A stretch of 62,546 bases of DNA from positions 1 to 62,546 of the forward strand of contig JACPPM010000133.1 of NCBI GenBank assembly GCA_016191015.1, written 5' to 3'. This document shows, piece by piece, positions 1 to 62,546 of this stretch (its first letter is position 1; each line of letters starts with the position of its first letter). Source of the DNA: Acidobacteriota bacterium (GTDB taxonomy: Bacteria; Acidobacteriota; CAIWXX01). Position numbers and translations under genes: made by a program. Below the pieces are notes generated by a model. The model made no database searches. It was given only the letters and a program-made list of their open reading frames with translations, and was not told the origin of the DNA.

Positions 1-1660
<1,660 letters not shown>

Positions 1661-1665
1661 CGGCT

Positions 1666-3198
<1,533 letters not shown>

Positions 3199-3267
3199 CA
3201 ATAAAACTCCCGGACTAAGTGTCGGTCAGAACGACGCGCACGCAACGAACGCCGGATTCTCCACACG

Positions 3268-3810
3268 TCACCCCTCAGCCAACTGCTGCCGGATGCGCTG
3301 GAGCTGCCCCTTCAAGCTGCCATCGTAACAGGTCGTGCCGATCCTCGTCACGATCCCACCCAGGATCGCACTGTCGAGCTTGTAGATAGGCTTGAGCTTC
3401 GAGCCGGTTATCCGGCTGAGCTCCGCTTCAAGCCGCTGGCGCTGTGTGCTCTTCAGAGGCACGGCAGTGGATATCTCAACTTCCACGATCTTCTGCCTCC
3501 GATCCCACTCGCGCTCGACCGCCTTCACCATCTCGCTGAACATGATGATCCTCCCCCGCTCGACGACCGCCATGCAGAATCTGTCGACCTTCTGCACGGG
3601 CTTCAAGATAGCCAGGATCGCGCTGAGGATATCGGCCTTCTTGGTCTTGGGGAAGGTGGGATGGAAAAGCGCGTCTCGGAGCTCTTTGTTGGAAGCGATC
3701 AGCGCATCGACCTTCTTGAGGTCGGACAGAGCCGGCGCGTACTCGGACGGGCTCGCCAGAGAGCTCAGGAGTGCCTTGGCATATCTGCGGGCGAGGATTT
3801 CGATGTTCAT
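3268..3810 (-). CDS. atpH: F1 ATP synthase delta subunit
   Basis: Peripheral stalk cap (OSCP-like) that joins the b/b' dimer to the top of F1. It has 180 residues, the usual size, with the helical N domain starting MNIEILARRYAKALL and the C-terminal signature containing KLDSAILGGIVTRIGTTCYDGS, which is typical of delta subunits. Its ATG overlaps the atpF stop by one base, as expected for coupled translation. The position between atpF and atpA supports the call. Confidence 0.93.
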   Translation of the reverse strand: MNIEILARRYAKALLSSLASPSEYAPALSDLKKVDALIASNKELRDALFHPTFPKTKKADILSAILAILKPVQKVDRFCMAVVERGRIIMFSEMVKAVEREWDRRQKIVEVEISTAVPLKSTQRQRLEAELSRITGSKLKPIYKLDSAILGGIVTRIGTTCYDGSLKGQLQRIRQQLAEG

Positions 3811-4373
3811 CAGTTCTTGCTGAGGTTCTCGAGGTAGGTGTCGATCAGCTTCTCGTGGCTGTCGTCCTTGATCTTTTCCCGGATGATCTCTTCGGCCTTG
3901 GCGACAGCCTCTCCGGCGACATATGTTTTCAGCTCGCGGACGGCGAGCTTCACGCGGTTCGAGATCTCCTTCTCGGCGCCTTCGACGATGCGCCGAGCGT
4001 CCTCCTTCGCCTCCTGGATCAGCCGTTCCTTCTCGGCCTGCGCCTCACGCTCAGCCTGCTGCCGGATCTGATCGATGTCGGCTTCCAGAGAGTCCAGCTT
4101 CGATTGGAGCGCGGTGAGCCGGCTGAGCGCCTCGTCGCGCGCCTGCTCGGAGTCCTTCAGCATCTTGCCAACCGCTTCACGTTTCTGCGCCAGAAAATCT
4201 TTCATGGGTTTGCGGAGAAGATAGACGAGGACACCGACAAGGATCGCGAAATTGATGTAGGGAGCAATCGTCGAAATGAGGCTCTGATGGTGTGCCGTGC
4301 CTTCCTCCGTGGATGCAAGAAGCGGCAGCTCGGAGAGCAGCACCAGCAGGAGCGAGGCGAATAGAGTGCTCAT
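3810..4373 (-). CDS. atpF: F-type ATP synthase subunit b
   Basis: Peripheral stalk subunit anchored in the membrane. The 187 residues start with a hydrophobic, signal-like stretch, then a membrane segment around YINFAILVGVLVYLLRKPM, then a long charged helix rich in E, K, A and R that forms the coiled-coil dimer with b'. It overlaps atpF' upstream by 4 bp and atpH downstream by 1 bp. The extra hydrophobic N-terminus before the anchor occurs in b subunits that carry a cleaved leader; cleavage here is inference. Confidence 0.9.
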   Translation of the reverse strand: MSTLFASLLLVLLSELPLLASTEEGTAHHQSLISTIAPYINFAILVGVLVYLLRKPMKDFLAQKREAVGKMLKDSEQARDEALSRLTALQSKLDSLEADIDQIRQQAEREAQAEKERLIQEAKEDARRIVEGAEKEISNRVKLAVRELKTYVAGEAVAKAEEIIREKIKDDSHEKLIDTYLENLSKN

Positions 4374-4789
4374 CCGCGAACGAAATACCCGGAGATCCGC
4401 TGTGCGATCGCCTGAATGCCAGTGGCCAGCTCGGCGCGTGCCCGGGCCTTCTGATGCTCGAGGTCCGCGGCTTGCCGGTCGAGAAGCTCCCGGACTTCCC
4501 GCTGCGACTTCTCCACGACCCCGTCGCCTTCCTTCTGCGCTTCGCCGCGGACACGGGCCTTGAAACTATTCCCTTCGCGACGGGCCTGGGCGATGGCCGA
4601 CTGCAAACCGGCAAGCTGCTTGTCATGGTCGGAGAGAATCCGTGCGGCCTCCAGCTTCGGCCCCTCAACTCTCCGATTCCGCTCGTCGATGGCCGCGATG
4701 ACGGGGTTGAAAAAGAGACGTTCGAGGATGAAAACCAAAGCCACAATGATGAAGATGATAATCAGCACCGAGCTGTCTATGTCGATCAT
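4370..4789 (-). CDS. atpF': F-type ATP synthase subunit b'
   Basis: Second peripheral stalk subunit. The 139 residues begin with one membrane helix (SSVLIIIFIIVALVFILERL) followed directly by FNPVIAAIDERN and a charged coiled-coil, the normal b/b' layout. It is the first gene of the visible operon: no atpI, atpB (a) or atpE (c) gene lies upstream, and the next 216 bp are non-coding. Having both b and b' suggests a heterodimeric stalk, as in phototrophs and many other bacteria. Which of the two genes is called b and which b' is by convention only. Confidence 0.88.
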   Translation of the reverse strand: MIDIDSSVLIIIFIIVALVFILERLFFNPVIAAIDERNRRVEGPKLEAARILSDHDKQLAGLQSAIAQARREGNSFKARVRGEAQKEGDGVVEKSQREVRELLDRQAADLEHQKARARAELATGIQAIAQRISGYFVRG

Positions 4790-4881
4790 ATTCGCCTTAC
4801 CAAAAACCGAATTTTTACCACAAAGAGGCGCAGGGGGTCAAATCGCGGGTCGAAGCCCTGAGCGAAGCGAAGGGGGCCCAT

Positions 4882-4926
4882 GCGGGGCCGCACGCGGGGC
4901 CGCACGCGGGGCCGCACGCGGGGCCG
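4882..4926. repeat. 12-bp tandem repeat, nearly four units
   Basis: The unit GCGGGGCCGCAC is repeated exactly three times and then partly a fourth, between the start of the atp operon and the small secreted gene. It lies close after a short stretch (about 4814-4835) that resembles one arm of the palindromic repeat at 12671. No function is visible. Confidence 0.85.
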
Positions 4927-4946
4927 TGAGGTTGGCGAGAACGGGA

Positions 4947-4983
4947 GAAAAACAAAAGGGGAGGCGCCAACCGACGCCTCCCC
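4947..4983 (-). terminator. Rho-independent terminator of the 5006-5467 gene
   Basis: A perfect 9-bp stem (GGGGAGGCG at 4958-4966 with CGCCTCCCC at 4975-4983) and 8-base loop is followed on the minus strand by TTTTGTTTTT. It lies 23 bp beyond the stop of the 5006-5467 gene, so that gene should be transcribed separately from the atp operon ahead of it. Confidence 0.85.
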
Positions 4984-5005
4984 GCACCAGAAACGTATCG
5001 CTAGA

Positions 5006-5467
5006 TCAGCACTTGATGATCCACATGAACCAGGACCAGTAGGTGTAGATGTAATAGGTGGAGGTGCCCCAGTACACTGTCGAGTTCTGATCCTCTGCGT
5101 AGAAGCTGTGATACCTGCCGTTTTTCACATAGCCGACGTTGTAGGTCCCCTTCTTCTTCGCCCAACCGACCCACTTGCCATCGATGGCCAACCAGACCTT
5201 GCCCCCGCTGATGCACCAGGTGCTCTTGATCTGCCATTTGATCAGGGTCTTCCCATCGGCCGTGTTCGTGATCATTTCGTGGCCGGGCTTTACGGGCTGT
5301 AATTCCGGCAGGGATTGGTCGGGTGGATCGATCGGCCGCGCGCCCGCCATGTAAGCATTCGCTCCGACCTGAACCGCCTTGCCCGGCGCCGCCGCCTCGG
5401 TGGGCAACGCCAGAATAGCCGCCGCGACAAGCAGCACCGGCAGCCACGCGAAAATTCTCCCCTTCAT
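5006..5467 (-). CDS. Small secreted protein of unknown function
   Basis: A 153-residue protein I do not recognise. It starts with a clear signal peptide (MKGRIFAWLPVLLVAAAILALP, likely cut after TEA or AAA). The mature part is basic in the middle (KWVGWAKKKGTYNVGYVKNG). The C-terminus is strikingly rich in Tyr and Trp (TVYWGTSTYYIYTYWSWFMW), with only two cysteines, one of them the last residue. The gene stands alone, with a good terminator behind it and 207 bp of non-coding sequence before it. Location is probably periplasmic or surface; no enzymatic motif is visible. Confidence 0.8.
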   Translation of the reverse strand: MKGRIFAWLPVLLVAAAILALPTEAAAPGKAVQVGANAYMAGARPIDPPDQSLPELQPVKPGHEMITNTADGKTLIKWQIKSTWCISGGKVWLAIDGKWVGWAKKKGTYNVGYVKNGRYHSFYAEDQNSTVYWGTSTYYIYTYWSWFMWIIKC

Positions 5468-5674
5468 TTTGCCTCCCTGTTAGTAAATTAGCCTTCCAAA
5501 ACGGAAATCGGCGCTGGATTGCGAGGACCCACACGGCACCTCATCATATGCCTTATCGGCACGAGCCCCTGACTCCTTTAGAGTTCTCTTCTCGTGATGA
5601 TGCACGCCTCGCCATCCCCCCTCGCCGATGAACAGATTATTGACGACGACCCGGGTCTGGTCAATGGTCGCCGG

Positions 5675-5806
5675 TCACTTCTTTTCGATCGACGCCTTCA
5701 AGAGCGCGATCTCTTTTTGCAGGGTCGAGAGCCGGGTCTGGAGGAAACGGAGGTAGCCAAAAAGCACTACCCAGACAAAACAATAGGCTGCGAAAAGGTA
5801 GGTCAT
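5675..5806 (-). CDS. ccmD: CcmD-like small membrane protein
   Basis: A 43-residue protein with one N-terminal membrane helix (MTYLFAAYCFVWVVLFGYL) and a charged tail ending in IEKK. CcmD is the small partner that helps release haem-loaded CcmE from the CcmABC complex. The ATG lies 3 bp after the ccmC stop. Size, topology and position at the end of ccmA-B-C all match; the sequence itself is too short for more. It is easily missed because of its size. Confidence 0.85.
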   Translation of the reverse strand: MTYLFAAYCFVWVVLFGYLRFLQTRLSTLQKEIALLKASIEKK

Positions 5807-5809
5807 GAT

Positions 5810-6502
5810 CTATTCCTTGATTGCAATGAGGCGATCCAGTTCGGCCAGGTCCTGCTCGGCGCGCCTGACGCCCGCTGAGAGGCGCGTGAGGATTGCGAAC
5901 AGGATCGTGAAGACAGCGAGCGTGAAGAAGAAAGCGAGCCGCATCTGGGGATCGAGCCCGCTGCCCTCCCCGCCGGCGAAGACTGGCTGCGGGTGCTGCG
6001 TTCGCCACCACCTGATCGACATATACACGATCGGCACGTCGACGAAGCCAACGATCCCGACAACGGCGGCCAGCAACGCCTTTCTTCTCTCCTCTTCCAC
6101 GAACCCGCGCAGCAACAGGTAGCTGGCGTAAATGAGCCACAGGACGAGGGTCGACGTGAGCCGCGCGTCCCAGGTCCACCAGATGCCCCAGGCCGGCCTT
6201 GCCCAGATCGGCCCCGTCACCAGAACGATCGTGCAAAAAATAACCCCGACTTCGGCCGATGCAAGGGCCAGGCGGTCGTATCGGAGATTGCGAGTCATGA
6301 TGTAGGCAACGCTGGCGAGAAACACCATGAAGAAGGCCAGAAAGGCCACCCATGCCGACGGGACGTGGAAGTAAAAGATGCGCTGGACGTGCCCCATCGT
6401 CCGCTCGATGGGCGCGAAAAGGAAGATCAGGTAGAGCGATGTCAGCATGGCAAAAAAAAGGACATACGAGAGCGTGCTCCAGACCGTATCGCGTTCTCTC
6501 AT
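5810..6502 (-). CDS. ccmC: Haem exporter / CcmC, tryptophan-rich motif protein
   Basis: CcmC loads haem onto the chaperone CcmE at the outer face of the inner membrane. About 230 residues with six membrane helices are visible. The WWD motif is ARPAWGIWWTWDARLTS, and conserved histidines flank it (for example in QRIFYFHVPSAW and MSIRWWRTQHPQP). I chose the ATG at 6502 because GGGAG lies 7 bp before it; an ATG four codons upstream has no ribosome site. Downstream ccmD follows after 3 bp, and ccmB lies 146 bp upstream. Confidence 0.95.
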   Translation of the reverse strand: MRERDTVWSTLSYVLFFAMLTSLYLIFLFAPIERTMGHVQRIFYFHVPSAWVAFLAFFMVFLASVAYIMTRNLRYDRLALASAEVGVIFCTIVLVTGPIWARPAWGIWWTWDARLTSTLVLWLIYASYLLLRGFVEEERRKALLAAVVGIVGFVDVPIVYMSIRWWRTQHPQPVFAGGEGSGLDPQMRLAFFFTLAVFTILFAILTRLSAGVRRAEQDLAELDRLIAIKE

Positions 6503-6648
6503 AGAATCTCCCATCAGGAAGAAATCAGCAGCCGCTCCGGCGTGCTCGGCCTCACGGCAATCCTATTCCAGCACTTCGGGTGTCTCATGTCCACTCGCAG
6601 GAGTGGAGCAGGCACGGAGGCCGGCGACATCGGGACGCTGGAGGTCCA

Positions 6649-7338
6649 TCATGATTGCTCTTCAAGCACAAACTCGAAGAGGATGTAGGCGAGGGTGGCG
6701 AAGACGATGTCGAAGACGACGATGAGTTTGATCCACATTGCGGCCCACGCGAGCGGTTCCCCGCGGATGATCGTTGAGGCGGCCTTGACCGAACCGATCA
6801 CGGCCGGGATGTAGACGGGGAAAACCAGGAGGGGCATGAGGATCTCACGCATCCGCGCGCTCAAGGTCAGCGCAGAGAAGAGGGTTGATACGGCGCAGAA
6901 TCCGAATGTCCCAAGACAGATCACGGCGAGAAACCAACCGAAGTCCGGAAAGAGGCTGAAGTTGAAAAACACGAAGAAAAACGGGAGAAGCAACGCCTCC
7001 TGAACCAATGCGAACGTGAAGTTGGAGAGCAACTTTCCGAGGAAGATCAGACCGCGATCGACGGGCATGAGGAGTGTTGAGTCGAGAGAGCCGTATTCCT
7101 TCTCCAGACCAAACGACCGGCTGATGCCCAAAGTCAGGCTGAAGGTGAAAGCGATCCAGAGCATCCCGCCGGCAGCCGATTTCATCTCGGCCGGACTGAA
7201 CTCGAAGGAGAAGTTGAAGATCGTGAGCACCAGAAGCCCGAAAACGAACATCGGCAGAAGAGATTCGCGCGAACGAAACTCGAGCTTGATGTCCTTGCTG
7301 TAGAGCGAGGCGAGTTGTTTGAGCGGATGAGGAGCCAT
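6649..7338 (-). CDS. ccmB: Haem exporter membrane subunit CcmB
   Basis: Membrane subunit of the CcmAB ABC module that drives release of haem-loaded CcmE. The 229 residues have six predicted helices. The start, KQLASLYSKDIKLEFRSRES, is the typical cytosolic entry of CcmB and is followed by FVFGLLVLTIFNFSFEFSP. It lies 88 bp downstream of ccmA and 146 bp upstream of the chosen ccmC start, looser spacing than in the rest of the operon. No clear ribosome site precedes the ATG. Confidence 0.93.
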   Translation of the reverse strand: MAPHPLKQLASLYSKDIKLEFRSRESLLPMFVFGLLVLTIFNFSFEFSPAEMKSAAGGMLWIAFTFSLTLGISRSFGLEKEYGSLDSTLLMPVDRGLIFLGKLLSNFTFALVQEALLLPFFFVFFNFSLFPDFGWFLAVICLGTFGFCAVSTLFSALTLSARMREILMPLLVFPVYIPAVIGSVKAASTIIRGEPLAWAAMWIKLIVVFDIVFATLAYILFEFVLEEQS

Positions 7339-7426
7339 TAGCCGTTAGCTGTGAGCCCGAGCAGGTGCAGGGGCGAAGCCGGGGGGACGGTTGTAGCTCG
7401 TCCGCCGTGAACACACTCCCACTCTC

Positions 7427-8140
7427 TCACGTTTCCACTCTCTCACGTTTCCCCGCGAGCCCCATGATCCCCCGGTACGCGACTCTCCCTTCTTGCTCTC
7501 CGCCGTCATACGCGATCCGCCCTCGTTCGAGAATGACCGCGCGGTCGCACAGGGCCATCGTCCTTTCGTAGTCGTGGGAGGAGACCAGGCAGGTGCATCC
7601 ACCCGACCGGAGTTGTATGAGTACTTCCGACATTCGCTCTGAGGTCCGCTCGTCCAGCCCGCTGAACGGCTCATCCCAGAGGAGGAGGTGCGGCTCGCCG
7701 AGCAGTCCGCGGGCAATTGCCGCGCGCTGCTGCCACCCACGGCTCAAACATCGTACCTCCGCATCGGCGTAAACGCCGAGCTCGAGGCGGTCGATGATTT
7801 CCCGCACGCGATCCGCGGGGACCGCCACGCCCGCAAGGTGAGCGAAATACTCCAGATTCTCTCGGACCGTCAGACTCGGATAGAGGCCGACGCCATGCCC
7901 GAGGAACCCGATGGCCGCTCTCTGTGCGACGTGCTTCCAGGGATCGCTCCCGAACACCATCACACTTCCAGAGGAGGGCCGCAAGAGCGCGGCGCAGATT
8001 CTCAGAAGCGTGCTTTTGCCGGCTCCGTTCTGGCCGAACAGCCCCACACACTCGCCGCGCGCGAGCGTCAGCGACACATCCTTCAAGGCGTACGATCGCC
8101 CGTAGACCTTGGTAACCCCGCTGGTCTGGAGCGCGTCCAC
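7427..8140 (-). CDS. ccmA: ABC transporter ATPase CcmA
   Basis: ATPase of the cytochrome c maturation ABC module. The 237 residues contain Walker A GQNGAGKST, a signature segment LSRGWQQRAAIARGL and Walker B LLLWDEPFSGLD, then the switch histidine in LVSSHDYE. It begins with GTG 8 bp after the preceding membrane-anchored gene. The C-terminus (KRERVET) is encoded in an exact 16-bp duplication (7419-7450) that spans the stop codon, so the last residues may be of recent origin. Confidence 0.93.
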   Translation of the reverse strand: MDALQTSGVTKVYGRSYALKDVSLTLARGECVGLFGQNGAGKSTLLRICAALLRPSSGSVMVFGSDPWKHVAQRAAIGFLGHGVGLYPSLTVRENLEYFAHLAGVAVPADRVREIIDRLELGVYADAEVRCLSRGWQQRAAIARGLLGEPHLLLWDEPFSGLDERTSERMSEVLIQLRSGGCTCLVSSHDYERTMALCDRAVILERGRIAYDGGEQEGRVAYRGIMGLAGKRERVET

Positions 8141-8148
8141 GTGCGGTG

Positions 8149-9162
8149 TCAGCGCTTCTTCGTTTCCTGGTCCGGCAATTCGCGCAGGCCGAACCAGAAC
8201 CCCAGACTGATCACGATCACCATCAGCAGGATCAACTCGGTGCGGTAGCGGAAGAGCGCAGGAGGATGCTCTATCACCTGATCCTCACCGTGAGGCGCCT
8301 GGTCTGCCGCCATCGACCCGGCAGATGCAGCTTCCCCTGCAAGAGACATTTCGAGAGCACCTCCCTTCGCCAGTGGCCCGCCCGCATACTCCGCGAACCC
8401 ACTCTGACTCTCCCCCCTCGACTCCAGCCCCTCCGACTCCACCGCAATCGACGGCGGGATCACGAACACGTGGTAGCCCTCGACAGGATAGAAAAACTCC
8501 TGTCTGTACTCGAAACGGCCGGTGTAGGGAGCCTTGAACACGAGGCTGATCTGCGTGTGGCCGGGCTTGATCGGGTACTTCACGGCATAATGCCCGGTTT
8601 GTCCCAGCCGCGCCACTTCCTGAGGCGTCGGCATCTGTGACGTCGTCGCGGTCGCCGACTCGACCCGATCGAAGCCTGCCGGAAGTGCGAACTTCAATCC
8701 CTCGGAGCTCACCGTCCTCCCGGCGTTGTTCACGTCGAAGGTCAGGTCGGCTGTGATCGTCGAGGCGTCAATTCCGAGCACCAGATGGGGCAGCGACACC
8801 GTGATCTTGCTTTCGTCCGTGCCGACATCGTAGACCGTGATGGCCTTCTCGAGGAGATTGCTCCGGTCGAATGTGAACTGCGTGTTGTAGCGAACGTCTT
8901 TGTAGGTGACCTGAAGGAGGTACTGTTCAGCCGGCGCCAGGTCCGTGAAGTCAAAGGCTGCTCCCGGGTTCTCGCGCGACCCCACTTCGTCCATGCCTTG
9001 GCCGAGCGTCATCAGCACGGCTGTCTCCGGCGACACCGGCTGCCCCGTCGTTCCGTTCGTCACGCGGCAGCGCAGCTCCGCCGCATCCAGCGTGCACAAC
9101 AGCAGTTGTCCGACGACGATACTGCCGCAGAGCGTCCGGAGTACTGTGAGCTCCCTATTCAC
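8149..9162 (-). CDS. Membrane-anchored protein of the ccm operon, function unknown
   Basis: A 337-residue protein that I cannot place in a named family. The GTG at 9162 overlaps the stop of the CcmI-like gene by 8 bp and gives a signal peptide (CGSIVVGQLLLCTLDA) before AELRC. The body looks like beta-rich domains: GTTGQPVSPETAVL resembles a carboxypeptidase-regulatory or Big-type fold, and later segments read YAVKYPIKPGHTQISLVFKAPY. Near the C-terminus is one membrane helix (LILLMVIVISLGFWFGL) and a short basic tail. Its place between ccmI-like and ccmA implies a periplasmic role in cytochrome c assembly; that is inference. Confidence 0.8.
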   Translation of the reverse strand: MNRELTVLRTLCGSIVVGQLLLCTLDAAELRCRVTNGTTGQPVSPETAVLMTLGQGMDEVGSRENPGAAFDFTDLAPAEQYLLQVTYKDVRYNTQFTFDRSNLLEKAITVYDVGTDESKITVSLPHLVLGIDASTITADLTFDVNNAGRTVSSEGLKFALPAGFDRVESATATTSQMPTPQEVARLGQTGHYAVKYPIKPGHTQISLVFKAPYTGRFEYRQEFFYPVEGYHVFVIPPSIAVESEGLESRGESQSGFAEYAGGPLAKGGALEMSLAGEAASAGSMAADQAPHGEDQVIEHPPALFRYRTELILLMVIVISLGFWFGLRELPDQETKKR

Positions 9163-9598
9163 GGATCTTCGCCCCGCACTCGTTGCAGAACCTGTTGGGG
9201 CGTGGATTGGCCGCTCCGCAATTCCCGCAGTACCACTTCCCCTTCGACGGTTGCGAACCGACCGGCTGCGAGCCGACCGGAGTGGCCTCCGCCGCGCTGT
9301 CCGCTTTCCCCATCCCGCTCCCGCCCGCGGTGGATTCGAGCCTCTTCTCGAGGGCCACCACTTCCTGGATCGACTCCTCCCGCAGACGCCTGTAGTCCCC
9401 CTCCGCAAGCCTGCCCATTTGGAATTCGGCATCCAGATCCACGATATTCTCGAGCACCTGCTCCCGCTTCTCCTGAAGGTACTTCTGCTTCTGGTCGGCG
9501 ACGGGGTTCTTCCCCTGTTCCTGCCTGTCTCGAAACACGGGAATGAGCATGAATCCGAAAGTGCCGACGGCGAGGAGGGCGATCGCGAGCGCGGTCAT
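9155..9598 (-). CDS. CcmI-like membrane protein with C-terminal zinc ribbon
   Basis: A 147-residue protein. Residues 4-22 form one membrane helix (LAIALLAVGTFGFMLIPVF). A charged coiled-coil with the segment NIVDLDAEFQMGRLAEGDY follows, recalling the short N-terminal part of CcmI/CycH. A Gly/Ser-rich linker leads to a zinc ribbon with Cys124-x2-Cys127 and Cys138-x2-Cys141. The start at 9598 overlaps ccmH by 4 bp (ATGA), and the stop overlaps the next gene by 8 bp. TPR repeats of proteobacterial CcmI are absent. If the helix is a normal anchor, the ribbon side of the membrane is uncertain. Confidence 0.85.
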   Translation of the reverse strand: MTALAIALLAVGTFGFMLIPVFRDRQEQGKNPVADQKQKYLQEKREQVLENIVDLDAEFQMGRLAEGDYRRLREESIQEVVALEKRLESTAGGSGMGKADSAAEATPVGSQPVGSQPSKGKWYCGNCGAANPRPNRFCNECGAKIRE

Positions 9599-10137
9599 TC
9601 GCGTTCCCTCGCGCGAAGCTCGTCCTCGATCCTCACGCGCACCTGATCCTGATCCGAGTCGGGCTGGGCTGGGCTTCCCGTGGCCGTCGCCGAGCGACGT
9701 TGAGTCCTCAGGAAAAAGTAGATGACCAGCAACCCGATGGCGATCATGACGAACGGTGTCACCCACGCCGTGATGTCGAATCCCTTGCCGGTCGGCGCTG
9801 CGAGGATCACGGGGCCAAACCGGTCGACCATGACCTTGATAATCGCGTCGTCGGACTCCCCGTTGCGGATGCGCATCTCGACCTCTTTACGCAAGGGGAT
9901 AGCCGAGGGGCAGCCGACATGGTTGCAATCGGCAAGGCCCATCTGGCACCCGCACTGGCAGATCAGCGATTTTGTGATCTTCTGAAATCGTGCGGCCTGA
10001 GCCGGGTCGGTCAGATCCGACTTTGCTGATTGAGCCGAGGCCAAGCAGGCCAAAAAGAGCATCCATCCTGCCAGGAACAGGGTGCCTCGCCTCGCGCCTT
10101 TGAACTTTGAACTCTGAACTTTGAGCTCCCTAGGCAC
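9595..10137 (-). CDS. ccmH: CcmH-like thiol reductase, cysteine-rich active site
   Basis: CcmH keeps apocytochrome c thiols reduced and works with CcmF in haem ligation. From the GTG at 10137 (8-bp overlap with ccmF) the product is 180 residues: signal peptide, then SLICQCGCQMGLADCNHVGC with cysteines 60, 62, 64, 71 and 76, then the conserved LRKEVEMRIRNGESDDAIIKV helix region, RFGPVILAAPTGKGFD, and a C-terminal membrane helix. Classical CcmH has LRCxxCQ; here the motif is CxCxC with two more cysteines. The N-terminus (LKVQSSKFKGA) is encoded by an 8-bp word repeat, so the first residues may be recent. Confidence 0.88.
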   Translation of the reverse strand: MPRELKVQSSKFKGARRGTLFLAGWMLFLACLASAQSAKSDLTDPAQAARFQKITKSLICQCGCQMGLADCNHVGCPSAIPLRKEVEMRIRNGESDDAIIKVMVDRFGPVILAAPTGKGFDITAWVTPFVMIAIGLLVIYFFLRTQRRSATATGSPAQPDSDQDQVRVRIEDELRARERE

Positions 10138-12115
10138 GCGAACGTCCCGTTCCGAGCTTGTCGGGCATGAGTGCGATGAGAGTGCCGAGCACGAAGAGGG
10201 CTCCGCCGAGCCAGACCCAACGCACGAGCGGGTTGAGATAGACCTGGATAATGGCCCGTTGCTCATCATCAGTCCGCCCGGCAAAGACGAGATAGAGATC
10301 CTCCTTCATTGTCGAGTGGATCGCCACTTCTGTAGTCGGCTGCTGACTCGCTTTGTACATCCTTCGCTCGGGATACATCATCCCAATATCGCGGCCATCC
10401 CGCAAGATCTGGAGACTGGCCTTTTCGGCCAGATAGTTGGGGGTATCGATTTCGTCGAGCTTCTGGCACTTGATCGTGTACCTCTTGAAGTGCGCCTCCT
10501 CCCCCGCCTGCAGATTTGCCTTCGATTCCGCGTTGAACGCACCACCGGCAAACCCGGTAAACAGCATCACGATAGCCATGTGAACAATGTAGCCGCCGTA
10601 GCGCCGCTTGTTCTTCATCGTCAGGTGGAAGACGGCCAACGGGAAATTCTCGTCCGTGTTCCGTTGGCGGGCCCGCGCACCCCGGTAAAATTCGAATACG
10701 ATCGTCACCGCAACGAGAGTGCCGATCGAGAGCGCCATCAGAGCGTAGGTATCTCGGTAGCCGAGGATAGCGAGGACTGCAGCCACCAGCACGGCGCAGG
10801 AGACCGGAACGAGCAGATTGCGGCGGAGACTTTCGAGCGACGTCCGGCGCCAGGCGAAGAGCGGCCCCACACCGGTCAGGAGGAGCAGAAAGATCCCCAC
10901 CGGCACATTGATGCGATTGAAGAAAGGCGCCCCGACCGTGATCTTGTGCCCCTGGACCGCTTCCGAAATGATCGGGAAGATCGTCCCCCAGAGAACCGCG
11001 AAGCAGGCCCCGAGCAGAATCAGGTTGTTGAAGAGGAACGAGCTTTCCCGCGAGATCACCGAATCCAGCTTGTTCTCGCTCTTGAGATCCGGCAGACGAA
11101 TGATGATGAAGTACGCCGAAACGCTGATGATGACGACGAGAAAGACGGCGAAGTAGGTGCCAATCGAAGATTGCGCGAACGCGTGTACGGAGGAGACGAT
11201 GCCGCTGCGCGTCAGAAAGGTCCCGAAAATCGAGAGGACGAAGCCGAGCGTGACCAGCACCATGTTCCACACCTTCAGCATCCCCTTGCGCTCCTGGATC
11301 ATCACTGAGTGCAGGAAGGCGGTCATGGCGAGCCACGGCATGAGCGAGGCGTTTTCGACCGGGTCCCAGCCCCAGTAGCCGCCCCAGCCGAGCTCGACGT
11401 AGGCCCACTTCGCGCCGAGAATGATGCCCACGCCGAGGAACAGCCACGCCACCAAGGTCCACCGGCGCGTCGCCTGGATCCAGTCGCTGCTGAGCCGTCT
11501 CGTGATCAGCGCGGCCAACGCGAACGCGAAGGGAACGATGCACCCGACATAGCCGAGATAGAGAAGCGGGGGATGGATGATCATCGCCCAGTGCTGCAGA
11601 AGCGGATTGAGGCCCTGTCCATCAACGGGGGCGAACGAGACAATGCTCCCGTCCGCGTGCACCGTCATCAGCTCGTTGAACGGATTGGAGACGAAGACAT
11701 GCAGCGTCGCGAAGAAGAAAATCGTCGACAGGAAAACCGTCGTGACGTATGGCATCAGCTCGGGGAAGCGCTTCCTGTTCGTCGCCACCACGGCTGTTCC
11801 ATACAACGACAGAAGGAGGCCCCAGAAGACGAGCGATCCTTCCTGACCGGCCCAGATCGACGTGAGCTTGTAGAAGATCGGCAGATCGCGGTTCGTGTGC
11901 CCGGCGACGTACGCGTAGTTGAAATCGCTGATCCAGAGAAGATACAGCATCGACGCGGTGACGATGATGTACAGTGCCGCGCAGTTGTATACTGCCCTCT
12001 GCGCAATCGCCAGGAAATGTCTCGACTCCGGTCGGCGCCCGATCATCGCAGCTACCACCCCGAAGGCGGAGAAGATCAGAATGCAGAGCAGCGCAAAGCT
12101 GCCGATGTTGGCCAT
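10130..12115 (-). CDS. ccmF: Cytochrome c haem lyase subunit CcmF
   Basis: CcmF attaches haem from CcmE to apocytochrome c. The 661 residues from ATG 12115 form about 14-15 membrane helices. The WWD-type motif is WGGYWGWDPVENASLMPWL, and typical histidines are seen in LLQHWAMIIHPPLLYLGYVG. The large C-terminal periplasmic part (NAESKANLQAGEEAHFKRYTI onwards) is present. Longer upstream reading is antisense-like and lacks a start signal. It lies 19 bp after ccmE, and its stop lies inside ccmH. Confidence 0.96.
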   Translation of the reverse strand: MANIGSFALLCILIFSAFGVVAAMIGRRPESRHFLAIAQRAVYNCAALYIIVTASMLYLLWISDFNYAYVAGHTNRDLPIFYKLTSIWAGQEGSLVFWGLLLSLYGTAVVATNRKRFPELMPYVTTVFLSTIFFFATLHVFVSNPFNELMTVHADGSIVSFAPVDGQGLNPLLQHWAMIIHPPLLYLGYVGCIVPFAFALAALITRRLSSDWIQATRRWTLVAWLFLGVGIILGAKWAYVELGWGGYWGWDPVENASLMPWLAMTAFLHSVMIQERKGMLKVWNMVLVTLGFVLSIFGTFLTRSGIVSSVHAFAQSSIGTYFAVFLVVIISVSAYFIIIRLPDLKSENKLDSVISRESSFLFNNLILLGACFAVLWGTIFPIISEAVQGHKITVGAPFFNRINVPVGIFLLLLTGVGPLFAWRRTSLESLRRNLLVPVSCAVLVAAVLAILGYRDTYALMALSIGTLVAVTIVFEFYRGARARQRNTDENFPLAVFHLTMKNKRRYGGYIVHMAIVMLFTGFAGGAFNAESKANLQAGEEAHFKRYTIKCQKLDEIDTPNYLAEKASLQILRDGRDIGMMYPERRMYKASQQPTTEVAIHSTMKEDLYLVFAGRTDDEQRAIIQVYLNPLVRWVWLGGALFVLGTLIALMPDKLGTGRSRA

Positions 12116-12134
12116 AAGGGGGTCCTCCTCGGGC

Positions 12135-12569
12135 TCAGAGCCCGGCTGGCTGCTGCGGCGGCGCCGGCGGGCCGCCGGTCGGAGCCTGATTCTGAGCCTC
12201 GTACTTCGAAGCGCACTTGGCCTGGAGGGCGTCGGCCTGGAAGTCACCCTGTTCCATGTACCGTCCCTCGACCACCACCTGCGCATGCTCGACGAAGGTG
12301 TCCGGCAGAGGTCCACTGCCCGTGTAGCAGACCCGCAAACTCTTCCCCTTCTGCGCAATCACAAAATCGACCTGACCCTCTCTCTTCTTGATCGAGCCAG
12401 GAACGACCTCGCCCGCGACCTTCAGTCGATATCGGTGCGCGTCATTCCCCATCGCGTAGAGCTCGTCGACGGTTTTATAGTATGCCTTGGCCCCCTCGAA
12501 CCCGGTGGCCGCCAGCCAGATGATCGCGCCGGCAATGACCACGATCCCGGCCACGAACTTAGGTTTCAT
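12135..12569 (-). CDS. ccmE: Haem chaperone CcmE, cysteine (CxxxY) variant
   Basis: CcmE carries haem from CcmC to CcmF. The 144 residues have one N-terminal anchor (FVAGIVVIAGAIIWLAATG) and the OB-fold (HRYRLKVAGEVVPGSIK, VCYTGSGPLPDTFVEHAQVVVEG). Where the classical protein has HxxxY, this one has CASKY, with Cys119 and Tyr123: the variant known from archaea and some bacteria such as Desulfovibrio. A Pro-rich tail ends the protein. It is the first gene of the ccm operon, with AGGAGG before the ATG and a good sigma-70 promoter 31 bp upstream. Confidence 0.95.
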   Translation of the reverse strand: MKPKFVAGIVVIAGAIIWLAATGFEGAKAYYKTVDELYAMGNDAHRYRLKVAGEVVPGSIKKREGQVDFVIAQKGKSLRVCYTGSGPLPDTFVEHAQVVVEGRYMEQGDFQADALQAKCASKYEAQNQAPTGGPPAPPQQPAGL

Positions 12570-12599
12570 AATGCCTCCTGACCCCGGAACAAGACTATC

Positions 12600-12628
12600 A
12601 GATTAGCACCCGGCCCGCCGGGAATCAA
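12600..12628 (-). promoter_or_regulatory. Promoter of the ccm operon
   Basis: On the minus strand, TTGATT (12623-12628), a 17-bp spacer and TAATCT (12600-12605) precede ccmE. The spacer is itself a GC-rich near-palindrome (CCCGGCGGGCCGGG), which may bind a regulator or be chance. Confidence 0.6.
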
Positions 12629-12670
12629 GGATGCGCGGCAACCGCAGGTGGGGCACACAATCATGTGAGA

Positions 12671-12748
12671 TTCACCGCCGAGACGCGGAGAGCGCAGAGG
12701 CGGACGACTCCAAGGCCGGCTCGGCGCTCTCGGCGTCTCTGCGGTGAG
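12671..12748. repeat. Imperfect palindromic intergenic repeat, type 1
   Basis: Two 29-base arms (12671-12699 and 12720-12748) are inverse complements with only about four mismatches, around a 20-base loop. The arm has the form TTCACCGCCGAGACGCGGAG. Single-arm remnants of similar sequence appear near 4814. It lies between the ccm promoter and the 3' end of the CNNM gene. Confidence 0.85.
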
Positions 12749-12819
12749 AGGAATGGCCCCGATCGTTCACTACGTCAGTATTTACCAAAAACAATGCCAG
12801 AGCCTGTGGGACCGGTAGC

Positions 12820-12837
12820 CGCAGGCTTCAGCCTGCG
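12820..12837. repeat. Short hairpin at the 3' end of the CNNM gene
   Basis: CGCAGGC-TTCA-GCCTGCG is a perfect 7-bp stem with a 4-base loop, 3 bp beyond the stop of the 12841-14100 gene. It may act as a 3' end or terminator-like element, but no T-run follows. The surrounding word (GTAGCCGCAGGCTTCAGCCT) is a common type of dispersed intergenic repeat in environmental bacteria, as far as I recall. Confidence 0.6.
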
Positions 12838-12840
12838 CTC

Positions 12841-14100
12841 CTATTTGCCATTGCCGGGGGGCGTGAGGCGCACCATCGAGATCTTGCGTTTGAGAACCTT
12901 CTCCACGACTATCCGCCGGTCGCCCAAATCGATCTCCTCTCTCTCTCTTGGGATGCGACCAAGCCGCGAGAGTACGAAACCGGCGATCGTGCTGAACTCC
13001 GGCTCTTCGGGAATGCCGAGGCCGAGGCGTTCGTTCAGTTTATAGATCGCCGTTCCACCATCGATAAGGGACGAGCCGTCAGGTTGTAGGCGGATGAGAT
13101 CGCTCTCATCGTCGTATTCATCTTGGATCTCGCCGACGATCTCTTCGAGCAGATCCTCGAGCGTCACGACGCCTTCGATCCCCCCATACTCGTCGACGAC
13201 GACACCCATGTGGACGCGTGCCTTCTGAAATTCGTTCAGGGCCTTTTCCACGGGCGAGCTTGCCGGGATGAAGAAAGGCCGGCGAAGTACCTTTTTCACA
13301 TCCGGGTCCTCTCCGCGCTGGAGAAGCCCGAGGAGGTCCTTGGCGTGGGCAATGCCGATGATGTTGTCGTCGTGGCCGGCGTAGACCGGAATCCGCGAGT
13401 ACCCGGACTGCACGATACTCTCTAGAATCCTCGGGTCCCCCGATGCGATGTCGACCATGGTAACCATGGTTCTCGGGATCATCACGTCTTTGACACGCTT
13501 GTCGGACATCTCAAGGATCCGCGAGAGCATCACCTTCCGGGCCTGCGCGATATCGCTCTCTTCCGCCCCCGTCTTCAATATCGACCGGAACTCTTCTTCC
13601 GAGAGCTTGTCGCTGATCCGCGCGGGGTCCTGGCCGAAGAGCTTCAACATGCCACGGGAGAACTGCGTGATGACGAGTACGAATGGGGTCAGGATCCACA
13701 TCACCCCACGGATGGGGTGAAGCAGGAGATACCCGACGCGCTCGGGGTAGTGACTGGCGAATGTCTTCGGTGTGATCTCGGAGAAGATGAGCAGAACAAT
13801 CGTGGCCGTGGCCGTCGCCAGGAAGATTGCCTCGGCGCTGTTTCCGAGCATCACACCGAAGATGTAGGTGGCCAGCGAGGCTGCTGCCGAGTTTACGAAG
13901 TTGTTACCCACCAACACCGATGCGAGGAACCGGTCGGGCTTGAGGCGGAGGCTTTTCAGGATCGGGGCCTTCTTGTCCCCGTGCCGTTCCAAGTGCTCCA
14001 GCTTGAACCGATTCATCGTGAGGATCGCCGTTTCGGAGGCCGAGAAGAAAGCCGAGAGAGCCAGCGAGAGCAGAAGCAGGAGGAAACTGGCGGTCAACAC
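12841..14100 (-). CDS. CNNM/CorC-HlyC family membrane protein with CBS pair
   Basis: A 419-residue protein of the family linked to magnesium/cobalt resistance or efflux. Residues 1 to about 180 are the DUF21/CNNM membrane domain ([20 protein letters not shown], then ANNF-type segment [20 protein letters not shown]). CBS domains follow ([64 protein letters not shown]). The last 80 residues are the CorC/HlyC C-terminal domain. Start is GTG at 14100. It stands alone; the ion is not determined by sequence. Confidence 0.92.
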
Positions 14101-14370
14101 GGCTTTCTCAGGAATGCGCAGTCACGAACGAGATCCCGCGGCGGATGGGGGTCCGGCATCGAGCACCCAAGCTTCTCCCTGCAACCCCAGATTCGGACTC
14201 CGCACACAGCAGCGTCCCCCTCATCCCCAATCATGACCTCACCAGGCAGCAATCCGAAGTTCAACCTTCAAGACCCGCCGGTTCGAAAGCGGGGATTTGA
14301 ACGTCGAACGTCTGACTATGAGCTCTTCGCGACGCCTGGCTGAGGATCTGTGACGGCAGCGATGTACGTC

Positions 14371-14904
14371 CTAGGCGTGCGCGTGAAGTCTGATTTTTGC
14401 TGTCCTCTGGCCCGCGAGGGCGTCATCGATCCTCGTCTCGGCCAGATTCTCGGACATCCGCCCGGCGACTGAGAGCTCCGAAACCAGTAGATACCGTGCC
14501 TTGTCCAGCATTCGCTTTTCCCGATACGAAAGCGCCTTGTTCCGGCTCAGGTAGGCCAGGTTTTTATAAACCTCCGCAACTTCGAAAATCGACCCGGTGC
14601 GCATCTTATTCGAGTTTTCCTTGAAGCGGCCTTTCCAGTTCTTGTGTACGTCCATGTCACGGCCCTTCAGAATGTCGATGACCCTGTCAACCTCAGCACC
14701 CTTAATGATCTTCCGTAATCCAACACCATCCGCATTCTCCAACGGAACCATCACCATCGTGTCGTTCGCAAGTATCCTTAGTGAGTAGAAGCACTGCTGC
14801 TGACCGAAGAACTCCCGTTCCTGGATCTCCTCGATCACCCCGATTCCGTGATTGGGATAAACGACCTTGTCACCTTTCTTGAATGTCAACTGTACGCCTC
14901 CCAT
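14371..14904 (-). CDS. carD: CarD family transcription regulator
   Basis: CarD binds the RNA polymerase beta subunit and stabilises open promoter complexes. The 177 residues open with LTFKKGDKVVYPNHGIGVIEEI, the RNAP-interacting Tudor-like domain. Residues from about 70 on form the helical DNA-binding domain (KGRFKENSNKMRTGSIFEVAEVYKNL, LSYREKRMLDKARYLLVSELS). A near-consensus promoter is placed 21 bp upstream, fitting a highly expressed global regulator. The 270 bp between this gene and the CNNM gene contains only short word repeats. Confidence 0.95.
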   Translation of the reverse strand: MGGVQLTFKKGDKVVYPNHGIGVIEEIQEREFFGQQQCFYSLRILANDTMVMVPLENADGVGLRKIIKGAEVDRVIDILKGRDMDVHKNWKGRFKENSNKMRTGSIFEVAEVYKNLAYLSRNKALSYREKRMLDKARYLLVSELSVAGRMSENLAETRIDDALAGQRTAKIRLHAHA

Positions 14905-14924
14905 TTCCTTGAAATCTCGGGGGT

Positions 14925-14953
14925 ATTATGCCACGAAATCCGACCCCCGTCAA
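14925..14953 (-). promoter_or_regulatory. carD promoter
   Basis: On the minus strand, TTGACG (14948-14953), 17-bp spacer, CATAAT (14925-14930). The distance to the carD ATG leaves a leader of about 15 bases. Confidence 0.75.
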
Positions 14954-15256
14954 CATTGGCATTCTCCCCGCATGTGTCAGCTCGGCCCGTCCACCCGTTC
15001 TATCCAACTCTGTCAGACCGACAGAATTCGGACGATCAGTGCATGAATTCAATAACTTACGCGGAAGACAAGGGGTCGGGGGTCCCCCGGTGAACGCCAT
15101 GTCGCGATCTGGGCCTCAAAGCCCTGTAATACGCTGCATCGCCTCGGACGTCCATGACATTCCATCCGGTTCACGCAATCCCTGGCTTCGTTGGCGTGTT
15201 GCCTCGCCAATGAGTTAGAATGGGCAGCCGCAGAGAGTTCCGTGAACACAAATTGA
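14954..15256. other. Intergenic region between carD and the RCK gene
   Basis: 303 bp between divergent genes. I see no gene. A weak plus-strand -10-like TAGAAT at 15216-15221 could serve the RCK gene, but its -35 (TTGGCG) is 19 bp away. Confidence 0.5.
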
Positions 15257-15976
15257 ATGGGCAACAAGGGTCGACGCTTCCTGACTATCCGGGCCCGCCT
15301 GTTCCTCCGGCAGGGGCGATGTGGCATGCTCCTCATGCTGGCCTGGGCCGGCTTTGGAGCCCTTGGCTTTCACTATTTTGAAGGCGAGCCCTTGCGGAAG
15401 GCGATCTTGGACGCCCTGTACCTCGGGGCTCCCCGCGGTTCCTTCTGGGATCTCTACTCGTTCTGGGGGCAATGCGTGCTCTTCGGAATCGTGATTTCGG
15501 TGTTCCTGTTCCAGGCCATGCAGCAATACAACCCTCAGGAGGGATGCAGGATGCTCGCGAGAGAGATGAGAGACCACGCCATCGTCGTCGGCTACTCGCA
15601 CCTTGGAGCCAGGATCGTCGAGCAGTTCCGGGCCGAGAAGCGTCCGTATGTGCTCGTCGACCGTGATGCGACTGTGGTCGATGACCTGGTGAGGGCCGGT
15701 GAGCCCGTCATCGTTGACAATGCGAAGGAGGACAGCACGCTCGAGGAGGCGGGAATCGACCGGGCGGTCCTGCTCGTCGTGGCATCCAACAACATCGAGA
15801 CGGCACTGTTGGTCACGAAGAAAGCGCGCGAGCGCAACAAGCGGCTCCAGATAGTCGTCCGCTGCTACCAGGACGAATTCGCGGAGATCCTGGAGGGACT
15901 CGGGGCCGATGAGGTCATCTCGAGCTCCAAAAGCGCTTTCCGGGAAGTCGCCGGATTCCTGCGGCCCAAAGGCTGA
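15257..15976 (+). CDS. Two-helix RCK (TrkA-N) protein lacking a potassium selectivity filter
   Basis: A 239-residue protein laid out like a short potassium channel: helix 1 (CGMLLMLAWAGFGALGFHYF), a loop, helix 2 (QCVLFGIVISVFLFQAM), then an RCK N domain from about residue 107 (HAIVVGYSHLGARIVEQF, LVDRDATVVDDLVRAG, VDNAKEDSTLEEAGIDRAVLLVV). The region where TVGYG should be reads GSFWDLYSF, so the filter is missing. It may be a regulatory or degenerate channel, or a sensor bound to another pore. It is followed after 15 bp by a phosphatase gene on the same strand. Confidence 0.88.
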   Translation: MGNKGRRFLTIRARLFLRQGRCGMLLMLAWAGFGALGFHYFEGEPLRKAILDALYLGAPRGSFWDLYSFWGQCVLFGIVISVFLFQAMQQYNPQEGCRMLAREMRDHAIVVGYSHLGARIVEQFRAEKRPYVLVDRDATVVDDLVRAGEPVIVDNAKEDSTLEEAGIDRAVLLVVASNNIETALLVTKKARERNKRLQIVVRCYQDEFAEILEGLGADEVISSSKSAFREVAGFLRPKG

Positions 15977-15991
15977 CGTGTCGGATCTCTC

Positions 15992-16855
15992 ATGAAAAAG
16001 TCTGGAGTCGGGATTTCCGCGGAGTGTCAGGAGGATGTCTCCGATCGCAGGTCAAGACGATCCGAGCCTATAGACCGGAGGCGCGCGCTACGCGTCGCCG
16101 TCGCGGCGGCTACGGCAGCAGGCGATCTGCTCCAGAGCCGCTTCGGGCGCAAACAGACCGTGCGGCACAAGGGAACGATCGATATCGTGACGGACATGGA
16201 TCACCGCAGCCAGGATCTCATTCTGGGTATCATGAAGGAGGAGTTCCCGGAACACGACACCCTGAGTGAAGAGATGCCGCCCGCGAAGCGGCAATCAAAG
16301 TACCTTTGGGTCATCGATCCGCTCGACGGCACCACCAACTACGCTCACGGATTCCCGATGTACTGCGTGAGCATCGGGTTGATGAGAGACGATCGTCCGA
16401 TCCTGGGAGTCGTCTATTGTCCGACGATGAAGGAGTTGTTCACGGCGGTGCGAGGTGAAGGAGCGCGGTTGAACGGCAGCAGGATCAGGGTGTCGCGGAT
16501 CTCGAGCCTCGATCAGGCATTGCTCGCCACCGGGTTTCCGTATGACATCCGCACGAGCCGCGACAACAACCTCGCATACTTTCGGCAGTTCGCGCGGTCG
16601 GCCCAGGCCGTCCGCCGCGCCGGCTCCGCCGCCCTGGATCTTTCCTACGTGGCCGCCGGGAGGTTCGACGGTTTTTGGGAGATCAAACTCAAGCGCTGGG
16701 ACATCGCGGCGGGAATTCTCATGGTCAAGGAGGCGGGCGGACACGTCACGGATTTCTCCGGCGGGGAGGTCGATTTCGAATATCCACGCGTACTCGCGAG
16801 CAATGGGCGGTTGCACCAATCCATGCTCAAAGTACTGGCGACCACGAGAGAATGA
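15992..16855 (+). CDS. suhB: Inositol monophosphatase family protein
   Basis: Magnesium-dependent sugar or inositol phosphatase. Of 287 residues the first 35 are a variable basic extension; the fold begins at RRALRVAVAAATAAGDLL. Metal ligands are in VTDMDH, LSEEMPP and WVIDPLDGTTNYAHGFP, and the last motif is LKRWDIAAGILMVKEAGG. Substrate cannot be told from sequence: inositol-1-phosphate, fructose-1,6-bisphosphate, histidinol phosphate and PAP phosphatases share the motifs; the SuhB type is closest by eye. It lies 15 bp after the RCK gene, probably one transcript. Confidence 0.9.
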   Translation: MKKSGVGISAECQEDVSDRRSRRSEPIDRRRALRVAVAAATAAGDLLQSRFGRKQTVRHKGTIDIVTDMDHRSQDLILGIMKEEFPEHDTLSEEMPPAKRQSKYLWVIDPLDGTTNYAHGFPMYCVSIGLMRDDRPILGVVYCPTMKELFTAVRGEGARLNGSRIRVSRISSLDQALLATGFPYDIRTSRDNNLAYFRQFARSAQAVRRAGSAALDLSYVAAGRFDGFWEIKLKRWDIAAGILMVKEAGGHVTDFSGGEVDFEYPRVLASNGRLHQSMLKVLATTRE

Positions 16856-16905
16856 AGGATTGCGCCCGGCAGCACTCAGCACTCAGCACTTGAAACCACC
16901 TGCCG

Positions 16906-16934
16906 TTGACATGAGGGCGCCCGTCCTCTAGATT
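16906..16934 (+). promoter_or_regulatory. Promoter of the 17025 gene
   Basis: TTGACA (16906-16911), 17-bp spacer, TAGATT (16929-16934). Transcription should begin near 16941, giving an 80-base leader. A short triple word (AGCACTC) lies just upstream at 16870-16890. Confidence 0.75.
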
Positions 16935-17024
16935 TCATGGCATGCGGAAGGTAGCGAGGCGATGGAAGCGCCAGTACCACGCACTGGAAACAGGTCGTAA
17001 ATGAAAAAGGAGAAATGTGACTCG

Positions 17025-17474
17025 ATGAGCAAGAAAACTATCCTGGCTGTCGCGTTCGCGATTGCGTGCGCATATTCAGCGCCTTCGATTGCAGGTGAGC
17101 ATCCGGCTGAGCATCCAACCAAGAAGCAAGTTACCGTCGGTGACGTTGCGGACGGAATCAAGAAACACATCGCTGAGGGGACCAAGGCCCAAGGTGGTGT
17201 CTTCAAGGTGAAGGACGGAGACGGCACTCTGTCGCTCACGTTGCTCAAGGTCCATGATGACAAGCTGGCGATTCTGGGTCCCGGTAACTTCTTCGCATGT
17301 ACGGACCTGAAGGGCGAGGATGGAAACACGTACGATGTGGACTTCTTCCTGACGGGCGAACCAGGTGCCATGAAGGTTACCGAAACGAATGTGCACAAGG
17401 TGAACGGCAAGCCTCGCTACTCTTGGAAGCAGCAGGACGACGGCACATGGACCAAGGAATCAGTGTCCATGTAG
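17025..17474 (+). CDS. Small secreted protein of unknown function
   Basis: A 149-residue protein from the ATG at 17025, chosen because AAGGAG lies upstream; an in-frame ATG at 17001 would itself contain that ribosome site. Signal peptide KKTILAVAFAIACAYSAPSIAG is followed by a histidine-rich start (EHPAEHPTKK). The body reads like a compact beta protein with regular segments (GGVFKVKDGDGTLSLTLLKVHDDKLAILG; CTDLKGEDGNTYDVDFFLTGE). It is preceded by a strong promoter and overlaps the next gene by 28 bp. I do not recognise a family; YHS or PepSY-like roles cannot be supported. Confidence 0.85.
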   Translation: MSKKTILAVAFAIACAYSAPSIAGEHPAEHPTKKQVTVGDVADGIKKHIAEGTKAQGGVFKVKDGDGTLSLTLLKVHDDKLAILGPGNFFACTDLKGEDGNTYDVDFFLTGEPGAMKVTETNVHKVNGKPRYSWKQQDDGTWTKESVSM

Positions 17475-18448
17475 CTGGTCGAATCCTGATCTCTCTCATC
17501 GCCACCTCGGCCTCCCTGTTCGCAAGCGGGCTGGGGGCCCCGGCATTGGCCTCGCCTGAAATCGTGCGGGGGGCTGACCGGTTCGAGTTCACGTACAAGG
17601 TGACGCTGCCGGAGATCAAGGGAACGGGACGGCTCTGGGTACCGCTCGCCGGCTCCGACGCCTTTCAGACGGTGGAAGTCGAGAAGGTCTCGGCTCCTGG
17701 TGAGTGGAAGCCTCTGACAGACCCTGACTACCAGAACAAGATCCTGTATCTGGCCGCAGGGCCGGCGGAGAGCGGCAAGGTGCTGGAGGTGCGGTACCGG
17801 GTCACCAGGCTGGAGAAGGAGGCGTATCCAGCCACGGACGAAAGCAAGCTGCGCCGTGAGCTGGGAAGTGAGAGGCTCGTGCCAGTCAATGACAGATTCC
17901 GGGAGATCGCGACCGAAGCAACAGCCGGAAAGCTCACCGCGCTCGAACGCGGTCGCGCTCTCTACCTGCACGTGCTCGACCGGATGCGATACGACAAGAC
18001 CGGAACGGGATGGGGCAATGGCGATGCCCTATGGGCGTGCGATTCACGGACCGGCAACTGCACTGATTTCCACTCGTACTTCATCGCTCTCGCAAGATCC
18101 ATCGGGATTCCCGCGCGGTTTGCGATCGGCGCCACGATACCGGCGGGCAAGACCGATGGTGAGATCAGCGGATACCACTGCTGGGCAGAGTTCTCTGCCG
18201 ATGGACGATGGATTCCGGTCGACATCAGCGAAGCGGACAAGCACCCGGAGCTGGCCGAGTACTACTTCGGACATCATCCCGCGAACCGCTTCGAGCTCAG
18301 TCGAGGACGCGATCTGGTGGTCGAGCCGGCGCCGACATCGGGCCCGATCAACTTCATGGCCTACCCGCTGCTTGAGGTTGAGGGCAAGGTGATCAGGCCG
18401 GAGACTGTCTTAAGCTTCAGGCGCGTCGAGGAGCACCCATCGATGTAG
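17447..18448 (+). CDS. Secreted transglutaminase-like domain protein
   Basis: A 333-residue protein. N-terminal signal (ILISLIATSASLFASGLGAPALA), then a beta domain that resembles the N domain of bacterial transglutaminase-like peptidases (FTYKVTLPEIKGTGRLWVPL). The catalytic core follows: Cys205 in GNCTDFHSYF, His244 in GYHCWAEF and Asp259 in RWIPVDISEAD. All three triad residues are present, so it is probably an active protease or cross-linking enzyme outside the cytosol. The start overlaps the previous gene by 28 bp, which suggests coupled expression. Confidence 0.9.
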   Translation: MDQGISVHVAGRILISLIATSASLFASGLGAPALASPEIVRGADRFEFTYKVTLPEIKGTGRLWVPLAGSDAFQTVEVEKVSAPGEWKPLTDPDYQNKILYLAAGPAESGKVLEVRYRVTRLEKEAYPATDESKLRRELGSERLVPVNDRFREIATEATAGKLTALERGRALYLHVLDRMRYDKTGTGWGNGDALWACDSRTGNCTDFHSYFIALARSIGIPARFAIGATIPAGKTDGEISGYHCWAEFSADGRWIPVDISEADKHPELAEYYFGHHPANRFELSRGRDLVVEPAPTSGPINFMAYPLLEVEGKVIRPETVLSFRRVEEHPSM

Positions 18449-18450
18449 GA

Positions 18451-18481
18451 TTGGACGGACAGTGCCAGTCTTGCGTATACT
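18451..18481 (+). promoter_or_regulatory. Possible promoter of the 18522 gene
   Basis: TTGGAC (18451-18456), a 19-bp spacer and TATACT (18476-18481), 40 bp before the start codon. The spacing is long, so confidence is modest. Confidence 0.4.
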
Positions 18482-18521
18482 GGGAGTCTATTTTTGTTAG
18501 TGTGTGAGGAGGAAACCGAGA

Positions 18522-18998
18522 ATGAAAAGCGCGTTGATAGTTCTGAGCCTGATGGTGCTGCCCGGGCTTGTGCGAGCCGACTGCGGCAAGGCCGGCGAGA
18601 AGAGCGGCGAAAAGGCCGGCTGCTGCATGAAGGGATCGATGGAAGCCAAGAGCTGTTCGCATGGCAGCGAAGCCAAGGGTGCAATGGGCACCGGACTCTC
18701 CGACGAAAACTCCAAGAAACTGTCGGACATGCTCCAGTCGGCGAAGGAAGTGGAGCTGACCGGCAAGGTTTACTGCGCCATGTGCGATCTGAAGACGGCC
18801 GAGCAGTGTCAACCGGTTCTCAAGAACGGCGAGATCGCCTACCTGCTCATGATGGGACCCGAGACGATGAAGCTGAAAGAGGTCGGGGACCACGGCAGCA
18901 AGACGATGAAGGTCAAGGCAAAATCGGCGGATCTCGACGGCAAGACGTACGTGCAGGTCCTGAGCTTCGAGGAAGTCCAGGAGAGGCCTGCCGCATAG
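18522..18998 (+). CDS. Small secreted cysteine-, methionine- and lysine-rich protein
   Basis: A 158-residue protein from the ATG at 18522 (AGGAGG 9 bp before it; an earlier in-frame start is less likely). The signal peptide is ALIVLSLMVLPGLVRA. The mature region carries cysteines at 21, 34, 35, 45, 85, 88 and 96, with CCM, SCSHG and a CAMC motif, plus many Met and His, suggesting metal binding. The second half (LTGKVYCAMCDLKTAEQCQPVLKNGEIAYLL) resembles OB-fold-like domains that bind or bury a ligand. Function is unknown. A strong terminator follows. Confidence 0.85.
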   Translation: MKSALIVLSLMVLPGLVRADCGKAGEKSGEKAGCCMKGSMEAKSCSHGSEAKGAMGTGLSDENSKKLSDMLQSAKEVELTGKVYCAMCDLKTAEQCQPVLKNGEIAYLLMMGPETMKLKEVGDHGSKTMKVKAKSADLDGKTYVQVLSFEEVQERPAA

Positions 18999-19035
18999 CG
19001 AAACCGGCCTGATCTACGTCAGGGAAATAATCTTC

Positions 19036-19088
19036 GGCGCTCAGCGGACCACTCCTCGGAGACGGCTGCTGAGCGCCTTCTCACTTTT
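19036..19088 (+). terminator. Terminator of the 18522 gene
   Basis: A perfect 10-bp stem GGCGCTCAGC (19036-19045) with GCTGAGCGCC (19068-19077), 22-base loop, followed by TTCTCACTTTT. It lies 38 bp after the stop. Confidence 0.75.
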
Positions 19089-19168
19089 CGAGAGTCGCGA
19101 AAACGCGGACAAGACCGCGTCCGGGATCAACCGAGTTGGAGCCGAGAGGGTCCTGACGCGGCGGAGCC

Positions 19169-19338
19169 GCGCGTGAGAGCGTGGAGCGTGGAGCGTGAGA
19201 GCGTTCTTCCGAATCATTCTGATCATCCGAGGCGGCCGCTCCGTTCCTGCATTCCTCCCTTCCTGCTTTCCAGAGAGGGGTCTGGAAGGTCTCGCCCACT
19301 CGAGACTCTTTGCCATTTCGTGTCAACCCTCAACTTCG
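19169..19338 (+). repeat. Dispersed repeat, copy A
   Basis: A stretch of about 170 bp, from GAGCCGCGCGTGAGAGCG through GCTCCGTTCCTGCATTCCTC to TTTGCCATTTCGTGTCAA. It matches in inverse complement the block at 21365-21542, by eye about three quarters identical along the length. It ends 32 bp before the nnr start, so it forms part of the gene's upstream region. Confidence 0.8.
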
Positions 19339-19369
19339 TAAACACGACATTTCCTGAGGAAGCGATGCC

Positions 19370-20938
19370 ATGAAGATTCTCACTGCGGCTCAGATGCGCG
19401 CGGTGGACCGGCGCTGCATCGAGTCCATGGGCATTGCTGGCTTCACCCTCATGGAGAACGCGTCACTCCAGGTCTATGCCGAGCTTTGGAAGCGCTGGCC
19501 GGACCTGGAGCTGAAGCGGGTTACGATCGTTTGTGGAAAGGGCAATAACGGCGGCGATGGGCTCGCCACGGCCCGTCACATCTGCTCGCGCGGCGGGCAG
19601 GTCCGCGTCATCCTGCTGGCCCGAACCGGCGATCTCAAAGGCGACGCTTTGACCAACCTCGACGCCGCTCGCGCGGCAGGGGTTCAGATCTCGGAAGCCA
19701 CGGATGAGGCATCATGGCACGCGGCGTGGTCCGAGGCTCCGCCGGAAATCGTCGTCGATGCCCTTTTCGGCACGGGTCTCGCGGCCCCGGCCACCGGGAT
19801 CGCCGCGCGTGCGATCGAGGAGATCAACAGCTCGGGGGCCTGGGTCCTGGCGATCGACGTCCCGTCGGGATTGTCGAGCGATACTGGCGAAGTGCTCCAG
19901 CCTTCCGTCCGCGCGAACGTGACCGTGGCGCTCCAGTGCCTGAAGCTCTGCCACGCGGTTCCACCTGCCTGTGATCGCTGTGGCGACGTCGCACTCGTAC
20001 CGATCGGCATCCCCGCCGATGCGCTCGAAGATCCCACCCACCGGATCGAGATGCTCGACCCGGGCGTCGCATCGTGCCTGCCGACGCGCCGGCGCGATTC
20101 GCACAAGGGTCACTACGGGCACGCGCTTGTGGTCGCCGGGTCGATGGGCAAGACCGGTGCTGCGGTCATGACCGGGATGGCCGCCTACCGCGCCGGCGCC
20201 GGACTGGTCACGGTGGCCACTCCTTGGAGCTGCCTCCCGATCGTCGCATCCGGTGCGGCCGAGATCATGACCGAGGCGCTCCCGGAGACGGTCGACGGCA
20301 CCATCGACCGGAAGGCGGCTGAGCGTGTGCGGGACCTGGCGGGCGGGCGCGACGTGCTCCTGATCGGCCCCGGGGTGACCACGAATGCATCCACCGTGGC
20401 CGCCGTGCGTGAGATCATCCGTACGCGGACCTTGCCCGTCGTGGTTGACGCGGACGCGATCAGTTGTTTTGCAAACGACTACCAGCTCCTGAAAGCCGCG
20501 CCGGAAGCGCCACCGGTGCTGATCACGCCCCACCCGGGGGAGCTATCAAGATTGCTCGGGAAGAGCATCGGCGAGATCCTGCGCGATCGCGTCGGGATCG
20601 CTTCTCAGGTCGCCTGCGAGTTGGGCCTCTACGTCGTCCTCAAAGGGTATCGCTCGATCATCGCGACACCCTCCGGCGACGTGTTCATCAATCCCACCGG
20701 CAACCCCGGCATGGCCACGGGCGGGTCGGGAGACGTTCTGACAGGGATCGCCGGCGGCCTCCTCGCTCAGGGCGTCCCCCTGCCGCAAGCAGCCAACTTC
20801 GCGGTTTACATCCACGGGCTAGCAGGAGACCTTGCAGCGCGGGAGACCGGCGAAGTGTCCCTGGTGGCCACAGACTTGCTCCGGTTTCTCCCCGCGGCAT
20901 TCCGGACGGCGGCAGCCGCGGTTCCAAGCCCTTCGTGA
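19370..20938 (+). CDS. nnr: Bifunctional NAD(P)H-hydrate epimerase / ADP-dependent hydratase
   Basis: Repairs hydrated NADH and NADPH. The 522 residues carry two domains. Residues 1 to about 215 are the YjeF N epimerase (MKILTAAQMRAVDRRC, CGKGNNGGDGLATARH, AIDVPSGLSSDTGE). Residues about 225 to 510 are the ribokinase-like dehydratase (GHYGHALVVAGSMGKTGAA, ITPHPGELSRLLG, GNPGMATGGSGDVLTGIAGG). Both active-site signatures are intact. It overlaps tsaE by four bases (GTGA), and the pair is a common arrangement. The two-gene unit is flanked by inverted repeat copies. Confidence 0.96.
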   Translation: MKILTAAQMRAVDRRCIESMGIAGFTLMENASLQVYAELWKRWPDLELKRVTIVCGKGNNGGDGLATARHICSRGGQVRVILLARTGDLKGDALTNLDAARAAGVQISEATDEASWHAAWSEAPPEIVVDALFGTGLAAPATGIAARAIEEINSSGAWVLAIDVPSGLSSDTGEVLQPSVRANVTVALQCLKLCHAVPPACDRCGDVALVPIGIPADALEDPTHRIEMLDPGVASCLPTRRRDSHKGHYGHALVVAGSMGKTGAAVMTGMAAYRAGAGLVTVATPWSCLPIVASGAAEIMTEALPETVDGTIDRKAAERVRDLAGGRDVLLIGPGVTTNASTVAAVREIIRTRTLPVVVDADAISCFANDYQLLKAAPEAPPVLITPHPGELSRLLGKSIGEILRDRVGIASQVACELGLYVVLKGYRSIIATPSGDVFINPTGNPGMATGGSGDVLTGIAGGLLAQGVPLPQAANFAVYIHGLAGDLAARETGEVSLVATDLLRFLPAAFRTAAAAVPSPS

Positions 20939-21357
20939 TCAGCGGCAGTCGGGCCGACACGAAGGCGCTCGGCACCGCAATCGGGTCGCGGCTGCGGGGC
21001 GGCGAGGCCATCTTTCTCTATGGCGAGTTCGGCACGGGCAAGACTGTTCTCACCAAAGGCATCGCCGAAGCGCTGGGCATTCCGGAGGGCGAGGTCACGA
21101 GCCCGTCGTACACGCTTGTCCAAAGCTACCGCGGTCGCCTGGTGCTCATCCACGTCGATCTCTACCGACTCAACAACGAGGCAGAGATTACCGAGCTCGC
21201 GCTCGACGAATTCCAACGCCCCGACACCGTGCTGGTCCTCGAGTGGGCGCAGCACTGGCCCCATCCAACCATCACGCCAGACATCCGCATCGAGCTCACA
21301 CACCAGGGCGGCGATTCCCGCCGCATCACGATCCAGCCTGAAATCGCAGATGTGTAG
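20935..21357 (+). CDS. tsaE: tRNA threonylcarbamoyladenosine biosynthesis ATPase TsaE
   Basis: ATPase partner of TsaB-TsaD for t6A37 of tRNAs that read ANN codons. From the GTG at 20935 (overlapping the nnr stop) the product is 140 residues. It has Walker A GEFGTGKT, the switch segment VTSPSYTLVQSYRGR, HVDLYRLN and a conserved Trp in LVLEWAQHW. Length is slightly under the family average but complete. Confidence 0.95.
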   Translation: MISGSRADTKALGTAIGSRLRGGEAIFLYGEFGTGKTVLTKGIAEALGIPEGEVTSPSYTLVQSYRGRLVLIHVDLYRLNNEAEITELALDEFQRPDTVLVLEWAQHWPHPTITPDIRIELTHQGGDSRRITIQPEIADV

Positions 21358-21364
21358 TCTCTTA

Positions 21365-21570
21365 CAAGTTGCGTGTTGACACGAAATGGCAAGAAATTTG
21401 AGGCGGCTAGATCTTCCGATCTCCTCTCAGGAGAGCAGGAGGGGAGGAATGCAGGAACGGAGCGGTCGCCTCGGCCGATCGAGGTGGCTCGGAAGAACGC
21501 TCTCGCTCTCCACGCTCCACGCTCTCACGCGCGGCTGAGACGCAACCTTTCTGGTTGCGGCTCAGCCGCG
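21365..21570 (-). repeat. Dispersed repeat, copy B, with terminal hairpin
   Basis: Inverse copy of 19169-19338: TTGACACGAAATGGCAAGAA, CTCCTCTCAGGAGAGCAGGA, GGAATGCAGGAACGGAGCGG and the CTCCACGCTCCACGCTCTCA string are shared in mirror order. It continues to 21570 with a GGTTGCGGCTCAGCCGCG block. That block has a GCGGCTGAGCCGC hairpin core. It starts 8 bp after the tsaE stop and could serve as its 3' end. Confidence 0.8.
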
Positions 21571-21592
21571 TTGGGGCGATCCGTCTGCGCCC

Positions 21593-22060
21593 TCATTCTG
21601 GTTGATGACTGGGTCTCCTGCCTCCGGCCTCCAGCCATTCGACATCGGCCATGTCCTGAGTGCGCCCGGCTGCAAGCTTGTTCTGGATCAAATGGGTCTT
21701 GGACAACACCGCGACGGGTTGGTCCACAAACTTGGTCAGCATCCGGGCAGGCCAGGCTTCTGCAAAATCCACCCCATCAATCGCGGTCATCACATCAATC
21801 CGCACAGGAGGCACACCGATCTGGAACACAAGGCCGGGCGTAGTCAGGTCCGCTTCGGTCAGATCGTGCAAGGGGGCGCCAAACGCCCGCAGGGCTTCGA
21901 GTACGCGTCTCGCGTTCTCAGCCTCAGGTCGTACCCACACATCGAGATCTTTCGTGGCGCGGACATGTCCGTGCGCAGCCAATGCGTGCGCGCCGACCAC
22001 CAGATACTCAACGCCCTGGGCGTTGAATTCGGCTAACAGATCTCTGAAGTCGCGGTTCAC
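21593..22060 (-). CDS. Nucleotidyltransferase-fold protein of a two-gene module
   Basis: A 155-residue protein with the polymerase-beta-like nucleotidyltransferase signature: VEYLVVGAHALAAHGHVRATKDLDVWVRP, where the GxH and DLDVW pieces give D38 and D40, and RIDVMTAI supplies a third acidic residue. GTG at 22060 has AGAGAG upstream; a TTG at 22084 is possible. It overlaps the small upstream gene by 53 bp. This kind of enzyme occurs as the toxin-like half of AbiEii-type and related modules; toxicity here is inference. Confidence 0.82.
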   Translation of the reverse strand: MNRDFRDLLAEFNAQGVEYLVVGAHALAAHGHVRATKDLDVWVRPEAENARRVLEALRAFGAPLHDLTEADLTTPGLVFQIGVPPVRIDVMTAIDGVDFAEAWPARMLTKFVDQPVAVLSKTHLIQNKLAAGRTQDMADVEWLEAGGRRPSHQPE

Positions 22061-22223
22061 TGGGTTGGTCTCTCTGCCAGGCAAGGCACAGAAGGGTTAG
22101 CTCCCACACGGCGTTGATCCGTTCCTCCGGCGTGGAGCTCTCCGCCTCACTCTCCTCCGGCAACGCGGCGCCCTTACGGATCACACGGCTCGTGACGTCC
22201 TTGCGACGAGACGGGGTTTCCAT
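22008..22223 (-). CDS. Small partner protein of the nucleotidyltransferase
   Basis: A 71-residue protein (METPSRRKDVTSRVIRKGAA...). Its segment STPEERINAVWELTLLCLAW and the end EPRLQRSVSRIQR match, in my memory, a conserved small family found beside such nucleotidyltransferases. It is basic at both ends and may be an antitoxin. Its 3' end overlaps the enzyme gene by 53 bp in a different frame, so the two are co-expressed. Confidence 0.72.
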   Translation of the reverse strand: METPSRRKDVTSRVIRKGAALPEESEAESSTPEERINAVWELTLLCLAWQRDQPSEPRLQRSVSRIQRPGR

Positions 22224-22281
22224 AGCTGCAGCTATTGTAGCGCACCGCAGCGCGAATGTCCGCGTCGAATTCGCGCATGCG

Positions 22282-22455
22282 GGTGGTGCTTCCCGCCACT
22301 GATGTCCCTCTGTAGACACCGCCCTCGTATGTTCCAAGAAACACGGTGCTCGGGGCGCTCGATGAGTCGATGGCTATGCTCAGGACAGTCTTGATCCCGA
22401 GGACATCATTGGCCTGCATCCAGGTGGTACCGGAATCGGTGCTCACGAAAACGCG
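22282..22455 (-). pseudogene. Fragment of a BNR/sortilin-type repeat protein
   Basis: Reading on the minus strand gives RVFVSTDSGTTWMQANDVLG, then LSIAIDSSSAPSTVFLGTYEGGVYRG. This is one blade of the exo-sialidase/sortilin-like repeats. No start, signal peptide or further blades are present. The remaining 291 bp up to pxpB show nothing recognisable. It looks like the remnant of a deleted large gene. Confidence 0.6.
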
Positions 22456-22746
22456 CCGAGTGTCAACGCGGGGGCCGCGAGCGGGGAATCAGGGTACCAT
22501 CACCGAGTGTGTGAAATGTCGACGATCGTTGACGACGCCGGGCGCGGCTGAAGTATCATGGGCAGAGGCGAGGTGAGGGTGGGGACGAACGAGCGACTTC
22601 AGGGTTCGGGACGGACGGGGGTTCCCCTCGCACGGGTGGCCGCCTTTCGACCGCGGTATGAAGCAGTGCTCCGAGCTCGGCCATGCGCCGACTACTCAAC
22701 CGTGCCGGCGACGAGTCCGCCGGAGAGGGCCTGAATCGGCTCCACC

Positions 22747-23469
22747 GTGCATTCACGCGAGTCCGTGTCCCACGGGATCCGCGTGCAGCGCGCCAGCGAC
22801 CAGTCGCTCCTGGTGATGTTCGACCAGAGCCCTTCACCTCGCTTCCGTCCTCAGGTTGCGCGATTTGCGCGAACGCTCATCGAGAAGCGCCCTCAACCTC
22901 TCCTCGACGCCATCCCCGCATATGCGACGGTCCTACTGATCTTCGACCCACGAACGACGCGTTTCCGCGAAGTGGAAGAGCTGGTCGAGCGAACGCTGGA
23001 AGAGATTGACGGTGCCCCCGAACTGGCCCCGCGCGAAATCATCATTCCGGTTAGCTACGGAGACCGGTACGGACCCGACCTCGAGGATGTCGGCCGGATC
23101 AATGGTCTGGCCCCCGAGGAGGTGATACGTATCCATTCGAGGGGTTCCTACCGGGTCTGCTTCCTGGGCTTCTCGCCCGGCTTTCCTTACCTGGACGGGC
23201 TCGATCCCGCGATCGCCACACCTCGGCTGTCGACGCCGCGCACCCATGTCCCGGCGGGAAGCGTGGCGATCGGCGGGACCCAAACCGGCATCTATCCGCT
23301 CGATTCTCCGGGCGGTTGGAGAATCATTGGGCGCACGGCAGTTCGATTGTTCGACTCCAGTCGGGGTCCCGCGACACTCCTCGACATCGGGGACGTTGTC
23401 CGGTTCAGAGCTGTAAACCAGGTCGAGCATGCACGGGGTTCGAATGGTCTCGAACAGAGTGCCGGATGA
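22747..23469 (+). CDS. pxpB: 5-oxoprolinase subunit PxpB
   Basis: Subunit of the ATP-driven PxpABC 5-oxoprolinase, which opens pyroglutamate to glutamate. The 240 residues contain the KipI/allophanate hydrolase subunit 1 signature (IIIPVSYGDRYGPDLEDVGR, VCFLGFSPGFPYLDGLDP, THVPAGSVAIGG, QTGIYPLDSPGGW). Start is GTG at 22747; the first ten residues are not conserved, so a later start is possible. It overlaps pxpC by four bases. PxpA is encoded 8.5 kb away at 32940. Confidence 0.93.
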   Translation: MHSRESVSHGIRVQRASDQSLLVMFDQSPSPRFRPQVARFARTLIEKRPQPLLDAIPAYATVLLIFDPRTTRFREVEELVERTLEEIDGAPELAPREIIIPVSYGDRYGPDLEDVGRINGLAPEEVIRIHSRGSYRVCFLGFSPGFPYLDGLDPAIATPRLSTPRTHVPAGSVAIGGTQTGIYPLDSPGGWRIIGRTAVRLFDSSRGPATLLDIGDVVRFRAVNQVEHARGSNGLEQSAG

Positions 23470-24407
23470 AAATTCTCAAACCCGGATTCCTGACAAGCAT
23501 ACAGGACGCAGGCCGCTGCGGGGTTGCCCACATGGGCGTCGCGCGCGGTGGCGCCGGTGACGCGATTTCGATGAGGCTCGGCAACCTCCTGGTCGGCAAC
23601 GACGAAAGCACGGCTGCCATCGAGATGACTCTCGTCGGTGGAACTTTCGAATCCGAGGAAGATGCGGTCATCGCGATCACCGGGGGAGACTTCGAGCTCA
23701 GGTTGGATGGCACCGCGATCCCGTTGTGGACATCCCAGCAGATCAGCGCAGGGCAAACATTGAGTGTCGGCCCGGCGCGTTCGGGGGTACGTTGCTATCT
23801 GTGCATCCGAGGCGGAGTCGACGTGCCGCTCGTGCTCGGCAGTGCTTCCATGCACTTCCCCGGCCGATTCGGCGGCCTGGACGGACGGGTGCTTGTCCGG
23901 GGCCAGGTGGTTCCTCTCCGGCACGTCCAGAACGCGGAGACCGGGTCCACCCCGTGGCGCGTCAGGCCGGACCTCCTGTCTCGCCTACGACAGAGGGCAC
24001 CATTCCGAGTGACTGAGGGCCCGCAGCATGGCGGCTTCGAACCTGAGGCCTTTGCAACCCTCACATCCTCAGCATATGAGGTTCTTGAGGATTCCAACCG
24101 GGTCGGGCTGCGCCTCCGCGGCCCGCAGCTCCGGGCGGTCTCGACAGCCGACATGCTCACCGAGGGAGCTCCAATCGGAGCCATTCAGGTTCCCCCGGAC
24201 GGCCAGCCGATCATCCTCTTCGTCGACCAGCCCACGACCGGCGGATACCCGAAGATCGCAAACGTTATTTCGGCGGACATCCATCGTGTGGGGCAGCTCA
24301 GGCCCCGAGATCAGGTGCATTTCGAGAGAGTCTCGTTCGCCCGCGCGCTGGAACTGCTGCAAGAACTGGAAGCTCTGATCGGCCGACACGCCCTCGAGCC
24401 CGCCTGA
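23466..24407 (+). CDS. pxpC: 5-oxoprolinase subunit PxpC
   Basis: Second subunit of the PxpBC complex (KipA/allophanate hydrolase subunit 2). The 313 residues start MKILKPGFLTSIQDAGRCG, then MGVARGGAGDAISMRLGN and ITGGDFELRLDGTAIP. The later motif is TEGAPIGAIQVPPDGQPIIL, DQPTTGGYPKIANVI. The ATG overlaps the pxpB stop (ATGA). Full length. The rest of the gap to the next gene holds a palindromic repeat. Confidence 0.94.
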   Translation: MKILKPGFLTSIQDAGRCGVAHMGVARGGAGDAISMRLGNLLVGNDESTAAIEMTLVGGTFESEEDAVIAITGGDFELRLDGTAIPLWTSQQISAGQTLSVGPARSGVRCYLCIRGGVDVPLVLGSASMHFPGRFGGLDGRVLVRGQVVPLRHVQNAETGSTPWRVRPDLLSRLRQRAPFRVTEGPQHGGFEPEAFATLTSSAYEVLEDSNRVGLRLRGPQLRAVSTADMLTEGAPIGAIQVPPDGQPIILFVDQPTTGGYPKIANVISADIHRVGQLRPRDQVHFERVSFARALELLQELEALIGRHALEPA

Positions 24408-24450
24408 TGTTGCCACGGGGGTCGCGCCCAAGGCTACGGCAAAGTCCCGG

Positions 24451-24590
24451 AAACCGCAGATTCCACAGATTGACTCGCAGATGTCACAGATGACTTCGCG
24501 CCGGCCCGAGAATGAGGAGGAAGTTGCTCGTCGGTTGAAGGCTGGACGAATCTGCGTAATTTACGCGGAAATCTGCGCCATCTGCGGTTT
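24451..24590. repeat. Imperfect palindromic intergenic repeat, type 2
   Basis: Left arm from AAACCGCAGATTCCACAGAT at 24451, right arm ending CATCTGCGGTTT near 24590. The arms are imperfect inverse complements built from a CGCAGATT-like word. The element lies downstream of pxpC. A relative occurs at 37088-37230. Confidence 0.75.
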
Positions 24591-24670
24591 CGCACGGAAC
24601 AGACACGCCCAGATCGGCACCTCGACTTTGCCGCAGCCCCGGGGTCGCGCCGGCGTGTCATTGCCCACTG

Positions 24671-24679
24671 TGGTATAAT
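24671..24679 (+). promoter_or_regulatory. Extended -10 promoter with structured leader of the receiver gene
   Basis: TGGTATAAT (24671-24679) is an extended -10 box. Its leader of about 170 bases contains a perfect 8-bp hairpin (CGCCCACA 24719-24726 with TGTGGGCG 24737-24744) and a possible second stem in 24764-24797 before the ribosome site at 24843-24850. Confidence 0.55.
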
Positions 24680-24856
24680 GCAATCACCTTTCACCTGAGA
24701 AAAAAAACGTGCTGACAGCGCCCACATGCAGGTCCGTGTGGGCGGGGTCACCAGTTCACAGCTTCCGGGTGCTATCGCTTCACGAGCGGCGCCGGAAGGG
24801 ATTGGCGGAGCGGTTGCGGGACGTACGACCGGGTCGTGAACCGAAGAGAGTGTCTG

Positions 24857-25297
24857 ATGAAGAAAGTCCTGCTCATCGCGGATGACGAGGAGTCCGTCCG
24901 CGAGGCGATCGCGTGCCTGGTTGGAGCGATGTACAGGAGCAGGGTCGAGAGCGGAGAGCTCGAGATTCAGACTGTGGGAGACGGGGTGGAGGCCATCGCG
25001 CTCGCCAGCAGAACTGCGCCTTCGCTCATCCTGATGGATGTGAACATGCCACTGATCGACGGCATCGAAGCTTTTTACAAGATCAAGGATAACAACGGCA
25101 ACGTTCCCGTCAACACGTTCCTTCTGACGGCCTACTCGACGGATGGTACCGTTCGGGAACGGGTGGAGCAGGCCATGACGGATGGTCTACTCGGCTGCCT
25201 TTCGAAACCCATCGGTGCCGTCGATCTCGCGAGGATCATCGACGAGTATGCGTTCGGATCAGGCCCGTCTGGCGCGGGCTCTGCTAATGGGGCCTGA
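24857..25297 (+). CDS. Stand-alone receiver-domain response regulator
   Basis: A 146-residue CheY-like protein. Acidic pocket D9-D10 (IADDEE), phosphoacceptor D61 in LILMDVNMPLIDG, T91 in FLLTAYS and K117 in LSKPIG are all present. Only a short tail (SGPSGAGSANGA) follows, so there is no output domain. I chose ATG 24857, preceded by GAAGAGAG; a GTG 7 codons upstream is in frame. Its 3' end overlaps that of the convergent sigma-54 activator by 14 bp. Partners are probably the nearby sensor kinases; inference. Confidence 0.93.
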   Translation: MKKVLLIADDEESVREAIACLVGAMYRSRVESGELEIQTVGDGVEAIALASRTAPSLILMDVNMPLIDGIEAFYKIKDNNGNVPVNTFLLTAYSTDGTVRERVEQAMTDGLLGCLSKPIGAVDLARIIDEYAFGSGPSGAGSANGA

Positions 25298-26765
25298 ACC
25301 CGTGTCGGTGGAGAAAAGCGACGAAGCGTCCGTAGTCATCGCCCGATAGATTGAAATAGGAGGCCAGAAGGCTGAGCTGTCCGCCCGAGCTTTCAAAAGC
25401 CTTTTCCAGAATGAGGGAGACATCCGTGCGCGTCAGCTCCCGGCGTTTGAACGGCATGTAGACTGCATCCCAGAAGGTGCGCCCGCGAGATCGGACTTCG
25501 AAGATGATCTGCTCGGTGCGATCGAGGGCAGGCCGCTCAGCGTGGTCGAACTGCAGATCCGATGCCTCGATCATGTCGCCGTTCGCCATGACACTTGCTC
25601 GTTTCAGTACGTTCTCCAGCTCGCGAACATTGCCATGCCATGGGTGCGCTTCGAGCTTTGCAATCGCGCCCCCGGCAAGGCGCTTGGCAGGAAATCCGTT
25701 GCGTTTCGCGAAGAACCACAGAATGTACGTGGCGAGATCGGATATATCCCCCTGACGCTCTCGAAGGGGTAGAATGTGCAAGCGGAAGACGCTGAGACGG
25801 TAGTAGAGATCGGCTCTGAAGTGCCCTGAAGGAGAGGCGCTCAGAAGGTCCTTGTGCGTCGCAGAGACGAGGCGGATGTCGACGCGGGTGGATCGCTGGT
25901 CGCCCAGCCGTCTCACTTCGCCGGTCATCAGTGTGCGGAGAAGCAGGGTCTGCAGCTCGTGGCTCATATCGCCGACTTCGTCCAGAAAAAGCGTGCCACC
26001 GTCAGCTTCCTGGCAACATCCGTTCTTGTCCAGGATCGCGCCCGTAAAGGCTCCGCGACGATGGCCGAAGAATTCGTCCAGTAACAGATTCTCGCTCGGC
26101 GCCGCTCCGCAATTCACCGAGACGAACGGACCGGTGCGGCGGGGGCTGAGGGCGTGGAGCGCCATTGCGAAGATCTCTTTTCCCGAGCCGCTTTCCCCGG
26201 TGATCAACACAGGCTCGTTCAGCCGCGCAAGACGCTCGACCTCCTCCTGCAGATGAAACATCCTCGGGTGACGGCCGATGATCACAAGCTGTCGGCCATA
26301 TGCCTCCAACCCCTGCTCGATCTCGTGGCGGTGCAAGTAGTAGCCGGCCAGCCGGGCGAGGTCCGCAAGCCGTGGATCTTCTCGTCCTCCTGCCGGGGCG
26401 ATGAGGAAACCGACGGGGCGCTCCAGGATCGGGCAGGAGATGATCCGCATCTCCGCGTGCGCCTGAAGAAGGCGCGCCGCCTCCCCATCCCCGAACTTCG
26501 CCGTCGAGATCGTCTCGTGACCCGTCCCCTTCCAAATCGTGGCCGCGACATCTTTCGAGATGCTCTCCCGGCCGCCCCTCCCTTCGATCCGGGCGACCAG
26601 CAGAGCCGAAGAGGGTACATAGCAACCAACGGGACCCTCCCCTGCAACGTGCTCCATTATTCTGAGCAAAACACCAAGGAAGCGATCGAGCGGATACAGC
26701 TCGAGGAGATCCGGGAAGGCGGAAATCAACGGGAGGATATCGTCTTCCTGTCCCCCCACTGCCAT
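25284..26765 (-). CDS. Sigma-54 dependent transcription activator without a receiver domain
   Basis: Bacterial enhancer-binding protein of 493 residues from ATG 26765. Residues 1 to about 160 are a variable sensor region resembling a GAF fold. The AAA+ domain follows: Walker A GESGSGKE, the sigma-54 contact GAFTGA, Walker B GGTLFLDEVGD, and R-finger region FRADLYYRLSVF. The C-terminus is a helical Fis-like region (ILEKAFESSGGQLSLLASYFNLSG) that is rather divergent. The gene is convergent with the lone receiver and lies 332 bp downstream of the ATPase-less propeller sensor. Targets are unknown. Confidence 0.93.
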   Translation of the reverse strand: MAVGGQEDDILPLISAFPDLLELYPLDRFLGVLLRIMEHVAGEGPVGCYVPSSALLVARIEGRGGRESISKDVAATIWKGTGHETISTAKFGDGEAARLLQAHAEMRIISCPILERPVGFLIAPAGGREDPRLADLARLAGYYLHRHEIEQGLEAYGRQLVIIGRHPRMFHLQEEVERLARLNEPVLITGESGSGKEIFAMALHALSPRRTGPFVSVNCGAAPSENLLLDEFFGHRRGAFTGAILDKNGCCQEADGGTLFLDEVGDMSHELQTLLLRTLMTGEVRRLGDQRSTRVDIRLVSATHKDLLSASPSGHFRADLYYRLSVFRLHILPLRERQGDISDLATYILWFFAKRNGFPAKRLAGGAIAKLEAHPWHGNVRELENVLKRASVMANGDMIEASDLQFDHAERPALDRTEQIIFEVRSRGRTFWDAVYMPFKRRELTRTDVSLILEKAFESSGGQLSLLASYFNLSGDDYGRFVAFLHRHGFRPH

Positions 26766-27097
26766 CTTGCCTTCTACTATACTACGATCGCGGCGTACCT
26801 GCTGCGGCATATCGGCGAGCCCGCGTCACGTCTCGGTGAAGTGGACCGTGTGCTCGTCCCTGAACCAGATGCAGGCGAGTCCCCTTCCGGTTCAACGCAA
26901 AGACTCAAGGAGGTAGCGCCTCTAAGATCGGTCCAGAGGTTCTGTGTGTCGTCGCGTCAGAAAGGGGCGCGAGCAGAGCCGCGACGACCCGCGCGTACGG
27001 AAACCCTCTCTCGAAAACGCTACTCGCGACCCTCGTCGCGGGAGGACATCATCCTGGTTCTATCGAACTTCGGTGTCCAACCTCAGGCGGCCCCGTG
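26766..27097. other. Intergenic region upstream of the sigma-54 activator
   Basis: 332 bp with no gene. I looked on the minus strand for a missing kinase ATPase domain continuing from the sensor gene and found none. Weak inverted pieces occur near 26980-27050 (CGCGACGACC..., CTCGTCGCGGG). Confidence 0.6.
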
Positions 27098-29719
27098 TCA
27101 CGTCGGCTCTCCCGTGACGTCCATCATCGTGTCGTGAGTCGCATAAGGAGCTGTCCGATACGTACCTCGAGACTGAATCTTTTCGAGCTTCTGGAAGAGC
27201 CCGACCACCCGGTTCACGCCGGCGTACGCCTCCTCCAGTGGTTTCCTCAGCTCATCATCCGTCACCAGGAGTGCCAGGAGATCCAAACGGGCGGTCACGA
27301 CTTGGAGTGGCTGGCGGGCCTCGTGAAGCAGTCCGAGAGTAACCTGGGTGATGACCTGAGCCCGCTCCTTCTCTCTCCTGAGCTGCACGGAGTGGCGGAG
27401 GCGCGAGAGGGAGTAGACCGCGGCCATCAGGGCGAGGACGACCGTGAAACGAAACCACCACGTGCTCCAAACTGGTTTGGTGACCTCGAACCTGAATTCC
27501 GACGAAGTCCGGCTCCACAGATCGTCATCATTGCACGCCACAACTTCGAATGTGTAGGTGCCTGGAGGGAGGTAGTTGTAGTAGGCCGTCCTGCGCGTCC
27601 CGGCCGAGATCCAGTCTCTACTCAGTCCTACGAGCCTGTACTTGAACCGGACCCTGCCAGGGACTTGAAAACTGAGGCCGGTATAGTCGAACTCCATGTT
27701 CTTGGGGCCCGGAGGAAGGCGCGGATACGAGCCGCGCGCGATGGGTTCGCCATCCACCGTGACCTGCTCGATTCTGACCGGGGGGGGCACTCCATTTGAT
27801 CGGATGTGTTCGGGATCTATCATTGCCAATCCCTTCGTGGTGGGGAACCACAGCTTCCCATCGCGGGATCTCCATCCGGTGGGCTGGACGCCTCCGTTGC
27901 ACTCATTGCTCCTCAGCCCGTCGGCCTTTGTGTAAAGGCGGCATGTCACCGAGCCCGCTCTGCCGTCGGCGACGTCGTTCAGCTCCTTCTTGCGCACCTC
28001 GAGCACACCTCGGTTGGTGCTCATCCAGAAGCTGCCGCGCGAGTCATCGAGTATTCGGAAGATGGACTCGTCCGCGAGCCCTTCGCGTGCCGTGATCGCC
28101 GCAAGCTTGCCATTTCTCAACCGGTTCAGGCCTCCCCTCGTGCCGACCCAGATCGACCCCTCATCGTCATCCTCGATTGCATAGACCACGTTGTTCGTCA
28201 GGCCATCTTTCACGGTGTAGCTCGTGAAGCCCTTGCCGTCGAAGCGACTCAGGCCCGCCGTCGTGCCCAGCCACAGCACCCCTCGCCGGTCCTCGTGGAT
28301 CGCGGTTACCACGTCATTGATGAGTCCATCCCGCGAACTGTAACCGGTGAAGGTATCGTCCCTGTAGAGTGCAACCCCACCACCCGCGGTCCCCACCCAG
28401 AGCTCGCCTGTGCGGGTCCCGGAGATCGAACTGATTGTTTCGTGGGGAAGCCCGTCTTTCCGGTGGAAGACGGTGAAGCGGCCATCGTGGAAACGGTTCA
28501 GACCTCCACTCCTGGTACCGATCCAGAGGTCCCCGTGGCTGTCCTCGGCCAGTGAAATAACGAAGTCGGACGAGAGTCCGTCCGCTGTGGTGTACGTCCT
28601 CACTACATGCCCGTCCTTCAGCATTTGGAGCCCGCCGCCGTGGACCGCCACCCAGAGATTTCCGCGTCGATCTTCGAGAACCGCCAGCACCATCCCCTCA
28701 GCAAGCCCCTCCGGCGGACCGATACAGGTGATTTTCGTATCCCTCAGCCGGGCAAGACCTCCCGCATAACTCCCCACCCACACGCCTCCCTCGCGATCCT
28801 CAGCGAGGGCCAGGACCAAATTGTCTGGCAGCCCGGAGCTCGTCGAGAGAACGTCGAACACCCCTCCTCGGTATCGGTTCAGCCCGGCGACCGTGCCGAC
28901 CCAGAGATTCCCATCCCGGTCCTCGCGGATCGAGCTGACCGAATTGTCGGAGAGCCCTTGCTTGGTCGTGTAGACGCTGACGGAACCGTCCTTCAGATGC
29001 ACCAGGCCTCCACCCAGAGTCCCCACCCAGATCGACCCCCGTTGGCCCGCATAGACTGTTCGGATCGCACCGGTGCCGAGAGGTTCCTCTCCAGTGAATC
29101 GGGAGAACTGTCCCCCGCTCAGGCGCGTGAGCCCCGACTTAGTCCCGATCCAGAGGGTGCCGTCGCTATCCAAGGCAAGGCACGAGATGGTGTCCGAAGA
29201 GAGCCCGTCTCGCGTCGTGTAGATGTTGAATTTTCCGTTCTCAAGATGGTGCAGCCCACCACCGCTCGTTCCAACCCAGAGACCTCCGTGGCCATCAGCG
29301 CAGATCGCGCCGACGCGATCACTGCTCATTCCATCCGGCGTCCCGTACACTCGAAACTGCCCCTTCTCAACCCTCAGAAGCCCACCACCGTCAGTCCCGA
29401 ACCACAGCACCCCTTCGGCGTCCTCGAACAGCGCCGAGACGAAATTGTTGGTCATCTCGTGCACGGTTTCCTTCGAGAAGATCGTGAACCTGACTCCGTC
29501 GAACCGGACCAGACCCATCTCGGTGCCCAGCCAGACGTAGCCGTCCCGCGTCTGCAGGATCGATTGCACAAAGTTCTGAGGGAGTCCATGGTCGGTTTGC
29601 CAGACGTCCAACCCGTACTGAGTCAGAGCCTTGGTGGGATCTAGACCCACGGCGCTCCGCGCGCTGAAAAGCAGCGCCAAACCAAGTATTGAGACCGATC
29701 TCATTGGGATGGCTTTCAT
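27098..29719 (-). CDS. Propeller sensor with histidine domain but no ATPase domain
   Basis: An 873-residue membrane sensor. Signal-like start, then 13 two-component-regulator propeller blades, each ending in W(V/I)GTxxGGLxRL-type motifs, then a Y_Y_Y domain (FDYTGLSFQVPGRVRFKYRL, YNYLPPGTYTFEVVACN). One membrane helix (WWFRFTVVLALMAAVYSL) leads to an HisKA-like helix with H799 in LLHEARQPLQVV. The protein ends 75 residues after that histidine; there is no N, G1 or G2 box. GAAGGAG precedes the ATG. It could be a phosphotransfer or dead sensor partner. Blades give repeats of about 120 bp in the DNA. Confidence 0.93.
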   Translation of the reverse strand: MKAIPMRSVSILGLALLFSARSAVGLDPTKALTQYGLDVWQTDHGLPQNFVQSILQTRDGYVWLGTEMGLVRFDGVRFTIFSKETVHEMTNNFVSALFEDAEGVLWFGTDGGGLLRVEKGQFRVYGTPDGMSSDRVGAICADGHGGLWVGTSGGGLHHLENGKFNIYTTRDGLSSDTISCLALDSDGTLWIGTKSGLTRLSGGQFSRFTGEEPLGTGAIRTVYAGQRGSIWVGTLGGGLVHLKDGSVSVYTTKQGLSDNSVSSIREDRDGNLWVGTVAGLNRYRGGVFDVLSTSSGLPDNLVLALAEDREGGVWVGSYAGGLARLRDTKITCIGPPEGLAEGMVLAVLEDRRGNLWVAVHGGGLQMLKDGHVVRTYTTADGLSSDFVISLAEDSHGDLWIGTRSGGLNRFHDGRFTVFHRKDGLPHETISSISGTRTGELWVGTAGGGVALYRDDTFTGYSSRDGLINDVVTAIHEDRRGVLWLGTTAGLSRFDGKGFTSYTVKDGLTNNVVYAIEDDDEGSIWVGTRGGLNRLRNGKLAAITAREGLADESIFRILDDSRGSFWMSTNRGVLEVRKKELNDVADGRAGSVTCRLYTKADGLRSNECNGGVQPTGWRSRDGKLWFPTTKGLAMIDPEHIRSNGVPPPVRIEQVTVDGEPIARGSYPRLPPGPKNMEFDYTGLSFQVPGRVRFKYRLVGLSRDWISAGTRRTAYYNYLPPGTYTFEVVACNDDDLWSRTSSEFRFEVTKPVWSTWWFRFTVVLALMAAVYSLSRLRHSVQLRREKERAQVITQVTLGLLHEARQPLQVVTARLDLLALLVTDDELRKPLEEAYAGVNRVVGLFQKLEKIQSRGTYRTAPYATHDTMMDVTGEPT

Positions 29720-29967
29720 CGCAAGCTCCTTCGCCGAAGGGATTCGTTCCTGGATCATATCAAAAACGGCCGAGGTCATGCCCGGACCGGCGTGTCCAAG
29801 TCTGCGCCGTTCCTTTACCCCTCCGCGCGGCCCGGTCACGTCCGAGCCCTCCAGAGGCGCATCTCCACTCGGGACGCGGATGTGCGGACGGACGCCGGGC
29901 TTCTTGAGGAGCTCTTCGGCCGGGTGCCCGCGAGGCCGTAGCGCGCGCGGACACCCGGTCGATACTG

Positions 29968-31026
29968 CTAGTTCTCTGCGCACACCGAGCGATACTTGAC
30001 GAAATTGATCAAGCACTGCTCGTCGTTCGGGCAGAAATCATCATAGACCCCATAGAAACCGGCATCCGCGTACTCCTCCACGCACACCGGAAACGCGGCG
30101 CTGTCACACCACTCGAAGCCGCAGCCGTTGCTGCTGCATTCGGTATCGTTGTAGCTGCCGCACTGGGAATAGCGATAATGCTGGGCGCCAAAAATATGGC
30201 CGATCTCATGAGTCGTCGTCGGCTGATTGTCCCAATTCCAGCTCCAATTGCAGGACCACGGCGGTGAGAGCTCGATGATGGCCCAGCTTCCGGCAGCCCC
30301 ATACCCGTTGTGCCCCATCTCTCCGTTCCGGAAATAGACGTTGAATGTGTTCCCGGATCCGCCGATGGGGTTGCCGCTCCCACAGCCACTGAGATCACGC
30401 GTTCGGTAGACGCCGTTGATCTGCCATTGAACATCGATACCGAACCATGTGTTCCACCAGACTTCGCTCGAAATCGTCGCCATCGCGCTGTTCACGTAGT
30501 CTTTCAACGTGTAGTCGAGGTAGTACACGGGCACGCTCGGATCGCGGTAGATATTGATGTAGTACTTGTACGTGGTGGCCGCCACAGCCGCCGGAAGCGA
30601 CATTGGAGGCATCACGTTCTTCCGTCCCGCGATCGCTTGCTGAGCCACCGAATGAATGTACATGCGGTGCCCCTTGGTCTTTTCCAACGCGGTTGTCACT
30701 TCATTGAGGTCAGCCAATGTCATGGTGACGTCATCCGGGAGATCGCCCTCGAGCATGCCCTCATCACCGATCTGCACTTGATGCTTCTGCATGAGGCCGA
30801 AGAACTCGCGCTTCAGCAGTTCTTGCTCCTGCTTCAATCTTGCATAAGTCGGGTCCTTGCGGGCCGCCGTTCTATCGAAGCTAGCGTGTTGTGCCCGCAT
30901 CGCCAGTTGAGCGGTCAAGTACGCCTTCTGGATCTTCTCATGATCCTGGGACTGGGCGAGTGTCTGCGTTCCTCCGCCGAGAAACACCAAACCTGATAGG
31001 ACAATCCCCAATGTCCGCAATTTCAT
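29968..31026 (-). CDS. Secreted metzincin-type metalloprotease
   Basis: A 352-residue protein with signal peptide (LGIVLSGLVFLGGGTQTLA). A helical prodomain-like region of about 130 residues follows, then a reprolysin-like catalytic domain with the zinc motif HEIGHIFGAQH at residues 273-283 (three His and a Glu). The C-terminal part is rich in cysteine (about nine after the zinc site), suggesting disulphide bonds outside the cell. ATG 31026 has AGGAGG in front; the upstream in-frame ATG adds a stretch without a leader. Prodomain activation is inference. It stands upstream of the propeller sensor on the same strand, 248 bp apart. Confidence 0.9.
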   Translation of the reverse strand: MKLRTLGIVLSGLVFLGGGTQTLAQSQDHEKIQKAYLTAQLAMRAQHASFDRTAARKDPTYARLKQEQELLKREFFGLMQKHQVQIGDEGMLEGDLPDDVTMTLADLNEVTTALEKTKGHRMYIHSVAQQAIAGRKNVMPPMSLPAAVAATTYKYYINIYRDPSVPVYYLDYTLKDYVNSAMATISSEVWWNTWFGIDVQWQINGVYRTRDLSGCGSGNPIGGSGNTFNVYFRNGEMGHNGYGAAGSWAIIELSPPWSCNWSWNWDNQPTTTHEIGHIFGAQHYRYSQCGSYNDTECSSNGCGFEWCDSAAFPVCVEEYADAGFYGVYDDFCPNDEQCLINFVKYRSVCAEN

Positions 31027-31725
31027 CTGTTGCCTCCTAGTAGATTTCGTAATCCATGCGTGCAGGTATTCCCGATTCAATCGCACCGGTCGAGGGCACC
31101 TGCATTCCTCAATGTGTGTCGACGCAGGGGACCAACGCGTTGCACTCTATCCTCCCATGGTTGACCTCCAAGAGTGGCGTTCCAAGCCTCAGTGATGCTT
31201 GCGCTCGCGGCACGGGGCATTTGAAGTATGACTGGAGTGGATCGTCTGTTCGGCCCGATGGCGTTCTCATCCGAGTTTCGAACCGGTACCCCAGTTTCCT
31301 CCCTGCACCAGTGACGGATGCATAAGCGTTTCGTTCCGGCTGTTCGGTCGTTGCGATGAGCCTCTCTCCCTGAAAGCAACAACCATGCCGGGAGCGCCTG
31401 GCCCGAATTGGGCCCGAAACTCCTCATTCGAGCCGATACGAGCCGCGTGCACGATCAACCGCGCATACTGATACCGTATCGAGGATACGGTTTTCGTATC
31501 ACGCGGCGTAGCGAGGCGGCCAAGGCGGCCCTCGAAGCGGGCGAAGTGACCCGACGCGGGAGGTGAGGGTGCTTGATCATCGGTAGCCTCTCTTGGACAC
31601 GGCACCCTTGCCGGAGTCGAGCCCGCTACCTGTCTCCTGCTTAGCTTGGCCCGGCCGGCGAGCCGGCGGCGCTTGCATTCCTCGTCCCTTCGTCATAGAA
31701 GGTCGGGGAGGATTCCAGAGCCGAC
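31027..31725. other. Long intergenic region with GATAC half-site cluster
   Basis: 699 bp between divergent genes (metalloprotease and MFS transporter). I see no gene. The clearest element is at 31470-31500: GATAC, GTATC, GATAC and GTATC half-sites, including the perfect palindrome CCGTATC-GAG-GATACGG at 31474-31490. The word ACCGTATC also occurs at the pdxR promoter. Confidence 0.6.
31470..31500. promoter_or_regulatory. Candidate operator: paired GATAC/GTATC half-sites
   Basis: Perfect 7-bp inverted repeat CCGTATC / GATACGG around GAG, flanked by one more half-site on each side. It is 225 bp before the MFS-pxpA operon. The same 8-mer is present in the -35/-10 spacer of pdxR. Confidence 0.45.
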
Positions 31726-32943
31726 ATGCGCATCCAAGGCGTCTCCGTCACCGCCGAACAATGGAAGTCACTCCTCGCCGCCATGCTCGGCTGGGCGCTC
31801 GATGCCATGGATGTCATGTTGTACGCATTCGCGTTGACAGCCATCAAGTCCGAGTTCCACCTCAGCTCCGCGACCGCCGGCGCGCTCGCATCAGCCACGC
31901 TCCTCGCATCGGCCTTCGGAGGAATCTTCTTCGGGATGCTCGCCGACCGCATCGGCCGCGCGCGCGCCCTCATGTACTCCATCCTCGTCTACTCCATCTT
32001 CACCGGCTTGACCGCGACGGCCGGCAGCCTCCCGGAGCTCGTGCTCTGGCGGGCGATGGTCGGGATCGGGTTGGGCGGAGAGTGGTCCGCCGGATCGGTG
32101 CTTGTGTCGGAGACCTGGCCGCCCGAGCATCGCGGGAAGGCGATCGGACTGATGCAGTCGGGCTGGGCGATCGGCTACATCATGGCGGCGATACTCTCGG
32201 CGGCAATCATCCCGCGCTACGGATGGCGAGTGCTTTTCGTCGCGGGCATCCTGCCGGCTCTGCTGGCCGCCTGGGTCCGGAAGAACGTCGCCGAGCCGCG
32301 CGTCTGGATCGAGCGGTCTGCCGGCAAGCCCCAAATCAGGGATCTCGGCGCAGTGCTCCGCCGCCGCACCACGATCACCGCACTCCTGATGACGACGTGC
32401 GTTCTTTTCGCCTACTGGGGACTGTTCACCTGGGTTCCCGCGTTTCTGTCCTCACCGATCGAAGCCGGCGGAGCGGGTCTCACGGTTTTCAAATCCTCGA
32501 TGTGGATCATCCCGATGCAGATCGGGGCGTTTCTCGGTTACACGCTCTTCGGCCTGCTCTCCGACCGCCTCGGCCGGCGGCCGTCGTTCATCGGGTTCCT
32601 CGTCGTGGCTGCGGTCCTCGTGCCCGTCTACGGCCTCCTCGGACGCCACGAAACGACTCTGCTCATCCTCGGACCGCTCGTCGGATTCTTCGGCCACGGG
32701 TACTTCAGTGTCTTCGGGGCGATGTTGGCTGAGCTGTTCCCGACACGCGTCAGGGCCACCGCTCAGGGTCTCGTCTACAACTCGGGGCGTGCCGTGAGCG
32801 CTCTCGCACCCTACTCTATCGGGGCTCTGGCCGACGCCTGGGGCATCGGGAGCGCTCTCGCCGTCACCTCCGCTTTCTTCCTGGCCGGCGCAGGACTGAT
32901 GCTGTTACTGCCGGAGACGCGCGGCGCGGAGCTGGAACAGTGA
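31726..32943 (+). CDS. MFS transporter, sugar/organic acid-proton symporter type
   Basis: A 405-residue protein with 12 predicted membrane helices. The loop 2-3 motif is MLADRIGRARALM, and its repeat is LLSDRLGRRPSF. ATG 31726 follows GGGGAGGA. Its stop overlaps the pxpA GTG by four bases, so it is co-expressed with the pyroglutamate-cleaving subunit; import of 5-oxoproline or a related acid is therefore a good guess but not proven by sequence. It resembles the aromatic acid/proton symporter-like branch by eye. Confidence 0.92.
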   Translation: MRIQGVSVTAEQWKSLLAAMLGWALDAMDVMLYAFALTAIKSEFHLSSATAGALASATLLASAFGGIFFGMLADRIGRARALMYSILVYSIFTGLTATAGSLPELVLWRAMVGIGLGGEWSAGSVLVSETWPPEHRGKAIGLMQSGWAIGYIMAAILSAAIIPRYGWRVLFVAGILPALLAAWVRKNVAEPRVWIERSAGKPQIRDLGAVLRRRTTITALLMTTCVLFAYWGLFTWVPAFLSSPIEAGGAGLTVFKSSMWIIPMQIGAFLGYTLFGLLSDRLGRRPSFIGFLVVAAVLVPVYGLLGRHETTLLILGPLVGFFGHGYFSVFGAMLAELFPTRVRATAQGLVYNSGRAVSALAPYSIGALADAWGIGSALAVTSAFFLAGAGLMLLLPETRGAELEQ

Positions 32944-33704
32944 TCGCGATCGATCTCAACGCGGACGTGGGGGAAAGCACCGCGGCACTCGCGGACGGTT
33001 CCGAAGAGGCGCTCATCCAGCTCCTCACCTCTGTCAACATCGCGTGCGGCGCACATGCAGGGGACGCCCAAACGATGACGCTGGTCGTCGGGATTGCGAA
33101 GAGGCACCGCGTGGCGGTGGGGGCGCACCCCGGCTACCCCGACAAAGAAAACCTGGGCCGCGTAAAATTGCAGATGAGCAGCGAGGAGATCTCCGGCACT
33201 GTGCACGAACAGATCCGGCTACTGGCCGACATCGGACGCGCGTGCGGGATCAGCATTGGCCACGTGAAGCCACACGGCGCACTCTACAACATGGCCGCAC
33301 GCGATCCGGTGGTGGCCAGGGCGATCGCCGACGGCGTCGCACGCATGACCCGCAAGGTCATTCTGGTGGGCCTCGCTGGCTCGCTCATGCTGAAGGCCTG
33401 GGAGGATGTCGGGTTCGTGGTGGCGGCCGAAGCTTTTGCCGACAGAACGTACGAGCCGGATGGATCGTTGCGATCACGGCGCTTCGACAACGCCCTCATC
33501 ACCGACCCGCACGCCGCGGCCGAACAGGCAGCGCGCATTGTCCTTGGTGAGCACGTCATCGCATCGAACGGAAGCCGGGTCCCCATCAAGGCACAGACGA
33601 TCTGCATCCACGGCGACACACCCCGTGCCAGCGACATCGCCACGGCAGTCAGGCGGCGACTGCAGAATTCAGGTGTCGAGATCGCAGCACTCGATCCGAG
33701 GTAG
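32940..33704 (+). CDS. pxpA: 5-oxoprolinase subunit PxpA (LamB/YcsF family)
   Basis: The 254 residues start VIAIDLNADVGESTAALADG and contain the family signatures NIACGAHAGDAQTM, VGAHPGYPD, GHVKPHGALYNMAA, EAFADRTYEPDGSL and QTICIHGDTP. The GTG overlaps the MFS stop. PxpA needs PxpB and PxpC, which are encoded at 22747-24407, so the enzyme is split over two loci. Confidence 0.95.
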   Translation: MIAIDLNADVGESTAALADGSEEALIQLLTSVNIACGAHAGDAQTMTLVVGIAKRHRVAVGAHPGYPDKENLGRVKLQMSSEEISGTVHEQIRLLADIGRACGISIGHVKPHGALYNMAARDPVVARAIADGVARMTRKVILVGLAGSLMLKAWEDVGFVVAAEAFADRTYEPDGSLRSRRFDNALITDPHAAAEQAARIVLGEHVIASNGSRVPIKAQTICIHGDTPRASDIATAVRRRLQNSGVEIAALDPR

Positions 33705-33756
33705 ACCGAGCGCTGCGTGGGAATTGGACGCGGCCCTGCCAACCCAGCGGGGAAGC

Positions 33757-33785
33757 TTGACAGCGCGTCTTCATCCCCGTAGATT
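33757..33785 (+). promoter_or_regulatory. Promoter of the propeller histidine kinase
   Basis: TTGACA (33757-33762), 17-bp spacer, TAGATT (33780-33785). It has the same -35, spacing and -10 as the promoter at 16906. The leader to the GTG at 33922 is about 130 bases. Confidence 0.7.
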
Positions 33786-33921
33786 CACGGTATGTTTCCG
33801 TCCCGACCAGACCGACATTTGACGGGTTCATCCCACGGATGGCCCTTTCGGCTATGAGGTACTCCAATAGACAAATCTTTATAGCCCGCCACTGGACTCA
33901 GCCGGGCTATCCTCACAGTCC

Positions 33922-36900
33922 GTGAGGCGTCGCGGGTCGTGGCACCACATCGCCGGGCGGCAGGCTACGGTGGCGGTGGTGGCGTTGCTCTTCGTGCCGC
34001 CGAGCCCCGCGCTCGATCCCGGCAAAGCCCTCACCCAATATATCCGCGATGAGTGGCAGGCCTCGCAAGGCTTGCCGCAGAGCTCCGTGTTCGCGATCTG
34101 CCAGACGCGTGACGGCTACCTCTGGCTTGGCACCCAATCCGGGCTCGCCCGGTTCGACGGCAACCGCTTCGCGGTGTTCGACACCAGGAACGGACTGAAG
34201 CACAACTACGTCTGGGCCCTGCTCGAGGATCGTGACGGAAGCCTTTGGATCGGCACCGTTGGAGGAGGACTGAGCCACATGAAGGAGAGGCAGTTCCGAG
34301 CGCTCACGGTGGAAGACGGGCTTCCGAACAACCACGTCCGCGCGCTCTGCCAGGATCGCGCGGGGAGCATCTGGGTCGGCACCGATGCCGGGCTCGGTCG
34401 AGTCGCGGATGGACGGCTGACCACGTTCGGGACAATGGATGGCCTCGCGAGCAGCCAGGTGAATTCGCTTGCCACGGATCGAGAGGGGAGCCTCTGGATC
34501 GGTACCGATCTGGGGCTTCAACGCCTTCAAGACGGCACGTTCACAACGTGGACGACGCGGGAGGGTCTGCCGAACGACCGCGTGCTCTCTCTTCTCTCAG
34601 ACCGTGCCGGGAGGCTCTGGATCGGCACACAGGGAGGGCTCGGCCGCCTTGCCCAGGGTAGGCTCACGACAATCGCCTCCGCAGATGAGCTCGGCAACGA
34701 CATCGTTCTGGCGCTCCGCGAAGATCAGCACGGAAGCCTCTGGGTCGGTACCTACGGAGGAGGTCTCAGCCGTTTCAGAGATGGCAAGATCACAAGCCTG
34801 ACTGTGGATGACGGCCTCTCGAACGACATCATCTCCTCCATCTACGAGGACCGCGAGGGAAGCCTCTGGGTCGGCACGAACGGCGGAGGGCTCGATCGTC
34901 TGAAGGACTCGAAGTTCACAAGCTTGACGACCCGTGAGGGCCTGTCCAACGACCTGATCCTCTCTACACAGGAAGACGCCGATGGCACCCTTTGGTTCGG
35001 CACCGCCGGCGGTGGTCTGAATCGCGTCGAGGGTGGAAGAGTCAAATCCTACACGACGCGAGACGGGCTTTCGAGCGACATCGTCTTCTCGACGTATCGG
35101 GACCGGGCGGGGACCTTCTGGATAGGCACCGACGGTGGGCTCGACCGCCTGGACGGCGACGCAGTGACGCGCTGGGTCGCGGGCGAAGATCGCCTGTCGC
35201 CGAGGCGAGTGCGGGCGATTTACGAAGACGCCGGGGGGAGCCTCTGGGTCGGGACCGACGGAGAGGGACTGATGCGAATCGCTCGTGGCGTGGTGTCACG
35301 ATTCACCAAGAAGGAGGGGCTCTCGGACGATGTCGTGAGCTCGATCTGTGAGGGCGCTGATGGGAGTCTCTGGATCGGCACCGAGGTCGGACTCAATAGG
35401 CTCATGGGTGGAAAGCTGACGACGTTCACGACCCGGGACGGCCTGGCGAGCGATTTCGTCCTGACAATCTCTCGGGACGGGCAGGGAAACCTATGGATCG
35501 GGACCTTCCGTGGGCTGAGCCTCTGGGCTGACGGGCGCTTCAGGTCCTTCACCGCTGCCGAGGGTATCTCGGATGGCCCGATTGGGGCGATCCTCGAGGA
35601 TGCGTCAGGCAACCTCTGGATGAGCACCAACACGGGCATTTTCCGCGTGAGCAAGGCCGAGCTGCACGCCGTGGCCGCCGGCGGCCGGGCTGCGGCATCG
35701 CCCACATGGTATGGGTCTGCTGATGGAATGAGAGCCGCCGAATGCAACGGCGGCTACCAGCCTGCGGGATGCAGAGCACGGGACGGGCGGCTGTGGTTCC
35801 CGACCGTCAAGGGCGCCGTCGTCATCGACCCCGAGAACATCCCCGTCAACCCACTCCCTCCGCCGGTCCTCATCGAGCAGGTGCTCTTCGATCGAGTGCC
35901 CATAACCGGAGCTCTCACCAAATCCGATCTCATCGTCTCGCCAGGCACCGAGAAGTTCGAGATTTCCTACACGGCCTGCAGCCTCCTCGCCACACCCCGG
36001 GTGCGATTCAAGTACCGGCTAGAGGGATTTGACCGGGACTGGGTGGAGGCCGGCTCCGAGCGCATCGCACGCTACACAAACCTCCCGCCCCGTCACTACA
36101 CCTTCCGCGTCATCGCATGCAACGAGGACGGTGTCTGGAACCAGTCCGGCGCCTCCTTCTCCTTCCACCTGAAGCCTCACCTCTACCAGACGCCGTGGTT
36201 CTACGCCTTGTGCGCGATCGGAATCGTGGGCATCGCAACCGGCGTTCACCAGACCCGAGTGCGCCGCCTGAAGGCGCGCCAGCAGGTGCTCACCTCCCTC
36301 GTGGAAGAGAAGACCCAAGACCTTCGGCTGGCGATCGACGAGCTGCAGGTCCGAAACGAGGAGCTGGCTCGGCTCAACAGCGAGAAGAACGAGCTCCTCG
36401 GCATCGCCGCCCATGACCTGAAGAACCCGCTGGGCTCCATCCGGGGCTATGCAGAGATGATCATCGAGGAGCCCGGGATGGATCTTGCCGAGCGCCGGGA
36501 GGTTCTCGAGAAGATCGTCGTGGCCTCGCAGCGGATGGTCGATCTGATCATCGACCTCCTGGAAGTCAACGCCATCGAACGCGGGCAGATGAAATGCGAG
36601 TTGGCCCCGTGTGACGTAGGGGCCGTGGCCGCCCAGGTGATCGAGTCCTGCCGCCGCGCTGCCGACGCGAAGGGCCAAACGCTCCACTACGAAGCACCTC
36701 CCGAGCACGCCGTCGCTGACGCCGACCGCGACATCACGCTCCAAGTCTGCGACAACCTCCTCGCCAATGCAGTGAAATACTCGCCTCACGGGAAGAGCAT
36801 CTGGGTGAGGGTACGCCATATGGACGGGAAGGTGAGAATCGAGGTGAGGGATGAGGGCCCCGGAGTCTCGGCCGCGGACCTCAAGAAAATGTTCGGAAAG

Positions 36901-37089
36901 TTCGCGCGGCTCACGGCACGCCCGACAGGAGGTGAGCACTCGACGGGGCTCGGCCTCTCCATCGTGAAGAGTATGGTGGAGGCGATGCACGGGCGGGTCT
37001 GGTGTGAGAGTCAGCCAGGCGCCGGCGCCACCTTCATCGTCGAGCTGCCCGCGAATCCGGCCCAGGGCCTGGTCAAAGTCCCGATCTAA
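33922..37089 (+). CDS. Propeller histidine kinase, complete
   Basis: A 1055-residue membrane sensor kinase. Signal-like start, 13 propeller blades with W(I/V)GTxxGGLxRL repeats, a Y_Y_Y domain (FEISYTACSLLATPRVRFKY), a membrane helix (WFYALCAIGIVGIATGVH), a coiled coil, then HisKA (IAAHDLKNPLGSIRGY), N box (CDNLLANAVKYSPHG), G1 (VRDEGPGVS) and G2 (GLGLSIVKSMVEAMHG). GTG at 33922 is the only plausible start. No regulator gene is adjacent; the lone receiver at 24857 is one possible partner. Confidence 0.94.
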   Translation: MRRRGSWHHIAGRQATVAVVALLFVPPSPALDPGKALTQYIRDEWQASQGLPQSSVFAICQTRDGYLWLGTQSGLARFDGNRFAVFDTRNGLKHNYVWALLEDRDGSLWIGTVGGGLSHMKERQFRALTVEDGLPNNHVRALCQDRAGSIWVGTDAGLGRVADGRLTTFGTMDGLASSQVNSLATDREGSLWIGTDLGLQRLQDGTFTTWTTREGLPNDRVLSLLSDRAGRLWIGTQGGLGRLAQGRLTTIASADELGNDIVLALREDQHGSLWVGTYGGGLSRFRDGKITSLTVDDGLSNDIISSIYEDREGSLWVGTNGGGLDRLKDSKFTSLTTREGLSNDLILSTQEDADGTLWFGTAGGGLNRVEGGRVKSYTTRDGLSSDIVFSTYRDRAGTFWIGTDGGLDRLDGDAVTRWVAGEDRLSPRRVRAIYEDAGGSLWVGTDGEGLMRIARGVVSRFTKKEGLSDDVVSSICEGADGSLWIGTEVGLNRLMGGKLTTFTTRDGLASDFVLTISRDGQGNLWIGTFRGLSLWADGRFRSFTAAEGISDGPIGAILEDASGNLWMSTNTGIFRVSKAELHAVAAGGRAAASPTWYGSADGMRAAECNGGYQPAGCRARDGRLWFPTVKGAVVIDPENIPVNPLPPPVLIEQVLFDRVPITGALTKSDLIVSPGTEKFEISYTACSLLATPRVRFKYRLEGFDRDWVEAGSERIARYTNLPPRHYTFRVIACNEDGVWNQSGASFSFHLKPHLYQTPWFYALCAIGIVGIATGVHQTRVRRLKARQQVLTSLVEEKTQDLRLAIDELQVRNEELARLNSEKNELLGIAAHDLKNPLGSIRGYAEMIIEEPGMDLAERREVLEKIVVASQRMVDLIIDLLEVNAIERGQMKCELAPCDVGAVAAQVIESCRRAADAKGQTLHYEAPPEHAVADADRDITLQVCDNLLANAVKYSPHGKSIWVRVRHMDGKVRIEVRDEGPGVSAADLKKMFGKFARLTARPTGGEHSTGLGLSIVKSMVEAMHGRVWCESQPGAGATFIVELPANPAQGLVKVPI

Positions 37090-37230
37090 CCGCAGATTTC
37101 GTCGATTCTTCCCGCAGATTCCGCCGATGGCTTCGCGAGGCAGGCGGAATTCGTTTGGAGGAGCGCTCTGCGATCAGTGATGATCCCATCTGTCCAATCC
37201 GTCCGGGGATCTCCGTCATCTGCGGGTTCC
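37088..37230. repeat. Imperfect palindromic intergenic repeat, type 2
   Basis: Left arm AACCGCAGATTTCGTCGATT, right arm ending TCATCTGCGGGTTCC near 37230, with loose inner complementarity. It overlaps the kinase stop codon at its first bases and resembles 24451-24590. It occupies about half the gap. Confidence 0.7.
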
Positions 37231-37297
37231 TCCGATCGACGTCACCCGGACATTCCGCTACGGCTTTGACGTTCACTTGGAGCACGGTCGCCGGTCC

Positions 37298-37325
37298 TTG
37301 ACATTCCTCCGTCGTCTGCCACAAT
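37298..37325 (+). promoter_or_regulatory. Possible promoter of the 37391 gene
   Basis: TTGACA (37298-37303), 16-bp spacer, CACAAT (37320-37325). The -10 matches only in part. Confidence 0.4.
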
Positions 37326-37390
37326 CGTCCTCAGACGAGTCACCACGATGACGGCCACGCACGATGGTCATTGATTCAGAGGGAGGGACT

Positions 37391-37843
37391 ATGTTGAGGA
37401 GGTTCGGTGTCGGTGTCGCACTAACTGCAGTCGCGCTGCTCCTGATGAGCCCCGTGCTCGCGTCAGCCTCTTTCGCCGCCATGGACGACGCGGCGAATTT
37501 GAGCCAGGCACGCTCCGTCTATTCGTACGAAGCGGCCGGACGGCGAGATCCTTTCACGTCCCCGCAAGCCACGGTGAAGACGATCCCGGGGAGCGGGCTC
37601 GCGTCGGTACAGATCGCATCGCTCGATCTCATCGGAATCGCCAGGGATTCGAGGGGCAATCTCGCCGTACTGCGAGCTCCCGACAGCAAGACGTACTTCG
37701 CCCGCATCGGTGCCCGGCTCGCGGACGGCAAGATTCTGGCGATCGGAGAGGGCACCGTGACGTTTCGCGAAGAGATCAGAGACCCACTCTCGCCGAGGCC
37801 CTTCCGCGACCTGACGAAAAGACTCAATCCCAGCGGGGAGTGA
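37391..37843 (+). CDS. Secreted PilP-like domain protein
   Basis: A 150-residue protein from the ATG at 37391, preceded by GGGAGGG. A signal peptide (VGVALTAVALLLMSPVLASA) is followed by YEAAGRRDPFTSP, VQIASLDLIGIARDSRGN and AVLRAPDSKTYFARIGARLADG. This is the layout of PilP, the type IV pilus inner-membrane lipoprotein, but without a lipobox and away from other pil genes. It is probably a PilP-related periplasmic protein; a pilus role is not shown. The 13-bp gap to the next gene suggests an operon. Confidence 0.8.
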   Translation: MLRRFGVGVALTAVALLLMSPVLASASFAAMDDAANLSQARSVYSYEAAGRRDPFTSPQATVKTIPGSGLASVQIASLDLIGIARDSRGNLAVLRAPDSKTYFARIGARLADGKILAIGEGTVTFREEIRDPLSPRPFRDLTKRLNPSGE

Positions 37844-37856
37844 CGTCCGGACGGTC

Positions 37857-38276
37857 GTGATATCCCCCGACATCAGAGCTGTCCTCGTGGCGGTGGCGGA
37901 GCCTCTGCTCTTCGGCCTCATTGTCTTTATCGTGGGCACAGCCTCCCCGTGGTTTCTCCTCATGGTTGCCACCGGCGGGCTCGTGGGACTTCTGATGGAG
38001 AGAGCGAACGAGTGGAGGCAGAGGGAGGACGATGATATCGAACTGCGCGACGGTGCGAAGATCCCGAGGTTTCATGAAGGGCCGACGATGAGCCGGATCG
38101 CACCCGAGGGAGGCCCGGGACTCGTCTTCACGCTGGGGGTCGTCTACATGTTTCTCGTCACAATAGTTCCCGATATCGGGGCTGTCCTCTTTGCCACTCT
38201 GGTCGGGATCCTCGCAATCGTCGGAGCGGTCAACGCGTACCGATTGATCTCCCGTGGGGGCGCGAGATCAACGTAA
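37857..38276 (+). CDS. Small integral membrane protein of unknown function
   Basis: A 139-residue protein (GTG start). Four hydrophobic stretches are visible, including LLFGLIVFIVGTASPWFLLM, VATGGLVGLLM, VFTLGVVYMFLVTIV and AVLFATLVGILAIVGAVNAY, separated by a charged loop (ERANEWRQREDDDIELRDG). I do not recognise a family. Its 3' end overlaps that of pdxT by 9 bp on the other strand. Confidence 0.7.
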   Translation: MISPDIRAVLVAVAEPLLFGLIVFIVGTASPWFLLMVATGGLVGLLMERANEWRQREDDDIELRDGAKIPRFHEGPTMSRIAPEGGPGLVFTLGVVYMFLVTIVPDIGAVLFATLVGILAIVGAVNAYRLISRGGARST

Positions 38277-38894
38277 GACCGATCCCCCCACGGAAGCAAC
38301 ACACCGGCCACGCCCGACGGGTGCACACATGCTGGCGAACAGCCGGTGAATGCGCGTGTCGGGCGTGAGCTCCGGGTGAAACGTTGTCGCCAGGATCCGG
38401 CCGCTGCGCACCATGACGGGGCGGCCGCGCAACTCGGCCAGGATCTCGACTCCGGCTCCTACGCTCCTGATCACGGGCGCGCGAATGAAGATCATTGGAA
38501 GTGGTGGATCGCCGAGCAGCGGGACCGGGACGCTCGTCTCGAAGCTGTCGACCTGCCGGCCGTAGCCGTTGCGCTGAATATCGACGTCAAGCAGTCCGAT
38601 CGAAGGCTGCGCGGGAGACCCGACCCTCGACGCCAGCAGTATCACCCCGGCGCAGGTCCCGTAGAGAGCGCCACCGCGGTCGTGAAAACCGCGGATCGCT
38701 TCGAAAAAATCGGTCCCCTCCATCAGCTTCAGCAACGCCGTGCTCTCGCCCCCCGGGATCACCAACCCGTCAAGATCATCCAATTGTCGCGAAACTCGGA
38801 CGTCGACTGTCTCCGCTCCCGCCGCGCGCAACGAGACCCCGTGCAGCGCGAAATCTCCCTGCAGCGCCAGAATGCCGATTCGACGATTGCGCAT
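38268..38894 (-). CDS. pdxT: Pyridoxal 5'-phosphate synthase glutaminase subunit
   Basis: Releases ammonia from glutamine for PdxS. The 208 residues carry the class I triad: Cys in YGTCAGVILLA, His and Glu in TFHPELTPD, plus the oxyanion segment IPGGESTALLKL. N-terminal IGILALQGDFALH is typical. It is the last gene of pdxR-pdxS-pdxT, separated from pdxS by 147 bp that contain word repeats. Confidence 0.96.
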   Translation of the reverse strand: MRNRRIGILALQGDFALHGVSLRAAGAETVDVRVSRQLDDLDGLVIPGGESTALLKLMEGTDFFEAIRGFHDRGGALYGTCAGVILLASRVGSPAQPSIGLLDVDIQRNGYGRQVDSFETSVPVPLLGDPPLPMIFIRAPVIRSVGAGVEILAELRGRPVMVRSGRILATTFHPELTPDTRIHRLFASMCAPVGRGRCVASVGGSVLR

Positions 38895-38991
38895 CTTATT
38901 CTGCGTAAGTCAATCCTGGGTTCCTCTCAACGTGGAACAGCGACGCGCGGAGGAGAGCTGATGTCAGTGAGGCCGAGCCGGCGGGCAGCTC

Positions 38992-39027
38992 GCTCCACGC
39001 TCTACGCTCCACGCTCTACGCTCCACA
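38992..39027. repeat. Word repeat between pdxS and pdxT
   Basis: GCTCCACGCTCTAC is repeated 2.5 times (36 bp), almost the same word as in the dispersed repeat copies A and B. It is followed by the pdxS stop after 14 bp. Confidence 0.75.
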
Positions 39028-39041
39028 CGCCGTGCCCCTAC

Positions 39042-39923
39042 CTACCAACCTCGCGTCTGCAACAGCTCGCTCTCGTCCAGCTTCGCCACGTCGATGCCCT
39101 TCATCGGTTCGCCCAGATCCTCGCTGACCTGCAGCAGGATATCCGGGTCGCGATAGTGGGTGACGGCCTTCACGATTGCCTTCGCCCGCTTCTCGGGGTC
39201 ATTCGACTTGAAGATGCCTGAGCCGACAAAGCAGGTCTCGGCACCGAGCTGCATGCAGAGCGCCGCATCGGCCGGTGTCGCGATGCCTCCGGCAGCGAAG
39301 TTCGGCACGGGCAGCTTCGCGTCCTTCGCCACCATCCGGACCAGCTCGTACGGCGCCCCCAGCTCCTTCGCCTTGTGCACCAGCTCCTCTTCGGGCAGGG
39401 CATGGAGAATCTTCATCTCGCGCATCACGCGGCGCAGGTGCCTGACGGCCTCGACGATGTTCCCGCTCCCCGCCTCACCCTTCGTCCGGATCATCGCCGC
39501 GCCCTCGGCGATCCGTCTCAGCGCTTCGCCCAGGTCGCGACAGCCGCAGACAAACGGCACCTTGAACGCCTGTTTGTCGATGTGATGCTCGTCGTCGGCC
39601 GGCGTCAACACCTCGCTTTCATCGATGTAGTCGACGCCGAGCGCCTCGAGGATCTGCGCTTCGACGAAATGGCCGATCCTGACCTTCGCCATCACCGGGA
39701 TCGACACCGTGTCCATGATCTCGCGGATCTTCTTCGGCGGTGCCATCCGGGCGATCCCCCCTTCGGCGCGGATGTCCGCCGGCACTCGCTCGAGCGCCAT
39801 CACCGACACTGCCCCCGCATCCTCCGCGATCTTGGCTTGAATGGCGTTGGTCACGTCCATGATGACCCCGCCCTTCAGCATCTCCGCCAGACCCGTCTTC
39901 AAGGTCAAGCCGTTAGTTTCCAT
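39042..39923 (-). CDS. pdxS: Pyridoxal 5'-phosphate synthase subunit PdxS
   Basis: Makes pyridoxal 5'-phosphate from ribose 5-phosphate, glyceraldehyde 3-phosphate and ammonia delivered by PdxT. The 293 residues are canonical: [40 protein letters not shown], the catalytic Lys in [27 protein letters not shown] and [20 protein letters not shown]. It starts 18 bp after the pdxR stop. Confidence 0.97.
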
Positions 39924-39941
39924 AGTTCCCTCCTGTCAGTA

Positions 39942-41429
39942 TCAAAGAAAAAGTATGTTCCTGGCATCGTTTGCTCTCGCCCGCCGGGCCGCGCGCCGCA
40001 CGCGAAGGAGTTTTCCGAGGATCGCTATGCCGGCGGCAATCTCCTGCTCAGACGCAAGGGACAGAGACAGGCGGAACGATCGCTCCCCCCCGCGGCCGCC
40101 CGGATAGAACCGCGATCCCGGCCAGAGGTGCACCCCTCGGCTCACCGCCTCCGAGCTCAAGACGCTCGAGTCATAACCCTCCGGCAACGTCACCCACAAC
40201 GAAAACCCTCCGTCTGGCTCCGTCCAGATCGAGCCATCCGGCATGTGGAGAGCGAGTGTCCGTCGAGCTCCATCGAGTCGCTTCCGGTACTCGCGGCGAA
40301 GCCGCACGAGATGCCTGTCGTACTGGCCGCTGCGGCAAAACTCATTCACGGCCGCCTGTGTGAGAACCGACGTGTGGATATCGGTGTACTGCTTGGCCAG
40401 CACCAGGGGCTCGGCCAGCGCCGCCGGCGCGATCATCCACCCCATCCGGAGCCCCGGGAGAAGTGTCTTCGAGAATGTCGAGAGGTAGATCACATTGGCC
40501 GACCCCATTCTCCCGGCAACCGGCCTTCGCTCCCGCCCTGAGAATCGCAGATCATGCTCGAAATCGTCCTCGACCAGAAGCGTCCCAGTGGCAGCGGCGA
40601 GGCGGGCGAGGGCATTGCGCTTCTCCTCGGACATCGTGATGCCGGTTGGATTCTGGAAGTTCGGCATGAAGTACAGGAGCTTGATGCGTTCGTTCCTGAT
40701 GAGGCTTTGCAGCGAGGCGACGTCGAGTCCGTCCGTCTCCATCGGTACAGCGAGGACCCGCGCTTCGTGGAGCGCGAGCTCGGGCAGAATCCCGGCGTAG
40801 GTCGGCGACTCGACCGCGACGGCGTCTCCCGGATTGAGGAAAGTGCGGAAGATGAGATCCAACCCTTGCTGAGATCCCTGGACGACGACAGCCTGGCCGG
40901 ATCCGATACCGATGCGGCGTGCGCGTTCCTCGAGGTACTCACGGAGCGGGTGGTAGCCCTGAGCCGACCCGTATTGAAGCAGCTCGGGTCTGCCCCTCAT
41001 CAGCTTCTCGTGGATTCTTCGAAAAGCATCGAGCGGAAACATCGATGGCGCGGGCCACAGAGCCGAGAAATCGTACTCCGGTAGTTCGCTGCCCCACCCA
41101 GGCTCGGGCAGGAGGTGTCTGTAGAGAGACTGAATGCGGTCGGCGACGGGGACCGACTGTGCGCTGGGAGACGCGGCGACAATGGTGCCACGGCCCGGGC
41201 GGCTCGTGACCAAGCCCCGCCGCCGCAACTCGGAAAACCCCTGGACGATCGTCGCCTTGTTGAGCCCGGTCCTCTCCGCGAGCAGGCGGACGGTCGGAAG
41301 CCGGTCGCCCGGCTGCAGGCGCCCCGAGTTGATCAGGCGCTCGAAGTGCTCCCCGACTGCCTTGTAGGCCGGCTGATCTTGTCCGAGTTGTACGCCTATT
41401 TCGTTCCCTGCATTCTCGCTGTCGACCAT
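39942..41429 (-). CDS. pdxR: MocR/PdxR-type regulator (GntR HTH fused to aminotransferase fold)
   Basis: Pyridoxal phosphate-responsive regulator of PLP synthesis. Of 495 residues the first 75 are a GntR-type helix-turn-helix (LINSGRLQPGDRLPTVRLLA, TGLNKATIVQGFSELRRRGL). The rest is a fold-type I aminotransferase-like domain with the PLP lysine in YLSTFSKTLLPGLRMGW. I chose ATG 41429 because the promoter lies immediately before it; an upstream GTG at 41468 would place the promoter inside the gene. The message would then be leaderless. It heads the pdxR-pdxS-pdxT operon. Confidence 0.9.
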   Translation of the reverse strand: MVDSENAGNEIGVQLGQDQPAYKAVGEHFERLINSGRLQPGDRLPTVRLLAERTGLNKATIVQGFSELRRRGLVTSRPGRGTIVAASPSAQSVPVADRIQSLYRHLLPEPGWGSELPEYDFSALWPAPSMFPLDAFRRIHEKLMRGRPELLQYGSAQGYHPLREYLEERARRIGIGSGQAVVVQGSQQGLDLIFRTFLNPGDAVAVESPTYAGILPELALHEARVLAVPMETDGLDVASLQSLIRNERIKLLYFMPNFQNPTGITMSEEKRNALARLAAATGTLLVEDDFEHDLRFSGRERRPVAGRMGSANVIYLSTFSKTLLPGLRMGWMIAPAALAEPLVLAKQYTDIHTSVLTQAAVNEFCRSGQYDRHLVRLRREYRKRLDGARRTLALHMPDGSIWTEPDGGFSLWVTLPEGYDSSVLSSEAVSRGVHLWPGSRFYPGGRGGERSFRLSLSLASEQEIAAGIAILGKLLRVRRAARRARANDARNILFL

Positions 41430-41435
41430 ATCGAT

Positions 41436-41464
41436 ATAGTACAACCGATACAAGATACGGTCAA
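41436..41464 (-). promoter_or_regulatory. pdxR promoter with GATAC operator in the spacer
   Basis: On the minus strand TTGACC (41459-41464), 17-bp spacer, TACTAT (41436-41441); the -10 ends only about 7 bases before the ATG. Two GATAC repeats at 41447-41451 and 41454-41458 lie in the spacer, a likely site for autoregulation by PdxR. Confidence 0.7.
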
Positions 41465-41468
41465 GCAC

Positions 41469-41501
41469 CCTGAATCCGCGCGTAAGACGCGCGGATTCAG
41501 G
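41469..41501. terminator. Perfect hairpin between the metG operon and pdxR
   Basis: CCTGAATCCGCGCG (41469-41482) pairs perfectly with CGCGCGGATTCAGG (41488-41501) around TAAGA. It sits 2 bp beyond the stop of the lipoprotein gene and just upstream of the pdxR promoter. No T-run follows on the minus strand, so simple intrinsic termination is uncertain; it may insulate the two operons. Confidence 0.6.
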
Positions 41502-41503
41502 AC

Positions 41504-42412
41504 TCAGGATCGTATCTTGCGGAAGTACGGCGGCTTGTACAGGTAAAGCGTCTCGTGCTCTTGGCCGGATCGATCGAAGTGCCGAACTTTGACGCGCACC
41601 GAGCCATCGTCCTGCGTCTCGCTGGTGATCGGGAGAAGGCCTCTCAGATTGCGTTCGACGTAAGCCGTTCCGTAGGACTCGGCTTTGGCATTCCAGGTAA
41701 ACACCCTGATCCGGTCAAAATCCGCTTTCGGGTCGGCATCGACCGAGAGGTCTGCGTAGACGTACTGTGGGATTCCGCCCCGAATCCGATTCATTTCCAC
41801 GCACGCGGCGAACTTCCTCTCCTCCTGGTAGTCCTCGAGTGGCGGGGGGATCACAGGCTGAACGAGCCACACGGCGACCCAGCCGCAGTCCCCTTCCGCC
41901 GTGCGCACCTTCAAGAACTGCGTCGGCGCGTGTCCGCCTTCGACCTCCGGACTCGCACCGTGGCTCCGTCCCAGCACCGAAACGGCCTGGGCCTTTTTCA
42001 AGCGCAGCGGGAACGGGGCATTCCGGTCCGGTTCGAGCCGGAGGTTGGCGTCTGACCCCAGCACCGCCTCGAACTGCATCTGCTCAGCCGCTGATTCGGC
42101 CGCCAGTTTCCGCGCTCGCTCGAGCACGTCGAGCCCGGCCGTGTCCTCGCCCGCCACCCATCCCTCCTCGCCCTTCTCCGTCCTCACCTTCAGCCAGTTG
42201 TCTTTTTCGAACAACACATCGATCCGCTCACCGTTCAGCAGTTCGCGAATGGGTTTGAAGCCGCTGCGCGGCGTGAGAAGGAGCGGTGTGGCCGGCGTGC
42301 AGACGAAAACCTCCCTGACGGCTTTCTCGTCTTGCCGGCCGCAGCCGGAAAGGAGCAGGAGAAGCGGGATCATCGAGAGTAGGCGGCAGCGAAACGGCTC
42401 AGAGGTTCTCAT
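41504..42412 (-). CDS. Lipoprotein with two SH3-like domains
   Basis: A 302-residue protein. A lipobox is visible in LLLLLSGC after the leader. Two bacterial SH3-type segments follow: LLTPRSGFKPIRELLNGERI with WLKVRTEKGEEGWVAGEDTA, and DANLRLEPDRNAPFPLRLKK with FLKVRTAEGDCGWVAVWLVQ. A C-terminal domain of about 90 residues (EERKFAACVEMNRIRGGIPQ) is unrecognised. SH3b domains often bind peptidoglycan. The ATG overlaps the end of tatD by 14 bp; it is the last gene of larC-metG-tatD. Confidence 0.83.
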   Translation of the reverse strand: MRTSEPFRCRLLSMIPLLLLLSGCGRQDEKAVREVFVCTPATPLLLTPRSGFKPIRELLNGERIDVLFEKDNWLKVRTEKGEEGWVAGEDTAGLDVLERARKLAAESAAEQMQFEAVLGSDANLRLEPDRNAPFPLRLKKAQAVSVLGRSHGASPEVEGGHAPTQFLKVRTAEGDCGWVAVWLVQPVIPPPLEDYQEERKFAACVEMNRIRGGIPQYVYADLSVDADPKADFDRIRVFTWNAKAESYGTAYVERNLRGLLPITSETQDDGSVRVKVRHFDRSGQEHETLYLYKPPYFRKIRS

Positions 42413-43193
42413 GGATTGTCACCTGCGGAAACATCGAGCAGAAGTTTCGGGTGGTAATCTCGGCCAGCCGTGAAGCGGTGATTCCACGGAGATTCGCCAC
42501 GGCCTCCGCCGTCCAGCGCACGAAGGCCGGCTCGTTCCGCTTGCCCCGGTGGGGCACGGGGGCGAGGTAGGGCGAATCAGTCTCGACAAGAATCACGTCC
42601 TCGGGCAGCTTTGAGGCAGCGTCACGAATCGGTTCGGCGCGCGGGAAAGTCACGATTCCCGAAAACGAGATCATGAACCCGATTCCCACCATCCGTTCGG
42701 CGAATTCCAGATTGCCGGTGAAGCAGTGCATGATCCCGTTGAGCCGGTCCGGGCCGCAGAGTGCCGACAGTATCCGGTATATGTCATCTTCGGCCTCGCG
42801 GCAGTGGACGATGAGCGGAAGGCCTCGATCCAATCCGGCACGCACCTGCTCCTCGAAGGCTTCACGCTGGCTTGCCGGCGGCGAAAGGTTGTAGTGGTAG
42901 TCCAGTCCGATCTCGCCCCACGCAATGACGGCGGCATCACGACTCGTCTCCACCAACCGCTGGCAGACCGATCGATTGAAGGCCGAGGCCTGGTGAGGAT
43001 GGATGCCGGTCGTCGTCCGGACCCACGGATATCGTTGAGCCAGATCGAGCGATCGTGCCATCAATCCGGCATCGCTCCCGTCACCGATCGAGAGCAGAAA
43101 ACCGACACCCGTGTCCCTGGCGCGCGTGATCACGGCGTCGCGATCCGAGTCGAACTCGGACATCTCGAGGTGGCAGTGCGAGTCGATGAGCAC
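42399..43193 (-). CDS. tatD: TatD-family metal-dependent DNase
   Basis: The 264 residues carry TatD/YcfH motifs: metal ligands in DSHCHLEMSEFD, GEIGLDYHYN, PLIVHCREA, HCFTGNLEF and ETDSPYLAP. These enzymes cleave DNA or remove 3' ends, and in other bacteria they lie next to metG, as here (22 bp from metG). Exact substrate is unknown. Confidence 0.92.
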   Translation of the reverse strand: MLIDSHCHLEMSEFDSDRDAVITRARDTGVGFLLSIGDGSDAGLMARSLDLAQRYPWVRTTTGIHPHQASAFNRSVCQRLVETSRDAAVIAWGEIGLDYHYNLSPPASQREAFEEQVRAGLDRGLPLIVHCREAEDDIYRILSALCGPDRLNGIMHCFTGNLEFAERMVGIGFMISFSGIVTFPRAEPIRDAASKLPEDVILVETDSPYLAPVPHRGKRNEPAFVRWTAEAVANLRGITASRLAEITTRNFCSMFPQVTIHENL

Positions 43194-43214
43194 GTGTCTC
43201 CGGCGCGGCGAAGC

Positions 43215-45104
43215 CTACTTCACCGCCGTGCCGGCGGGCGGATCGCCTTCGAATGTGGCGATCACAGGGAGGCCGCCGATCGAAGCCGCCAGCAGCATCC
43301 CCTGGCTTTCCACACCGCGCAGCACGGCGGGCTTCAGATTCGCGACGACGATGATCTTCTTGCCGACCAGCGCTTCCGGCTCATAGGCCTCGGCAATGCC
43401 GGCGACGATCTGGCGGGTTTCGGTGCCGATGTCGACGATGAGCTTGAGGAGCTTCTTCGCCCCCTCCACGCGTTCAGCCGTTTTCACCTGCGCGACGCGT
43501 AATTGCACCTTCTGAAAATCTCCGATCGAAATGAGGTTTGCAGCCTCTTTCTGGGTCTCTTCTATCTTCGTCTCTTCCACTGGCTTCTCCTTCTCGATGA
43601 TGCGCGGAAACAGGGCGGCGTTCGATGGGCTGAGGCGGAAACGTCGGTTGTGGTCGAACTCCCAGGGATCCCCCGGCGGCGCGCCCAGAGTGGCGGCGAT
43701 GCGCGCAGCGGCATCCGGCATCGCCGGAGCCACCATCAACCCGACCACCCGCAGCCCCTCGGTGCAGGTCTGGAGGACGCGCAAGAGCCGCGGGCGCCGG
43801 GCCGGATCGCCGAGCATCGTCCAGGGCTCGCGCGCCGCGATATAACCGTTCAGGGTCGTGATGAATTCCCAGGCAGCTGCGAGGGCGCGGCTCGGCGCGT
43901 ACTCATTGAAGGCATCCACGTACGTGTTACGACATTTGTAGTAACTTGCCCGGACCGCCTCTTCGTCAGGTCCGGCAGGCAGCGCCTCTTCCGGGGTGAC
44001 CTCGCCGGTTCGGTCCAGCAGTTTTTGCACGCGGCTATTGAGGTTGCCGAGGTCGTTGGCAAGGTCGAAGTTGTACCGGTTTCGCACGGCCTCCTCGGAG
44101 AAGTTGCTGTCCAGCCCGAGTGTGACGTCACGCAGCAGAAAATACCGCAGCGCATCCGGGCCGTAGCGTTCGATGAGGGGGGCCGGATTGAAGACATTTC
44201 CGAGCGACTTGGACATCTTGCGGTTGTCCTGCAGCCACCAGCCGTGAGCGAAGACGGTGCGCGGGAGTGGGATGCCGGCGGCCATGAGGTAGGCGGGCCA
44301 GTAGACGGCGTGGAAGCGGAGGATGTCTTTGCCGATGAGGTGGATTGCCGCGGGCCATCGCCGCGCGAAAGCCTCGTCGTCGCTTCCGTAACCGGCGCCG
44401 GTGATGTAGTTGCTGAGCGCATCGAACCAGACGTACATGACTTCGGAGGGGACAGCCGGGACGGGAACGCCCCACCTGATGCTGGAGCGGCTTATGGAGA
44501 GGTCGCGCAGACCGCCTTCGACGAAGGCCATGACCTCATTGAGCCGGCTCGGCGGCTGGACGAACTCCGGGTGGGTGCGGTAGTGATCGAGCAGCGGCTG
44601 CTGGTACTTCGAGAGCCGGAAGAAATGACACGGCTCTTTCAGCAGCTCAGTTTCCTTGCCACAATCCGGACAGCGCCGCTCCACAGCCTCCTTCTCCGAA
44701 ATGTACTTCTCGCACGAGGTGCAGTACCAGCCTTCGTAATCGCCCGCGTAAATGTCGCCCCGGTCTCGGATGATTTCGAAAAGGCGAGTGACCCCCTTCT
44801 GATGCACCTGATCGGTCGTGCGGATGAAGCGGGTATGGCTGATCTCCATCTTCTTCCAGAGGTCGTGATAGACGCTGACGACGAGGTCGGCGAGCTCCAG
44901 CGGCGTGATGCCCTGCTTCGCGGCCGACTTTTCGATCTTCTGGCCGTGTTCATCCGTGCCAGTCAGGAAGTAGACATCGTATCCGCACGCGCGCTTGAAT
45001 CGGGCGATCGCATCGGCGACGACGGTGGTGTAGATGTGACCCAGGTGCGGGTTGTCGTTCACATAGTAGATCGGCGTCGTGATGTAGAAGCTATCTGGCG
45101 GCAT
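43215..45104 (-). CDS. metG: Methionyl-tRNA synthetase
   Basis: Charges tRNA-Met. The 629 residues show the class I core: NPHLGHIYTTV (HIGH), KMSKSLGN, a zinc knuckle with CTSC and CPDC near residue 130-150, and FVWFD-type segments (MYVWFDALSNYITG). The last 100 residues are an EMAP-like tRNA-binding domain (ISIGDFQKVQLRVAQVKTAERV), giving a dimeric enzyme of the two-domain type. The start overlaps larC by 14 bp. Confidence 0.97.
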   Translation of the reverse strand: MPPDSFYITTPIYYVNDNPHLGHIYTTVVADAIARFKRACGYDVYFLTGTDEHGQKIEKSAAKQGITPLELADLVVSVYHDLWKKMEISHTRFIRTTDQVHQKGVTRLFEIIRDRGDIYAGDYEGWYCTSCEKYISEKEAVERRCPDCGKETELLKEPCHFFRLSKYQQPLLDHYRTHPEFVQPPSRLNEVMAFVEGGLRDLSISRSSIRWGVPVPAVPSEVMYVWFDALSNYITGAGYGSDDEAFARRWPAAIHLIGKDILRFHAVYWPAYLMAAGIPLPRTVFAHGWWLQDNRKMSKSLGNVFNPAPLIERYGPDALRYFLLRDVTLGLDSNFSEEAVRNRYNFDLANDLGNLNSRVQKLLDRTGEVTPEEALPAGPDEEAVRASYYKCRNTYVDAFNEYAPSRALAAAWEFITTLNGYIAAREPWTMLGDPARRPRLLRVLQTCTEGLRVVGLMVAPAMPDAAARIAATLGAPPGDPWEFDHNRRFRLSPSNAALFPRIIEKEKPVEETKIEETQKEAANLISIGDFQKVQLRVAQVKTAERVEGAKKLLKLIVDIGTETRQIVAGIAEAYEPEALVGKKIIVVANLKPAVLRGVESQGMLLAASIGGLPVIATFEGDPPAGTAVK

Positions 45105-46287
45105 GTGTGTGCCTCAGAAAGGACGCGATCGCTTCGGCCTGCACCATCTTGAGCGGCACGTGGGCCTCGCGCGCAAGCGCCGCGCAGTCTTCGTATTCGG
45201 GGTGGTAGTTGACGAGAGCGCCGTCGAGCCTGCCGAGCTTGATCCGGACCTTGCCCCACGGGGTGTCGACGCTCTCGACGTCTCGATCGAGCGTGAGGCG
45301 GCCCATTTCGGCGAAGCGCAGCCCGAGGGTCGTGGACTCCTCGAAAAACAGTCTCGTGATGACCTGGAGCTTCTCACGCGGGCAGAGGCAGGTCAGCTTC
45401 GTGGCGGGGCGGTTCTTCTTCATGAAGATCGGCGTGAAGTAGACGTCGACCGCGCCCAGTGCAAGGGCCCGTTCGATGAAGTACCCGGCGATCTGCCCGG
45501 TCATATCGTCGATCGTGGCTTCGATCGAGATTACCGTCTCGGCTGGCGTCTCGGGAGCATCGCTCCCCAGGAAGGCCCGCAGAACATTCGGAAAGCCCGC
45601 GCTGTCGTGATCGCCCGCACCGTAACCGATCCGGGTGTAGGTGAATCGCGGGAAGTCGCAGAGCTCAGGCGATAGTGTCCGCAGGATCGCCGCGCCGGTC
45701 GGTGTCACGCGCTCCAAGGCGGGCCCGCGCGAGTAGACCGGGAAGCCGCGCAGCAGGTGCGCTGTCGCCGGCGCCGGCACCGGGTAGGTCCCGTGGCTGC
45801 ATTCGACAGCGCCGCAGCCGAGGTTCAGCGGCGAGCAGGAGACATCGGTCACGCTGAGCGATTCCAGGAGATGAAAGGTGCCGAGGATATCGATGAGGGC
45901 GTCTGTGGCGCCGGCTTCGTGCAGATGCACTGACCGCGGGTCTGAACCGTGCACGGCCGCTTCCGCTTCGAACAGATGCGTGAACGCTGCTTCACCCTGC
46001 GCTCTGACCTTGTCAGAGAGATCGGTGGCGCGTCGAATCCTGCCGATGATGTCATCAAAGTGCCGGGATGTCCCCGGCAGCCGCGAAACGTCGACTACCG
46101 CCTTGGCGGCCGACACGTACGCCCGATTCACCCGCCCGATTTCGATCCTGCACTCACCCCCCGCCGCCAGCGGAAGCATTTTCGCGCGAAAGCCGTCGAA
46201 CAGATCCGGCTTCAGATCGCACAACGCCCCGAGCAGCATGTCGCCGCTGATACCGGCAAAACAGTCAAGATACAATCTCTGTCGCAC
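45091..46287 (-). CDS. larC: Nickel insertion protein LarC
   Basis: LarC inserts nickel into the pincer nucleotide cofactor of lactate racemase and related enzymes, with CTP. The 398 residues begin with the hallmark YLDCFAGISGDMLLGAL and have VHLHEAGATDALIDILGT, GCGAVECSHGTYPVPAPAT and VSIEATIDDMTGQIAGYFIERA. It is a single reading frame, not split as in some species. larA, larB and larE are not in the window. It leads the metG operon, with GTG at 46287. Confidence 0.93.
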   Translation of the reverse strand: MRQRLYLDCFAGISGDMLLGALCDLKPDLFDGFRAKMLPLAAGGECRIEIGRVNRAYVSAAKAVVDVSRLPGTSRHFDDIIGRIRRATDLSDKVRAQGEAAFTHLFEAEAAVHGSDPRSVHLHEAGATDALIDILGTFHLLESLSVTDVSCSPLNLGCGAVECSHGTYPVPAPATAHLLRGFPVYSRGPALERVTPTGAAILRTLSPELCDFPRFTYTRIGYGAGDHDSAGFPNVLRAFLGSDAPETPAETVISIEATIDDMTGQIAGYFIERALALGAVDVYFTPIFMKKNRPATKLTCLCPREKLQVITRLFFEESTTLGLRFAEMGRLTLDRDVESVDTPWGKVRIKLGRLDGALVNYHPEYEDCAALAREAHVPLKMVQAEAIASFLRHTHAAR

Positions 46288-46377
46288 AAGCGGGTATTAT
46301 TTCTGAAAGGCGCAGGGTGAGCAAGCGAGGCCGGGCCGCGGTTGACAGGAAGCGCGAGCGGCATCATCATATTCGCA

Positions 46378-47355
46378 ATGCGTAGAGTACCCGGGATGGC
46401 CTCACCCGCACACGGCATTCTCCTCGTGCTCTGTCTGACGTGGACATTTCTGGGGGTGAGCGCGGGTGTGTACGCGGCCGATGGGCAGCCGCTTATCCTC
46501 ACGATGGGAGCGCCGAAGGAGTTCGAGCTCCCTTACGCGATCGGGGATGTGTACCAGGTCGATCCGAAACTGATCTCGGTCCAGTTCGCCAAGAAAACAG
46601 CCTTCCTCAAGATCGAGGGACGGCAGATCTGCGACACGACAGTGCTTATTCTCGACGTCTTCGGCACGTACCATTCGACCCCGGTAAGAGTTGTCAGCAA
46701 CTCGACCCTCACCGCCTATCAGTGGCTCGTCCAAAACTTCGCGCAAGTGCCGGGAATCGCGATCACGATCGATTCGAACAGGGCCAAGGTGCGCGGCGAG
46801 ATCCTGTCGCAGCGGATCCGCGAGGAGCTCGAGGCGAAGGCCAAGACGGTCGGGTACATTTGCGAGGTCAGGTTTCATCCGTTCGTCTACCAGGTGCTGA
46901 AGCTCGAGCCTGAACCAGAGCCGACTCCGCCGCCTCCCCCGCCACCCCGGCCGAAGGCGCCGACCGAGAGCAAGTTCCAGATGTCCGAGTTCTGGACGTC
47001 GACGTCCTACCCCGGCGGCTCGCTCGACGACATCGAAGACCTCCCGTTCTCGACCTACTTGACTCGCATGAGGGATGAAATCGCTTCGCACTGGCGGCGC
47101 GTGCTCGAGCGCGTGGGTACGCCGGGAAGAGCCGCGAGTGTCGCCGTGAAGCTGCAGATCGGCCGAAGCGGTCGGGTGAATTTCGCCGTGATCGAGAAAA
47201 GCAGCGGGATCGAACGCTTCGACCGCACCGCCCTCGATGCCATCGACTCCGCCAGCCCCGTCGACGCCCTCCCCGAGCAGCTCGACGGCAACACCCTCAC
47301 CGTCCACTACAAGTTCACCTACCGAGGCGGCACCGCCAGCGACTCCGACCGCTGA
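46378..47355 (+). CDS. Secretin-type N domain fused to a TonB-like C-terminus
   Basis: A 325-residue exported protein from ATG 46378 (MRRVPGMASP...; 46396 also possible). Signal peptide, then a domain like the pilus/secretin N domain of CpaC-type proteins: LTMGAPKEFELPYAIGDVYQ, VDPKLISVQFAKKTAFLKIE, TTVLILDVFGTYHSTPVRV. A second alpha-beta BON-like part follows, then a proline-rich stretch (EPEPEPTPPPPPPPRPKAP), and a TonB C-terminal domain (VAVKLQIGRSGRVNFAVIEK, SSGIERFDRTALDAIDSASP). No membrane anchor other than the leader. Role could be envelope-spanning energy coupling or scaffold; inference. Confidence 0.82.
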   Translation: MRRVPGMASPAHGILLVLCLTWTFLGVSAGVYAADGQPLILTMGAPKEFELPYAIGDVYQVDPKLISVQFAKKTAFLKIEGRQICDTTVLILDVFGTYHSTPVRVVSNSTLTAYQWLVQNFAQVPGIAITIDSNRAKVRGEILSQRIREELEAKAKTVGYICEVRFHPFVYQVLKLEPEPEPTPPPPPPPRPKAPTESKFQMSEFWTSTSYPGGSLDDIEDLPFSTYLTRMRDEIASHWRRVLERVGTPGRAASVAVKLQIGRSGRVNFAVIEKSSGIERFDRTALDAIDSASPVDALPEQLDGNTLTVHYKFTYRGGTASDSDR

Positions 47356-47448
47356 TCTGCCCACGGGGTACGCCCCGGAATCGTGAGCCGGTCAATGCAC
47401 GAGATCAAACCCGCGATCTGATCTCCTCCGGCTTGCTTCCTTTCCAGA

Positions 47449-48117
47449 TCACCCAGCGCCCAAGGCACCAGCCTCTCTGAAACTGTGGTATCCCTTCCGG
47501 CTGAAGATCACATGATCCAAAACCTCGATCCCGAGGACCTTCCCGGCCTCTCTGATCCGGTGCGTCACCACGCGATCCTCCGGGCTGGGTAACAGATCAC
47601 CGCCGGGGTGATTGTGGGCGAGGATCACCGAGACCGCGCGGTCCGCGATCGCGTCGGCGAAGACCTCGCGTGGGTGAACCAAGGTTGAATTGGCGAGGCC
47701 GACCGACACCAACCGGCATGCAATCACCTCATTCGCCCCGTTCAATGAGATGCAGAGGAAGTGTTCCTGTTTTCGATCCGCGTAGTGCGCCACGACGGGC
47801 AGTACGTCCGATGGCTTGTTTATGCGAGCTCCCTCAGGTCGGATTCGCCGTCGGGCGAACTCCAGGGCGGCGGTCACCAGAGCTGCCTTGGCAGGTCCCA
47901 CGCCTGCGATTTCGACCAGCTTCTGTATGTCGATCGCAACACCTTCGGCGTCGACAGCTTTCAGGATGAGCTGCGCCACAGCGAAAACATCTCGCCCCTT
48001 GATCCCGCTCCCAAGGAGCACGGCGAGCAATTCCACGTCGGAGAGCGATCCGGGCCCGCTCTGGAGCAGACGCTCCCGAGGCCGATCGTTGCGCGGCAGA
48101 TCCCGGAGCTTCTTCAT
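47449..48117 (-). CDS. radC: RadC-family JAB-domain protein
   Basis: The 222 residues begin with RadC helix-hairpin-helix-like helices (NDRPRERLLQSGPGSLSDVELLAVLL) and end with the JAB/MPN+ metalloprotease-like domain containing ILAHNHPGGD, two residues of the zinc site. ATG 48117 follows GAGGGG at a good spacing. RadC-like genes often occur in mobile and defence loci; this one follows a type I restriction operon by 62 bp on the same strand. Despite the name, a repair role is not established for the family. Confidence 0.9.
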   Translation of the reverse strand: MKKLRDLPRNDRPRERLLQSGPGSLSDVELLAVLLGSGIKGRDVFAVAQLILKAVDAEGVAIDIQKLVEIAGVGPAKAALVTAALEFARRRIRPEGARINKPSDVLPVVAHYADRKQEHFLCISLNGANEVIACRLVSVGLANSTLVHPREVFADAIADRAVSVILAHNHPGGDLLPSPEDRVVTHRIREAGKVLGIEVLDHVIFSRKGYHSFREAGALGAG

Positions 48118-48178
48118 CAAGACATCCCCTCCCGGATGGAAGATTCCGTATCATACTCCCGCGTCAACGCCCCGCGAA

Positions 48179-48907
48179 TCAGTACTTCCAAGTGACGTGC
48201 GCGAGCGGCGCAGAATTCAACTCCTGTCGCAACCGGCGCCACTGCGGCAGGTGTTGATCCATCACCGCGAGGAATTGTTCGTCATGCTGCCGGTCGATGA
48301 GATGGACGAGCTCATGCACGACCACATATTCGAGACACGAGACCGGTTTCTTCACCAGTTCTAAGTTGAGCCAGACACGGCGGGCATCGACGGTACACGT
48401 GCCCCACTTCGTTTTCATCCTTTTGATGCCCCAGCCGGCGATCTTGACGCCAAGAGTCCGTTGCCATTTCTCCAGGAGTGGCGAGGCCAGCTCTCGTAAT
48501 TGCTGCCGATACCAGCGCTGCAATGCACGCTCCCGTGCCTCGGCGTCCATCCCCGCCCGCACGTGTAGTTCGAGGGTGGATCGGGGTCGGAACACAACTC
48601 GGCTGACTCCTCTGTGCTTCACCACATGTAGGCGATACCGGCGACCGAGAAAGTAGTGGCTCTCGCCGCTGACCATTTCGCGCTCCGGCTGCCGGATCTG
48701 TGCAAGAAACTTCCCCTGCTGGCGCTTGATCCAACCGAGCTTGCCGATTACGGCCAGCCTCACCGAGTCATCGGACACTTTGAGTGGTGCCGCAACCCTC
48801 ACACGTCCATTGGGCGGGTAGACGCCGAGATGCAGATTCTTGATGGCCCTTCGGACGACGTGAACCGACAGTCCACCAACCCTGAGCACACAGGGATCAG
48901 TATTCAT
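48179..48907 (-). CDS. YgjP-like (M48/DUF45) metallopeptidase
   Basis: A 242-residue protein. Its zinc motif is VVHELVHLIDRQHDEQF (HExxH and a following His), preceded by KTKWGTCTVDARRVWLNLEL and a long beta-rich N-terminal half. The start overlaps the hsdR 3' end by 11 bp, so it belongs to the restriction operon. This family is often coupled to type I restriction genes; its job there is not known. Confidence 0.88.
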   Translation of the reverse strand: MNTDPCVLRVGGLSVHVVRRAIKNLHLGVYPPNGRVRVAAPLKVSDDSVRLAVIGKLGWIKRQQGKFLAQIRQPEREMVSGESHYFLGRRYRLHVVKHRGVSRVVFRPRSTLELHVRAGMDAEARERALQRWYRQQLRELASPLLEKWQRTLGVKIAGWGIKRMKTKWGTCTVDARRVWLNLELVKKPVSCLEYVVVHELVHLIDRQHDEQFLAVMDQHLPQWRRLRQELNSAPLAHVTWKY

Positions 48908-51900
48908 CTTGGTTCTTCACCAACGCCAGGACTCTCTCGAGTTGCTGCTCCAGCCATTCCGACGACTCGACAGGAAGATCAGTCGGTCGTTGCATGACGA
49001 CCAACGGCCAAGGAGCATCAGCTCCGCCTCCCGGGCTCCAGTGGCTCATCAGCGCGGCCCGGATCTCGTTCTTCACCTTCTTGATCTTGAACGGATTGTT
49101 CCGCCAATCATCCTGTCGGCTCGTTCGTACGGCCTGATCCACGGCAATGGCCAACTCTGCGTTTCGGTCGAGATTGTCGTACAGCGCGCGCTTGCCGGGG
49201 GTGTTCAACTTCGGGGCATACGCGCCGTCCGCTCCCGGATTGGTCACCCTCTTCGTCAGCTCGACGATTTCGCGCAGATAGTCTTGGTATTCCAACGCCT
49301 CGCTGCGCCGCTCTTCGATGAGCGCATCCAGCAACTCCGACATCTTCTCGTAGTACTTGGGGTTGATCGGTTGTTCGTCGATGATCAACCTGCGGACGTT
49401 GTTCTCGATGGCCTCGGCCACGGCGTCATTGCTCTTCCTGATGCGCTCAGGCAGAGTGCCTACGGCATCGACCCCACGCTCGACGATCAGCCGGATGAGG
49501 GACATGTCATCGAAGGCCGACACCTTTTCGCTCTCCTCCGCGCGGATGTACGTATCGATCAGGTGGCGCATGGCAGGCTCGTACATCTTGAGGTCGATGT
49601 AGTCGCCACTCGCCAGCTTAACCTCGGTGCGGACCTTCTCGAAGTGGTCCACCTCGGCTTTCAGGAAATCGATCGCAGCATCGGAGTAGCCCGCTTCAGG
49701 GAGCTCATTGGCGAGGTTGGCATACGCGCGCACCAACGCGGCCACGTGTTTGTAAAGCGCGAGCCGGTTCGGCTCATTCGCTTTGAGCTGCTCGGCGTCG
49801 CCAGAATCCTTCGCGCAGAAGTACTGCAGGTAGGCTGCCGAGTCCGTCGGATCTTCCACCGGCTCACAGAGAGCCTTCACGGCCTCGCGCGTTTCCTCCA
49901 GCCGCTCCCGCGCCTTGGCGAGGCGATCCCCGAGCAGCCCGGCCACGTCCTCCTTGTCGTAGCCGTCGAGCGCCCCCGACGTGTAGTGTGTCACTGCGCC
50001 TTCGAGGCTCTTGAAGAGGTCCTTGTAGTCGATGATATAGCCGTACTCCTTGTCGTCGCCGTCGAGCCGGTTCACGCGGCAGATCGCCTGGAACAGGCCG
50101 TGGTCGCGCATCTGTTTGTCGATGTAGAGGTAGGTCGCGGGTGGCGCGTCGAAGCCGGTCAGCAGCTTGTCCACCACGATAAGGAGTTTCATCTGCCCGG
50201 GCTCCTCGACGAACTTCTTCTTGACCTGCTTCTCGAACTCGTCCGCCTTGTTCACCGCGGTATCGGCTGGTTCATTGAACCAGTCGGCGAGCATCTGTTC
50301 GTAGATGTCGTACTGGCGCAACCGCTCGGTCAGGCCCTCGCCGCTTTCCTCGCCTTTGATGTCGGCTGGTGACGGTCTGTATGAGGTGACGATGGCGCAT
50401 CTGCCCCGGAGATCGGTCCTCGCAAACAACTCGTAGAACTTGCATGCCTGATAGATGCTCCCCGAGATCAGAAGGGCGTTCCCGCGCCCGCTCGCAAGCC
50501 GGTCGCGAGTCTCCATGTCCATCAGAATGTCCGCGACGATCTGCTCCAGCCGTGACTGGCTCGAGAGCACCTTGCGCATCGTGCCCCAGCGCTGCTTGAG
50601 CTGTGCCTTGGCCAGATCGGTCAGACCCTTCGTCTTGGCCTCGAACCATTGGTCAATCTTTTTCTGGGACGTTATCCGCTGGTCGATGTCCCGCGCCTCG
50701 TAGCGCAGGTCCAACACGACCCTGTCTTTCACGGCCTCATCGAATTTGTAGGTATGGATGTAGCGGCCGAAGACCTCGATGCTCTTCTGCTTGTCGGCCT
50801 TCAGGAGCGGCGTGCCGGTGAAGCCGACGAACACCGCGTTTGGAAGGATGGCCTTCATCGCCTTGTGCAGCTCACCGGACTGGGTGCGGTGGCACTCGTC
50901 CACGAAGACGAGGAGATTTCCTTTGGCAGCGAAACCAGGCGGCAGCGCTATCTTCAGCTCTTCCAGGTACCCCGGGATGTCACCGACCTCCTCGTCTCCC
51001 TCCTTGCCGCCGAACTTGTGGATGAGCGAACACATCAGCCACGGTGTCGTGGCGTTGAGCTTGGCGATGAGGTCTGCCCCGCTCTTCGTGCGGTAGATCT
51101 CTTCGTTGACGCCCTTGAAGACCTTCTCGATCTGCTCGTCCAACTCGGTGCGGTCAGTGATGATGAGCACGCGCGCATCTTGCGCGTGCTCTCGAATCCA
51201 TTTGGTGAGCCACACCATCGTCAGGCTCTTGCCGGAGCCCTGTGTATGCCAGATGATTCCGCCCTCGCGCCGCTTCACGTATTCCTGCGCGGCGCGCACG
51301 CCGAAATATTGGTTGTGGCGGCAGACCTTTTTCACTCCTGCGTCGAAGACGATGAAATCGTGGATGAGCTCGAGGAAGCGCGCCTTGCTGCAGATCTGGA
51401 GGAGCGCGCGATCGAGCGGGTTCTCGACGGTGCTTTCTTCCTTCCACGTGAGGTAATACTTCTCCCGGGTTTGTATCGCGCCATAGCGCAGTCCTTCGGT
51501 ATCGTTGCCGGCCATGATCCACTGCATCGTCGAGAAGAAAGGCTCGATGAATTCCTTCTTCTGGTTGTCGAGATTCTGGCGGATGCCCTCGGCCACCGAA
51601 ACGGTGGAGCGCTTCAGCTCGAGCACGCCGAGCGCGATGCCGTTGACGTAGAGCACCACGTCGGGGCGCTTCTCGTGGGCCCTGGTATTGGGGGCCGGGA
51701 CGGTGACTTCCTCGGCGATCGCGAAGTGGTTCTTCTCCGGGTGCTTCCAATCGATGAGCCAGACGGTGTGCGTGTTCTCGCCGACATCGGCCTTGACCTT
51801 GACGCCGTAGCGCAGCAAGTCGTACACGGCGTGGTTGCGGTCGTAGAGACTCTTGCTGGTATCGCCCGCGGTCTTGTCGAGGACGTAGAGTGCACGTGTG

Positions 51901-52079
51901 ATGAGTGCCTCGTCGTAACGCTGCTTCTTTGACAGGAACGCCCGCAGCAGTTCTTCCTCGATATTGTGGTTGTCCTCGCGATCCTCCCAGTTTCCGAGGT
52001 AGGCGTAGCCGAGAGTGTCGCGGAACAGCGCTACCACGCGGTTCTGCGTGATCCGCTCTTTCTGACCGACGGTGCTCAT
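48897..52079 (-). CDS. hsdR: Type I restriction enzyme R subunit
   Basis: Translocating and cleaving subunit of a type I restriction system. The 1060 residues from ATG 52079 show the PD-(D/E)xK nuclease in KRPDVVLYVNGIALGVLELK (D...ExK), helicase Walker A TQGSGKSLTMVW, DECH box in VFVDECHRT, motif III FTGTPLL, motif VI-like QAICRVNRL, and a coiled C-terminal half. The gene overlaps the nuclease gene at 52076 by four bases and the metallopeptidase gene by 11. The full motor and nuclease appear intact. Confidence 0.95.
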   Translation of the reverse strand: MSTVGQKERITQNRVVALFRDTLGYAYLGNWEDREDNHNIEEELLRAFLSKKQRYDEALITRALYVLDKTAGDTSKSLYDRNHAVYDLLRYGVKVKADVGENTHTVWLIDWKHPEKNHFAIAEEVTVPAPNTRAHEKRPDVVLYVNGIALGVLELKRSTVSVAEGIRQNLDNQKKEFIEPFFSTMQWIMAGNDTEGLRYGAIQTREKYYLTWKEESTVENPLDRALLQICSKARFLELIHDFIVFDAGVKKVCRHNQYFGVRAAQEYVKRREGGIIWHTQGSGKSLTMVWLTKWIREHAQDARVLIITDRTELDEQIEKVFKGVNEEIYRTKSGADLIAKLNATTPWLMCSLIHKFGGKEGDEEVGDIPGYLEELKIALPPGFAAKGNLLVFVDECHRTQSGELHKAMKAILPNAVFVGFTGTPLLKADKQKSIEVFGRYIHTYKFDEAVKDRVVLDLRYEARDIDQRITSQKKIDQWFEAKTKGLTDLAKAQLKQRWGTMRKVLSSQSRLEQIVADILMDMETRDRLASGRGNALLISGSIYQACKFYELFARTDLRGRCAIVTSYRPSPADIKGEESGEGLTERLRQYDIYEQMLADWFNEPADTAVNKADEFEKQVKKKFVEEPGQMKLLIVVDKLLTGFDAPPATYLYIDKQMRDHGLFQAICRVNRLDGDDKEYGYIIDYKDLFKSLEGAVTHYTSGALDGYDKEDVAGLLGDRLAKARERLEETREAVKALCEPVEDPTDSAAYLQYFCAKDSGDAEQLKANEPNRLALYKHVAALVRAYANLANELPEAGYSDAAIDFLKAEVDHFEKVRTEVKLASGDYIDLKMYEPAMRHLIDTYIRAEESEKVSAFDDMSLIRLIVERGVDAVGTLPERIRKSNDAVAEAIENNVRRLIIDEQPINPKYYEKMSELLDALIEERRSEALEYQDYLREIVELTKRVTNPGADGAYAPKLNTPGKRALYDNLDRNAELAIAVDQAVRTSRQDDWRNNPFKIKKVKNEIRAALMSHWSPGGGADAPWPLVVMQRPTDLPVESSEWLEQQLERVLALVKNQDEY

Positions 52080-53161
52080 GGCTTCGGTCCATCCTTCAGT
52101 AGCCGCTGGCGCGCAATTGCGAGGGACTCGTGCAGCTTCGTTCGCAGCACCTCGCGGGGCGGTAACTCGGTCAGGTACTCCGCGACGTGGATGCCGCTCC
52201 GCCCGAGGTCGAGGTATTCCACCGTTTCGCGCTTCTTGCCGGCGCAGAGGATTATGGCGAGAGGCGGATCCTCGCCGGGCTGACGCTCGTTGCGGTCCAA
52301 CCAACGCAGGTAGAGCTCCACTTGGCCCTTGTCGGCGGGCTTGAAATCTCCCAGCTTCAACTCGACTACGACCAGCCGCCGCAGGCGTCGATGGAAGAAG
52401 AGCAGATCCATGTAGTAGTCATCGCCGTCCAGTGTGATGCGTTTCTGCCGCGCGACAAAGGCAAACCCCGTGCCCAGCTCCAGCAGGAAACGCTCGATCT
52501 CGCGGAGCAGAGCAGACTCCAAATCTCTCTCGCTGTAGGTGTCCTTCAGGCCGAGGAAATCGAGCAGATAGGGATCCTGGAAGACGAGGTCCGGCGTCAG
52601 CTTGTCATCGGCTCGCAGGGCGGCGAGCTCCTCTCGAATCAACTGGTCTGGCTTCTTGGAGAGGGCGGTGCGCTCGTAAAGCATCCCGTCGATCTTCTGT
52701 CGAAGAGTCCTCGTGCTCCATCCCTCGATCCGGCACATCTCCGCGTAGAAATCGCGTTTCAGCGGGTCGTCGATGTAGATAATCTGTTTGAAATGCGTCC
52801 ACGCCAATTGTCTCCGCAGTGTGGAGACAATCGCTTCCTCCGGGAAGGCCTCGGCAAACTTCAGCATGTGCCGCAGGGATTTCTCGTCGAAGCCTCGGCC
52901 AAACTCAGCCGACAATTGTCTCCCCAGCGAGGAGACAATCTCAGCACCGTATTCGGCCCGCTTCTCGTTCAGGATTTCGTGGTGAATCCGGCGGCCGATC
53001 TGCCAATACAGGATCGTCAAGCCGGCATTGACCGCGTGTGCCACCTGCTGGCGCGCCACCTCGATCATTTGCCGGATCTCCTCTGCGAGCACCCCGGGCT
53101 CCACGGCAACGGCGGGCACTGCGGACTTCTTCACCGCGAGTTTCTTTCGTAGTGCGCTCAT
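52076..53161 (-). CDS. DUF1016/YhcG-type PD-(D/E)xK nuclease
   Basis: The 361 residues comprise the N-terminal YhcG domain (VARQQVAHAVNAGLTILYWQIG, LSAEFGRGFDEKSLRHMLKF) and a C-terminal nuclease domain with YMDLLFFHRRLRRLVVVELK, then GDFKPADKGQVELYLRWL, the restriction-nuclease-like D...ExK arrangement. It lies between hsdS and hsdR, overlapping each by four bases. Such proteins associate with type I loci and other defence systems; in this operon it is probably an added effector or a second nuclease. Confidence 0.92.
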   Translation of the reverse strand: MSALRKKLAVKKSAVPAVAVEPGVLAEEIRQMIEVARQQVAHAVNAGLTILYWQIGRRIHHEILNEKRAEYGAEIVSSLGRQLSAEFGRGFDEKSLRHMLKFAEAFPEEAIVSTLRRQLAWTHFKQIIYIDDPLKRDFYAEMCRIEGWSTRTLRQKIDGMLYERTALSKKPDQLIREELAALRADDKLTPDLVFQDPYLLDFLGLKDTYSERDLESALLREIERFLLELGTGFAFVARQKRITLDGDDYYMDLLFFHRRLRRLVVVELKLGDFKPADKGQVELYLRWLDRNERQPGEDPPLAIILCAGKKRETVEYLDLGRSGIHVAEYLTELPPREVLRTKLHESLAIARQRLLKDGPKP

Positions 53162-54423
53162 ATCAGCCTCGTCTTTCCAGTCAGCAGCTCCTGCATCATG
53201 CCCTGTTTGAGCGCGCGAGTCTTGGCCAGCCGGGCTTCGAGAGCCGCAATCTCGGCGTCCATGTCAGAGAGCACGACGGCGATGGCCTGTTGCTCCGCGA
53301 GCGAGGGGAGAGGAGCGAATACCTGTCCAAGCTCTGCCTGACCGATGTTTGCTCGAATCGCGCCTTGTCCTTTCGCGATAATCTGTGAACGAATGCCAGG
53401 TGAACGGAAGGCATAACCAGAGTAAGTCGCGTCGATACACGCGCATTCAGGCCGCCCCCGAATGACGAAGCCGCCAAACACGACCGTCTCATCATCCATG
53501 TAAACCGAGGCCAACCCAACTTCCTCTTGTGTCTCCGAGGTCCGGTTGAACAGTATGTCTCCGCGTCGCACGGCGAAGGAATCAATTGAGCTTCTCGGAA
53601 GCAAAACACGACCCGGGATATCGGAGCGACGGAGATGAGCCTTTGTGATCACCTCGAGAACATTGATAAATGGAACGCCTTTCCCATACGCGTGCTTGTC
53701 AGCATTGGCACCGTTCCGAAATTCCAAGAGCTCTGAGAGCCGTTTTACCTCCCACTCCCCACTGAAGCCCGGCAGGCGTTGCCGGCCGGTGAGGAGCTGC
53801 TGCATGGCGGCCTGTTTGAGGTCGCGCTTCTTGGCGATGAGCTTCTCCAGCGCCCCCAGTAGCGCATCCACATCCCCCAGCACGGCGGCGATGGCGCGCT
53901 GCTCGGGGAGAGGGGGAAATGCTACTCTCAGCTTCTGTACCGTGACCAAACTCATGCCCGCCTTCGCTCCGATATCAGTAGAGGCTCGAAAGAGCTTTTG
54001 CGGGTTTTCGGAAGCCAGCAAGTACGCCACAAATCTCCCGTCGCTCCGTGATGAATCAAACCGAACCAGGGCGATGTGCTGATTGATGTATGCCGGCTGC
54101 GGCACGTGCGAAGTAACGTAGCCAACGATGCCGATGTCGGCAGTAATCGAGACCAACACATCGTGTTCCTGCAGCTGCGTTCGGACCCCTTCCTTGGCTT
54201 CAGGCGGCAAGTTCACAGACTTGAGGTCTGTGAGATCAAGGTAGATCGACTCTCTCGAAAGATTTGTGATGCGGATGAAAGGCGAACCGCGGTCTGAATA
54301 AAACCCTGCCCATCCGCGTGATCCGCTCGTGACGAAAGGACCTAAGCTCCCGAGCGCTTTGACCTCCCACTCCTCCGGAATCACGCCCACCTCGGTCTGC
54401 TTGTAACCCACCTTTACTTCCAT
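53158..54423 (-). CDS. hsdS: Type I restriction specificity subunit
   Basis: Chooses the target sequence. The 421 residues contain two target recognition domains, each followed by a conserved coiled region: FPPLPEQRAIAAVLGDVDAL...LLTGRQRLPGF and PLPSLAEQQAIAVVLSDMDA...LLTGKTRLI. ATG 54423 (MEVKVGYKQTEVGVIPEEWE) overlaps hsdM by 10 bp; the longer upstream reading lacks homology and is shadow of hsdM. Two half-sites of different sequence would give a bipartite target; the target itself is not readable. Confidence 0.94.
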   Translation of the reverse strand: MEVKVGYKQTEVGVIPEEWEVKALGSLGPFVTSGSRGWAGFYSDRGSPFIRITNLSRESIYLDLTDLKSVNLPPEAKEGVRTQLQEHDVLVSITADIGIVGYVTSHVPQPAYINQHIALVRFDSSRSDGRFVAYLLASENPQKLFRASTDIGAKAGMSLVTVQKLRVAFPPLPEQRAIAAVLGDVDALLGALEKLIAKKRDLKQAAMQQLLTGRQRLPGFSGEWEVKRLSELLEFRNGANADKHAYGKGVPFINVLEVITKAHLRRSDIPGRVLLPRSSIDSFAVRRGDILFNRTSETQEEVGLASVYMDDETVVFGGFVIRGRPECACIDATYSGYAFRSPGIRSQIIAKGQGAIRANIGQAELGQVFAPLPSLAEQQAIAVVLSDMDAEIAALEARLAKTRALKQGMMQELLTGKTRLI

Positions 54424-56792
54424 ACCGCCCCCATCTTCTTGAGGTGTTCGTCCACGCGGGCGGCGAGGGTTTTCACTTCCTCGGTGAGCAGCGGCAGGGG
54501 GGTGGCGTAGCGGTCGGCCAGCTCTCGGATGCGGCTCGCGAGCGCTTGCGAGACGCGGTCCAATTCGCTCTGCACGTCGGCGGCGAGCTGCGCCAGCCAC
54601 TTGTCGTGCACCACGAGCGTTTTGATTTCGGCCTCGGTGAGCTGGCCGTACTTCGCGGCGACCTTGGCGTCGAGCGCCTTCTGCCCTTCCTTCACTCTCT
54701 TGCCGGCAGCGGCTTCCTCCTCAAAGAGGTCGAGGCATTCCTGCAGCAGCTCGCGCTCGTCATCGGCTTCGCGAAGGCAGGTCTTGACGCTGGCTTTGGC
54801 GAGCTTGCCCTTGTCAGTCCTGGCTTCGGCCAGCAGACCGTCCTCGCCACCGTGTTCTTCGTCGAGCTCCTCCAGGCGGCGAGTGACGGCGTCGCGATCA
54901 GCCTCCAGCTTCTCAACGGCCGATCGCTCGGCGGCGAAGTAGCGGGCGACGACGAGCTCCGATGGGATGAGGTCGAAGTTGGGCTTGCCGTCGATCACAC
55001 CCTTCCAGCCCTCTTGCACAAGCAGATAGACATCATCCTGCATCGTCGCTGCCCAGTAGTCCAGCAAGTGCTGATACACGTCGTAGGCGTCGATCAACCG
55101 GGCTTCGCCGAACGTCGTGAGCAGATCCTCGGAGAGCGCCTCGATCAGCGCCTTCGGGTGGTCGCCTTGAGCGATTTCGGCGAGGCGCGGGGCGTTGGCG
55201 GCCTTCCACCTTGCGAAGAGCGAGGTCACAGATTCGTTGAACGCGACGAACTCCTCGTGGCCGAAGATGGCTGCCTTGATCTCAGTAGCCGGCAGCTTCA
55301 GCCGGCTGTACCCCGGGCAACCCGCACACTCGAACAGAACGGGCCGCACGGAGGGGAATACCTGCCAATATCGGTCGAGCGCGTCGATATCGCGGTCCGG
55401 GATGCCTCCTCGCAAATGAGCGTCGATGTCCTGCAAGTCCTCGGGCTCGGTGCTGTCGATGTAGCGTGGCAGATTGAGATTGAAGTCGTTCTTCGGGTCG
55501 CTGATCTCCGAGAGCGGCACCACGCGGGAATAGCGAGGCACCTCGACCATTCGAGTGAACGTGTCCACGATCTTGTGGATGTCCTGCGCGCGCAGGCGGT
55601 TCTTGTTGCCATCCTTGATGAAGGCCTTGCTGGCCTCGATCATGAAAATGCCCTTGCGAGCATGTGCGTTTTCCTTATCCATGACGACGATGCACGCAGG
55701 AATGCCGGTGCCGTAGAAGAGGTTAGCGGGCAGACCGATGATGCCCTTGATGTAGCCGTGCTTGACGATTTCGCGACGAATGTCCGCTTCGGCATTGCCG
55801 CGAAAGAGCACCCCGTGCGGGAGAATGCACGCGCCCTTGCCCGTGCTCTTGAGGCAGGTCAGGATGTGAAGCAGGAAGGCGTAGTCGCCGTTCTTTCCGG
55901 GAGGGATGCCAAATTCGAAGCGCCGGAATTCATCTTCCGCAGGATGGAAGCCGTTGCTCCAGGCCTTGTTCGAAAACGGTGGATTGGCGACCACGAAATC
56001 GAAAGTCTTGAGGCGGCCGTCGGGGCCTTTGAAATGCGGGTTCGCGAGTGTGTTGTCTTTCCAGATACCCGCGGTGGCGCAGTCGTGAAGGATCGAGTTC
56101 ATCCGTGCGAGGGCCGCGGTGGCGTTGTCCATCTCTTGCCCATAAAGCGCCAGGTCGAGACCGGTACGGCTCTTGGCTTCGTCGTGCGCCTTGAGCAGCA
56201 GCGAACCGGAGCCGCAGGTGGGGTCGTGAATAGTCTGGCTCGATGACGTGGCATCGCCTACGCCGACGACCTTGGCCAGGACGCGCGAGACTTCGGCAGG
56301 CGTGTAGAACTGTCCCTTGCTCTTGCCCGACTCGGTGGCGAAGTGCCGCATCAGGTACTCATAGGCGTCGCCCAGCAGATCATCGCCCTCGGCACGGTTG
56401 CTACGGAAATCGAGAGCCGGGTTGTCGAAAATCGCCACAAGGTTGGAGAGGCGGTCCACCATCTCCTTGCCCTTGCCCAGCTTGTCGGCATCGTTGAAGT
56501 CGGCGACGTCGATCACGCCCCTGAGATCATTGGCCTCGGCGAGCTTCGCGATGATCTTGTTCATCTTGTCGCCGATTTCCTTGTCCCCCTTCAGCGTGAC
56601 CATGTCGGCGAACCCGCCGCCAGGAGGCACGTCGAGGAGCGCATTCGGCTGGCCCGCGTACTTGTCGGAGACGTACTTCACAAACAGCAGGACCAAGACG
56701 TAGTCCTTGTACTGCGAGGCATCCATGCCGCCACGAAGCTCATCGCAGCTCTTCCAGAGGGAGCTGTACAGCTCTGATTTCTTGAGAGGCAT
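54414..56792 (-). CDS. hsdM: Type I restriction methyltransferase subunit, long form
   Basis: N6-adenine methyltransferase of the type I system. The 792 residues begin with the HsdM N-terminal helical domain (SELYSSLWKSCDELRGGMDA), then motif I (DPTCGSGSLLLKAHD) and motif IV NPPF in FDFVVANPPFSNKAW. The last 250 residues are a charged coiled-coil extension (LEADRDAVTRRLEELDEEHG; ELLQECLDLFEEEAAAGKRV), longer than the classical 500-residue subunit. It is the first gene of the operon. Confidence 0.95.
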   Translation of the reverse strand: MPLKKSELYSSLWKSCDELRGGMDASQYKDYVLVLLFVKYVSDKYAGQPNALLDVPPGGGFADMVTLKGDKEIGDKMNKIIAKLAEANDLRGVIDVADFNDADKLGKGKEMVDRLSNLVAIFDNPALDFRSNRAEGDDLLGDAYEYLMRHFATESGKSKGQFYTPAEVSRVLAKVVGVGDATSSSQTIHDPTCGSGSLLLKAHDEAKSRTGLDLALYGQEMDNATAALARMNSILHDCATAGIWKDNTLANPHFKGPDGRLKTFDFVVANPPFSNKAWSNGFHPAEDEFRRFEFGIPPGKNGDYAFLLHILTCLKSTGKGACILPHGVLFRGNAEADIRREIVKHGYIKGIIGLPANLFYGTGIPACIVVMDKENAHARKGIFMIEASKAFIKDGNKNRLRAQDIHKIVDTFTRMVEVPRYSRVVPLSEISDPKNDFNLNLPRYIDSTEPEDLQDIDAHLRGGIPDRDIDALDRYWQVFPSVRPVLFECAGCPGYSRLKLPATEIKAAIFGHEEFVAFNESVTSLFARWKAANAPRLAEIAQGDHPKALIEALSEDLLTTFGEARLIDAYDVYQHLLDYWAATMQDDVYLLVQEGWKGVIDGKPNFDLIPSELVVARYFAAERSAVEKLEADRDAVTRRLEELDEEHGGEDGLLAEARTDKGKLAKASVKTCLREADDERELLQECLDLFEEEAAAGKRVKEGQKALDAKVAAKYGQLTEAEIKTLVVHDKWLAQLAADVQSELDRVSQALASRIRELADRYATPLPLLTEEVKTLAARVDEHLKKMGAVWK

Positions 56793-57384
56793 GGGTTACA
56801 ACGAGCGCTGGTCAAACATCGAGACGCCCTCAGCCAAGCGCCTGCGAGGCGTGTTGTTCCGAGCCCTCTGTGTTCGAACACCCTGACGCGCTAAAAACAA
56901 AAACTTTCCGAATGGATCTCCGGCGCTTCCACAGGTCGAACTGGTCAAGATCACTTCGAACATAGTCTGCGCCTCGATAGGTGTTGAGCGCAAGTCATAG
57001 CCCGCTGCCCAGGCCGCAGCATCGTTGGTGTTCAATGCCGTCGGGAAGATCGGACGGAGACACCTCCGAGGGCATTCGGGGGGTGTTGGGCGGTCAGTGC
57101 AGAAATGTTAGGAGACCAAGTGACAACCGAGCCACTGGCCAGACTGTCCATAACCCCTCAGAAAAGCAAGGGGTGACAATTTGGTCAGTCCGTGAGCGGT
57201 TTCTCGCGACTAGTTCTGCGCGTCCACGGTCGCTGGCGGCCCGCGCTCTGTAGCGACGGTCACGCTTTATCGATTGCGCACACAGCAGTATCGAACCATC
57301 AAGCGTTCGGCCTCGCTGACTGATTCTTGGTCGAACGGACCCAAGTCACTGGACAATCATGGCGAGCCGGCGCACACTTTGGGC
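56793..57384. other. Divergent intergenic region, hsdM and PIN gene
   Basis: 592 bp without a gene. A perfect 12-bp palindrome GTGTTCGAACAC at 56870-56881, 79 bp upstream of hsdM, is a candidate operator. Two further TTCGAA-like words (near 56936-56965) lie in the region. Nothing else is clear. Confidence 0.5.
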
Positions 57385-58200
57385 ATGAGTGGCTGCGTTG
57401 CCTACCTCGATACGAATGCGGTCAGTAACCTTGCGACCCGACAACCGTCAGCCGGGACCGCGCTCATCAAGGCTGTCCGGCAGAGGCGAATAGAGATCAT
57501 CACCTCCGTGGCGGTGATAGAGGAGCTGTGCGGGATAGCCTGCAAAAACTGGGAGCAATACTGTGACACCCTTGTGTATCTGTGGGAGGTGGCTCGCTGC
57601 AATCAGCTGCAAACGCATACCGATCTCATGAAAGAGGAGATTCGAGTCGGGCGGAAGCTGCGCGCCTTCGAACCATTCGAAACGTGGGACAAGATTCAGT
57701 ACATCCGTACAGCGAGTCGTGACCCTTCGTACGCGACTCGAGTTGCAGCGGATGTGCAGCAGTGGACGGAAAACTATAGACAGGAGGAAGAACGTCGGCG
57801 GAGCGAGGTCTTGTACCAAGGCGGACCAACCCTTGCTCGAGCGGTGACAGATTGGTGGCAAGCACATGAAGCTCAGATCGACGATTGGGCCACTGACCTT
57901 CTTCGCGCCGGCAGACAGCAACTCGCCCTTTCACCGGAGCAGACACAGTGGCCAGATCCAAAAGCCATTCCAACAGCCTGGCGCTTCGTGGCCTACAAGA
58001 TGGCACGAATCTACTTGAACGTCGGTGAAGGGAGGAGAATCGATGCCTCAGATACATACGACGCGTTTCATCACGCCTATGCCGGGTACGCTCAGATCAT
58101 GGTCTCCGACGACACGCGGCTATCGCAGACGTGGGCATTGATTCCGAATCAGGCATGTTCAGTCCTGACCCTCGACGCCTTCATCAAAACCTGCCTCTGA
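57385..58200 (+). CDS. Large PIN-domain protein
   Basis: A 271-residue protein from ATG 57385. It starts with YLDTNAVSNLATR, has EELCG, and ends with DASDTYDAFHHAYAGYAQIM then VSDDTRLSQ: the acidic residues of a PIN-type RNase (D, E, D, D). The middle 130 residues are a helical insertion (RSEVLYQGGPTLARAVTDWW), so it is twice the normal VapC length. No antitoxin gene is next to it. It is divergent from the restriction operon, so it may belong to the same defence block; inference. Confidence 0.83.
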   Translation: MSGCVAYLDTNAVSNLATRQPSAGTALIKAVRQRRIEIITSVAVIEELCGIACKNWEQYCDTLVYLWEVARCNQLQTHTDLMKEEIRVGRKLRAFEPFETWDKIQYIRTASRDPSYATRVAADVQQWTENYRQEEERRRSEVLYQGGPTLARAVTDWWQAHEAQIDDWATDLLRAGRQQLALSPEQTQWPDPKAIPTAWRFVAYKMARIYLNVGEGRRIDASDTYDAFHHAYAGYAQIMVSDDTRLSQTWALIPNQACSVLTLDAFIKTCL

Positions 58201-58556
58201 TCTCAGTCCCTCGACATCAAGTCTCTTTAATCGCCGGGCGGCAAGTGTTGGACAATGTTCCCACGTGTGTCTCCGCTCCGTCCCGCTCAGGCCACCCGGG
58301 GTTGCTGGTTCTGGCTGGCAGCAAGAACGCCGTGGTTCGTACCTCCGATGGCGCCCCGCCTACGACTCGGACCGCTGATCGGTCTGCGCCAGCCCGGCCA
58401 CCACCAGGCCACTCCGCTCACCCATTAGCCCGGGTCGGCCATACCACCAACTCACCAAGACACCACCAAGCCAATCCCCTCGCTCCTCGGTGCAGCTTGG
58501 TGCCTTGGAGTGTTGGTGGTTTGGACGGCAGTCCCGTCCGCCACGCGGCTGACGCG
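58201..58556. other. Intergenic region with palindromic repeat, type 3
   Basis: 356 bp between the PIN gene and the end of the M16 gene. No gene is visible. The element at 58442-58533 has arms ACCACCAACTCACCAAGACA and (inverse) CAAACCACCAACACTCCAAG, complementary with a few mismatches. It may also be the 3' end region of both convergent transcripts. Confidence 0.7.
58442..58533. repeat. Imperfect palindromic intergenic repeat, type 3
   Basis: Built from a CACCAAG word; left arm begins at 58442 and right arm ends at 58533 (GTTGGTGGTTTGG). It differs in sequence from types 1 and 2 but has the same design: two arms of about 30 bases with a loop. Confidence 0.75.
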
Positions 58557-61355
58557 CTATCGCGATCCGGCCGCCGCGACCGGCTGGCCGTCGGCGTCGA
58601 TGATGTGCAGCTCGCCGAAGTTCAGCGCGCGCACTCCCGCTTCGATCTTGGCGCGATCTCCGACCACGACCCAGACGATGCGGTCGGGGTGGAGCACCCG
58701 CTGCGCCGCCGCCTGGACGCGTTCGAGAGATAGCGAACGCACCGCGTGCGCGTACGTGTCGAAGTAGTCCGCCGCCAGGTGGAAACGCACCAGATCGGCC
58801 AGCGAGTCGGCCACGGCACTGTTGGTCTCCCACAGGCCTGGGAGACTGAGCGTCAAGTTGGCCTGAGACTTGGCCAGCTCTGCGGCTGTGATCGGGCGAT
58901 CGCCGACGATGGCGCGCAGCTCCTTCGCGATCTCCTGCAGCGACTCGGAGGTCTTGTCCGCCTGCACAGAACCGTACACGATGAACGGCCGCTGTCCGCG
59001 GGCGTCGACGAAGTAGGAGCCGGCGCCGTAGGACCAGTGCTTGTCTTCGCGCAGGTTCATGTTGATGCGGGAGACGAAGGCGCCGCCGAGGACATCGTTC
59101 ATCGTGTCCGTGGCGATCACGTCGGGATCATTCCGCGGAGGCGAGACATGGCCCGCGAACAACGCAGACTGCTGCGAACCCGGGCGATCGATCAGGTAGA
59201 CGGAGGCGGCCGGCTTCTGCTCGACCTCGCCGATGTTCTTCTTCGGAACATCGCCGGCGGTCCATCCGGCGAAGAGCTTCTCGATGCGGGGAAGGATCTC
59301 GTCTTTCGAGATGTCGCCGACGACGACCAGAGTGGCATTGTTCGGCTTGAACCAGGTGTTGTGGAACCCCACCAGAGTTTCCGGCTTCATTGAGGCGACC
59401 GAGGCCTCCGTGCCCGAGCCCGTCAGGGGCTGCCCGTAGGCATGATCGCCGCCGTAGAGGAGTGCAGGAAGGACCCTCCGGGCCATCGACCCGGGCGTCA
59501 CCTTCTCGCGCTGGATGCGTGCGATCCGTTGCTTCTGCAGCCGATCGAAATCGGCCTGGGGAAAGGCCGGGTTGAGGATGACGTCGGCGTAGAGCTTGAG
59601 CGCCTCGTCAAGCGTAGCCGTGAGCGCCGAGAGCGAGACGACAGAGGTGTCGACGGTGGAGGCGGTAGTCAGCGTGGCGCCCAGCCGATCTAGAGTGTCG
59701 CTGATCTGCAATGCGTTGCGCGTGCGGGTCCCTTCATCGAGCATCTCGAGCGCCAGGCTGGCGGTACCCTGCAGTCCGCCCTGGTCCGCCGCAAAACCCG
59801 CGTCGACCAGCAACTCGAGCTCGAGTGCCGGCACCCCGTCGCGGCGTGCCACCAGCACCTTCATTCCATTCGTCAGCGTGGCGGATTCGTAGGAGACGAA
59901 GCGCGGCTCGGGAGGCTGTGCCACCCCAGGCAGCGCGGAGCGATCGACCCCGCCATCGGAGCTGGCCAGCTCCGGGTATGGCGAGACAGTCAGAATGTAG
60001 ACACCGTCAGAGATCCACTTCGAAGCGGCCTGGCGAATCTCCTCGCGCGTCAGAGCCTCCTCGATCTCGAATCTCTTCTTGTAGAACGACGGATCGCCCG
60101 CGTAGACCATGTTGGAGGCGAGCACGTCGGAGGTGCCGCCGAAGCCTCCGATGCGCTCGACCCCTCGGATGAAATCCGCTCGATGCGCGCCCTTCGCCCT
60201 GATCATCTCGTCGGCGGTCGGGCCGCTTTTCAGGAGTCGCGCGATCTCTTCGTTGATCCCCCTCTCTACGGCGGCAGCATCGCCGCCTGGCTTGACGGTT
60301 GCTTGGATCATGAGCTGACTGCCGATCTCGCGCTCCCACACAAACGCCGTGACGTCCGTGGCGATCTGCTCGTCGTAGACGAGGCGTTTGTACAGTCGTG
60401 AAGTCTTGCCGGTGGAAAGGATGGAGCTGGCCAGGTCAAGTGCCACGGCCTCCCGCGAGCCGATCTCGGGCACATTCCAGACCATGTAGATGCGCCCCTG
60501 GGGCACGCGGTCCTGCACCGAGCTCCGATGCACGCCCGCCATCTTGGCCACCCAAACCTGCTGCTTCGCGATCGGCGGGCCCGGCGGGATGTCACCGAAG
60601 TAGGTCTCGACCTTCTCACGGATGGTCGCGACCGTCACGTCCCCGGCGATCGCCAGCACGGCGTTATTGGGGCCATAGTAGGTCCGAAACCACTCCTTCA
60701 CGTCGTCGAGCGAGGCGGCGTTGAGATCCTCCATCGCCCCGATCGTCGTCCAGCTATAGGGATGGCCCACGGGGTAGGTGTTCTCGGTGAGGAGCTGCCG
60801 CGCCACGCCGTAGGGCTGGTTCTCACCCTGCCGCTTTTCGTTCTGGACAACACCGCGCTGCTCGTCCAGCTTGGCCTGATCGATCGCCCCCAGCAGGTGT
60901 CCCATGCGATCCGATTCGAGGAACAGCGCCAGATCAAGGGCCGAGACCGGGACGTTCTGGAAATAATTTGTGCGGTCCGAGTTGGTGGTGCCATTGAGGT
61001 CTGTGGCGCCGACCTTCTCCATGGCGACGAAGTAGTCCGTGTTGTTGTGTTCGCTGCCGTTGAACATCAGATGTTCGAAGAGATGCGCGAACCCAGTCTT
61101 CCCCCGCCTCTCGTTTTTCGAACCGACGTGGTACCAGACGTTCACCGCTGCGATCGGCGCCTTGTGATCCTCGTGCACGAGGACGGTCAGTCCGTTGGTG
61201 AGGACGAATTGTTCGTAGGCAATCTCCGGTATCGTGGCGGTCGCCGCGGACGCCGGGGCGGACGCGCCCGATGCGGTCCCGGCCCAACCTGTGTTCGATG
61301 CGAGCGGCATCGCAAGAACCGCCCCCAACAGAACGAACCGACTCATCTTCTTCAT
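58557..61355 (-). CDS. M16 family zinc peptidase, two-domain
   Basis: A 932-residue secreted or periplasmic peptidase. Signal peptide (FVLLGAVLAMPLASNTGWAG) then a Gly/Ala/Ser-rich linker, first M16 half with HLFEHLMF (HxxEH) and a downstream acidic ligand, and a second M16 half lacking the motif (ALELELLVDAGFAADQGGLQ). This is the pitrilysin-type tandem. GGAGGAG precedes ATG 61355. The previous reading frame is non-coding before it. It is alone on its strand. Confidence 0.94.
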   Translation of the reverse strand: MKKMSRFVLLGAVLAMPLASNTGWAGTASGASAPASAATATIPEIAYEQFVLTNGLTVLVHEDHKAPIAAVNVWYHVGSKNERRGKTGFAHLFEHLMFNGSEHNNTDYFVAMEKVGATDLNGTTNSDRTNYFQNVPVSALDLALFLESDRMGHLLGAIDQAKLDEQRGVVQNEKRQGENQPYGVARQLLTENTYPVGHPYSWTTIGAMEDLNAASLDDVKEWFRTYYGPNNAVLAIAGDVTVATIREKVETYFGDIPPGPPIAKQQVWVAKMAGVHRSSVQDRVPQGRIYMVWNVPEIGSREAVALDLASSILSTGKTSRLYKRLVYDEQIATDVTAFVWEREIGSQLMIQATVKPGGDAAAVERGINEEIARLLKSGPTADEMIRAKGAHRADFIRGVERIGGFGGTSDVLASNMVYAGDPSFYKKRFEIEEALTREEIRQAASKWISDGVYILTVSPYPELASSDGGVDRSALPGVAQPPEPRFVSYESATLTNGMKVLVARRDGVPALELELLVDAGFAADQGGLQGTASLALEMLDEGTRTRNALQISDTLDRLGATLTTASTVDTSVVSLSALTATLDEALKLYADVILNPAFPQADFDRLQKQRIARIQREKVTPGSMARRVLPALLYGGDHAYGQPLTGSGTEASVASMKPETLVGFHNTWFKPNNATLVVVGDISKDEILPRIEKLFAGWTAGDVPKKNIGEVEQKPAASVYLIDRPGSQQSALFAGHVSPPRNDPDVIATDTMNDVLGGAFVSRINMNLREDKHWSYGAGSYFVDARGQRPFIVYGSVQADKTSESLQEIAKELRAIVGDRPITAAELAKSQANLTLSLPGLWETNSAVADSLADLVRFHLAADYFDTYAHAVRSLSLERVQAAAQRVLHPDRIVWVVVGDRAKIEAGVRALNFGELHIIDADGQPVAAAGSR

Positions 61356-61604
61356 GGCCTTGTCTCCTCCTCTTTCCCCCCGCCGTGCGTCAGGACATGA
61401 GCACGCCCGTCTTTGGTAACTCACAGCCGAACCGATCCGCAAACTGGATGATACCATCGAACGGCCCGTTCCGACCCACTTCGGACAGCGGTGGGTCTGA
61501 CATGGCGCCGAAAGATCCATGGGAATGGTGGGGCTGGATAGCGACGTCATGCCGAAGATCGTTGGCGACCAGGCGAGCCGCGTGATTGCCCCCCATTTCA
61601 GCCC

Positions 61605-61632
61605 TTGTGGATCATCTTTCGGTGTCTATAAT
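61605..61632 (+). promoter_or_regulatory. Promoter of the antitoxin-toxin pair
   Basis: TTGTGG (61605-61610), 16-bp spacer, TATAAT (61627-61632), 26 bp before the antitoxin ATG. Such operons are normally repressed by the antitoxin; no obvious operator palindrome is seen. Confidence 0.6.
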
Positions 61633-61658
61633 AGTCATGAGAAGATGGGAGGATCAGG

Positions 61659-61949
61659 ATGAGAAGCGCAGCCGTGGCGGAGCTCAAGGCGTCGTTGAGT
61701 CACTATCTGGCCAAGGTGAGGGCTGGAGAGGAGGTGCTCGTTACTGACAGAGGGACACCGATCGCAAGGATCGTCCCCGTTCCGCGATCGGGCAAGGTGG
61801 CCGAGCATCTGCGGAAGATGGAGAAAGAAGGCCTCATTGTGATCGGCCGTGGGGGGCTCCCGAAGGGGTTCTGGTCACATCGCAGGCCCTCTGATGCGAA
61901 AGGGAGCGTCCTGGCAGCGCTCATCCAAGAACGCCGTGAGGGGCGATGA
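61659..61949 (+). CDS. Phd/YefM-type antitoxin
   Basis: A 96-residue protein starting MRSAAVAELKASLSHYLAKV, with GEEVLVTDRGTPIARIVPVP: the beta-hairpin and helix of Phd-like antitoxins that bind DNA and neutralise a partner RNase. GGAGG precedes the ATG. It overlaps the VapC-like gene by four bases (ATGA). Confidence 0.92.
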   Translation: MRSAAVAELKASLSHYLAKVRAGEEVLVTDRGTPIARIVPVPRSGKVAEHLRKMEKEGLIVIGRGGLPKGFWSHRRPSDAKGSVLAALIQERREGR

Positions 61950-62422
61950 GGTTCTGGGACACATCAGCCGTGGTGCCCTTGTGCGTGAGCGAACCGGCGA
62001 CTCAACGTATCTCGCGTATCCTGAAGGAAGACGAGGCGATGGTGGTCTGGTGGGCATCGAGAGTCGAATGCGAATCGGCGCTCGCGCGTCGGGTTCGTGA
62101 AGGAAGCCTGGCCACTGCTGCAGTCCGGCAGGCGATGGTCATCCTTGATTCGCTGACGGACACGTGGAGTGAGGTTGAACCTGTGCCGGCGGTCCGATCT
62201 GCGGCCGAGAGGCTGTTGCGGGTGCATCCTATTCGGGCGGCAGATGCACTCCAATTGGCGGCGGCCCTTTTGTGGGCCGGGGGCTCACCCCGTGACCATG
62301 TCGTCGTCTGCCTCGATCATATCCTCAGGGACGCGGCTGCAAGGGAGGGCTTCACGCTTCTCCCGACAGAGACCGGGAGGGCCTCCCTCCCTAACGCGGC
62401 GGAGCCGCAACCAAGCAGGTAG
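61946..62422 (+). CDS. VapC-like PIN-domain toxin
   Basis: A 158-residue PIN RNase: acidic FWDTSAVVPLCV, SRVECESALARR, IRAADALQLAAALLWAGG and VVCLDHILRDAAAREGFTLL. These match the four-acid PIN site. It is coupled to the Phd-like antitoxin upstream. The last residues (NAAEPQPSR) are encoded by the start of the dispersed repeat copy at 62391, so the tail is atypical. Confidence 0.92.
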   Translation: MRFWDTSAVVPLCVSEPATQRISRILKEDEAMVVWWASRVECESALARRVREGSLATAAVRQAMVILDSLTDTWSEVEPVPAVRSAAERLLRVHPIRAADALQLAAALLWAGGSPRDHVVVCLDHILRDAAAREGFTLLPTETGRASLPNAAEPQPSR

Positions 62423-62546
62423 ACGCGGGCACGCGGGATGGCCCTTCCGGACTCCTCTCAGGAAAGCAGGAAGTTAGGAAGGCAGGAAGGGGTCTGTTCG
62501 ATGCCACCCTGAGCTCCGGAGATGACTGCTCCGTTCCTGCATTCCT
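62391..62546. repeat. Dispersed repeat, copy C, cut by window edge
   Basis: CTAACGCGGCGGAGCCGCAA, CTCCTCTCAGGAAAGCAGGA and, at the edge, GCTCCGTTCCTGCATTCCT are shared with copies A and B. The first pieces have the copy B orientation, the last the copy A orientation, so two partial elements appear to face each other here. It overlaps the 3' end of the vapC-like gene. Confidence 0.7.

Follow-up and report, generated by a model that had tools for sequence, protein, structure and literature searches.

A ccm operon with a cysteine-type CcmE

The stretch of DNA analysed here (the window; 62,546 nucleotides from an Acidobacteriota bacterium, contig JACPPM010000133.1) contains a cytochrome c maturation operon on the minus strand, in the order ccmE–ccmF–ccmH–(short ccmI-like)–X–ccmA–ccmB–ccmC–ccmD (Table 1). 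The ccmI-like gene overlaps both ccmH and X by a few bases, and all reading frames are intact, which led us to reject a broken gene. In CcmF, the WWD motif is kept and the residues aligned with H173, H261 and H303 of the E. coli protein are histidine in all 103 aligned rows. The NCBIfam score of CcmA falls below its cut-off, so this protein was assigned by gene order together with similarity. The short CcmI-like protein does not reach the CcmI family threshold (TIGR03142, 20.2 bits versus a cut-off of 29.3), and its end scores below the cut-off for a zinc ribbon (Zn_Ribbon_1, 23.2 versus 25 bits). Similar proteins, with one transmembrane helix, a coil and a zinc-ribbon-like CxxC...CxxC end, occur in both genera of the window's family (also L252:10799-11191 (+)). 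No thioredoxin-like gene that could encode CcmG was found among the operon reading frames scanned. The source genome (6.43 Mb, 100% complete) contains one match each to the CcmE, CcmH and CcdA/DsbD families.

Table 1. Genes and sites of the ccm operon in the window
Feature	Position	Strand	Description
ccmE	12135..12569	(-)	144 aa membrane-anchored haem chaperone, CxxxY (C119-Y123); PF03100 1.1e-23, 83.9 bits versus cut-off 24.6
Cys119 codon TGC	12213..12215 (read 12215-12213)	(-)	expected haem-binding residue, from sequence and alignment with His-type CcmE
ccmF	10130..12115	(-)	661 aa haem lyase; PF16327 and PF01578; WWD motif, three conserved histidines
ccmF start	ATG at 12115	(-)	preceded by GAGGAGG
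ccmH	9595..10062	(-)	PF03918 2.9e-26, 91.9 bits versus cut-off 25; signal peptide, CcmH three-helix domain, TM helix
ccmH start (uncertain)	ATG at 10062	(-)	sole nearby ATG
five-cysteine cluster of CcmH	9910..9960	(-)	CQCGCQMGLADCNHVGC; all five Cys invariant in 32 sequences
short ccmI-like	9155..9598	(-)	one TM helix, coil, zinc-ribbon-like CxxC...CxxC end; without TPR
protein X	8149..9162	(-)	signal peptide (by inspection), beta-rich periplasmic region and one TM helix at the C terminus; probable start GTG at 9162
ccmA	7427..8140	(-)	ABC ATPase; PF00005; TIGR01189 116.9 bits, below cut-off 131.6
ccmB	6649..7338	(-)	PF03379 1.5e-32
ccmC	5810..6514	(-)	WWD motif; PF01578 3.9e-33; TIGR01191 150.4 bits, below cut-off 186
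ccmD	5675..5806	(-)	43 aa; TIGR04391 46.2 bits versus cut-off 24

Translation of ccmE revealed a C-terminal stretch, LQAKCASKYEAQ, in which Cys119 lies in KCASKY and is followed by Tyr123, so that the protein carries CxxxY in place of the HxxxY of classical System I. Alignment with E. coli CcmE (1sr3) set AKCAS over AKHDE, with the site at the edge of the aligned stretch, and residue 119 thus takes the position of the histidine in E. coli AKHDENY. Across 33 aligned cysteine-type CcmEs, K111, C112, K115 and Y116 (positions counted in the aligned piece) never vary, and we therefore rejected a chance motif. A second, His-type CcmE was likewise rejected, because the genome has only one CcmE. The translation, the Pfam match and the alignments thus bear out the preliminary description of the locus, which had placed the haem site at Cys119 in CASKY and was accurate except for the strand, which it left out. 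It had also pointed to a CcmH-like protein with an unusual cysteine cluster in the same operon, and both the Pfam CcmH score and the cluster itself agree with this.

A CcmH variant with five invariant cysteines

We found that the CcmH of the window belongs to the NrfF/CcmH family (PF03918) by score as well as by its predicted fold, which matches 2hl7 and 2kw0. It differs from the characterised members in lacking their CxxC thiol pair and has instead CQCGC plus two further cysteines. When aligned with Pseudomonas aeruginosa CcmH (2hl7), the five-cysteine cluster covers the CxxC region. All five cysteines are invariant in the window protein and 31 relatives, an observation that is new here. This CcmH is thus a subtype belonging to the cysteine clade, with the same fold but with CxxC replaced by CxCxC...C...C.

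One reading of the cluster is that it coordinates a metal, for instance zinc, and serves to stabilize the protein rather than to exchange thiols. The close spacing and invariance of the five cysteines would fit such a site, as would the zinc-ribbon-like end of the adjoining CcmI-like protein, but the cluster occupies the place of the canonical redox CxxC, and the CcmH proteins encoded on Bacillota plasmids (see below) have too few cysteines at that place. We consider metal binding rather unlikely.

Distribution of cysteine-type CcmE and of CcmH

In the same phylum, 297 genomes were searched; 186 gave a CcmE match and 146 a CcmH match. The haem-site residue was read, with alignment checks, at 124 loci, sampling roughly one genome in each genus, with extra genomes for some genera. 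Counted by genome and with the window's own included (n = 122), 107 have the cysteine and 15 the histidine, and within the surveyed genomes the histidine form is confined to families f20, f24, f39 and f46. A PF03918 match is present in 78 of the 107 cysteine-type genomes. The other 29 were also negative in a second search for CcmH with a profile of the variant, in which two positive controls matched. Additionally, we collected 80 named loci from a genome collection, nearly all titled Acidobacteriota or groups within it; the search pattern demanded the cysteine, so these loci are cysteine-type by construction and carry no Cys:His ratio, but CcmH lies within the examined stretch of 36 of them. 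A bin titled Bordetella parapertussis (L200) has an Acidobacteriota-type cysteine ccm operon, and its title is probably a mislabel.

Most CcmHs of cysteine-type genomes differ in form from those of histidine-type genomes. CxxC CcmH is present in all 15 histidine-type genomes. In 76 of the 78 cysteine-type genomes with a Pfam match the CcmH could be read, and the CxC type was present in 67 of these 76 (one has an extra CxxC protein beside another ccmF, and two have an extra unlinked APCCW-like protein). The remaining nine have solely unlinked APCCW-like or similar CcmH-family proteins, and unlinked APCCW-like proteins were counted as a separate class. These vicinal-cysteine proteins (L055, L057, L058, L061, L264, L267 and L281) may act outside cytochrome c maturation. 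A second CcmH-like protein with CPVC occurs in two genomes (L054 in G017 and L053 in G030), and the copy in G017 adjoins another ccmF-like gene; it is possibly part of an NrfEF-like lyase. In families f14, f23, f28 and f45, a single frame of 820–975 residues holds CcmF together with the CcmH match, so that the two appear to be fused (L130, L131, L133, L135 and L141).

A plasmid search with CcmF matched 248 records, and two of the 60 matches listed were inspected. The ccm operons on plasmids of Metabacillus sp. B2-18 and Cytobacillus firmus resemble that of the window in the order E–F–H–I-like–X–A–B–C, in a cysteine CcmE (CPSKY) and in a CcmH linked to ccmF. They differ in having a TlpA-like gene after ccmC or ccmD and in their CcmH, where GCTDSMTADYC, of neither the CxC nor the CxxC form, replaces the five-cysteine cluster.

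Much of this picture is consistent with earlier work on cysteine-type systems. The original description of System I* in 2006 had CcmH absent, but the 2011 review of Stevens et al. (PMC3601427) no longer holds this absence to be a characteristic feature, and it states that about one third of bacteria with a cysteine CcmE contain CcmH. The view that a cysteine CcmE mostly comes without CcmH, which had made the window seem remarkable, is therefore out of date, given this figure and the 78 of 107 genomes found here. The combination of a cysteine CcmE with CcmH has already been described, and the operon of the window is ordinary for Acidobacteriota. As grounds for setting its idea aside, the preliminary description had named the existence of many CxxxY operons with a standard CcmH; CcmH is indeed common beside CxxxY, as was largely in print by 2011, but the CcmHs in question are not standard. 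In the open-access library searched, we found nothing on CcmE or CcmH with Acidobacteria, nor on CcmH or CcmF with carboxypeptidase-regulatory-like proteins.

A single change between histidine and cysteine

To place the window among these systems, we built a quick CcmF tree (LG+G4) of 101 rows, in which G005, a genome of the window's own family, and a few other genomes appear twice and several long branches were flagged; L002, a copy of the window, was omitted from the trees. The histidine/cysteine label changes once on this tree (support 74), and the window's CcmF is nested deep within the cysteine clade. By contrast, the presence of CcmH changes at least six times among the 86 cysteine rows, some of which are drafts that may be incomplete, whereas CcmH is present in all 15 histidine rows, E. 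coli included. A CcmH tree had too few columns to add much.

These results bear on the proposal that the operon is an intermediate or mixed version of System I, that is, an evolutionary intermediate or mosaic of the His-type system and System I*. A CcmH, typical of His-type systems, does stand beside a cysteine CcmE, and CcmH comes and goes among cysteine-type genomes. However, the label changes only once with the window deep in the cysteine clade, its CcmH has the CxC form of the cysteine genomes, and we found no His-type part in the operon. The operon also has no CcmG-like gene, whereas both His-type loci with inspected reading frames have a thioredoxin-like one after ccmF. A mosaic origin is thus very improbable.

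We also considered, and do not claim, independent co-evolution of the haem-site residue of CcmE and the cysteine motif of CcmH, in which a cysteine–haem link would need a CcmH with a remodelled multi-cysteine site. The sorting of CxxC with the 15 histidine genomes and of CxC with 67 of the 76 cysteine genomes is what such coupling would produce, and the ccmF-linked CcmHs of the Bacillota plasmids also lack CxxC. Because the tree has one histidine/cysteine change, this agreement counts as one event and does not speak for coupling. Moreover, 29 cysteine-type genomes have no CcmH match, the different Bacillota motif means that no single motif accompanies the cysteine, and G017, although cysteine-type, carries a CxxC protein too. 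We regard such coupling as unlikely.

A sister-genus operon without ccmH

The nearest relative of the window on the CcmF tree, G005, carries this operon too, but the slot of ccmH is empty: at this locus (L252) ccmF stops at 10771 and the gene that follows begins at 10799. Two CcmH profiles were negative across this genome, which is 98% complete in 180 contigs and so leaves slight room for a ccmH elsewhere. Since a sister genus has an otherwise identical operon without the gene, CcmH looks dispensable. That many families have kept it with all five cysteines unchanged suggests that it is of importance in the genomes that retain it.

The G005 operon leads us to read the operon of the window as a System I* operon with an optional CcmH, not as a mixture. 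Specifically, we consider it highly probable (roughly 85%) that this is a bacterial System I* operon in which haem is carried on Cys119 of CcmE and the five-cysteine CcmH is a non-essential helper. As in the System I* of Desulfovibrio and archaea, a cysteine replaces the haem-binding histidine, CcmA, CcmB, CcmC, CcmE and CcmF are present and the operon contains no CcmG gene. The window differs in having CcmH, which is absent from the Desulfovibrio operon tested in E. coli, as reported in the 2011 review (PMC3601427), and from archaea, described as also being without CcmD and CcmI (PMC9084895). With classical System I of E. coli, the window shares the core proteins, the WWD motifs and the CcmF histidines, but it has none of the HxxxY CcmE, the CxxC CcmH and the ccmG beside ccmF that are found there.

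By homology, CcmABCD would load haem onto the periplasmic CcmE, where Cys119 would hold it in place of histidine, probably as a thioether. CcmF, which has the WWD motif and the conserved histidines, would then transfer haem to the apocytochrome's CXXCH motif, and CcmH would probably help by presenting or reducing the apocytochrome for CcmF. A cysteine CcmE that works without CcmH in the Desulfovibrio operon (PMC3601427) and the need for the CcmE cysteine in haem attachment in Methanosarcina, for which Gupta et al. (2022) conclude that cysteine and histidine are not interchangeable (PMC9084895), are consistent with this reading. The thioether is uncertain, because the CcmE of D. vulgaris reportedly binds haem non-covalently through its cysteine, according to a 2013 review (PMC3884852).

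The window bears on an open question about System I*, namely how the bond between haem and the CcmE cysteine is broken and whether CcmH takes part. Two genera of one family that have the same operon with and without ccmH offer a natural comparison, and this comparison, the five-cysteine CcmH and protein X are where the main interest of the locus lies.

Protein X in cysteine-type clusters

Protein X had no Pfam or NCBIfam family match. Its structural model (pLDDT 88.5) is beta-rich with one C-terminal helix resembling a transmembrane segment, and a fold search with it returned only generic beta-sandwich matches, mostly M1 aminopeptidases, at TM-scores (by query) of about 0.35, which we did not use to assign a function. 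Many cysteine-type operons have X between ccmI and ccmA (the window, 8149-9162 (-); L172-L250, L299 and L300). In profile searches, X was found at 22 of 51 cysteine-type survey and plasmid loci, at 31 of the 32 named cysteine loci that extend at least 2.5 kb beyond ccmF, and at none of eight His-type loci. It is also present in the Bacillota operons and adjoins ccmF on a Halorussus plasmid (L303). The annotated CcmE of that plasmid (L303:10917-11288 (-)) has neither CxxxY nor HxxxY at its end, which reads RAHEGSDN.

Across the 297 genomes, X matched in 92 at E ≤ 1e-3 and in 52 at E ≤ 1e-19; this search undercounts, as it missed X in G001 and G017, where another profile found it. All 52 genomes with strong matches are CcmE-positive, as checked by eye. 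Most of the weaker matches are short segments within long proteins. Two His-type genomes (G041 and G151) are among those weakly matched, and we take the weaker matches, these two included, as chance. On the basis of its model and distribution, X is a new, previously undescribed protein of cysteine-type ccm clusters from Acidobacteriota, Bacillota and one haloarchaeon, predicted to be beta-rich and membrane-anchored. Its absence from many complete-looking cysteine operons indicates that it is not required in general.

One possible explanation for these associations, which we put forward tentatively, is that bacterial System I*, rather than being a reduced form of System I, has a complement of its own, consisting of a cysteine CcmE, a multi-cysteine CcmH, a short CcmI without TPR and protein X, with X working with CcmF and CcmH on haem or the apocytochrome. 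According to the 2011 review (PMC3601427), compensatory features for System I* had been sought by bioinformatics and none found. The multi-cysteine CcmH and X are candidates for such features, with gene order and distribution as the basis for a functional link. Several genomes of family f7, G264 (C7) among them, also have X close to their unlinked ccmH.

Follow-up and report, generated by a model that had tools for sequence, protein, structure and literature searches.

Proteins with a HisKA domain and no HATPase domain amount to a few per cent of HisKA proteins (3.66% in SMART, PMC3591291). Annotation usually calls them kinases or dismisses them as incomplete, and P2CS lists them among phosphotransfer proteins or incomplete kinases (PMC2716373). 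An archaeal non-enzymatic HK-like class has been described, for which phosphatase activity was put forward as a possibility (PMC5847659). A ChrS protein with an evolved frameshift in its ATPase domain can act via a second kinase (PMC9491836), and in the PhyT-SdrG system of Sphingomonas and the PhyK/LovK-MrrA systems of Caulobacter, a histidine takes phosphate from a single-domain receiver and passes it on, with no need for ATP binding (PMC5898713, PMC5964349).

Here, we describe a propeller sensor that lacks an ATPase domain, encoded in a 62,546-nucleotide stretch of DNA from an Acidobacteriota bacterium (contig JACPPM010000133.1), which we analysed as a whole and call the window. The relevant features are:

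27098-29719, minus strand: CA-less propeller sensor gene, start at 29719, 873 aa plus stop; from N to C terminus a signal peptide, Reg_prop double propeller, Y_Y_Y domain, one transmembrane helix, DHp and tail
27482-27670, minus strand: Y_Y_Y domain, residues 684-746 (Pfam PF07495)
27392-27460, minus strand: membrane helix, about residues 754-776 (sequence, and model helix 754-818)
27167-27367, minus strand: DHp hairpin, about residues 785-851 (homology to the C51 paralogue, which matches Pfam HisKA, and two model helices)
27323-27325, minus strand: phosphoacceptor His799 in LLHEARQPL (alignment of six propeller sensors)
27101-27166, minus strand: C-terminal tail of 22 residues ending GTYRTAPYATHDTMMDVTGEPT, with conserved Thr856, Tyr859, Asp867 and Gly870
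24857-25297, plus strand: stand-alone receiver, 146 aa (Pfam Response_reg, 5.6e-16)
25284-26810, minus strand: sigma-54 activator without a receiver, between the sensor and receiver genes (Pfam)
33922-37089, plus strand: complete propeller histidine kinase (HATPase_c at 36724-37056)

An earlier note on this DNA had recognised a propeller sensor with a membrane helix and the motif LLHEARQPL, and its reading frame, start and length were all verified. Pfam searches of the protein returned Reg_prop (1.6e-70) and Y_Y_Y (7.6e-15), the two domains that characterise Reg_prop/Y_Y_Y two-component sensors; the propeller part is predicted to be periplasmic and the DHp to lie on the cytoplasmic side of the single membrane helix. 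Pfam HisKA itself was not detected in the window's copy, so the HisKA-like helix proposed in the note stands as a two-helix DHp with a phosphoacceptor histidine by way of homology to the C51 paralogue, which is 53% identical in the DHp region and matches HisKA at 1.1e-7. Through its paralogues, the closest Pfam family of the DHp is HisKA (PF00512), and its motif is HEARQPL, not the HRxxN of HWE/HisKA_2 proteins. The note's description of a protein ending just after its histidine was right in that the stop codon precedes any ATPase domain, but the wording was loose, since 74 residues follow His799: the remainder of DHp helix 1, helix 2 (822-851 in the model) and the 22-residue tail, which is of low confidence and unstructured in a single-chain monomer model built from only six sequences.

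A Pfam search found no HATPase_c in the sensor protein. Searching the whole home genome gave 118 HATPase_c matches, of which the only one within the window lies inside the 33922 kinase, confirming that neither the sensor nor the frames downstream of it encode an ATP-binding domain. The sensor lacks the HATPase_c (CA) domain of a HisKA-type histidine kinase and has the make-up of a 'HisKA, no HATPase' HK-like protein. No dedicated ATPase-only partner gene occurs at any sensor locus inspected; in the subset of the 118 matches examined for a separate ATPase protein, which covered part of the short frames, a strong match in a short frame turned out to be a piece of a complete kinase cut off by a contig edge. 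A near-identical copy of the C-terminal end of the 33922 kinase, at a contig edge elsewhere in the home genome (L070 2021-2461, on C60), reflects either a recent duplication or a repeat in the assembly.

The short form is conserved, as comparison with homologues bore out for two paralogues in the home genome and four orthologues in Bacteroidota. The propeller paralogues, on contigs C51 and C53, match the window sensor through DHp and tail to the same end point, with identities of 53% (E 1e-30) and 46% (E 2e-16), respectively. Four Bacteroidota genomes, all from one family, each encode a complete propeller sensor, about 900 aa long, whose domain order matches that of the window protein and whose ending is similar (KFKTK.YT.DQ.MIDLTG). 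Across six aligned full-length propeller sensors, the histidine, Glu+1, Arg+3, Gln+4, Pro and Leu are invariant, as are the Thr, Tyr, Asp and Gly of the tail. Since the homologues share both the end point and these tail residues, the sensor gene is not truncated. No orthologues were found elsewhere in its own phylum at E<=1e-12 (60 genomes), the best match beyond the three home copies across 396 genomes reached only 2.4e-10, and no close homologues were found on plasmids.

The sensor is paired with a particular kind of receiver. The 24857 receiver has intact catalytic residues (the acidic pair, Asp61, Thr91 and Lys117), and in four of four Bacteroidota genomes, as at C53, the gene for the sensor shares 4 bp with that of a stand-alone receiver of the same subfamily. 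These overlapping receivers, of 134-141 aa, are 41-45% identical to the 24857 receiver and have in common with it a longer stretch after helix 1. A subfamily profile scores close members at 215-245 bits and finds exactly two in the home genome (225 bits in the window, on C78, and 215 bits on C53), the next receiver scoring 65 bits. Each Bacteroidota genome has one such receiver, always next to the propeller sensor, while a genome of the same family as the home genome (G001) has neither sensor nor subfamily receiver; wider sampling of both phyla yielded no close member away from these sensors. Distant relatives at 105-118 bits do occur in two genomes (G261 and G373), with no CA-less sensor alongside and with one acidic residue lost, so the linkage is limited to the close subfamily. 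Such distant receivers, with the acidic pair altered to DN and no sensor nearby, lie at L143 6945-7358 and L144 2463-2870. At C51, no receiver lies within the 16 kb inspected.

In two further genomes (G197 and G371), the propeller, the DHp with its tail and a receiver are fused in one protein that has no ATPase domain. The fused proteins, of about 1000 aa, come from two species of one genus (L109 2714-5689 and L131 3350-6406). The gene overlap, the restriction of the subfamily to these sensors and the natural fusions together provide good evidence that the DHp and the receiver function as partners.

The conserved tail places the sensor's DHp in a wider class. A profile (A2) built from 15 DHp-plus-tail modules splits DHp domains into two groups: in the home genome, four proteins match along the whole tail, and some 70 others break off ahead of it. 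In the collected loci, a non-random sample on part of which A2 was trained and in which about 25 tail-bearing proteins are orthologues of one family, 47 of 51 distinct tail-bearing matches lack an in-frame HATPase, 44 of them ending within 21 residues and three continuing for 130-137 residues into a receiver; all 43 tail-less matches carry HATPase. Many tail-bearing members are linked to a receiver, and members other than the propeller sensors carry an HExxN motif. Judged by its sequence, the tail-bearing DHp module of the sensor belongs to this ATPase-less class.

The class takes varied forms. Receiver-DHp two-domain proteins were seen at five loci (L049, L050, L051, L104 and L112) and a GAF-PAS-DHp-receiver protein at another (L106). 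An FHA-GAF-DHp-tail protein of about 700 aa, with no ATPase domain and an ending like EDYADGSSILKLG, is conserved, with about 25 relatives, throughout one family of the phylum (L068 2153-4255; L075-L100). The fourth CA-less protein of the home genome (L069 2204-6023, on C258) is a 421-aa degenerate receiver-GAF-DHp-tail protein; its gene (stop at 4758) is followed by genes for a complete histidine kinase (start at 4755) and an NtrC-type regulator and by flgB/flgC-like genes, which marks a flagellar locus, and a similar gene order occurs in G001 (L107). A scan of genome contigs also turned up 7TMR-DISM sensors with the same CA-less DHp and tail (L016 4813-6324 and L018 4648-6303), with no receiver gene adjacent, in the Bacteroidota family that holds the four propeller orthologues. 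At two loci (L051 6701-7438 and L056 3953-4651), a receiver-DHp-tail gene overlaps the end of a complete kinase gene, which suggests a flow of phosphate from kinase to receiver to DHp.

The earlier note had further proposed a split relay of three proteins, in which a sigma-54 activator without a receiver faces a receiver without an output. Pfam searches verified both domain assignments, and the activator and receiver genes are convergent and overlap by 14 bp. The pairing of the sensor with the stand-alone receiver was upheld, with the receiver subfamily overlapping the sensor at five other loci, whereas the activator is missing from all other sensor-receiver loci inspected and is tied to the pair by position only; a relay of DHp and receiver without an ATPase is plausible. 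Sigma-54 control of the cluster gained no support, as -24/-12-like sites occur at chance level (9 found vs 8.9 expected). The suggestion that the 33922 kinase phosphorylates the sensor was not borne out: its H-box, AAHDLKNPL, is unlike that of the sensor and its DHp is not similar, its gene lies on the opposite strand with at least two genes between, no ATPase-only partner occurs at the sensor loci inspected, and the kinase is linked to the sensor by position only. Just upstream of the sensor gene, on the same strand, 29968-31086 encodes a secreted metalloprotease-like protein with HEIGHIFGAQH, whose Pfam matches are weak, Reprolysin-like and under the cut-off. At 22747-24407 and 32940-33704 lie what we take to be 5-oxoprolinase subunit-like genes, pxpB and pxpC, with pxpA beside an MFS transporter. 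These genes flank the signalling cluster as if it lay within the set.

By analogy with PhyT-SdrG and PhyK/LovK-MrrA, the best analogues among described systems, we tentatively read the sensor as a histidine phosphotransferase, or phosphate drain, that is gated by a signal and exchanges phosphoryl groups with its dedicated receiver. The periplasmic propeller would control a cytoplasmic DHp dimer, and this dimer would carry out no chemistry other than swapping phosphoryl groups with a single-domain receiver, which in the window is the 24857 protein. The receiver would obtain phosphate from another kinase or from acetyl phosphate, and the periplasmic signal would decide whether His799, having taken up this phosphate, returns it or hands it on. 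Neither sensor nor receiver can use ATP, so phosphate must have another source, and phosphoryl chemistry is indicated by the retention of the histidine and of the receiver catalytic residues. We infer the dimerisation, phosphoryl exchange, direction of flow, signal and output of this scheme; an output receiver is not encoded beside the sensor-receiver pair, so a complete relay cannot be drawn. Three observations count against exchange: the sensor retains the Glu at H+1, a residue whose only role in CrdS is in autophosphorylation, though it has no ATPase domain; the C51 sensor, one of three in the home genome, has no receiver nearby; and PhyT, PhyK and LovK keep a CA domain, with HWE/HisKA_2 kinases in their pathways, and are therefore analogues only. 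With greater reserve, we consider it possible that the locus represents an ATP-free module, in which a propeller gates a CA-less DHp that exchanges phosphate only with its own co-encoded or fused receiver. Such a module would form the propeller branch of a broad class of sensory histidine phosphotransferases, recognisable by a conserved tail that contains a tyrosine and takes the place of the CA domain.

Among the alternatives, a truncated, frameshifted or misassembled kinase gene can effectively be dismissed: the assembly is fragmented (349 contigs), but six more propeller sensors in two phyla end at the same point, five of them with overlapping receiver genes. A signal-gated phosphatase, in which the DHp dimer would dephosphorylate a receiver charged by acetyl phosphate or another kinase, is unlikely. 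HisKA domains do dephosphorylate receivers, the HExxN motif occurs in other members of the tail-bearing class, and the idea has been raised for 'HisKA, no HATPase' proteins (PMC5847659). However, PhyT was at first called a phosphatase too, and none of this activity was detected in vitro. In place of the phosphatase motif H-E/D-x-x-T/N the sensor has HEARQ, and nine of nine propeller members have Gln at H+4 (HExxQ), which argues against a plain phosphatase, though not decisively, as complete kinases with HExxQ also exist. In HisKA proteins, Asn or Thr at H+4 is needed for phosphatase activity, and the N375Q substitution abolished it in CrdS, leaving no measurable activity (PMC3510030).

We consider it improbable that the sensor is half of a split kinase or heterodimer, in which a complete kinase or a free ATPase domain would phosphorylate His799 in trans and phosphate would flow from sensor to receiver. 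The absence of an ATPase-only gene from all inspected sensor loci, the contig-edge origin of the short-frame HATPase_c match and the dissimilar DHp of the 33922 kinase all speak against such an arrangement, despite the retained Glu at H+1, the ability of EnvZ domains to function when split, the lack of HATPase in 3.66% of HisKA proteins (PMC3591291) and the heterodimerisation of ChrS with HrrS (PMC9491836). A non-enzymatic scaffold, whose DHp dimer would bind and release the receiver with no phosphoryl chemistry on the histidine, has precedents in DivL-like pseudokinases and in the ChrS truncation, where the histidine played no part in the effect (PMC9491836); it is a doubtful explanation here, as the histidine and the receiver catalytic residues are conserved across two phyla. 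Between the phosphotransferase reading, the phosphatase and the scaffold, the overlapping one-to-one receiver gene and the natural fusions offer a defined pair that would separate the models in one assay, and the tail provides a sequence mark that distinguishes the ATPase-less class from truncated kinases.

Like the 'HisKA, no HATPase' HK-like proteins already known from censuses, the sensor combines sensor domains with a HisKA-like dimerisation domain, a conserved histidine and no ATPase, whereas the census entries are, in the part of that source considered, mostly archaeal PAS/GAF types, with no propeller, tail or dedicated receiver reported there (PMC5847659). A propeller sensor of this kind, its tail and its dedicated overlapping receiver seem not to have been described before: in the literature, mostly openly accessible journals, we came across no account of any of the three, and a search for 'DHp-only' proteins gave nothing. 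The CheA3-CheA4 split kinase places catalysis and phosphoacceptor on separate proteins (PMC3591291), as the proposed split would, but belongs to the CheA class and has a known ATPase partner, and none was found at the sensor loci. Spo0B and ChpT also use a DHp-type dimer for ATP-free phosphotransfer, such a dimer being presumed here, but unlike the sensor they are soluble, sensorless and keep a CA-like domain (see also PMC5898713). PhyT-SdrG and PhyK/LovK-MrrA of the alphaproteobacterial general stress response resemble our system in pairing a kinase-like protein, membrane-bound in PhyT, with a single-domain receiver; they differ in their HRxxN-type DHp, in the presence of a CA domain (degenerate in PhyT) and in a known downstream regulator, PhyR, and the Sphingomonas receiver is encoded elsewhere, unlike the paired receiver gene here. 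Of the phosphoryl exchange typical of PhyT/PhyK, the sensor loci show the gene pairing. The sensor part shares its periplasmic double propeller and Y_Y_Y domain with the Bacteroides hybrid systems BT4663, BT3049 and BT4673, which are complete kinases that also possess an ATPase, a receiver and a DNA-binding domain, and it is nearest to the periplasmic domains of BT4663 and BT3049, both by sequence and by fold.
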